Origin: Candidatus Poseidoniaceae archaeon
Lineage (GTDB): Archaea; Thermoplasmatota; Poseidoniia; Poseidoniales; Poseidoniaceae
Assembly (NCBI GenBank): GCA_938030705.1
Contig: CALHIR010000005.1
Coordinates: forward strand, 87,231 to 132,908
Direction: 5' to 3'
DNA length: 45,678 bases
Shown here: positions 1-45,678 of the stretch, piece by piece
Layout of the letters: the number at the start of each line of letters is the position of its first letter
Numbering within the stretch: the stretch's first letter is position 1
Program-made: the position numbers and the translations under genes
The notes under the pieces: model-generated
Told to the model about the DNA's origin: nothing
Database searches by the model: none
What the model saw: the letters and a program-made list of their open reading frames with translations, nothing else

Positions 1-6981: not shown

Positions 6982-8195
6982 GACAGACTCGTGACGATGT
7001 CCTCTCGGTTGAACTGGCGAGCGGCATAGTACGCTGCCCCCAAAGCATAGACCGTTGATGAAATCAACCATATGGCCACGTGGCCGTAAACAATTCTGTT
7101 CATCAATAATTCACGCAGCGCCAAAAGAACATTCACCACAGGTATGGCGAACCAAAACGCTTCGATACCATCGAGATTGATGACCTGCGTAAACAGCGCA
7201 GGGAATAAAATGATGAGAACCGCAGGCCCGAGGATGGAGCCGGCCTCCTTCACGCTGTGCGAACGCATAGCCAAAGCCAATTCAAAGGCGACCACCATGA
7301 TGGCAAACAACAAGACTGCGAGACAGAGGAGGAGGAGCGCTGCAGGGGAGACACTTGGCGCTGATATGATGTCAGAGGTTGCAAGGTAGCCAATGGCAAA
7401 GAGCAATCCTGCCACCTGCAACAACACCCCCGCACCGGTTATGGTGGCGACGGCCAACCATTTGCCGAACAACAATTCCATCCGCGTACAAGGGAGGCCA
7501 AGTAAAGCCTCCAAGGTCCCTCGCTCACGTTCGCCGGCGGTCATGTCGATAGACGGTTGAATGGCGGATGAAAAAGTCCACACGGACAGAACAAGCGGGA
7601 TGAACAATGACAGGGCCATGCCTGCTTGTTCCCCTTGCGTAGCAACATCGCTTTGGGAAGTATCTCCCTCCCATTGGAGTGGATCGAGGGTTTGATCGGG
7701 GTCAAGCCCAGCCGCCTCTATTCGCTGAATGGTTTCGTTGTCCTCCCACGCCGAGAGAACTTCAAAGGTACGACTTCTTGCCTCCAAACTTTGTTCGGAT
7801 GTTGAGAGGTACAACACGGCATATTGCAAGATAGTCTCATTCATTTGGAGCCGCACGACAAGGTCAACAGAACCGTTGCGCAAACGATCTTGATCTCCCT
7901 CTGGCGATGACAAGCTTTCCAATTCGGGCAATGGCTCGTACATGATATTGAGCGTTGAGTTGTTTAGAATGAGACCCAAATCCTCGGGAATTTCATCGCC
8001 TTGAACCACGACATCAACAACGAGGGCATCAAGTTCTGCAGCTTCGGAAGCAAGCAAAAGTGGAAACAGAATAAACAGCAGAGGAAACATCAACAGGGGT
8101 ATGATGAGAATGGCCAGAATCGTGCGCCAATCGCGCACAAATTCCACCAATTCCTTCTTGGCAATGGCACGTACACGAACACTCGCCTTACTCAT
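6978..8195 (-). CDS. ABC-2 type transporter permease (NatB-like)
   Basis: This is about 405 residues. One N-terminal membrane segment (TILAILIIPLLMFPLLFILF) is followed by a 150-residue extracytoplasmic domain. A cluster of about five membrane helices then ends in a basic tail. The motif TAGERERGTLEALLGLPCTR between the first two helices of the cluster is the signature of ABC-2 export permeases of the NatB/CcmB type. The start ATG 8195 overlaps the ATPase stop (ATGAGTAA), so the two proteins are made together. Substrates of this class include sodium, antibiotics and lipids; nothing here decides. Confidence 0.9.
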   Translation of the reverse strand: MSKASVRVRAIAKKELVEFVRDWRTILAILIIPLLMFPLLFILFPLLLASEAAELDALVVDVVVQGDEIPEDLGLILNNSTLNIMYEPLPELESLSSPEGDQDRLRNGSVDLVVRLQMNETILQYAVLYLSTSEQSLEARSRTFEVLSAWEDNETIQRIEAAGLDPDQTLDPLQWEGDTSQSDVATQGEQAGMALSLFIPLVLSVWTFSSAIQPSIDMTAGERERGTLEALLGLPCTRMELLFGKWLAVATITGAGVLLQVAGLLFAIGYLATSDIISAPSVSPAALLLLCLAVLLFAIMVVAFELALAMRSHSVKEAGSILGPAVLIILFPALFTQVINLDGIEAFWFAIPVVNVLLALRELLMNRIVYGHVAIWLISSTVYALGAAYYAARQFNREDIVTSLS

Positions 8196-9012
8196 CTTCG
8201 CCCACCTCCTTTGGCGTCTTGGGCGTGAACAATCCTCGCCACCACGAGGACCATTTGGAGAGTGGCTTGTCATCCTCTTGTCTGGGCCGGGCAACATCCG
8301 TGGTCAAAGCCACATAGGCCTCTTCAAGGTGATGCGTTTGAGTTTGTTCCAGCAATTCCTGTGGTGTTCCATCGGCCCGAACTTGTCCGTTGTGAATAAT
8401 GACAATTCGATTGCACACGCGTTGCGCTTCGGCTAATTGGTGTGTGGAATAAATGACAGTACCTCCCTCTTCACCAAGTTGGCGGACGAGTTCACGAACC
8501 GTTCTTGCACTTGTCACGTCCAAGCCCGCCGTAGGTTCGTCAAGCAGGAGGACGCTGGGTGCGTGGACAAGGGCACGAAGAAGTGCAGTTTTTTGACGCA
8601 TACCACGTGAAAAACCCTTCGTGTGCCTCCCTAAAACATCTGCCATGTCCAAATGTCGAGCGAAATACATCGTTCTTCTCCATGCTTCTTCATCTGAAAT
8701 GCCGTGGATTCTAGCGTGATAACGAATGTTTTCCCATGCTGTTAACCGTGCGTACAAACCGGTGTTTTCTGGCACCACCCCGAGTCGATTTCGTGCATGT
8801 TCTACTTGAGTTCCATCGGCCAAGACAACGTTGCCTGTCGTTGGACGATAAACACCTGAGAGGAGGCGTAGAAGCGTCGTTTTCCCCGCCCCATTGGAGC
8901 CTACGAGACCAATGATCTCACCTTCGTGGATGTCAAGGTCGATGGTTTCCAAGGCGATGACATCACCGAAGCGCTTCGAAGCACTCCGAACGGAGAGCAG
9001 TGTTGGGCCCAT
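8188..9012 (-). CDS. ABC transporter ATP-binding protein (NatA-like)
   Basis: This is 274 residues from ATG 9012. It has Walker A GSNGAGKT (38-45), a degenerate signature FSRGMRQ (134-140) in place of LSGGQ, Walker B LLLDEP (155-160), the D-loop and a switch histidine in YSTHQLAEA. This is the DrrA/NatA class that pairs with ABC-2 permeases, and the permease gene overlaps its 3' end. About 50 extra C-terminal residues (WSSWWRGLFTPKTP) are rich in tryptophan and proline and could contact membrane or permease. The longer in-frame start at 9042 would overlap the upstream ORF. Confidence 0.95.
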   Translation of the reverse strand: MGPTLLSVRSASKRFGDVIALETIDLDIHEGEIIGLVGSNGAGKTTLLRLLSGVYRPTTGNVVLADGTQVEHARNRLGVVPENTGLYARLTAWENIRYHARIHGISDEEAWRRTMYFARHLDMADVLGRHTKGFSRGMRQKTALLRALVHAPSVLLLDEPTAGLDVTSARTVRELVRQLGEEGGTVIYSTHQLAEAQRVCNRIVIIHNGQVRADGTPQELLEQTQTHHLEEAYVALTTDVARPRQEDDKPLSKWSSWWRGLFTPKTPKEVGEDE

Positions 9013-9019
9013 GGCCGCC

Positions 9020-9325
9020 TCAACTCGCACGACCGGATTCAACGGCCCAGTTTAGACCTGGGTGTTTTGTTTCAATTCGATTGGCCCTCATCAGCGTTGA
9101 ACGAAGATGTTCTTGAATTTCGGTTTGGGGAACGCCCATGTCGATCATGTTGGCTACCAATTCAATGGCGCCTTGAATGGCGCCAGCATCGAGGTAGGCT
9201 TCGTTCGAGATGGTCCGTTGCACGCGAAGTTGCTCTAAGCGTCCAGCGAGGTAATGCACTTCGCCCTTCAGGCTCGGGGCGTCAATGTGGGGCAGGGCGA
9301 GCAATTGGTCAATGCAGGTCCTCAT
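9020..9325 (-). CDS. Small helical protein of unknown function
   Basis: This is about 101 residues from ATG 9325. It is predicted mostly helical: MRTCIDQLLALPHIDAPSLK, then a long leucine-rich helix HYLAGRLEQLRVQR, and an alanine-rich AGAIQGAIELVANMIDMG. No membrane segment or metal motif is visible. It lies between methylmalonyl-CoA epimerase and the ABC ATPase, ending seven bases before the ATPase start, in a co-directional run. Tight packing and a normal amino acid mix support a real gene. I do not recognise the family. Confidence 0.6.
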   Translation of the reverse strand: MRTCIDQLLALPHIDAPSLKGEVHYLAGRLEQLRVQRTISNEAYLDAGAIQGAIELVANMIDMGVPQTEIQEHLRSTLMRANRIETKHPGLNWAVESGRAS

Positions 9326-9373
9326 CAGTCGGGAGATGCACAAGGCCGATTATAGGTGTTGGCATTGACGTCC

Positions 9374-9805
9374 TTACGTTCGCTGACTCAATTCCACCAG
9401 AACACCACCGGTTGACCCCGGGTGGACAAAGGCGATCATGTTACCACCGGCTCCCAAACGTGGCGTTTCATCAATCAATCTCACGCCGTTTTCAGAGAGA
9501 TGTTTCAGGAGTCCAGTGAGGTCGCCCACAGAAAAACACACCTGCTGGACGCCGGGGCCCCTCTTGGCGAGGAACCGTCCAATCGGAGTGTCAGCGCCTG
9601 TTGGTTCTAACAATTCGACCTTTGGAACCGCCGTTTCCCCATCCAAGACTGAGGTCGAAAAAAATCTGGTCGTTACACCTTGGTCCTCAACGGTTTCATC
9701 GTGTTCGCCTTGGGCGAGACCAATCAAACGCCAGAAGGAACTGTTGTCGTCCAAACGATGCGTGGCTATTCCAATGTGGTCTACGTAAATGGGTCCAAAA
9801 CTCAT
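9374..9805 (-). CDS. mce: Methylmalonyl-CoA epimerase (VOC superfamily)
   Basis: This is a 143-residue protein built from two VOC beta-alpha-beta-beta-beta modules. It begins with YVDHIGIATHRLDD (metal histidine). The second module has VQQVCFSVGDL, where the usual HHI/HHV metal histidine region reads QQV, and a terminal GVLVELSQ carries the metal glutamate. The mutase gene immediately upstream on the same strand strongly supports interconversion of (2S)- and (2R)-methylmalonyl-CoA. The QQV variant at the second-module start deserves checking, as epimerases usually have histidine there. Start ATG 9805 lies nine bases after the mutase stop. Confidence 0.88.
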   Translation of the reverse strand: MSFGPIYVDHIGIATHRLDDNSSFWRLIGLAQGEHDETVEDQGVTTRFFSTSVLDGETAVPKVELLEPTGADTPIGRFLAKRGPGVQQVCFSVGDLTGLLKHLSENGVRLIDETPRLGAGGNMIAFVHPGSTGGVLVELSQRT

Positions 9806-9814
9806 TTTATCACC

Positions 9815-11398
9815 TCAAAACCCGCTGGGCGCCATATAGGTGCCAAAATGATCTTTCATCGCGAGAATGATTTCACCAAGGGTAGCACGATGACGGACAG
9901 CGGCAATGACAAACGGAAACAAATTATCGCCGTTTTCAGCAGCCTGCCGGACTGCATCAAGTGATCGGGATACCGCTTCGTTATCCCGTGACACCCGGAG
10001 TTCGGCCAGTCGTTCTGTTTGGCGTTCTCCCAAGGAAGCATCCGTTTTCATAATGGGAATGTCTTCGAGTTCATCCATGGTACCGTAATTTACGCCAACG
10101 ATGTTTCGTTCATTTTTCTCAACCTCGTTAAAGTACTGATAGGCTGAAAGATGAATTTCTTGCTGTTGCCAACCTTGCTCAATGGCCGCCAAGGCCCCGC
10201 CTTTTTGTTCTATTTCGTCGATAAGAGCCATGGCTGAATCGTAAACCTTCTTGGTTAATTGTTCAACATGCCACGAACCTGCGATCGGGTCAACCGTGTC
10301 GGCCACGCCTGATTCCTCAGCAATAATCTGTTGAGTGCGCAACGCCACGGTCGCTGATGCCTCTGTTGGAAGGCCAAGTGCTTCGTCATATGAATTCGTG
10401 TGCAAACTCTGCGTGCCACCGAGGACTGCAGCAAGAGCCTGGATGGTCACACGTGCCACGTTGTTCAGCGGTTGTTGGGCCGTAAGACTCACGCCGGCGA
10501 CTTGTGTATGGAACCGGAGCATGGTGGATTTGGGATTTTGAGGAGAATACCGCGACTGCATGAGGTCGTGCCACAGCGTTCGGGCTGCTCTAAACTTTGC
10601 AATTTCCTCAAAAAAGTCATTGTGGCAATTGAAGAAAAATGAGAGCCTAGGGGCGAAGGAATCAACTTCTTGGCCGGTTGCAACCGCTGCTTCAACATAA
10701 GCGAGGGCGTTCGCCAATGTGAACGCAACTTCCTGTATAGCGGTTGAGCCAGCTTCCCGAATGTGGTAGCCAGAGATCGAGATGGTGTTCCATTTTGGTA
10801 CGTGTTCGCCACAAAACTCGAAAATGTCAGTGATCAAGCGCATGCTCTCTTCCGGCGGGAAAACATACGTCCCTCTTGCAATGTATTCTTTCAGGATGTC
10901 GTTTTGAATGGTTCCTTTTAGGTCTGCCATGGATGCACCCTGTTCTTCCGCCGCAACGATATACATGGCAAGGAGGACCATGGCGGGTGCGTTGATGGTC
11001 ATTGATGTACTCACTGTATCTAAGGGAATACCGTCAAACAATATTTTCATATCTTCCACGGATGAAATTGACACGCCAACTTTGCCGACTTCTCCGAACG
11101 ACAATTCATCATCGGCGTCCAGGCCAAGTTGAGTAGGCAAATCAAAAGCCACCGAGAGGCCCATTTGTCCGCGTTCAAGCAACAACTTGAATCGTTCATT
11201 TGTTGCTTCTGCACTCGAAAAACCAGCATACTGGCGCATGGTCCAAAGCCTGGAGCGGTACATGGTTTCATGGATACCGCGAGTGTAAGGCGGATGGCCG
11301 GCTGGTGCTAAATCCTCAACGCCATCTTGGGTGTTGAGTGAGAGAGGCAATGGCAAACCACTGAGGGTCGTCCATTCCGTTTTGCGCTCGCTGCCCAT
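9815..11398 (-). CDS. mcmA1: Methylmalonyl-CoA mutase, catalytic large subunit
   Basis: This is about 527 residues. It has the (beta/alpha)8 barrel motifs of the mutase: YTRGIHETMYRSRLWTMRQY, FDLPTQLGLDADDE, TSMTINAPA, NTISISGYHIREAG and HTNSYDEALGLPTE. The enzyme isomerises (2R)-methylmalonyl-CoA and succinyl-CoA using adenosylcobalamin. The polypeptide stops after the barrel and linker (GTYMAPSGF), with no DxHxxG cobalamin domain. It is therefore the split archaeal type that needs a separate small subunit, which is not in this window. ATG 11398 is preferred over the in-frame GTG at 11419. The epimerase follows immediately. Confidence 0.95.
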   Translation of the reverse strand: MGSERKTEWTTLSGLPLPLSLNTQDGVEDLAPAGHPPYTRGIHETMYRSRLWTMRQYAGFSSAEATNERFKLLLERGQMGLSVAFDLPTQLGLDADDELSFGEVGKVGVSISSVEDMKILFDGIPLDTVSTSMTINAPAMVLLAMYIVAAEEQGASMADLKGTIQNDILKEYIARGTYVFPPEESMRLITDIFEFCGEHVPKWNTISISGYHIREAGSTAIQEVAFTLANALAYVEAAVATGQEVDSFAPRLSFFFNCHNDFFEEIAKFRAARTLWHDLMQSRYSPQNPKSTMLRFHTQVAGVSLTAQQPLNNVARVTIQALAAVLGGTQSLHTNSYDEALGLPTEASATVALRTQQIIAEESGVADTVDPIAGSWHVEQLTKKVYDSAMALIDEIEQKGGALAAIEQGWQQQEIHLSAYQYFNEVEKNERNIVGVNYGTMDELEDIPIMKTDASLGERQTERLAELRVSRDNEAVSRSLDAVRQAAENGDNLFPFVIAAVRHRATLGEIILAMKDHFGTYMAPSGF

Positions 11399-11440
11399 GC
11401 TCACCACAAGGGAAGGCACTTCATCAAGACTCGCCTTTCT

Positions 11441-11950
11441 TCAGTGGTGATGGCCGCCAGGACCGTGGGCGTGGCCGTGGGACAGTTCTTCCTCGGAGGC
11501 TTCCCGGAGTTCAACCACTTCAACAGAGAACGTGAGGGTCTTTCCAGCCATGGGCGGATTGAAATCGGCCGTCACTGTTTCATCGGACAAAGCCACGACG
11601 GTGAATTGTGCAGGGCCGTGGGGCATTTGTGCTACGAGCGCCATGCCCACTTCCAACGATTCCCCACTCGCTTCTTCCAATTGTGCGAAATTCTCTCGGG
11701 GGATTTCGAGAACGGCCTCATCATCTCGTGGGCCGTAGGCGCGCTCTGGGTCTAATGTGAACTCTCGACGTTCGCCCTGGGTGGCGCCCATCAGTTCCTC
11801 TTCAAAACCTGGAATCATTTGTCGATGACCAACCAGGAAAGTCAAGGGGTCTCGACCTTCGCTGGAATCAAAGACTTCACCCGAATCGGGCAATGTTCCT
11901 GTATAGTGTACGCTGGCTACAATGTTTTCTGCAACTTTTAGGTCGGTCAT
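11441..11950 (-). CDS. slyD: FKBP-type peptidyl-prolyl isomerase, SlyD-like
   Basis: This is a 169-residue protein. The FKBP half-domain VHYTGTLPDSGEVFDSSEGR and the segment PGFEEELMGATQGERREFTL flank an inserted IF (insert-in-flap) domain (residues about 75-130), as in SlyD. This gives both prolyl isomerase and holdase chaperone activity. The tail is histidine-rich (HGHAHGPGGHHH), a metal-binding tail like that of bacterial SlyD. It is cytosolic, with no signal peptide. Start ATG 11950 follows the upstream basic protein by four bases. Confidence 0.92.
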   Translation of the reverse strand: MTDLKVAENIVASVHYTGTLPDSGEVFDSSEGRDPLTFLVGHRQMIPGFEEELMGATQGERREFTLDPERAYGPRDDEAVLEIPRENFAQLEEASGESLEVGMALVAQMPHGPAQFTVVALSDETVTADFNPPMAGKTLTFSVEVVELREASEEELSHGHAHGPGGHHH

Positions 11951-11954
11951 GATC

Positions 11955-12815
11955 TCATCTCTTTGTTGTCATCCGCTTAACGAGGTCCTTTAATTGAGTG
12001 GAGACCTCTTCAGGGAGAATAAGTTCGGCTTCCTTCTGTTCAATGAACTCAACACATTCATCGATGCCGAGGCGTTCACCTTTGGCCCAGATTTGGCCCA
12101 GGACATTTGAACGGTGTTCTTCTGGAACATTTGGATTATCAAGGATATCTTTGGCGGCATATTTGTATTCCAAATATTTCTGCCGATTCAATTTCTTCTC
12201 TTGTTTTTGCCGGCCGCCGCCTTTTTTGTCTATGCGACGACGTCCGCGACGACGGTCTTGCTTTACCACGATTTTCGTTTCGATTTTCGCAAAGACGTTT
12301 TTGCCCCGCTTCGTCGGCAGTATGTCTGCTGTTTCTGGGGAGAGAGATGCCAATTCTGGCTCCAACGCATCGGATGGAATGGAGGCGTTTGGCTCTAACA
12401 CTGATGTGGCCGACGGTGCAACATCAGGTGATGCTTCAATCCGTGAAGCATTCTTCTTCGTTTCTTCCGATTTCCTTCGCAATTCGGCAAGGCGATCTTC
12501 ATGAGATTGTACGAGAGGCCTGTCCTCTGTTTTCATCGGGGCCTCAACCGGGACAGGTGCTGGGGCGACAGTGGGTGTAGAAACATCTCCTTTTTGGACG
12601 AGCTTTTCAATGGCCTCTCGTTGTTTACGTTCAAGGTCAGCCTTGATGTCTTTGGGTTGATTGACCGGCGTCTCAACGGGGGCCGCCGTTGGCCGTCGGG
12701 CGTGTTGACGTTCGCGGTCCTCTCGACGGCGTCGGTGTTGTTGAGAAGCATCCTTTGCGAAAGGATTGAACTCCTCTTTTCTCCCCCGTCGACCGCTGAT
12801 TGATAAGTCCCCCAA
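11955..12815 (-). CDS. Lysine/arginine-rich, largely disordered protein of unknown function
   Basis: This is about 286 residues. The N-terminal 160 are low-complexity and disordered, with arginine runs (QHRRRREDRERQHARR) and proline/alanine stretches. A basic block follows (KQDRRRGRRRIDKKGGGRQK), then a folded-looking C-terminal domain of about 90 residues (YLEYKYAAKDILDNPNVPEE to the end). The composition suggests RNA or DNA binding. The C-terminal domain looks helical and may be lineage-specific. The only initiator in frame is TTG 12815, since no ATG occurs before residue about 95, so the start is uncertain. It lies between kae1 and slyD on the same strand. Confidence 0.7.
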   Translation of the reverse strand: MGDLSISGRRGRKEEFNPFAKDASQQHRRRREDRERQHARRPTAAPVETPVNQPKDIKADLERKQREAIEKLVQKGDVSTPTVAPAPVPVEAPMKTEDRPLVQSHEDRLAELRRKSEETKKNASRIEASPDVAPSATSVLEPNASIPSDALEPELASLSPETADILPTKRGKNVFAKIETKIVVKQDRRRGRRRIDKKGGGRQKQEKKLNRQKYLEYKYAAKDILDNPNVPEEHRSNVLGQIWAKGERLGIDECVEFIEQKEAELILPEEVSTQLKDLVKRMTTKR

Positions 12816-12861
12816 ATGATTCTGCTCGCTACCCGTTAAAAACCGTATTCATCGTTTACCA

Positions 12862-13869
12862 TCATGACCAAACGATTGGTGTTTGGTCCGTCCTCAAGTA
12901 TTGGTCAATGGCGCTTTGATCCAAAGACGTGGTTCGTTTCTTGAGTTCGAGCCATCCGAGAAGTGCAATCATGGTCCCGTTATCAATGCAATACATTCGG
13001 GGCGGGGCAAAGGATGCTCCCTCTCGATCAGCCGACATTTCGGCGCACATTGTACGAATTCGTTGATTACAGGCAACGCCGCCACCGAGCAGAAGTTCGG
13101 ATTTACCGGTGTGGGCCATGGCACGCTCAGCAACTTCAACGCACGAAGCAAAGGCATGCTCTTGAAGCGACCAACAGACGGCATCGAGCGGCGCCCCATT
13201 ATCGATAAGACGCTGTGCAGCCGTCAAGAGGCCGGAGAAGGCCAAGTCCATGCCGCGCACGGCGTATGGAAGTTGGAGGCCTTCCATGTCGGGATTAGGG
13301 TTGTGCTCCAAATATTGTTTTGCGAGTTGTTCGATCTTTGGGCCACCAGGGAAAGGAATGCCTTGATTTCGAGCAAACTTGTCAAGCATGTTTCCAATGC
13401 CAATGTCCAACGTTTCACCCAAAACACGGTATCGTCCATTGAGGCGAGCGATGACTTGCGTATTACCTCCAGAAACATAGAGCAAGACCGGGTCGTCACA
13501 ACCGCATTGCTGGCGACCAATTTCAATGTGGGCAACGCAATGATTGACGCCAATGAGGGGCACATCCATTCGTGTGGCCAGACCACGGGCGATAGCAGCA
13601 CCAACACGCAAACAGGGGCCAAGGCCGGGGCCTTGTGAATAGGCCACGGCGCCGATGTCGTCAATCGTTAGTTCGTGTTGTGTGAGAATATTTTGAAAGA
13701 GCGTTGACGCCACGTCCTTGTGATGGTCTGCTGCCTCGCGTGGGTGAATGCCGCCTTGGTCTGGCCGAAGTGTATCGCTCGAAGCAGGGTGAGGTTTGCC
13801 TTCTGCGTCAACCAAACCAAATGAGAGTGTGTGCGCTGTGGTCTCTATCCCAAGCGTCCATCCAGCCAT
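12862..13869 (-). CDS. kae1: tRNA N6-threonylcarbamoyladenosine transferase subunit Kae1
   Basis: This 335-residue ASKHA-fold ATPase has GIETTAHT at the N-terminus, the metal-binding HCVAHIE (H110 and H114), VSGGNTQV, LDIGIGNMLDKFAR and a C-terminal CIDNGTMIA with the third ligand D. Kae1 transfers the threonylcarbamoyl group to A37 of ANN-decoding tRNAs as part of KEOPS. In many archaea Kae1 is fused to the kinase Bud32; here the ORF ends after the Kae1 domain. ATG 13869 is chosen from homologue N-termini; an in-frame extension to 13968 is nonconserved and runs into hutI. It is divergent from hutI. Confidence 0.95.
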   Translation of the reverse strand: MAGWTLGIETTAHTLSFGLVDAEGKPHPASSDTLRPDQGGIHPREAADHHKDVASTLFQNILTQHELTIDDIGAVAYSQGPGLGPCLRVGAAIARGLATRMDVPLIGVNHCVAHIEIGRQQCGCDDPVLLYVSGGNTQVIARLNGRYRVLGETLDIGIGNMLDKFARNQGIPFPGGPKIEQLAKQYLEHNPNPDMEGLQLPYAVRGMDLAFSGLLTAAQRLIDNGAPLDAVCWSLQEHAFASCVEVAERAMAHTGKSELLLGGGVACNQRIRTMCAEMSADREGASFAPPRMYCIDNGTMIALLGWLELKKRTTSLDQSAIDQYLRTDQTPIVWS

Positions 13870-13920
13870 GTTGCTTCCACCAACCGATTGTTCTTCAACC
13901 CTCTTCTCCCTTCCCGTGTT

Positions 13921-15177
13921 ATGCGGAGCGTGTTCGTGAATATCGGTCCGCTCGTTTCGTTTCGGCATGCCAACTTGGGCACACTTGAAGATTCAATTGA
14001 GGCTGCTGGAAAGGGTATTGTTGTTGATGATAATAGAATCGTTTGCATTGATGATTCACAGAAGTTGATTGACGAGTATTCCATTCCACAAGGAGGGCGA
14101 ACAACCGTGGGCGATATTGCGTGTTATGATGTGGAGGGACGGGCGGTCGTGCCTGGCCTCGTTGACGGCCACACTCACTTGCTGTGGGCCGGAGATCGTT
14201 CCAAAGAAATTTCTTGGAGGAGGGAAGGTAAAACTTACGCAGAGATTGCAGCACTCGGAGGGGGCATCCGTTACACAGTTCAAGAAACAAGAGCAGCTTC
14301 GGATGAAGAACTTCACCGCCTCGGCTATCAGCGACTTCGGGAGGCCCTTTCCACTGGCACCACCCATCTTGAGGCTAAAAGTGGCTATGGATTGAACGTA
14401 GAATCTGAATTACGCTTGTTGGAAGTTGCTGAACGTTTGAACATGAACGCACACACACCAACCATAGATCACACGTGGATGGGTGCGCATGACGTCCCGA
14501 AAGGACGAGATCCCGACGATTACGTTGAGGAACTTGTTTCTGAACAATTACCAGCCATTGTTGACCAAAACATTGCCCGCTCGGCTGATGTTTTTTGTGA
14601 ACCTGGTTGGTTTTCGCTTGATCAAAGTGAAACCATTTTGCAAGCTTCAAGACAAGCGGGATTGGCATTGCGGATGCACGTCGACGAATTTGCAGATGGA
14701 GGCGGAGGGGATCTCGCCGCCACTTTGGCCGTTGACACTGCAGACCATGCTTACCACACCTCGATCGATACACGGCTGAGGATGAAGGAGGCGGGTGTTA
14801 ACACCGGATTCTTACCAGGTACGCCATATGCAATGGGGGATTCATGGCCCAACATGACCGAGATTGTGGAAGAAACCATTCCCTTTACCCTTGCATCGGA
14901 TTTCAATCCGAATTGTCGAACACTGAGTCTGCCCTTCATGTGCTCGTTGATGGTGCAACGTTGTGGCATGCACCCCCTTCATGCTGTGGCCGCCGTGACG
15001 ATGAACGCTGCGCGGACCACACCTCACCCTACTGGCCACCCTCACGGCGTCATCACGGAAGGTGGCGTTGCCAATTTCAACATCCTTGATGGAGATCATT
15101 GGGAGTCAATGGTGCTGAGGCCTTCAACCACGCCATTTTCAGCAACGGTCCTCAACGGACAATTCATCACTCACTGA
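13921..15177 (+). CDS. hutI: Imidazolonepropionase HutI
   Basis: This is a 418-residue amidohydrolase with the metal motif GLVDGHTHLLWAGDR, the family-specific LEAKSGYGL, MHVDEFADGGG with its metal histidine, and SDFNPNCRTLSLPFM near the C-terminus. It hydrolyses 4-imidazolone-5-propanoate to N-formimidoyl-glutamate, the third step of histidine degradation. ATG 13921 starts just before the conserved N-terminal strand; upstream in-frame sequence lies inside kae1. It stands alone, separated from hutH-hutU and from ftcD by other genes, yet all steps are present in the window. Confidence 0.94.
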   Translation: MRSVFVNIGPLVSFRHANLGTLEDSIEAAGKGIVVDDNRIVCIDDSQKLIDEYSIPQGGRTTVGDIACYDVEGRAVVPGLVDGHTHLLWAGDRSKEISWRREGKTYAEIAALGGGIRYTVQETRAASDEELHRLGYQRLREALSTGTTHLEAKSGYGLNVESELRLLEVAERLNMNAHTPTIDHTWMGAHDVPKGRDPDDYVEELVSEQLPAIVDQNIARSADVFCEPGWFSLDQSETILQASRQAGLALRMHVDEFADGGGGDLAATLAVDTADHAYHTSIDTRLRMKEAGVNTGFLPGTPYAMGDSWPNMTEIVEETIPFTLASDFNPNCRTLSLPFMCSLMVQRCGMHPLHAVAAVTMNAARTTPHPTGHPHGVITEGGVANFNILDGDHWESMVLRPSTTPFSATVLNGQFITH

Positions 15178-15246
15178 AAATATAGTTTTAGGCCTTCCAG
15201 TTATTGCACAATCAATTGACATTCAAAAAACAATTAAGGTGATTTC

Positions 15247-15579
15247 ATGGCTTGGGTTGAAACAATTGTCTGTTCTGGAAAAAAGGGATCAGATGCACGG
15301 CTACGACGTATGCTCAAAACGCGGCAGGAATTCAAACGGCGGCAGCCAGAATGCATCGGGGCGTGGTTGGGACTTGCTCCAGAAAGTCACTCGATGATGT
15401 TGGTTCAATCGGCCTATGTTTCCGAATCGTCGTGGCGCCGAATATCTGAGGAGATTCAGAAGACACTCGATGTGGAAGATGGTGGCATTGAGGGTCTTTT
15501 GCTCGGGCCACCCTTGGTTGGCGTGTTCGAAATTCCAGACGAAGAGCTTCAAAATCTCAACTTCCCAGAAATCGGTTGA
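15247..15579 (+). CDS. Small protein of unknown function
   Basis: This is a 110-residue protein with ATG 15247 and a good ribosome-binding site (AAGGTGA at 15237-15243). An N-terminal basic stretch (ARLRRMLKTRQEFKRRQPEC) is followed by a hydrophobic strand SMMLVQSAYVSESSWRRISE and the short strands GLLLGPPLVGVFEIPDEEL. Alternating strands and one long helix could form a ferredoxin-like or antibiotic-monooxygenase-like alpha/beta barrel, but no motif proves this. It follows hutI by 69 bases and is followed by a strong stem-loop. I do not recognise a function. Confidence 0.6.
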   Translation: MAWVETIVCSGKKGSDARLRRMLKTRQEFKRRQPECIGAWLGLAPESHSMMLVQSAYVSESSWRRISEEIQKTLDVEDGGIEGLLLGPPLVGVFEIPDEELQNLNFPEIG

Positions 15580-15593
15580 TTTTCTGCACCCCG

Positions 15594-15625
15594 TTGCGTC
15601 GCATAATGTGAGTTATGCGACACAA
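15594..15625. repeat. Stem-loop: 13-base inverted repeat with one mismatch
   Basis: Arms TTGCGTCGCATAA (15594-15606) and TTATGCGACACAA (15613-15625) are complementary at 12 of 13 positions around a six-base loop. The innermost nine pairs are perfect. It starts 14 bases after the stop of the preceding small gene. No U-run follows directly, so it is not a classical intrinsic terminator. It may stabilise an mRNA end or bind a dimeric regulator. The rest of the 252-base gap to the next small gene shows only A/T-rich sequence. Confidence 0.6.
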
Positions 15626-15831
15626 GTTGAAGTTCGCCATGAATTTTGAATTTGATTTCCCTGAGAAATCCAATGCAGTATAGCGTTTTTACCGTTCATT
15701 CTTTTCCTCATTCGCAAATAATTCTATTTTTCCGCCTTCAAGCCCCCCCTCGGTGGCCAAAAAATGGGAATTTTCGCAAATGATGATGGAAAGGATTCAA
15801 TATCCCTTCGCACTCCCACAACTTGAGTATC

Positions 15832-25000: not shown

Positions 25001-26244
25001 ACCGAGCCTTCAGACGGCTCGGACTTCCACATCGAAAACACCACGCCCGAGAGTATCATGATGCTGGAAAACAGCAAGATACCGTTTTGTATTCCCAAGT
25101 CCGTGTTCTCCATCAAATAGCCGGCCACACTGGTTGAAGTGGAAAAGGCCACGGAAAGGATGAGCATATCAACAGAAAATACGCGTCCGCGAACCTCGTC
25201 TTCCACCCACTGTTGCATCATAACCGTGGAAAGCACCCAATTGGCGCCGCTAGCACTGTGAGCGAGAATGACCAGAACAACGGTGATCCAAAGAGCATAA
25301 GGTACGCTAAGGCCGACCAAGAAATAGATGCAACCCGACAGCACGATGAGTTGGCCAACAAGCGATGGCCAACGCTCTTCGTCCGTAAAAAAGGCTCTTG
25401 CAACGATGGGGCCTAAACCAGTGCCCACGCCCCGGGCAAAGAAAAACAAACCAAAACCAAAGGCTGCACCGTATCCTTGCACGTCGGCGCCCATGAGGAC
25501 AAGATAGACACCAGCCAATCCGCCCCCTGCAATGTTCCAGGAGGCTTTGGCAAACACGATTCGGAAGAGCGGGGGTTGGCTGCGAATGCGTAACCAGCCA
25601 CGTTTGATGTTGGCATAGGCGGTTGAAAGCCACGGCCCCTTCATGGATGATTCAATGGTTTGTGGAAGTGTCAACCGGATGAGGAAGAGGGTCCCAAAGA
25701 GGAAGGTCAAAGAATCAATGATGAAGGCGGCATTGGTGCCCCAGATGGAAACCACAACACCACCTAACATCGCTCCGATGCACAATGCAGTGGACCAAGA
25801 TGCGGCATCCAGTGCGTTTGCGGTGGCCAAATCTTCTTCTGACACGACGTTGGGCAAGGAAGCTCGTTCTGCCGTCATATAGACTCCGTGGAGCACCATC
25901 ATGAGGCCTGAAAGGCCAATCATCCAAACGATGTCACTGGCATCGTTCACCAGCAAAAACACCAACGCGAGTCCTGCTTGCATGAGGTTCGAGACGATCA
26001 TCAACATTTTGCGATTGTAACGGTCAGCCATCAATCCAATCAACGGTTGAAGAAGGGCGAAACCAGCCATTCGGACGGTGAACAAAAGGCCGAGGAGAAA
26101 TTCACTTTCCGTGTATTCCAAAATGAGAAAGAAAAGAGCGATGGTGTTGAACCATTCCCCGAGCATGGAGATGACGGCTGCAACCCATAACCGACGGAAT
26201 TCACGATTCTCCCGTATCAATTCCGTATAGGTTCTCGAGGCCAT
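24988..26244 (-). CDS. MFS exporter (EntS-like)
   Basis: This is a 418-residue protein with about 12 hydrophobic helices. The loop 2-3 motif GLMADRYNRKMLM is the MFS signature (G-x-x-x-D-R-x-x-R). The N-terminus FRRLWVAAVISMLGEWFNTIAL resembles the enterobactin exporter and macrolide exporter branch. Substrate unknown. Its ATG overlaps the stop of the molybdoenzyme gene as TAATG, so the two are coupled. By inference it may export a product or stress compound linked to the oxidoreductase, but that is not shown. Confidence 0.92.
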   Translation of the reverse strand: MASRTYTELIRENREFRRLWVAAVISMLGEWFNTIALFFLILEYTESEFLLGLLFTVRMAGFALLQPLIGLMADRYNRKMLMIVSNLMQAGLALVFLLVNDASDIVWMIGLSGLMMVLHGVYMTAERASLPNVVSEEDLATANALDAASWSTALCIGAMLGGVVVSIWGTNAAFIIDSLTFLFGTLFLIRLTLPQTIESSMKGPWLSTAYANIKRGWLRIRSQPPLFRIVFAKASWNIAGGGLAGVYLVLMGADVQGYGAAFGFGLFFFARGVGTGLGPIVARAFFTDEERWPSLVGQLIVLSGCIYFLVGLSVPYALWITVVLVILAHSASGANWVLSTVMMQQWVEDEVRGRVFSVDMLILSVAFSTSTSVAGYLMENTDLGIQNGILLFSSIMILSGVVFSMWKSEPSEGSVHSV

Positions 26245-28610
26245 TACTCCTCCTCCGATGCCATGGACGATGCATCATGAAGTGTGCAAACAATCCATTT
26301 CGAAGTGGGTGTGTTGGAAATTGAGGCGGTTGAGTGAAGGGGGACCAAACTGTTGGCTTCGGGAAAGTACGCAGCGAGGTTGCCCCGAGGAATTTCATAC
26401 GGGACGAGCAGCCAGTCATTTGAATGGCGTTCCTCCCCGTTAAAGTGGCTGGTGATGTTGACTTTTTGACGCGACTTCCATCCACGTTCTACCATATCTT
26501 CTGCGTTCATGAAGACGACCCGACGGTGACCATGAACGCCACGATATCGGTCATTGAGGCCGTAAATGGTCGTGTTATATTGGTCGTGGCTGCGAAGCGT
26601 CATCATGACATAGTGACCGGAATCGACCTGCACATCAGGGAGTGGATGGTCAGTAAAGTGGGCGCGGCCACTGGGTGTGGCAAACGATTGCGAATCTTTT
26701 GGGGGATTGGGGAGGGCAAAACCACTTGGTAGCCTGACCCGTTCGTTGTAGTCGTCAAATCCAGCCAGCGAGCGCTCCATGAGGGACCGGATATTGTCGT
26801 AATCCGACACCAAATCCAACCAGTTCAGATGGTGGTCTCCGAGGGTTGCGGCTGCCAGATGAGCGACAATCCATGGTTCGCTGCGCAAGTCAGGTGAGGC
26901 TGGAGGCAATCCTCCTTGAGAGCGGTGCACCTGACCCATTGAATTTTCAACACTGACAAATTGCTCTCCCGTGGATTGGACGTCTTTTTCAGTACGGCCG
27001 AGACACGGCAGGATGAGTGCTTCTTTTCCAGTGATGAGGTGCGAGCGATTCAGTTTGGTTGAGACTTGGACGGTGAGTCCAATGTTTTGGATGGCCTTCG
27101 CCGTCAAATCTGTATCAGGCGTGGCAGAGAGGAAGTTGCCCCCCATACAAAAGAAGACGTCCACTTCCCCCTTGGCCATGGCATCGATGGCATGCACGAC
27201 GTCATATCCATGTCGCCGAGGGATTTCGAAGCCAAGCCCAGACTCCATACGATCGAGGAATGGCTCGGATGGAGCTTCCCAAATGCCCACTGTCCGGTCT
27301 CCTTGCACATTGGAATGGCCGCGTACCGGGCAAAACCCTGCACCTTTTCGCCCAACATGGCCGTTCATGAGCAGAAGGTTGACGACCTCTTGAATCACGG
27401 CCACACCGTTTCGATGTTGCGTGAGTCCCATGGCCCAACAGGCAATGGTGGCTTTGGATTCGGCCACCATGCGACCTGCAACGGAGATGTCGTGCATCGA
27501 GAGGCCAGAGTCTCGTAGGATGGCGTCCCATGAAACATTTTTCACACTGTTGGCCATGGTTTCAAAGCCCTCGGTTTTGTCTTGGATGAAGTCGTGATCG
27601 AGGGCACCGGCATCCAATTGAAGTTTAATCAGGCCTTTCATAAGAGCTGCATCTCCTCCAATTCTAACAGGAAGGTGAAGGTCAGCAAGTTTCGTCGTGC
27701 GTAAGTCGCCCTTCATGTAGTCCTGCGGGTGTTTGAACCGAGCCAATCCTGCTTCAGGGAGGGGATTCACATGGATGATGCGTGCTCCTCGTTTTTTGGC
27801 ATCACGCAGAGCCGTCAGCATACGCGGGTGGTTCGTACCGGGGTTTTGACCGATGACCAGAATAACGTCAGCGTGATTAAAATCATCAAGAGACACGGTC
27901 CCCTTCCCAATACCGATGGTTTGACCAAGCCCTTTGCCGCTTGATTCATGGCACATGTTCGAACAATCGGGTAGGTTGTTGGTTCCAAACGCCCGAACGA
28001 AGGCTTGGTAGAGGAAGGCGGCCTCGTTGCTGGTTCGACCTGAAGTGTAGAATACGGCGTTATCGGGTGATGCGCATGCGTTGAGTGCAGACGCTATTTT
28101 CTCAAAGGCCCCTGTCCATGAAATCGATTCGTACCGAGATGCATTGGCAGGAAGATATACTGGGTGGGAGATGCGCCCAAGGCTATTGAGTTGATGATCG
28201 CTCATTTCAGCCAATTCCTGAACGGTGTGATGGGCGAGGTAGTCTGGCGTGACTTTTGCCTTCATGGCCTCATCTGCGACCGCTTTTGCTCCATTCTCGC
28301 AAAATTCGAACGTCGTTCGGTGTTCTGGGTCTGGCCATGCACAACCTGGACAATCAAATCCTTCCTTTTGATTGACCATTCGAAGGGTTTTGACGGTTTT
28401 GATGGCTCCCATTTTAGAGAATCCATGGACTGCAGACGACGTGACGGCAGGTATGCCGGCTGCTTTGGTCTTCGGTTTTTTCAACTTGAGCCGCGCTCGG
28501 TCTGGAGGTGTTCGGGCGCGTGGACTTGGACGAATAACGAGGCCTCCAAGAGAAGGGCGTATGCCGCCCTTCTCAATGGTTCCGCTGAATACGGCCTTCA
28601 ATACGCCCAA
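26244..28610 (-). CDS. YdeP-type molybdopterin oxidoreductase (FdhF-like alpha subunit)
   Basis: This is about 788 residues. The family signature EGFDCPGCAWPDP, with a nearby cysteine (FEFCENGAKA), probably provides cluster ligands. The molybdenum-site segment DCSNMCHESSGKGL is present, as is FYTSGRTSNEAAFLYQAFVR. NPGTNHPRML and the C-terminal MoCo domain (TLRSHDQYNTTIYGLNDRYR) follow. This is the FdhF-like family of E. coli YdeP, linked there to acid resistance, with unknown substrate. The fdhD gene directly upstream supports a sulfurated Mo centre. The initiator is TTG 28610, overlapping fdhD. ATG 28412 would delete a segment resembling the YdeP N-terminus, so the longer start is preferred with some doubt. 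Confidence 0.92.
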   Translation of the reverse strand: MGVLKAVFSGTIEKGGIRPSLGGLVIRPSPRARTPPDRARLKLKKPKTKAAGIPAVTSSAVHGFSKMGAIKTVKTLRMVNQKEGFDCPGCAWPDPEHRTTFEFCENGAKAVADEAMKAKVTPDYLAHHTVQELAEMSDHQLNSLGRISHPVYLPANASRYESISWTGAFEKIASALNACASPDNAVFYTSGRTSNEAAFLYQAFVRAFGTNNLPDCSNMCHESSGKGLGQTIGIGKGTVSLDDFNHADVILVIGQNPGTNHPRMLTALRDAKKRGARIIHVNPLPEAGLARFKHPQDYMKGDLRTTKLADLHLPVRIGGDAALMKGLIKLQLDAGALDHDFIQDKTEGFETMANSVKNVSWDAILRDSGLSMHDISVAGRMVAESKATIACWAMGLTQHRNGVAVIQEVVNLLLMNGHVGRKGAGFCPVRGHSNVQGDRTVGIWEAPSEPFLDRMESGLGFEIPRRHGYDVVHAIDAMAKGEVDVFFCMGGNFLSATPDTDLTAKAIQNIGLTVQVSTKLNRSHLITGKEALILPCLGRTEKDVQSTGEQFVSVENSMGQVHRSQGGLPPASPDLRSEPWIVAHLAAATLGDHHLNWLDLVSDYDNIRSLMERSLAGFDDYNERVRLPSGFALPNPPKDSQSFATPSGRAHFTDHPLPDVQVDSGHYVMMTLRSHDQYNTTIYGLNDRYRGVHGHRRVVFMNAEDMVERGWKSRQKVNITSHFNGEERHSNDWLLVPYEIPRGNLAAYFPEANSLVPLHSTASISNTPTSKWIVCTLHDASSMASEEE

Positions 28611-29367
28611 TCACGACCGCTCGGTCATTTTTCGCAAAGGACACCAGCGTGATATCGCTTGAGCGTGCTGTCTTGGCCGCAAGACTTGAGGCCGCACCAA
28701 TGGAGGCAATAATTGGAATATTCATGCGGGCCGCCTTTGAGACAATATCCCACCCACATCGACCGGACAACAGAAGACCGTGAGGTACCGTTTGAGTATT
28801 CGATGTCAAGAATGCTCCCAAGACTTTGTCAACGGCGTTGTGTCGGCCAATATCCTCTCGGACCACTAAGGGTTCATCGGCACCGAAAAAAAGACCAGCG
28901 GCATGCATTCCACCGGTTTGTTCAAATCCAGGTTGCTTCGAACGCATTGAATGAAGGGCTTCGATCAAAGGTTCAATGGGAGACGCCGGTAAAGAACAGG
29001 AAATGGATGGCGTTTGTTCAACCAACGCGCTCAAGCGATCTTGTTCACATCCACCACAGGAGGTCGTGACGATGGTGGAACGGGAGGGAGCATCAAATTC
29101 ACCGTCGATATTGACGTCAACGGTGAACTCCTCTTCGGAGGATGAAATATGGAGGTCATGCCCACCCTGAGGGCATGGGACCTCATATTCGACCCTCAAG
29201 TGGCCTGCCACCAGGTCGTGGAGGTTCTCGGGAGAGGCCAACAAACTCGTCACGTGCTTCTTGTTGACTCGAATATGGATGAGGCACTCGGAAGCGAGGG
29301 TTTCTGCATGGAGTTCCATCGTACCCGCATCAAAACGGTGAACTGGGAGGCCCGAGATATTCTTCAT
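28573..29367 (-). CDS. fdhD: Formate dehydrogenase accessory sulfurtransferase FdhD
   Basis: This 264-residue protein has the catalytic CxxC motif in TTSCGGCEQD, the segment VREDIGRHNAVDKVLGA that lines the cofactor-binding site, and LLLSGRCGWDIVSKAARM. FdhD transfers sulfur from the desulfurase IscS onto the molybdenum cofactor of formate dehydrogenase-family enzymes, consistent with the overlapping downstream YdeP-like gene. The ATG at 29367 overlaps the tsr3 stop (ATGA). Length is normal. Confidence 0.95.
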   Translation of the reverse strand: MKNISGLPVHRFDAGTMELHAETLASECLIHIRVNKKHVTSLLASPENLHDLVAGHLRVEYEVPCPQGGHDLHISSSEEEFTVDVNIDGEFDAPSRSTIVTTSCGGCEQDRLSALVEQTPSISCSLPASPIEPLIEALHSMRSKQPGFEQTGGMHAAGLFFGADEPLVVREDIGRHNAVDKVLGAFLTSNTQTVPHGLLLSGRCGWDIVSKAARMNIPIIASIGAASSLAAKTARSSDITLVSFAKNDRAVVIGRIEGRIQRNH

Positions 29368-29924
29368 GCATCATCACCGTCCTGGCGAAGATGGTCCAGG
29401 TCAAAGAACTCGAATTGCAACGCAACCAACTCTTCACTGGAGTTGGCTTCCGCATACGCATCAAGTGGCTCTCTGTTCAATTCAAAAAAGCGTTGACCCC
29501 AACGAAATGACCCAAGCGTTTGTTCCGCCTGCTCACGGCGCCCAATCAGGTAAAGTATAGCTGCTAAAGCCTCAGCAGTGGTTAGTTTTCCCGGTTTACC
29601 CCAGTTGACTGGATTGGCTGCAAGCAGAAGAGGAAGCATCCTCGGTTGAAGTCGTGTTCGTTTCATGACGGCCTCCACGGAAGCTTCAATGTGGGCCCAA
29701 CTGCAATCCAAACCCACCAATGCCCCGTTTTGGGATGTCAAGAGTTCATGGTCCTCAGGGCCGAAGACTTTTCCACAAAGAGGCTCGAGGATAATGCCTT
29801 TCTTCGGGAGCGTTTTGATGGTCTTGTGAAGGCGGAGGTCTCCTCGCTTTGACGCAAGCACGGCCGTGTTCTTTTTCGGATCATCTTGTGCCAACCACAA
29901 GGCGTGTACCGAGATAGGGCGCAT
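29364..29924 (-). CDS. tsr3: 18S/16S rRNA aminocarboxypropyltransferase Tsr3 (DUF367)
   Basis: This 186-residue protein has the Tsr3 pattern: LDCSWAHIE, TRLQPRMLPLLLAANPVNWGKPGKLTTAEALAA and a C-terminal FRWGQRFFELN. In eukaryotes and archaea, Tsr3 adds the aminocarboxypropyl group from S-adenosylmethionine to a small-subunit rRNA base, near helix 31. It starts four bases after the MBF1 stop. Its presence in an operon with fdhD and an oxidoreductase is probably just proximity rather than functional coupling. Confidence 0.92.
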   Translation of the reverse strand: MRPISVHALWLAQDDPKKNTAVLASKRGDLRLHKTIKTLPKKGIILEPLCGKVFGPEDHELLTSQNGALVGLDCSWAHIEASVEAVMKRTRLQPRMLPLLLAANPVNWGKPGKLTTAEALAAILYLIGRREQAEQTLGSFRWGQRFFELNREPLDAYAEANSSEELVALQFEFFDLDHLRQDGDDA

Positions 29925-29928
29925 GCCC

Positions 29929-30411
29929 TCACCTCAAATCGTTGAGGTAATCGCCAAAGGTCATGCCGCGAGATGGTCCAGCATCGATGTGTCTTGATTC
30001 TTCGGCTGTCCGCTCCACCATCAGTTGAATGTTCAGTACGCGCTCAAACTTTTTGATGACGCCATCAGTAGGGTGCTTGCCAGATTCAGCCGCCTTCACG
30101 ATGTTAACCGTCTCAGCCATTCGCTTGGCCAATTGCTGTTGACTCCATTGTCGATCTCCTCGAGCCTTCGCGATGCGCTTGTTGAAATCAGGAGCCAATT
30201 CTTTGCTTGAACGAACCATAATGTCGTTTTTCTTTTTTCTCGGCGTGGGGGCGGAAGCAAAAGCACGAGAGCGTTGCAGCCCAGGGGCTTCGGATTTTGG
30301 AGCCAGATTCATTTTCTCAATACATCGGAAACATGCTGCCACCTCGGTTTTGCCTGTTCGGACGTGCTTGACACCAACCTTCACTGCACCACAGAGTTCG
30401 CATTCTCCCAT
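29929..30411 (-). CDS. mbf1: Multiprotein bridging factor MBF1 (zinc finger plus HTH)
   Basis: This is 160 residues from ATG 30411. An N-terminal zinc finger (CELC at 4-7, then CFRC) is followed by a basic linker and a Cro-type helix-turn-helix: FNKRIAKARGDRQWSQQQLA and VNIVKAAESGKHPTDGVIKK. A C-terminal helix follows. Archaeal MBF1 is linked to translation and to TBP contacts. The ORF is open upstream to 30849, but that extension overlaps PAN on the opposite strand and reads as serine/arginine-rich nonsense, so 30411 is taken. It is the first gene of the MBF1-tsr3-fdhD-oxidoreductase-MFS run. Confidence 0.93.
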   Translation of the reverse strand: MGECELCGAVKVGVKHVRTGKTEVAACFRCIEKMNLAPKSEAPGLQRSRAFASAPTPRKKKNDIMVRSSKELAPDFNKRIAKARGDRQWSQQQLAKRMAETVNIVKAAESGKHPTDGVIKKFERVLNIQLMVERTAEESRHIDAGPSRGMTFGDYLNDLR

Positions 30412-30517
30412 ATGCCCGAACTCCCGGTCACGCTCTTTGAACCCTTTGTTGTCCACGGGAAGAAGTGCAATCCACACAGACCTTATACACAGTCGCCTTT
30501 TGGTAAAATTGATCGTC

Positions 30518-31738
30518 ATGGGCACCGATGTTGAACGCACCGATACAGACATGCCCAACAATGCGGAAGATGATCTCCGTACCCTTGAAGAAGCATACGC
30601 TGATCTACGGGAAGAAACACAGCAATTGATCAACGAGCGTACCACGCTCGAAGCAGAAATGCGCACCCTCCGGAAACGAATCGAGCGCCTTGATGAAAAC
30701 GTTAACCTGTTGAAAATGCCACCTTTGATCGTTGGCCACATCCAAGATATCCTCGACCATGAGCGGGCCATCGTACGTTCTTCCAACGGAACGGTATTCC
30801 AAGTCTCCCTTAACCAACGGTTGGATCCTGACAAACTCAAACCAGGCACCCGCGTTGCCCTAAACCAAGACAGTTTGTCGGTCGTTGAATTGCTTCACGA
30901 GGCATGGGACCCAATGGTTAGTGGTGCAGAGATGGTCGAAAAACCAACCATCACCTACGCAGATGTTGCTGGCCTTGATGAGCAGGTCGAATCGGTGAGA
31001 GAAGCCATTGAATTGCCACTCACCAGTCCAGAATTGTTTGAAAAGGTCGGCATTGTGCCGCCAAAAGGCGTTCTTCTTGTTGGTCCCCCTGGATGCGGCA
31101 AAACACTGCTCGCAAAGGCCGTCGCCAACCACACCGAAGCGACCTTTATTCGCATGGTTGGCAGTGAACTCGCACAAAAATACATCGGGGAAGGTGGCCG
31201 AATGGTCAGAGAATTGTTTTCACTGGCCAAAGAAAAGTCACCAAGTGTCATTTTCCTTGACGAAATTGACGCCATTGGTGCCAAGCGCTTGGACGGCTCA
31301 ACGAGCGGAGACCGTGAGGTGCAACGGACATTAATGCAATTACTTGCAGAATTGGACGGTTTTGATGCATTACAAGATGTCAAGATCATTGCCGCAACCA
31401 ACCGACCCGACATTCTTGATGATGCTCTTCTCCGCCCTGGAAGGTTTGACCGAGTCATTGAGATTCCCATTCCAGATGATGCGGCGAGGAAGGCGATTCT
31501 CTCCGTACACCTCACCAAAATGAACACCAAAAAAGTCAGCATTGGCCGAATTGTTGAACGTACCAAAAACTACTCTGGTGCAGAACTCAAGGCCACGTGT
31601 GTTGAAGCGGGCATGATCGCCATCAGAGATCAGCGCTCATCTGTCACCAACCAAGACATGATGGACGCAATTTCTCGTTTGGACAAAAAAAGATCCCAAG
31701 GCACCAGTGTTCGGTCCCCTGAAGCGTTCTATTCGTGA
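30518..31738 (+). CDS. pan: Proteasome-activating nucleotidase PAN
   Basis: This is a 406-residue AAA ATPase. It has an N-terminal coiled coil (about 17-66), an OB domain (about 70-125), Walker A GPPGCGKT (189-196), Walker B IFLDEID (245-251) and the second region of homology AATNRPDILDDALLRPGRFDR. The C-terminus FYS is the HbYX motif, which docks into the 20S proteasome and opens its gate. It unfolds substrates for the archaeal proteasome. ATG 30518 is chosen because upstream sequence is inside the divergent MBF1 gene. FtcD follows after 45 bases. Confidence 0.96.
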   Translation: MGTDVERTDTDMPNNAEDDLRTLEEAYADLREETQQLINERTTLEAEMRTLRKRIERLDENVNLLKMPPLIVGHIQDILDHERAIVRSSNGTVFQVSLNQRLDPDKLKPGTRVALNQDSLSVVELLHEAWDPMVSGAEMVEKPTITYADVAGLDEQVESVREAIELPLTSPELFEKVGIVPPKGVLLVGPPGCGKTLLAKAVANHTEATFIRMVGSELAQKYIGEGGRMVRELFSLAKEKSPSVIFLDEIDAIGAKRLDGSTSGDREVQRTLMQLLAELDGFDALQDVKIIAATNRPDILDDALLRPGRFDRVIEIPIPDDAARKAILSVHLTKMNTKKVSIGRIVERTKNYSGAELKATCVEAGMIAIRDQRSSVTNQDMMDAISRLDKKRSQGTSVRSPEAFYS

Positions 31739-31783
31739 GAATGGACAAAGAACATTCAAAGACCCAAGGCCGAGCCACTTGGC

Positions 31784-32830
31784 ATGGTTTCTCAACTGGT
31801 TGAATGCGTCCCCAACATTTCGGAAGGTCGAGACCAGAAGAAAATTGAACAGATCGTACAGGCTGTACGAAACGTACCTGGATGTACCGTCCTGGGGGTC
31901 GAACCCGACCACGATTACCATCGCACCGTTATCACATTCGCAGGGGCTCCGGCTGATGTTGCAGCAGGTGCCATCGCTTTGATTGGCGCAAGCATTGAAC
32001 TTCTTGACATGCAGAACCACAAGGGTGAACATCCAAGGCTGGGTGTGGTCGATGTCTGTCCATTTGTCCCCCTGCAGAACATTACCATGGAGGAATGTGC
32101 AGAACTCGCCCGTACGGTGGTCAAGGAGGTCGCTCAACAACATGATGTGCCACTTTTCCTGTACGGCGCAGCAGCAGCAACAAAGGAACGCACCATGCTT
32201 TCCGATCTGCGCAAGGGCGAATACGAAAATCTCCATGCGCGCCTTGACGGTGGTAAAACGAGCCATTCAGAAGCGACCCGATTTCCAGATGCAGGTACTC
32301 AAGAATGGTCGCCATTGGTGGCGCGCTCAGGTGGCATCACGATTGGAGCGCGTTCAATTCTCGTCGCCTACAACGTGAACGTGAACGAACAAGGCGCGTC
32401 GGTTGCGAAGAAAATTGGTTCCATTGTTCGAAGCAGCGGCAGGTTGCTCAAATCTGAACACGGTGGGAAAATTCGTTCAAAGGGGATGCTTCCAAAAGTC
32501 CAGGGCATGGGCGTCCCGGTTGATGAATTGGGAATTTCCCAAGTCTCGATGAATTTGCTTGATGTATCGCTTTGCCCGTTACATTTGGCCTTCAAGACCT
32601 GTGAAAGCCTTGCTGGTGATCACGGTGTTGAATTGTGTGGGAGTGAAATCGTCGGCCTCGTCCCTCTCTCGGCTATGCGAGAAGCTGGCCGATTTTTCAA
32701 TCCTAAGGCGACCACAGATGAAGAATTGGTCGAGACCGCTATTGAGTCTTTAGGCCTAAACGAGCATCACCAATTTATTCCGAAACAACACATCATTGAA
32801 TGGGCTTTAAGCCGGGAGGTGATGGAATGA
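31784..32830 (+). CDS. ftcD: Glutamate formimidoyltransferase (FtcD N-terminal type)
   Basis: This 348-residue protein has the family motif VECVPNISEGRD at the N-terminus, EPDHDYHRTVITFAG, MQNHKGEHPRLGVVDVCPFVP and VQGMGVPVDELGISQVSMNLLD. It transfers the formimidoyl group of N-formimidoyl-glutamate to tetrahydrofolate, releasing glutamate. The next gene, the cyclodeaminase, starts with an ATGA overlap; in vertebrates the two activities are fused. It completes the histidine degradation route with HutH, HutU and HutI. Confidence 0.95.
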   Translation: MVSQLVECVPNISEGRDQKKIEQIVQAVRNVPGCTVLGVEPDHDYHRTVITFAGAPADVAAGAIALIGASIELLDMQNHKGEHPRLGVVDVCPFVPLQNITMEECAELARTVVKEVAQQHDVPLFLYGAAAATKERTMLSDLRKGEYENLHARLDGGKTSHSEATRFPDAGTQEWSPLVARSGGITIGARSILVAYNVNVNEQGASVAKKIGSIVRSSGRLLKSEHGGKIRSKGMLPKVQGMGVPVDELGISQVSMNLLDVSLCPLHLAFKTCESLAGDHGVELCGSEIVGLVPLSAMREAGRFFNPKATTDEELVETAIESLGLNEHHQFIPKQHIIEWALSREVME

Positions 32831-33456
32831 ATTGGATGGACATGACCGTCCGTGAGTTCCAAGCTGCTCTGGCCTCATCCTCGCCCACGCCGGGTGGTGG
32901 AACAGCAGCAGCGGTCGCCTTGGGCCAAGCAGCCTCCTTGGCTGTGATGGTTTGCGATCTCACGCTGGGCAAAGAAAAGTGGTCGGACGGTTGGGAGAAT
33001 GCAGAATCCACACAATTGGTCGCCATACCCCTCATGAACCGGGCTGGTACCCTTGCCACCGAAGACAGCCATGCCTTCGATGAAGTGATGGAGGGTTTTG
33101 CCTTACCAAAGTCAACGGATGAGGAGAAGCAAGAACGTCGCCTTGCCATCAGGACTGCTACGCTGAAAGCAGCTGAAGTCCCTTACGAAACCGCTAACCT
33201 TGCTCTCCGCTTACTCGTCCATCTCCCTGAACTCGCTCGCACAGGGAATGCGAATGCCGTGTCCGACGTTGGCGTGGCTGGTTTGCTTGCAAGTGCAGCT
33301 GCTAAGGGGGCTGTATTCAACGTTGAAATCAACTTGGACAGTCTTCCTGAGGAATATGGTGAAGAAATGCGTCAAAACTTGGGCGAAATGAAAGAAAAAA
33401 TCCGCGTGGTCTCTCGAGAAGTGATGGAGTCCGTACGAAACCGAATGAACGATTGA
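32827..33456 (+). CDS. fchA: Formimidoyltetrahydrofolate cyclodeaminase
   Basis: This is a 209-residue helical protein beginning MNWMDMTVREFQAALASSSP, with the glycine-rich PTPGGGTAAAVALGQAASLA typical of the family. Other motifs are AAEVPYETANLALRLL and NANAVSDVGVAGLLASAAAKGA. It releases ammonia from 5-formimidoyl-THF to give 5,10-methenyl-THF. The ATG overlaps the ftcD stop. It ends one base before the convergent metG gene. The upstream in-frame codon at 32800 lies inside ftcD and is rejected. Confidence 0.94.
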   Translation: MNWMDMTVREFQAALASSSPTPGGGTAAAVALGQAASLAVMVCDLTLGKEKWSDGWENAESTQLVAIPLMNRAGTLATEDSHAFDEVMEGFALPKSTDEEKQERRLAIRTATLKAAEVPYETANLALRLLVHLPELARTGNANAVSDVGVAGLLASAAAKGAVFNVEINLDSLPEEYGEEMRQNLGEMKEKIRVVSREVMESVRNRMND

Positions 33457-35709
33457 TCAGCGAACTTGACTTCCCGTTTTGATGTCCCCATCAATGGTGA
33501 CCAATCGTACGTTTCCATCGCCGTCATCGGCTGCCAGCATCATACCCTCCGATGTCACACCGCGGAGGGGGCGAGGTTTCAAATTCTCAACGAAGACGAC
33601 CGATTTGCCTTCCATTTCTTCCGGTTTGTAGAATTCTTTCAAACCTGCACAGATGGTTCTCCCGTCTTCAGTTCCATCATCCAAATGCACCACATACAAT
33701 TTATCAGCGTTCGGATGGTCCTCAACTTTTTTGATACAACCTACCCGTAGGTTGACTTTGAGGAACGTATCAAACTCAAGATACGTGATTCCTTCTGGTT
33801 CATCTTTCATGTTTTTTTCTCCTTTCTTTTTCTTTCCACCCTTGACACCGTGGACGCTATCGTTTTCGTTTGATTCTTCAACAAGGTCTTGTTCAACCGC
33901 CAAGATCTCTTCTAGGTCGAGTCGTTCAAACAAAGGTTGAGGCGCATCATCTCTCCATCGTAGGGGTGAAGTCCACTCAATCGCAGCCTGCCAGGTCAAC
34001 TCTCCCACGCTACCATCGTGTCCTAGGCCCTCCCAGAGTCGCTGTGCACTGTGGGGAAGGAAAGGTTGTGTGGTGATGGAAAGGAAGCGAGCAATTCGCC
34101 AACAAAAAGCAAGAGTAGCAAGACTTTCTTCATGACCTTCTTGAGGTTCTTTGAGATGTTTCCACGGAGCTGCTGCTTGAAGGATTTGATTGCCGTACTG
34201 TGCGACGTTCATGATGCTGCGCAGTGCTTCCTTGTACCGATGTCTCTGAAGCGAGGCGGTGATGCTTTCCCATGCATCTTCCAAGTGGAGTTGGTGTTGT
34301 TGAACCGAAGCGTGACCGTCGTGGCCCGAAAAAGGAGACGACCCCGATTCGGAAGGCAGTCGTGCGCCCAATGTCAAGACACGGTGAACGAAATTACCGT
34401 AGGCAGCGATTAACTCACTGTTGACTTTCTCAACGAAATCAGGCCAGTTGAAATCAGTATCGTGGTTCTCTGGCATGTTCATGCTCAAGTAATATCGGAG
34501 GGTGTCGGGGTCGTAGCGTTCAAGGAAAGATGGGAGCCATACCGCATGTTTTCTTGATTTGGAAAATTGTCCACCTGCTAGCATGAGGTATTCCATGGCT
34601 GGCACATTGGATTCCAAAGCCAATTCTCCTGGGCCTGGTAAAGCGATACTATCCTTGGCCGTTTTCCCTTTGTGAACCTGATTCAAACCAAGGAGGAGGG
34701 CAGGCCAAATCACCGTATGGAAGGGGATGTTATCTTTTCCGAGGAAGTAAAGATGTCGCGGTTTAACGCCGTCTTCTCCGACCGTCCACCATCGCTTCCA
34801 TGTTTCGGCGCCATCGGGGAGCGAATCCGCATGATGTTGCGCCCAAATTCGAGCGCAGGTCGAATAGCCTTGGACTGCTTCAAACCAAACATAAACGCAT
34901 TTCCCGTCCCATGTATCTCCCTCAAGAGGTACAGGGATGCCCCAATCCAAGTCACGCGTGACCGCTCGTGGGCGCAAACCCATGTCGAGCCATTGTTTGG
35001 TCATGGCACGAACATTTGATTTCCATGTCTTGTGCTGGTTTGCTGCATGTTCTTCAAGAGCACTTTGAAAGAGGTCCAATCGGTAGAAGAGGTGCTCGGT
35101 TTCACGGATTTCAACGCGAGCCTTTGGATTCATTTTGGAAACCGGATTCTTCAATTCGACCGATTCATAGGTTGCACCGCAGGCATCGCATTGGTCGCCC
35201 CGAGCACCATCCTCGCCACAAGATGGACAGGTCCCCTCCACGTAGCGGTCTGGAAGGAATCGCCCCGTACCGTCTTCATGAATCTCGTAATACTGTTCCA
35301 TCGTCTTGCGTTCAAAGAACCCGCCCTGCTCAAGTGCTTGGAAATTTTCTTGAACCATCCGTTTGTGTTCACCATCACTTGTTCGGTTAAACAAGGCACC
35401 ACCGTAAGATGGCCCCCGGGGATCGATATTCATCGACCAGCTGCATCCTAAATCAAGAAGGGCTTTCAGGTTGATGTTATGGTATTCATCAACGACTTGT
35501 TGTGGTGAAATCCCCTGCGTTTCGGCGGTTACGGTGATGGGGGTCCCATGTTCATCGGAACCAGAGACCATCAAAACCTTGTTGCCCATGGCGCGCTCGA
35601 ATCGAAATTGAATGTCGGGCGGAAGATAACAACCGGCAACATGGCCGAGATGGAGTGGGCCGTTGGCATAGGGCCAAGCGACACAAATCAGTACGTGTTC
35701 ATCCCCCAT
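33457..35709 (-). CDS. metG: Methionyl-tRNA synthetase with C-terminal tRNA-binding domain
   Basis: This is a 750-residue class I synthetase. It has HLGH (20-23) in place of HIGH, a zinc-knuckle insert CPSC...CDAC, the FLGKDNIPFH core and FSKSR in place of KMSKS (common in archaeal MetRS). A helical anticodon-binding domain follows. A linker of glycines and lysines (VKGGKKKKGEKNMK) joins the EMAP/Arc1p-like OB domain (about 645-750: FDTFLKVNLRVGCIKKVEDH) to the catalytic part. It charges initiator and elongator tRNA-Met. It is convergent with fchA and divergent from the CorC-like gene. Confidence 0.96.
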   Translation of the reverse strand: MGDEHVLICVAWPYANGPLHLGHVAGCYLPPDIQFRFERAMGNKVLMVSGSDEHGTPITVTAETQGISPQQVVDEYHNINLKALLDLGCSWSMNIDPRGPSYGGALFNRTSDGEHKRMVQENFQALEQGGFFERKTMEQYYEIHEDGTGRFLPDRYVEGTCPSCGEDGARGDQCDACGATYESVELKNPVSKMNPKARVEIRETEHLFYRLDLFQSALEEHAANQHKTWKSNVRAMTKQWLDMGLRPRAVTRDLDWGIPVPLEGDTWDGKCVYVWFEAVQGYSTCARIWAQHHADSLPDGAETWKRWWTVGEDGVKPRHLYFLGKDNIPFHTVIWPALLLGLNQVHKGKTAKDSIALPGPGELALESNVPAMEYLMLAGGQFSKSRKHAVWLPSFLERYDPDTLRYYLSMNMPENHDTDFNWPDFVEKVNSELIAAYGNFVHRVLTLGARLPSESGSSPFSGHDGHASVQQHQLHLEDAWESITASLQRHRYKEALRSIMNVAQYGNQILQAAAPWKHLKEPQEGHEESLATLAFCWRIARFLSITTQPFLPHSAQRLWEGLGHDGSVGELTWQAAIEWTSPLRWRDDAPQPLFERLDLEEILAVEQDLVEESNENDSVHGVKGGKKKKGEKNMKDEPEGITYLEFDTFLKVNLRVGCIKKVEDHPNADKLYVVHLDDGTEDGRTICAGLKEFYKPEEMEGKSVVFVENLKPRPLRGVTSEGMMLAADDGDGNVRLVTIDGDIKTGSQVR

Positions 35710-35867
35710 ATGGACCCACTACAAACACGCCAGCAGCCGAGGCTTCTTGAGGTTCACCCAAGTCATCTCAGAGTCTTTTTCCATCCCATCACATGAAGCG
35801 TCATTTTGAAGAACCCTCCACGCGTCGCATAGACTACGCCCGTAAGGGCAGGGGTCTGCGAGACAAC

Positions 35868-36959
35868 ATGCCCAGTGACCTAATTGCTACTGCAAACCTT
35901 GCTGTGAACGCTACGGGCGAAGGAGACATGACCCTCCTGATTTTTTACATTACATTGGCCCTTGGCGTGTCCTTTTTGTGCTCAATCCTTGAAGCCGTTG
36001 TCCTCTCTACGCCCCAAACGTATGTGAACATCCTCCAAAACGAAGGGAAACGAACGGCCGACATGTGGGCGCATCTCAAAGATGACGATTCTGTCCGCCC
36101 GCTGACGGCCATTCTCACACTCAACACCATAGCCCACACCATGGGGGCCGCAGGCGTAGGGTCCCAAGTTCAACAGATATGGGGAGTCGAAGTGCTCACG
36201 CTGGCATCCGCCATCTTGACCCTGGCTGTCCTGTTTCTCTCCGAAATCATTCCAAAAACCCTCGGAGCAGCCTATTGGAGGCGCTTATCAACGCCGTCGG
36301 CCTATTTGCTCACCGGGTTCACCAAGGCCCTCTTTTTCTTGATTGGGCCGATTCAATTCATTAAATCGGTTTTGCCAAAATCAAAAAACGCAATGGTCAC
36401 TCGTGATGATGTTGCTGCCATGGCTGACCTTGGTGAAATTGAAGGCGCTCTGGAGAAGGCAGAGGAAACCATCATTCACAACCTCCTCGAGCTTCGCGAT
36501 GTTCTCATCGATGACGAAATGACACCGCGAACCGTCGTGTCCGCTTTTGATATGAACCACACCGTTGCAGAAGTGTTGAAAGAAAATACCATCCTGAGGT
36601 TCTCACGCATACCCGTTTATGACGACAATATTGACAATGTTCGTGGGTTAGTGATTCGTTCAGAAATTCTCATGGCCGCAAGCCGTGATGAGTGGGAAGT
36701 TCAACTGAAGGACATCATGAAACCGATTCTAAAATTGGACAAGGGATCAACCGTGGACCAAGCCCTTGATGTCTTCCTCAGCAATCAACAACAATTTGCT
36801 CTTGTTCGGGATGAGTTCGGAGGCACATCGGGCATCCTTACCATGGAGGACGTGATGGAGAAACTCCTCGGGAAGGAAATCGTTGACGAACTCGACCCCG
36901 TTGATGACATGCGAAAGTTTGCTCGAGAGCAAGCAGCTCAGGCTGAAGAAGCCGAGTAA
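35868..36959 (+). CDS. CNNM/CorC-family membrane protein (DUF21 plus CBS pair)
   Basis: This is about 363 residues. An N-terminal DUF21 domain has roughly four membrane helices (from LIFYITLALGVSFLCSILEA) and the conserved LSEIIPKTLGAAYW. A cytoplasmic CBS pair follows (MTPRTVVSAFDMNHTVAEVL and FSRIPVYDDNIDNVRGLVIR to DEFGGTSGILTMEDVMEKLLG). The family transports or regulates Mg2+ or Co2+; the C-terminal CorC_HlyC domain is missing and replaced by a short acidic tail. ATG 35868 is taken, though ATG 35793 and 35928 are in frame. It overlaps the convergent hydrolase by 22 bases. Confidence 0.92.
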   Translation: MPSDLIATANLAVNATGEGDMTLLIFYITLALGVSFLCSILEAVVLSTPQTYVNILQNEGKRTADMWAHLKDDDSVRPLTAILTLNTIAHTMGAAGVGSQVQQIWGVEVLTLASAILTLAVLFLSEIIPKTLGAAYWRRLSTPSAYLLTGFTKALFFLIGPIQFIKSVLPKSKNAMVTRDDVAAMADLGEIEGALEKAEETIIHNLLELRDVLIDDEMTPRTVVSAFDMNHTVAEVLKENTILRFSRIPVYDDNIDNVRGLVIRSEILMAASRDEWEVQLKDIMKPILKLDKGSTVDQALDVFLSNQQQFALVRDEFGGTSGILTMEDVMEKLLGKEIVDELDPVDDMRKFAREQAAQAEEAE

Positions 36960-37942
36960 TGTTCGTCGAGCCACGTATCCACGGCCGCTTTTCGTGATGG
37001 CGAAACATGAGACCCAGAGTGGGTCAAATCGTTGAGCAGTTCAGTGGTCAATAACGCTGGTTGAGATTCTGATTCCATAAGACGAATCAAACGTTCATAA
37101 TGTGCGGAACCAAGTCGTTCGTCAGGCATCGCTTGGACCAAAAGAGCCTTCTCCTGAGGCATCCCCCAAGCCGGTGCATCGGCATCGCTCAATCGACTGA
37201 ATTGAGCCACCCCTTCGTTGAGGGCATTGAAGTGCCTTAGGGTCTTTCGCAACACAATGGGGCGCAAGATCGATGGTATTCGTAGGATCTTACAGGTTTC
37301 GATAAAAATCTCTGAGTAGCCCGTCATCGGAGATTCCAAAACCCATCCAAGAAGATCAATCCCTTCATTCAGCTCGCTGCGACGATGACTGATGCGTAAA
37401 CCGACAAAGGAACCCATGCTATGGCCATAATGGACGACCCCGGACGAGAAAAGTTCGGGGCGAGCATGGTGGAGTTGGTTGAATGCCTGAATGAGAAGCG
37501 AAGTCGTCTCTTCAGCGGTCCACTTCCTTAGACTGTCAGAGATTCCATGGCCCGGCAAATCCACGAGAATCACGGTCCAGCCTCGTTCAAGGAAGGACGC
37601 CGCCCGAACCCCCATCCGGTATGCACCAGAGGTCCAGCCGTGACACATCCAGACGGTTGGTTTATCCACGCTTCCAGCCGAAATATAGTGGACAATATTA
37701 TGGCCGTTCACCTCAAGAATATGGGTTTTGAAGCGTTCGTCTTTGAAGGCAGGTTTCCTTCGTGGAGGGGCACGAAAGGACCATTGCGTGACCAGTTCGA
37801 GGTACAGGAAGAATATCATGAGGAGAACGCCAATGGTTCCGAAGAGCACACTGACGGAATAGAGCCACATAGATGCTACTAGCCCAAAACCAAAGACCGA
37901 ACCGGGCAAAACATGGTTTCGCCGTCTCAACGGATTAAGCAC
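36938..37942 (-). CDS. Membrane-anchored alpha/beta hydrolase
   Basis: This is about 334 residues from a GTG start. Two hydrophobic segments at the N-terminus (FGFGLVASMWLYSVSVLFGT and VLLMIFFLYLELV) precede a hydrolase fold. The fold has the oxyanion region VWMCHGWTSGAYR, LVDLPGHGISD, the nucleophile elbow YGHSMGSF and a terminal catalytic histidine in LTHSGSHVS. Substrate unknown; lipase/esterase or lysophospholipase-like activity is plausible. It is downstream of the RDD-like membrane protein (27-base gap) and convergent with the CorC-like gene. Confidence 0.88.
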   Translation of the reverse strand: MLNPLRRRNHVLPGSVFGFGLVASMWLYSVSVLFGTIGVLLMIFFLYLELVTQWSFRAPPRRKPAFKDERFKTHILEVNGHNIVHYISAGSVDKPTVWMCHGWTSGAYRMGVRAASFLERGWTVILVDLPGHGISDSLRKWTAEETTSLLIQAFNQLHHARPELFSSGVVHYGHSMGSFVGLRISHRRSELNEGIDLLGWVLESPMTGYSEIFIETCKILRIPSILRPIVLRKTLRHFNALNEGVAQFSRLSDADAPAWGMPQEKALLVQAMPDERLGSAHYERLIRLMESESQPALLTTELLNDLTHSGSHVSPSRKAAVDTWLDEHYSASSA

Positions 37943-37968
37943 AGGAACACCTCAGAAGATGTTCGCAC

Positions 37969-38790
37969 TCAATCTTCTTGAGGGTTGGTTTCTTCTCCGG
38001 CCTCTCCATCTTTTTGCTCTTTCTTGGCCTTACGTTCCTCTTGACGCTTGAGGAGTTGGTCTCCGAAATTCCCCATGTTTTCCAAACGGGCCCAAACACC
38101 GGTGGCCTTTTCTTCTTCTGTTGGTATGTACTTCACCAAATAGGCACCAAAAGCAAGATCGTACAGGCCCTGGCCCATCTCGCTTCCGTTGCGAAGGAAC
38201 CGATCGACAAACCATAGAATGATGAAAATGGTACCCAAACTGAACAGAATGATGGCCATCGTGTTGTCAGCATCCGTAAGTGATTGGAATTGAGTGAACA
38301 CGACGATGATACCAATCAAGGAGAGAAGTCCCGCCGTATTGACAAAAATACCGTGAAGGAACAATGGGTTGGTTCCATCCCCACGAACAAATTTCGTTCG
38401 TGAAACAAACTGACCGAGGTTCCGACTGAATTTCATAGGAATGAAGACAGCGTTGAGAATGATGATGCCAAGGCTGACTGCGTAGAGAATGGTGGTCACA
38501 ATTCCCGTGTCGGACATGGAAATGAAGATAGCTGCAAAGAGGACACCAAAGTTGATGACGAAATTGACAAGCCAAGAAATTCGCCGATTCATCGTGCTGG
38601 CGAGTTCGTAATCGTCTGAGAGGCCGACCGGGCGAGCTCGTGGTGCCCGTGCCTTCTTGGCCTTCGTAGCCTTTTTCGCTTTCGCGGGAGTGGCCTTGGC
38701 TACCGGTTTGGCCTTCGCCACCGGTTTGGCCTTGGCGATGGGTTTTGCCTCTTCGCCTCCAGATGCTGCTGCTTTATCGAGTAGTCCCAT
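37969..38790 (-). CDS. Membrane protein with histone H1-like Lys/Ala tail
   Basis: This is about 273 residues from ATG 38790. Residues about 15-53 are a lysine/alanine/proline repeat (AKPVAKAKPVAKATPAKAKK and following), partly encoded by two tandem 18-base repeats at 38702-38737. Four membrane helices follow (about 72-91, 97-118, 146-168 and 178-196), with an RDD-like stretch MNRRISWLVNFVIN and RGDGTNPLFLHGIF. The C-terminal tail is charged. The tail resembles H1-type DNA-binding tails but sits on a membrane protein. Function unknown. The gene overlaps or abuts the stop of the proline-rich gene upstream. Confidence 0.8.
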   Translation of the reverse strand: MGLLDKAAASGGEEAKPIAKAKPVAKAKPVAKATPAKAKKATKAKKARAPRARPVGLSDDYELASTMNRRISWLVNFVINFGVLFAAIFISMSDTGIVTTILYAVSLGIIILNAVFIPMKFSRNLGQFVSRTKFVRGDGTNPLFLHGIFVNTAGLLSLIGIIVVFTQFQSLTDADNTMAIILFSLGTIFIILWFVDRFLRNGSEMGQGLYDLAFGAYLVKYIPTEEEKATGVWARLENMGNFGDQLLKRQEERKAKKEQKDGEAGEETNPQED

Positions 38791-38795
38791 GATGT

Positions 38796-39797
38796 TCACG
38801 CTTCCTTGTAGAGTTCACCGATCTGGCGATAGATATCAAATCCAGGAGAGGCAACAAAGGCATCAATGGAGGCTTCCGACATATTTCCGAGTTGGTCGTC
38901 GACCATATGGTAAAAGGCGGCTCGAGTTTCCTCATCCGTCGTTTCAGGAGATTGCAAGACGGCCCTGTAGGTGTCGAAGCTTGGGCTTGCGACAAAGTCG
39001 TTGACGATGGATTCAGGAAGGTGTTCGCCGAGTAAATCGTCGACGATAGCGACGAATTGTGCGAACTGCTCCTGCCCTTCGTCTTCGGCGACTTCTGCGG
39101 TTGCGGGAGCCTCGGAAATCGTTGTATCGCCTTGTTTTAGGGCCTTGCGTCGGGCCATCAAACTTTGGAGGATTGGGGTCAGTTCAGCCAACGCCTCCTT
39201 ATCACCGATGGATTTAGCATCTTGGTAAAGTGGTTTGAGGGAGCGTAGTTCGTCCTCAACTTGACGAAGTTCATCTTCAGGGGATGCAGGTTCATCTTCA
39301 ATCAGTTCTACGATAGGGGCATCCCGAATCTCGGCGACTTTTTCGTCGACGGCGGCTTTCCGCATGACAATGATTTCGCGGTCCAGTGAGTGGCCAAATC
39401 TGTCTGCGTAACGGTCGAGAAGAGAACCTGCCTCTTTGTTGCTGATTCGGTCGATATGACCGTAGATTTGTTGGAGCGGTTTTTCCGACCTCTTGGCCCA
39501 CAAATCCCCGTAGCCTTTCTCATCAGCTCTACTGGAAAGGGTGGTCTCTGGGTCGTTCGATGGGAGGGGTAATGGCGTGCTGTTAGCGGCAGGGGCAGGG
39601 GCTGCGGGGGTGGAAGGCAAAGGTGCGGGCACCGGGGCTGGAAGCGGGGCAGGCATGCCTGGCAGCGGTGGCAGCGCGCCGCCGGGAGGCAAGGGAAGGG
39701 GCGCAGGGAGACCACCGAGAGGTGGCAATTCAGCGGTCGGCAGGGGCGCTTCCTTTTCCTTGGATTTCTTCCCTCTGCGCAGACCCAACGGACTCAC
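38796..39797 (-). CDS. Proline-rich protein with C-terminal tandem repeat
   Basis: This is about 333 residues from a GTG start. A formin-like proline stretch (about 20-75: PPLGGLPAPLPLPPGGALPP and similar) leads into a charged helical middle with a coiled-coil pattern. Two C-terminal repeats of about 38 residues share VDDLLGEHLPESIVNDFVAS / VDDQLGNMSEASIDAFVAS and the follow-up PSFDTYR / PGFDIYR. No signal or membrane segment is evident. Function unknown; the proline arm suggests protein-protein contacts. It is co-directional with the downstream membrane protein, the start of which overlaps its stop. Confidence 0.82.
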   Translation of the reverse strand: MSPLGLRRGKKSKEKEAPLPTAELPPLGGLPAPLPLPPGGALPPLPGMPAPLPAPVPAPLPSTPAAPAPAANSTPLPLPSNDPETTLSSRADEKGYGDLWAKRSEKPLQQIYGHIDRISNKEAGSLLDRYADRFGHSLDREIIVMRKAAVDEKVAEIRDAPIVELIEDEPASPEDELRQVEDELRSLKPLYQDAKSIGDKEALAELTPILQSLMARRKALKQGDTTISEAPATAEVAEDEGQEQFAQFVAIVDDLLGEHLPESIVNDFVASPSFDTYRAVLQSPETTDEETRAAFYHMVDDQLGNMSEASIDAFVASPGFDIYRQIGELYKEA

Positions 39798-39883
39798 CCC
39801 ACACTAAGGGATGAGAAACCACCCTTGAACCTTACCGAATAATGAACCACGGAAAACTGGATTCTTTTCAGGTAAAATGGGGT

Positions 39884-41083
39884 TCAAACAAGTTTTGCCC
39901 ATCCCTTGAGAACAAGGAACGTCGCGCCTGATTCGTGAATGCGAATTCGTTCCCCGAGATTGCTCTCAAAACGGCGTTCACCAAATTGTGCAATGGCGTC
40001 GTCAACAATCCATTCCACCTCATGAGCATCATCCATGCCCAATACGAAAGCATCGTGAAGGGGGTTGTAAGGCCGGCCACCGTCTGGATCAAGTCGGGAA
40101 AGGGGGAATTCGGTTACGCGCATGCCGGATTTTCCATGCAGGGAGGTGGGCCAACGAATTTGCCGACGAACATCGATGGTCACCACCTCATCGGTTTCCC
40201 CAGCCGAGCCGAGGACAACCGAGGCATCTGCTTTCAGCAGGTTGAGGAATAGGGTCTGATAGTTTCCAAGAAGTTCAAATTTCCCTTCTTTCAATCGCTG
40301 AATCCTCTTGTCGTGGTCCATCAATTCAGCAAGCCGTTTTATTGCCGCCGCTGAACGCTGGGAGGTATTTCCTTCTCGGTCTTGAAGCGATTGCAGGGCC
40401 GCTTCCAAACGACGCAACTCCGCAGGACTGCCATCATCACCTCGGTGAATGGACCGGAGCGTCACCATCATTTCGTCCATGCCGTCACGAATACGTTGTG
40501 TCCAACCTTTGGCATCATGGTCGTGATAGCGAGCGAGCCCCCCTTGAACATCGACACCTTCACCACGAATGTGAGAAACCAATTCCCGACGGGCTTCGGA
40601 ATCCAAGTGGAAAAGCCTTGGGTCACGATAGTGAAGGTGAAACCCGCGATGACCAGAGAAGGTAACTTGGAGGTGCTCCTCTGAAAATCCAAACTCGGGT
40701 TCCAAGAAATCATTCCACAGCGACCAAGCTTGCTCTTGAATGACCGCAAGCATACCGGGGAAATCCCGGTCGGTGACTCCCGGCAAATGGTCGCCGTCCA
40801 GGTCAAAAATAAGGTCGGCCCCTTGCCATAATTTGTCGGCCATTTTCAATTCATACGGGCGACGCCAGTACGCAGTTGAATAGAAACATGAATGCATCGC
40901 CCGCTGCGATAAGAACGATTGAACTTGCCCCACGTCTGAAAATGATTTGTGGCGCAGCGGAGGTGCGCCTCCAAAGGGAATGAACATCCACTCTCGCGTT
41001 TTAATTCGTGGAGGAGACCACAAGGGCGCGTGTTGATAGTATTGCCCAAAACGATGTGCAAACCTTGCCCAACCGTCCGACAT
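39884..41083 (-). CDS. priS: DNA primase small catalytic subunit PriS
   Basis: This is about 399 residues with ATG 41083. The catalytic aspartates D94 and D96 lie in LIFDLDGDHLPG. SGHRGFHLHYRD is the conserved nucleotide-binding segment. A third acidic site is in TIDVRRQIRWPTSLHGKSGM. It makes RNA/DNA primers together with PriL, which is not in this window. It is transcribed after the small zinc protein gene, and 86 bases of non-coding sequence separate it from the proline-rich gene. A TTG at 41101 is a weaker alternative start. Confidence 0.94.
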   Translation of the reverse strand: MSDGWARFAHRFGQYYQHAPLWSPPRIKTREWMFIPFGGAPPLRHKSFSDVGQVQSFLSQRAMHSCFYSTAYWRRPYELKMADKLWQGADLIFDLDGDHLPGVTDRDFPGMLAVIQEQAWSLWNDFLEPEFGFSEEHLQVTFSGHRGFHLHYRDPRLFHLDSEARRELVSHIRGEGVDVQGGLARYHDHDAKGWTQRIRDGMDEMMVTLRSIHRGDDGSPAELRRLEAALQSLQDREGNTSQRSAAAIKRLAELMDHDKRIQRLKEGKFELLGNYQTLFLNLLKADASVVLGSAGETDEVVTIDVRRQIRWPTSLHGKSGMRVTEFPLSRLDPDGGRPYNPLHDAFVLGMDDAHEVEWIVDDAIAQFGERRFESNLGERIRIHESGATFLVLKGWAKLV

Positions 41084-41134
41084 AGAATTCCCCTCAAACA
41101 AACGAAAGGATGAGGGTTCTTGAAGAAAGCCGTG

Positions 41135-41344
41135 TCAGTCTTGCTTCATCCAGAACCGTTCGTCAGCATCGCTGACCTCGGTCGCAGTGTCTGCGCCTGT
41201 GGCTTCGACATAATGTTCCCAGCACATGTAGTACTTGTCCACGACCATGGCATTGCCGAACGTCAATCGCATGCCACAGGAGTGGCAGCGAGGGCCAAGT
41301 TCACCGTTGGGTGCTTGAGCGAGTTGGATGTGGTCGTGTGGCAT
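41135..41344 (-). CDS. Small cysteine-containing protein, unknown function
   Basis: This is 69 residues from ATG 41344. The CHSCGMRL motif near the start and one further cysteine (KYYMCWEHYVEA) with two histidines could form a small zinc site of the LIM/treble-clef type. The acidic tail ends RFWMKQD. No family is recognised. It lies between priS and the half-DOHH gene on the same strand, with 53 bases to the latter and 51 to priS. Confidence 0.6.
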   Translation of the reverse strand: MPHDHIQLAQAPNGELGPRCHSCGMRLTFGNAMVVDKYYMCWEHYVEATGADTATEVSDADERFWMKQD

Positions 41345-41397
41345 ACGTATCCTTCCTGATGTGGGGTAGGCGGTCTAGTCTTTGAACTTGAGGGAGG

Positions 41398-41886
41398 CTA
41401 CCATTCGGTTTCTTCGAACTCAGAGCCCTCGACCCAAGCCAGCAGGTCAAGAGCCACGACGCAGGATTCGGCCACTTCAGGGAGCGGATCCTCAACAAAT
41501 TTCTGGAGCGAGGGAATAACGCTTCTGTCCCCGATGGCACCCATGGCTTCCGCTGCTTCATGACGAACCATCACGTGTTCTTCGGGGTCCTCAAGCCGGG
41601 CGATAAGATTAGGCAAAGCCACGGGGTTCTGCATTTGGCCAAGGACATAGGCGATTTCATGGCGAAGCAGCGCACTTTCACTGGTGAATCCCTTGCACAG
41701 GGCCAAACAGGCCTCGTCCGTTCGTTGATTCCTGAGGGCGAACACGGCCCTCATGCGTTGGAACATCGGTTGTTCTTCATCGCACAATTGCAGAGTGAGC
41801 GAAGTTACTTCAGGCACCTTCGCAGGAGGGGCAGGGTCAACTGAACCGTATTGACTGACCTGAGGTCTACGGCCTTCGTCGGACAT
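41398..41886 (-). CDS. Half-length deoxyhypusine hydroxylase-like HEAT protein
   Basis: This is a 162-residue HEAT-repeat protein. Two HE motifs, LLRHEIAYVLGQMQ (H76-E77) and MVRHEAAEAMGAIGD (H109-E110), are spaced 33 residues apart, as in each half of eukaryotic deoxyhypusine hydroxylase. Residues 15-22 (SVDPAPPA) match the linker that joins the two halves of human DOHH. The FALRN motif after it also aligns with the second half. DOHH hydroxylates deoxyhypusine on eIF5A using a diiron centre with ligands from both halves. A homodimer could rebuild the four-motif site. The start is ATG 41886 with a GAGGGTG ribosome-binding site. It lies nine bases after the mqnD stop. The alternative is a generic HEAT protein. 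Confidence 0.85.
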   Translation of the reverse strand: MSDEGRRPQVSQYGSVDPAPPAKVPEVTSLTLQLCDEEQPMFQRMRAVFALRNQRTDEACLALCKGFTSESALLRHEIAYVLGQMQNPVALPNLIARLEDPEEHVMVRHEAAEAMGAIGDRSVIPSLQKFVEDPLPEVAESCVVALDLLAWVEGSEFEETEW

Positions 41887-41895
41887 AATTCACCC

Positions 41896-42777
41896 TCAGG
41901 GAGCACCGATGAACCTCATTGATTCGGTGTCAAAGTCGTTACGAATCAAGCCCAAATCCTGACCCTCTTTGATGAAGAGGCGGATAGAAGAACGTCCTTC
42001 TTCCCGGTAATCGATGGTACGGTCGTTCACATACATGCTCACAAATTCTTTGTTGGTATCGTCATCAATGCCTCGACCCCATGCTTTGGCAAACTCGAGG
42101 GCCTCATCAGGCGATTGGAGCGCATATTCGATACTCATTTTGGTGTATTTTGTTATGTCTTCCATGACGTCGTCTCCAAGGTCTCGGCGTACAACGTTGC
42201 CGCCCAAAGGCATGGGCCAATTCGGCGTGCGCTTATTCCACCATTTGCCAAGGTCGATGAGGACATCAAGGTCGTGGTCAACATAGGTGAGTTGACCTTC
42301 GTGGATGATAAGTCCACTCATGTAGGTGCCGTCCAAAATTCGGGGAATGATTTCATCAAACGGAACGACCGCCACTTCACAATCGCCCCAAGCCAGGCGA
42401 AGCCCGAGGTAGGCGCTGGTCTTCAGCCCGGGAACTGCAATGACATTTTCGCGGGCTTGATCTTCTGAAACACCTTGGCGGCAGACCACCATTGGGCCGT
42501 ATCCTTCGCCCATGGACGCACCGCAATTCATCAGCGCATAGTTTTCCGCAATGTCCGGGTAAGCGTGTATGGAAACAGCTGAGACTTCCAATTCTTGGTT
42601 CATCGCTCGATGATTCAGCGTTTCAATGTCCTGGAGTTCATGGACGAAATTATAGCCGGGGGTCGGGAAGGCGCCGGTGGTCATGGCATGGAACATGAAA
42701 GCGTCGTCAGGGTCGGGGCTATGTCCGATGCGCACAATTTTGTTGCCCGACTCATCGAGAGGAAGTTTGACTACCAT
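41896..42777 (-). CDS. mqnD: 1,4-dihydroxy-6-naphthoate synthase MqnD
   Basis: This is about 293 residues, a periplasmic-binding-protein-like fold. The N-terminal VRIGHSPDPDDAFMFHAMTT and VSAVSIHAYPDIAENYALM are the family signatures, with PMPLGGNVVRRDLG later. MqnD converts cyclic dehypoxanthinyl futalosine to 1,4-dihydroxy-6-naphthoate in futalosine-type menaquinone synthesis. ATG 42777 is preferred because the frame is open further up to 42864 only through a nonconserved leader that overlaps mqnA. It is the third gene of mqnE-mqnA-mqnD. Confidence 0.92.
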   Translation of the reverse strand: MVVKLPLDESGNKIVRIGHSPDPDDAFMFHAMTTGAFPTPGYNFVHELQDIETLNHRAMNQELEVSAVSIHAYPDIAENYALMNCGASMGEGYGPMVVCRQGVSEDQARENVIAVPGLKTSAYLGLRLAWGDCEVAVVPFDEIIPRILDGTYMSGLIIHEGQLTYVDHDLDVLIDLGKWWNKRTPNWPMPLGGNVVRRDLGDDVMEDITKYTKMSIEYALQSPDEALEFAKAWGRGIDDDTNKEFVSMYVNDRTIDYREEGRSSIRLFIKEGQDLGLIRNDFDTESMRFIGAP

Positions 42778-42838
42778 GGTTGATTCCACCGGTGCGCCCT
42801 TCAAGAACATTCGTTTGGGGAGTTGAGCAAATAATGTT

Positions 42839-43636
42839 TCAATCCCACGCAAAAGTTGGTTCATTTCCTATTTCGCATGCAGATTTCAAGAAACGAAATA
42901 ACCCGTCCAAATGATGTTGATTAAGCCGATTGAAGACCTCACCGTAATATTGGTCGAGTCGTTCATGACCCAGGCCTGACTTTTCCATAGACCATTGAAT
43001 CACTGACTCACGTTTGGTCGTTTGTGCCTCAAAGGCTTCTAAATTCTCAAGCAGTGCTGCATGAGCCCGTCGCAACGGTTCGAGGGGTGTATCTTTTCGG
43101 GCAACAAAAACGCCGAAGATCATCGGAAGGCTCTCTTGTTCCATCCACGCTTTACCGAGGTCCATTTTCACCATTTCTGGAAATTCACGAGCTGCCTCGA
43201 GGGCTCGGTCGCCGATGAGCAAGGCGCCGTCGGCCATGGCCATCATCGATTCATAATCAGGACCGGTTGAGACATACTTCATCGGCCGGCCTTGTTGGGA
43301 AATCAAGTGTTTGAGCAAGGCCACGGAGGTGGCGGAATCACTCGGCAGGGCGATGGTTTTCATTGAGGAAAGCGGAACCGCCCCAAACAACAACACGCTG
43401 CCCACCTCACCTTGGCTTCCGATGCCGATGTCGGGAAGGAGGACCAATTCATCGGCGTGTTTGGCATAATCCGCGGCAGGGATAGGAGCCAAGATACAAT
43501 CTCTTCGGAGGACATGCCCGGTCAACCATGCTGGAGGCGCCGAAAGCACGTTCCACTTTGAATCCAGTTCGTGATAGAGAGGGTCGCAATTGATGAACGC
43601 CACCCGTCCGAGTGTCGTGGTCCATGTTTCGGCCAT
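42839..43636 (-). CDS. mqnA: Chorismate dehydratase MqnA
   Basis: This is about 265 residues with the MqnA pattern: LGRVAFINCDPLYHELD at the N-terminus, DIGIGSQGEVGSVLLFG, IALPSDSATSVALLKHLI and ALLIGDRALEA. It dehydrates chorismate to 3-enolpyruvylbenzoate, the first step of the futalosine pathway. The start ATG 43636 lies five bases after the mqnE stop. Fold and length are normal. Confidence 0.92.
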   Translation of the reverse strand: MAETWTTTLGRVAFINCDPLYHELDSKWNVLSAPPAWLTGHVLRRDCILAPIPAADYAKHADELVLLPDIGIGSQGEVGSVLLFGAVPLSSMKTIALPSDSATSVALLKHLISQQGRPMKYVSTGPDYESMMAMADGALLIGDRALEAAREFPEMVKMDLGKAWMEQESLPMIFGVFVARKDTPLEPLRRAHAALLENLEAFEAQTTKRESVIQWSMEKSGLGHERLDQYYGEVFNRLNQHHLDGLFRFLKSACEIGNEPTFAWD

Positions 43637-43641
43637 ATTGA

Positions 43642-44880
43642 TCATCCTTGAGCCATCGGGAGTGAACGCTTGGGCAGTAAAACGGGCGCCGTGAATTCCT
43701 CAAATTTCGAATAGATGGTGTTTCGTTGGACCGGTTGGCAACCAGCGTCCTCGATCAAACGTGCAAGTTTGGCGCGGTCGTGGTCAAGTGGGGTGGTTGA
43801 ACCGGCCAAATGCATGATGGATTCCTTCTGGACGGTGCCGTCGATGTCATCGGCACCAAATTGCAGTCCCAACTCGGCGAGGTGATCGCCGATGTTCATG
43901 CGGTAGGCTTTGATGTGCGGGATATTGTTCAGCATCAACCGGGCAACAGCAATGGTGCGCAAGACCTCTGTTCCGGTGGCCAATTGAGCTTCTGGAAGGC
44001 GCGTCCGGTCTGGCAAGAAAGGATAAGGGACGAAGCATTGGAAGCCTTGGGTGTCATCGTTGAGTTCGCGTAAGGAAATCATGTGTTGCAGTCGCTGTTC
44101 AAGTCGCTCAACCGTGCCAAAGAGCATGGTGCAGTTCGATGGAAGACCGACCTCGTGCGCCTCTCGGTGAATTTGGAGGTATTCTGCTGAACTTTCTTTC
44201 CCGTTGCAAATTTGTGCCCTCACATCATCATCAAGAATTTCTGCACCTCCGCCAGGCAGCGAGGTCAACCCCGCATCTTTCAGACGCTGGAGCACTTCCT
44301 TGGTTGAAATGGAGGATTTTTGAGCGAGATGTTTGATCTCAACCGCCGTCAAGGCTTTGATGGAAATGTGGGGAAATCGCTCCGTGGTCGCAGAAATGAG
44401 TTCTTCATAATGTTCCACCCCCCAATCAGGGTGAAGTCCACCGACCGAATGGACTTCATCGACTGCGTGGGCGTAGTTCTCCAAATCCGAAAGGTATTGC
44501 TGAACGGACATGGCGTAGGCATCCGATGCCTTCGGGCCACGACGGAAGGCACAAAATTTGCAGGCCAGAACACAAATATTTGTTTGATTGATGTGGACGT
44601 TTGAGTTAAAAAAAGCCTGCGAACCAAACCTCGCTTGACGAACACAGTCCGCCAGGGCTCCGACTTCGTGGAGATCGGCATGAGTGTACAAGGCCATACC
44701 ATCGGTAAGGTTCAGGGGTTGGTTTGCCACAAGTTTCGCTACGATTGGCCGAAGAGGTTGCGACCAGTCGTTACGCTCTACATTCTCTTTCAAGCGCCCC
44801 AACCATTTGATGTGTTCACCAGCGAGGGGAACGGGTTGGACAGGGACCACCATGATGCCTTCTCCGACGAATTCATTCAT
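43642..44880 (-). CDS. mqnE: Aminofutalosine synthase MqnE (radical SAM)
   Basis: This is a 412-residue radical SAM enzyme with the CxxxCxxC motif C103, C107, C110 in HINQTNICVLACKFCAF. The segment LTSLPGGGAEILDD and IHREAHEVGLPSNCTMLFG, followed by the RELNDDTQGFQ stretch, fit MqnE better than the related MqnC. It joins the MqnA product to S-adenosylmethionine, giving aminodeoxyfutalosine. It precedes mqnA and mqnD on the strand. MqnB and MqnC are not in this window. ATG 44880 is 19 bases after the P-type ATPase stop. Confidence 0.93.
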   Translation of the reverse strand: MNEFVGEGIMVVPVQPVPLAGEHIKWLGRLKENVERNDWSQPLRPIVAKLVANQPLNLTDGMALYTHADLHEVGALADCVRQARFGSQAFFNSNVHINQTNICVLACKFCAFRRGPKASDAYAMSVQQYLSDLENYAHAVDEVHSVGGLHPDWGVEHYEELISATTERFPHISIKALTAVEIKHLAQKSSISTKEVLQRLKDAGLTSLPGGGAEILDDDVRAQICNGKESSAEYLQIHREAHEVGLPSNCTMLFGTVERLEQRLQHMISLRELNDDTQGFQCFVPYPFLPDRTRLPEAQLATGTEVLRTIAVARLMLNNIPHIKAYRMNIGDHLAELGLQFGADDIDGTVQKESIMHLAGSTTPLDHDRAKLARLIEDAGCQPVQRNTIYSKFEEFTAPVLLPKRSLPMAQG

Positions 44881-44899
44881 GAAGATGTGCTTTCAACCG

Positions 44900-45678
44900 T
44901 CAGCGTTGCCGAACGGCGAAAAACCTAGACTTAACGATGAATTTCCTAAATTCTTCAATGATAAAGACGCTTGAGGCCACCAAAATCACGACCAACCAGT
45001 CGCTTTGGGTTATGGTCGTCGTGGAGAGCAGGGAACCAACCTCGATGCCGATAAGGGGAATCGCAACATCGGAGAGTTGAACGAAGAAGAGCAGCAGACC
45101 GGTGGATATCAGCAGGGCGTAATTGATGGCCCGGTTGGAAAACAAACCGAGTTCAAACACACTCTGTTCATTTGAACGACAGTTCATGACGTTGAATAAC
45201 TGATAGACAATAAATACGGCAAACGTGATGGTTTGGGCGTGCTGGAAGTGCCCATCCCTGTAATCCTGCCAGTCGTCAATCGCTGCTTGATCGCCATCAA
45301 GACACGCCTTGACATCAAAGTCTGTGGTGCTCGTCTCGGTTGGAATCATTTCACATGTTGATAAGCCGCCTCCAGCCAAATAGAACACAGAAATCGTTCC
45401 GATGACCATCACGGCACCAAGATAGAAAATCAACGAGATGTCCCTGCCGTTGGGCAAGCCCTCATCCACGGGACGCGGGGGGCGTTCCATCACATTACCG
45501 TGATTCTTTTCAACACCCAAGGCGACCGCTGGCGGGCCGTCCATCAGGATATTAATGACCAAAATTTGGGTCGCCGTGAGTGGCAAATTTTCCGGCCCAA
45601 ACAGGACCGTCGCAAAGACGAGTAAGGCAACGGCTGCGACGTTGGTGGATACTTGATAACGAACAAAGTTCCGAATGT
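44900..45678 (-). CDS. P-type cation-transporting ATPase, C-terminal part (5' end outside window)
   Basis: The frame is open through the window edge. The reading begins IRNFVRYQVSTNVAAVALLV and continues LTATQILVINILMDGPPAVALG, the conserved M5-M6 region of Ca2+/P2-type ATPases, in which NLIMD-like residues bind the ion. At least four further hydrophobic segments follow, with an extracytoplasmic loop containing two cysteines (CEMIPTETS, ACLDGDQ). The C-terminal 250 residues are all that is visible, so ion specificity cannot be decided. The stop is 19 bases before mqnE. Confidence 0.9.
   Translation of the reverse strand, partial: IRNFVRYQVSTNVAAVALLVFATVLFGPENLPLTATQILVINILMDGPPAVALGVEKNHGNVMERPPRPVDEGLPNGRDISLIFYLGAVMVIGTISVFYLAGGGLSTCEMIPTETSTTDFDVKACLDGDQAAIDDWQDYRDGHFQHAQTITFAVFIVYQLFNVMNCRSNEQSVFELGLFSNRAINYALLISTGLLLFFVQLSDVAIPLIGIEVGSLLSTTTITQSDWLVVILVASSVFIIEEFRKFIVKSRFFAVRQR

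Follow-up and report, generated by a model that had tools for sequence, protein, structure and literature searches.

A DOHH-like ORF behind a menaquinone biosynthesis gene

The window, by which we mean the whole stretch of 45,678 nucleotides that was analysed, carries a minus-strand ORF of 162 amino acids that closely resembles one half of deoxyhypusine hydroxylase (DOHH), the iron enzyme of two parts that completes hypusine on a eukaryotic translation factor. The ORF fills its interval exactly, with an ATG start, 162 codons and then a stop, and frame 1 of the plus strand across the same positions contains an internal stop. A preliminary description of this DNA, which gave no strand, had proposed a half-length protein of 162 residues with two HE motifs at residues 76 and 109, and it had recognised SVDPAPPA at residues 15–22 as the motif that links the two halves of human DOHH. 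The translated ORF bears out the length, both positions and the spacing of 33 residues. The linker motif is likewise present in the PDB chain of human DOHH, where it directly precedes the second arm; its human residue numbers were set via the HE positions published in PMC9117371. The coordinates of the gene, its motifs and its neighbours are collected in Table 1.

Table 1. Features of the DOHH-like gene and of the genes around it, in window coordinates.
Feature	Position	Strand	Remark
PriS, DNA primase small subunit	39884..41101	-	Marks an archaeal chromosome
Conserved 69-aa protein	41135..41344	-	Downstream; without Pfam or NCBIfam match; CxxC pair
Half-length DOHH homologue, 162 aa	41398..41886	-	ATG at 41886, stop at 41398-41400
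H109-E110	41557..41562	-	Counterpart of human H89-E90 and H240-E241
G83	41638..41640	-	Counterpart of human G63 and G214; invariant in 37/37 archaeal rows
H76-E77	41656..41661	-	Counterpart of human H56-E57 and H207-E208
SVDPAPPA motif, residues 15-22	41821..41844	-	Counterpart of human DOHH residues 146-153, between the halves
VitK2_biosynth (MqnA/MqnD-type)	41896..42864	-	9 bases upstream of the DOHH start
Second VitK2_biosynth (MqnA/MqnD-type)	42839..43645	-	Context
Radical SAM, MqnE/MqnC-type	43642..44880	-	Context

Chance does not explain the HE pair and the linker motif, because both are rare in shuffled proteins: when the protein was shuffled 20,000 times, two HE motifs at a spacing of 33 appeared six times and SVDPAP once.

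The protein corresponds to one arm of DOHH

Human DOHH (PDB 4D4Z) was the best match among PDB chains (E-value of 8 × 10−68), and the archaeal protein aligned to both of its halves, with 102.6 bits for the N-terminal and 130.9 bits for the C-terminal half. The three chains listed after it were designed HEAT-repeat proteins, whose best single stretch scored 36.4 bits. A profile built from 35 sequences, the archaeal protein and 34 relatives, raised the scores of the human halves to 150.8 (N) and 179.0 bits (C). In Pfam, only general HEAT families matched the protein. The best NCBIfam matches were NblB and phycobilin lyase models at 24.1–24.8 bits, against cut-offs of 300–330.

The predicted fold gave the same picture. 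An AlphaFold2 model of the monomer, made with the same 35 sequences, reached a pLDDT of 94 and a pTM of 0.89, and human DOHH was its top Foldseek target (E-value of 2.7 × 10−11, query TM-score 0.88), superposing at 1.2 Å over 148 columns with 49% identity. The next target followed at an E-value of 2 × 10−5 and a TM-score of 0.67, and no chain other than human DOHH with an E-value below 0.001 exceeded a query TM-score of 0.68. CpcE, NblB and the alphaRep designs share the general HEAT_PBS repeat with the archaeal protein, but their scores are far lower than that of human DOHH and their fold match is weaker. In the alphaRep alignments, moreover, neither H76-E77 nor H109-E110 aligns with an HE motif. 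The PDB scores, the profile, the Foldseek ranking and the score gap across the phylum (see below) thus place the match to DOHH above that to other HEAT proteins, as the preliminary description had predicted for a true family member.

Excerpts of a review (PMC9117371) list H56, H89, E90, H207, H240 and E241 as the iron ligands of human DOHH and E57, E90, E208, E241, G65 and G214 as its substrate contacts. In the human chain used here residue 65 is a methionine; it is G63 that corresponds to G214. H76, E77, G83, H109 and E110 of the archaeal protein are the counterparts of these residues in both human halves, and all five are invariant in the 37 archaeal rows of our alignment. These rows, 28 from Poseidoniales and nine from outside the order, were picked for diversity.

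The HEAT arm fold of DOHH is therefore present in the predicted model and the pattern of iron-ligand and substrate residues is present in the sequence, while the two arms and four HE motifs per chain of the human enzyme are not: the archaeal protein has one arm and two HE motifs. Its 162 residues compare with 294 in the PDB file of human DOHH, and its SVDPAPP lies near the N-terminus, whereas the human one lies between the halves. We regard homology to DOHH as nearly certain, and the protein is a half-length variant of the DOHH family that falls outside the full-length eukaryotic type. Judged by its residue pattern, each archaeal chain holds exactly one half of the predicted diiron site.

Half-length DOHH homologues are widespread in Poseidoniales

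Across Poseidoniales, 210 of 292 genomes had a match with an E-value of at most 0.001, a count that takes in fragments and remnants. These matches span 19 of the 22 genera and 25 of the 35 high-quality genomes of the order, and a few of those listed carry a stop. No DOHH match was found in the remaining 82 of the 292 genomes, in part owing to incomplete assemblies. Four genomes (G097, G099, G030 and G130) each contain two near full-length matches, which are either real duplicates or the product of mixed assemblies.

To place these results in the phylum, 389 drawn genomes were searched with the profile, and 141 had a match of any kind. Genomes G292 to G553 were taken, from their numbering, to be the draw's 262 genomes from outside the order. 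Nine of them (G292, G304, G312, G325, G330, G345, G355, G408 and G451) had DOHH-type matches of 146–219 bits, and the remaining matches outside the order resembled generic HEAT proteins and scored at most 47 bits. The nine proteins, as called by a script, are also half-length (154–181 aa). They come from genomes in six families.

A scan of a genome collection returned 229 relatives, of which the best 80 were kept. Their titles name Euryarchaeota, Marine Group II, Poseidoniales, Poseidoniaceae, Poseidonia, Thalassarchaeaceae, Thalassarchaeum and Thermoplasmatota. The names used here for the order of the window, Poseidoniales, and for its phylum, Thermoplasmatota, are taken from these titles. 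All of these best 80 have 150–162 residues, counted from the nearest ATG upstream of the match, together with SVDPAP and an HE spacing of 33, and none has four HE motifs. Two patterns were used to retrieve this set and SVDPAP was one of them, so that its conservation here is partly a product of the search; S[VI]DPAP was also present in all 28 rows of the order that were recovered by protein search. The patterns were derived from an alignment made up mostly of Poseidoniales, so that more distant relatives would escape them. Searches of viral contigs gave no confirmed relative, those of plasmids and phages gave none, and PHROGs contained no matching family.

A missing second half nearby was considered and rejected, as the genome of the window has a single match and the best 80 of the 229 relatives are half-length throughout.

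A conserved neighbourhood and apparent gene decay

The DOHH homologue and the VitK2_biosynth gene just upstream of it are probably co-transcribed. In 78 of the 80 named loci from the best 80 of 229 relatives, the DOHH gene lies directly behind the same VitK2_biosynth gene and on the same strand, with 5–56 bases (median 18) between the aligned ends of the two. PriS was within reach of DOHH in 78 and the gene for the 69-aa protein in 76 of these 80. An origin of the gene from eukaryotic contamination was rejected, given the recurrence of this neighbour and the contig itself, which is 198 kb long and has archaeal genes on either side. Among the loci compared, the two Poseidoniales families differ in how the futalosine-type run of menaquinone genes (41896–44880) is ordered and directed with respect to DOHH.

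Outside the order, we looked for named genes in the nine DOHH loci, as longest-ORF calls appeared unreliable in this GC-rich DNA. None of these loci had a match to aIF5A, deoxyhypusine synthase (DHS), SpeD or SpeB. DHS and aIF5A were likewise absent from the 1.5–3 kb flanks of DOHH in the loci examined.

In three genera (g2, g4 and g17), short and degenerate DOHH matches were found in place of the full gene (L176:1453–1596, L177:1378–1614 and L178:1321–1512). In L176 and L177 the remnants have an open menaquinone gene on one side and the small gene and PriS on the other, and that in L178 lies behind an open menaquinone gene. It looks as if the hydroxylase was lost separately in each of the three genera. 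Other irregular loci include L179, which reads in two overlapping frames, L181, which is cut by the end of its contig, and L180, which has two stops; the oddities of L179 and L181 may be assembly effects. Several genera in which the gene seems to have decayed while its neighbours stayed open provide a natural experiment on the purpose of the hydroxyl group.

Partner genes, polyamines and oxygen

The genome of the window contains two DHS-family genes and aIF5A. One of the DHS genes scored 368.8 bits against the cut-off of 350 of a deoxyhypusine synthase model, and aIF5A passed TIGR00037 (102.1 against 75.45) and has an intact hypusine loop, SKPGKHGSAK. The preliminary description had suggested checking the genome for exactly these two genes, and both are there above curated cut-offs. 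As in human cells, then, the partner enzyme and the substrate are encoded in the same genome as the hydroxylase-like protein.

The second DHS-like gene adjoins SpeD- and SpeB-type genes (L003:1486–3895). Its best match was to a homospermidine biosynthesis model, below the cut-off (118 against 450). No match to the spermidine synthase family PF01564 was found in the assembly of the window, which is 90% complete. According to excerpts of a 2023 study (PMC10407285), SpeD homologues of Marine Group II/III and of a Poseidoniales archaeon have arginine decarboxylase activity, and their genes cluster with speB and the homospermidine gene speY. The run at L003:1486–3895 resembles the Marine Group II cluster from arginine to homospermidine described in those excerpts. 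Given this homospermidine-type cluster, the lack of a PF01564 match in the assembly and the activity reported in that study, homospermidine is the likely aminobutyl donor.

DHS was present in 31 of 32 genomes checked, including 22 of the 23 that have no full DOHH. Since there are genomes with no match and genomes with remnants, and since DHS is kept in these 22 of 23, DOHH is not essential in the Poseidoniales genomes that have none.

DOHH needs O2, and its occurrence was compared with that of COX1. All nine DOHH-positive genomes outside Poseidoniales had a COX1 match, compared with 66 of the 253 others (Fisher p = 9 × 10−6, with kinship ignored). Within Poseidoniales, 117 of the 127 genomes of the draw had COX1, which leaves no contrast to be made. 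The window's own assembly, at 90% completeness, had no COX1 match.

A candidate homodimeric deoxyhypusine hydroxylase

We consider it likely that the protein is an archaeal deoxyhypusine hydroxylase that works as a homodimer, with the dimer, the iron and the reaction all deduced from the evidence above. As each chain has a single HE pair, a homodimer would be the simplest way to complete the diiron site. Each 162-aa subunit would form one HEAT arm with an iron half-site made of H76, H109 and E110, and would contribute E77, E110 and G83 to substrate binding. Two such subunits would stand in for the fused halves of human DOHH, and their six ligands together would surround a single diiron centre that activates O2. 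The canonical deoxyhypusine synthase would first add an aminobutyl group, probably from homospermidine, to the lysine of the PGKHG loop of aIF5A, and the dimer would then hydroxylate deoxyhypusine on aIF5A to give hypusine. Against this reading count the Poseidoniales genomes with no match or with remnants, the missing COX1 match in the window's own assembly, and the distance of the gene from DHS and aIF5A in the loci examined. The archaeal protein shares with human DOHH the predicted HEAT arm, SVDPAPPA and an HE pair with the ligand pattern; it differs in its archaeal host, and it would have to dimerise to form the same site.

The preliminary description had taken archaea to stop at deoxyhypusine. 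This does not hold in general, as hypusine has been reported in several Crenarchaea; what does stand is that no DOHH was known that could explain it, according to excerpts of PMC5178350 and PMC6105217. In the latter, aIF5A of S. solfataricus is described as hypusinated, and its DHS produced deoxyhypusine and not hypusine in vitro. The authors infer a second, further enzyme in this organism, with no DOHH homologue known to them. Excerpts of papers from 2012 (PMC3306375), 2016 (PMC5178350), 2018 (PMC6105217), 2020 (PMC7773846) and 2021 (PMC8153317) agree that no archaeal DOHH orthologue was known. We found no report of an archaeal half-length DOHH in the portions of open-licence papers that were searched, preprints excluded. 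Hypusine in some archaea was reported decades ago, and a marine lineage now has a concrete candidate for the missing hydroxylase. If the protein is indeed a half-length homodimer, it would also provide a minimal system for DOHH diiron chemistry.

Evolutionary origin of the half-length form

The preliminary description had left two origins open, a split from a full-length enzyme, for which it cited the retained linker, and descent from the form that preceded the duplication. Over a core of 128 alignment columns, the window protein is 45% identical to the human N half and 48% to the human C half. The 37 archaeal rows range from 39–48% to the N half and from 43–54% to the C half, and the two human halves share 39%. 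As identity to either human half is mostly higher than that between the human halves, a near-ancestral form fits better, and these values favour the pre-duplication origin over the linker-based split. On this basis, the archaeal gene probably resembles closely what eukaryotic DOHH was before its duplication, and the two human halves appear to have diverged from an ancestor similar to the archaeal form.

A phylogenetic tree, in which human DOHH was the sole eukaryotic representative, decides for neither origin. The human halves formed long branches (1.9 and 2.0) that joined the tree at separate points, with no strong support. Constraining them to a single group cost 3.6 log-likelihood units (AU p = 0.32), and two other groupings were not rejected either (p = 0.37 and 0.32).

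In the fullest version of the near-ancestral reading, to which we give an even chance, the archaea have preserved a single-arm homodimeric ancestor from which eukaryotic DOHH arose by tandem duplication and fusion. The SVDPAPP of the second copy would have become the linker, and aerobic archaea would complete hypusine synthesis with eukaryotic chemistry. Such a half-length homodimer, if real, would be a living model for the origin of the fused enzyme with its two quasi-symmetric arms.

An alternative that we find unlikely is that the gene is a detached C half, left after the transfer of a full-length eukaryotic DOHH and the loss of its N half; it would be compatible with the same function. SVDPAPP does stand ahead of the repeat, just where the human C half has it, and the C half is slightly closer than the N half in 35 of the 37 rows, which would also fit a detached half that evolves slowly. 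But a detached C half would be expected to show about 39% identity to the N half, as the human C half does, and the archaeal rows reach 39–48%. Nor does the archaeal consensus simply follow the C half: of the core sites, it agrees with C and not N at 22 and with N and not C at 15, and at four it goes against a residue shared by both human halves. This last figure is six for the rows outside the order and 7–14 for seven single rows. Finally, the wide spread and divergence of the gene in the phylum and its fixed synteny in Poseidoniales argue for an old archaeal gene.

In the DOHH half of seven genomes outside the order (L166–L172), we observed a common short insertion and a one-residue deletion; the human halves, the Poseidoniales rows and L164 and L165 have neither.

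Other functions considered

The position of the gene suggests the main rival function, namely that a diiron oxygenase with the DOHH fold was recruited to menaquinone synthesis by the futalosine pathway or to quinone metabolism in general. The neighbours are of MqnA/MqnD and MqnE/MqnC type, and the co-directional placement directly behind the MqnA/MqnD-type gene recurs in the 78 of 80 named loci described above. Of 20 genomes without DOHH, nine also have no match to this menaquinone gene, which could reflect joint loss. However, a convincing PriS match was present in only two of these nine (G039 and G112), and since the other seven have none, most of the nine assemblies probably lack the whole locus. 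The radical SAM gene had a close match in three of the nine and more distant ones in others. The menaquinone gene was kept without DOHH in the other 11 of the 20 genomes, and in all three remnant loci (L176, L177 and L178) the decayed DOHH sits beside a menaquinone gene that is open and near full-length. Joint retention and loss with the futalosine pathway was thus not observed for the one pathway gene tested. Outside the order, five of the nine DOHH-positive genomes had no match to the menaquinone gene, and none of the tested neighbours had a match inside the nine DOHH loci. Together with the invariance of the human iron and substrate residues in the archaeal rows, these results make a role in quinone metabolism improbable, and a hydroxylase acting on aIF5A remains our preferred reading.

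A non-catalytic HEAT-repeat protein, be it phycobilin lyase-like or a scaffold, would account for the general HEAT families in Pfam and the phycobilin lyase- and NblB-type models at the top of the NCBIfam matches, but it has a negligible probability and was rejected, as those models score about 25 bits where at least 300 would be needed to pass, DOHH is far better in both sequence and fold, the active-site residues are invariant, and outside the order a wide gap separates the DOHH-type scores from the generic ones.
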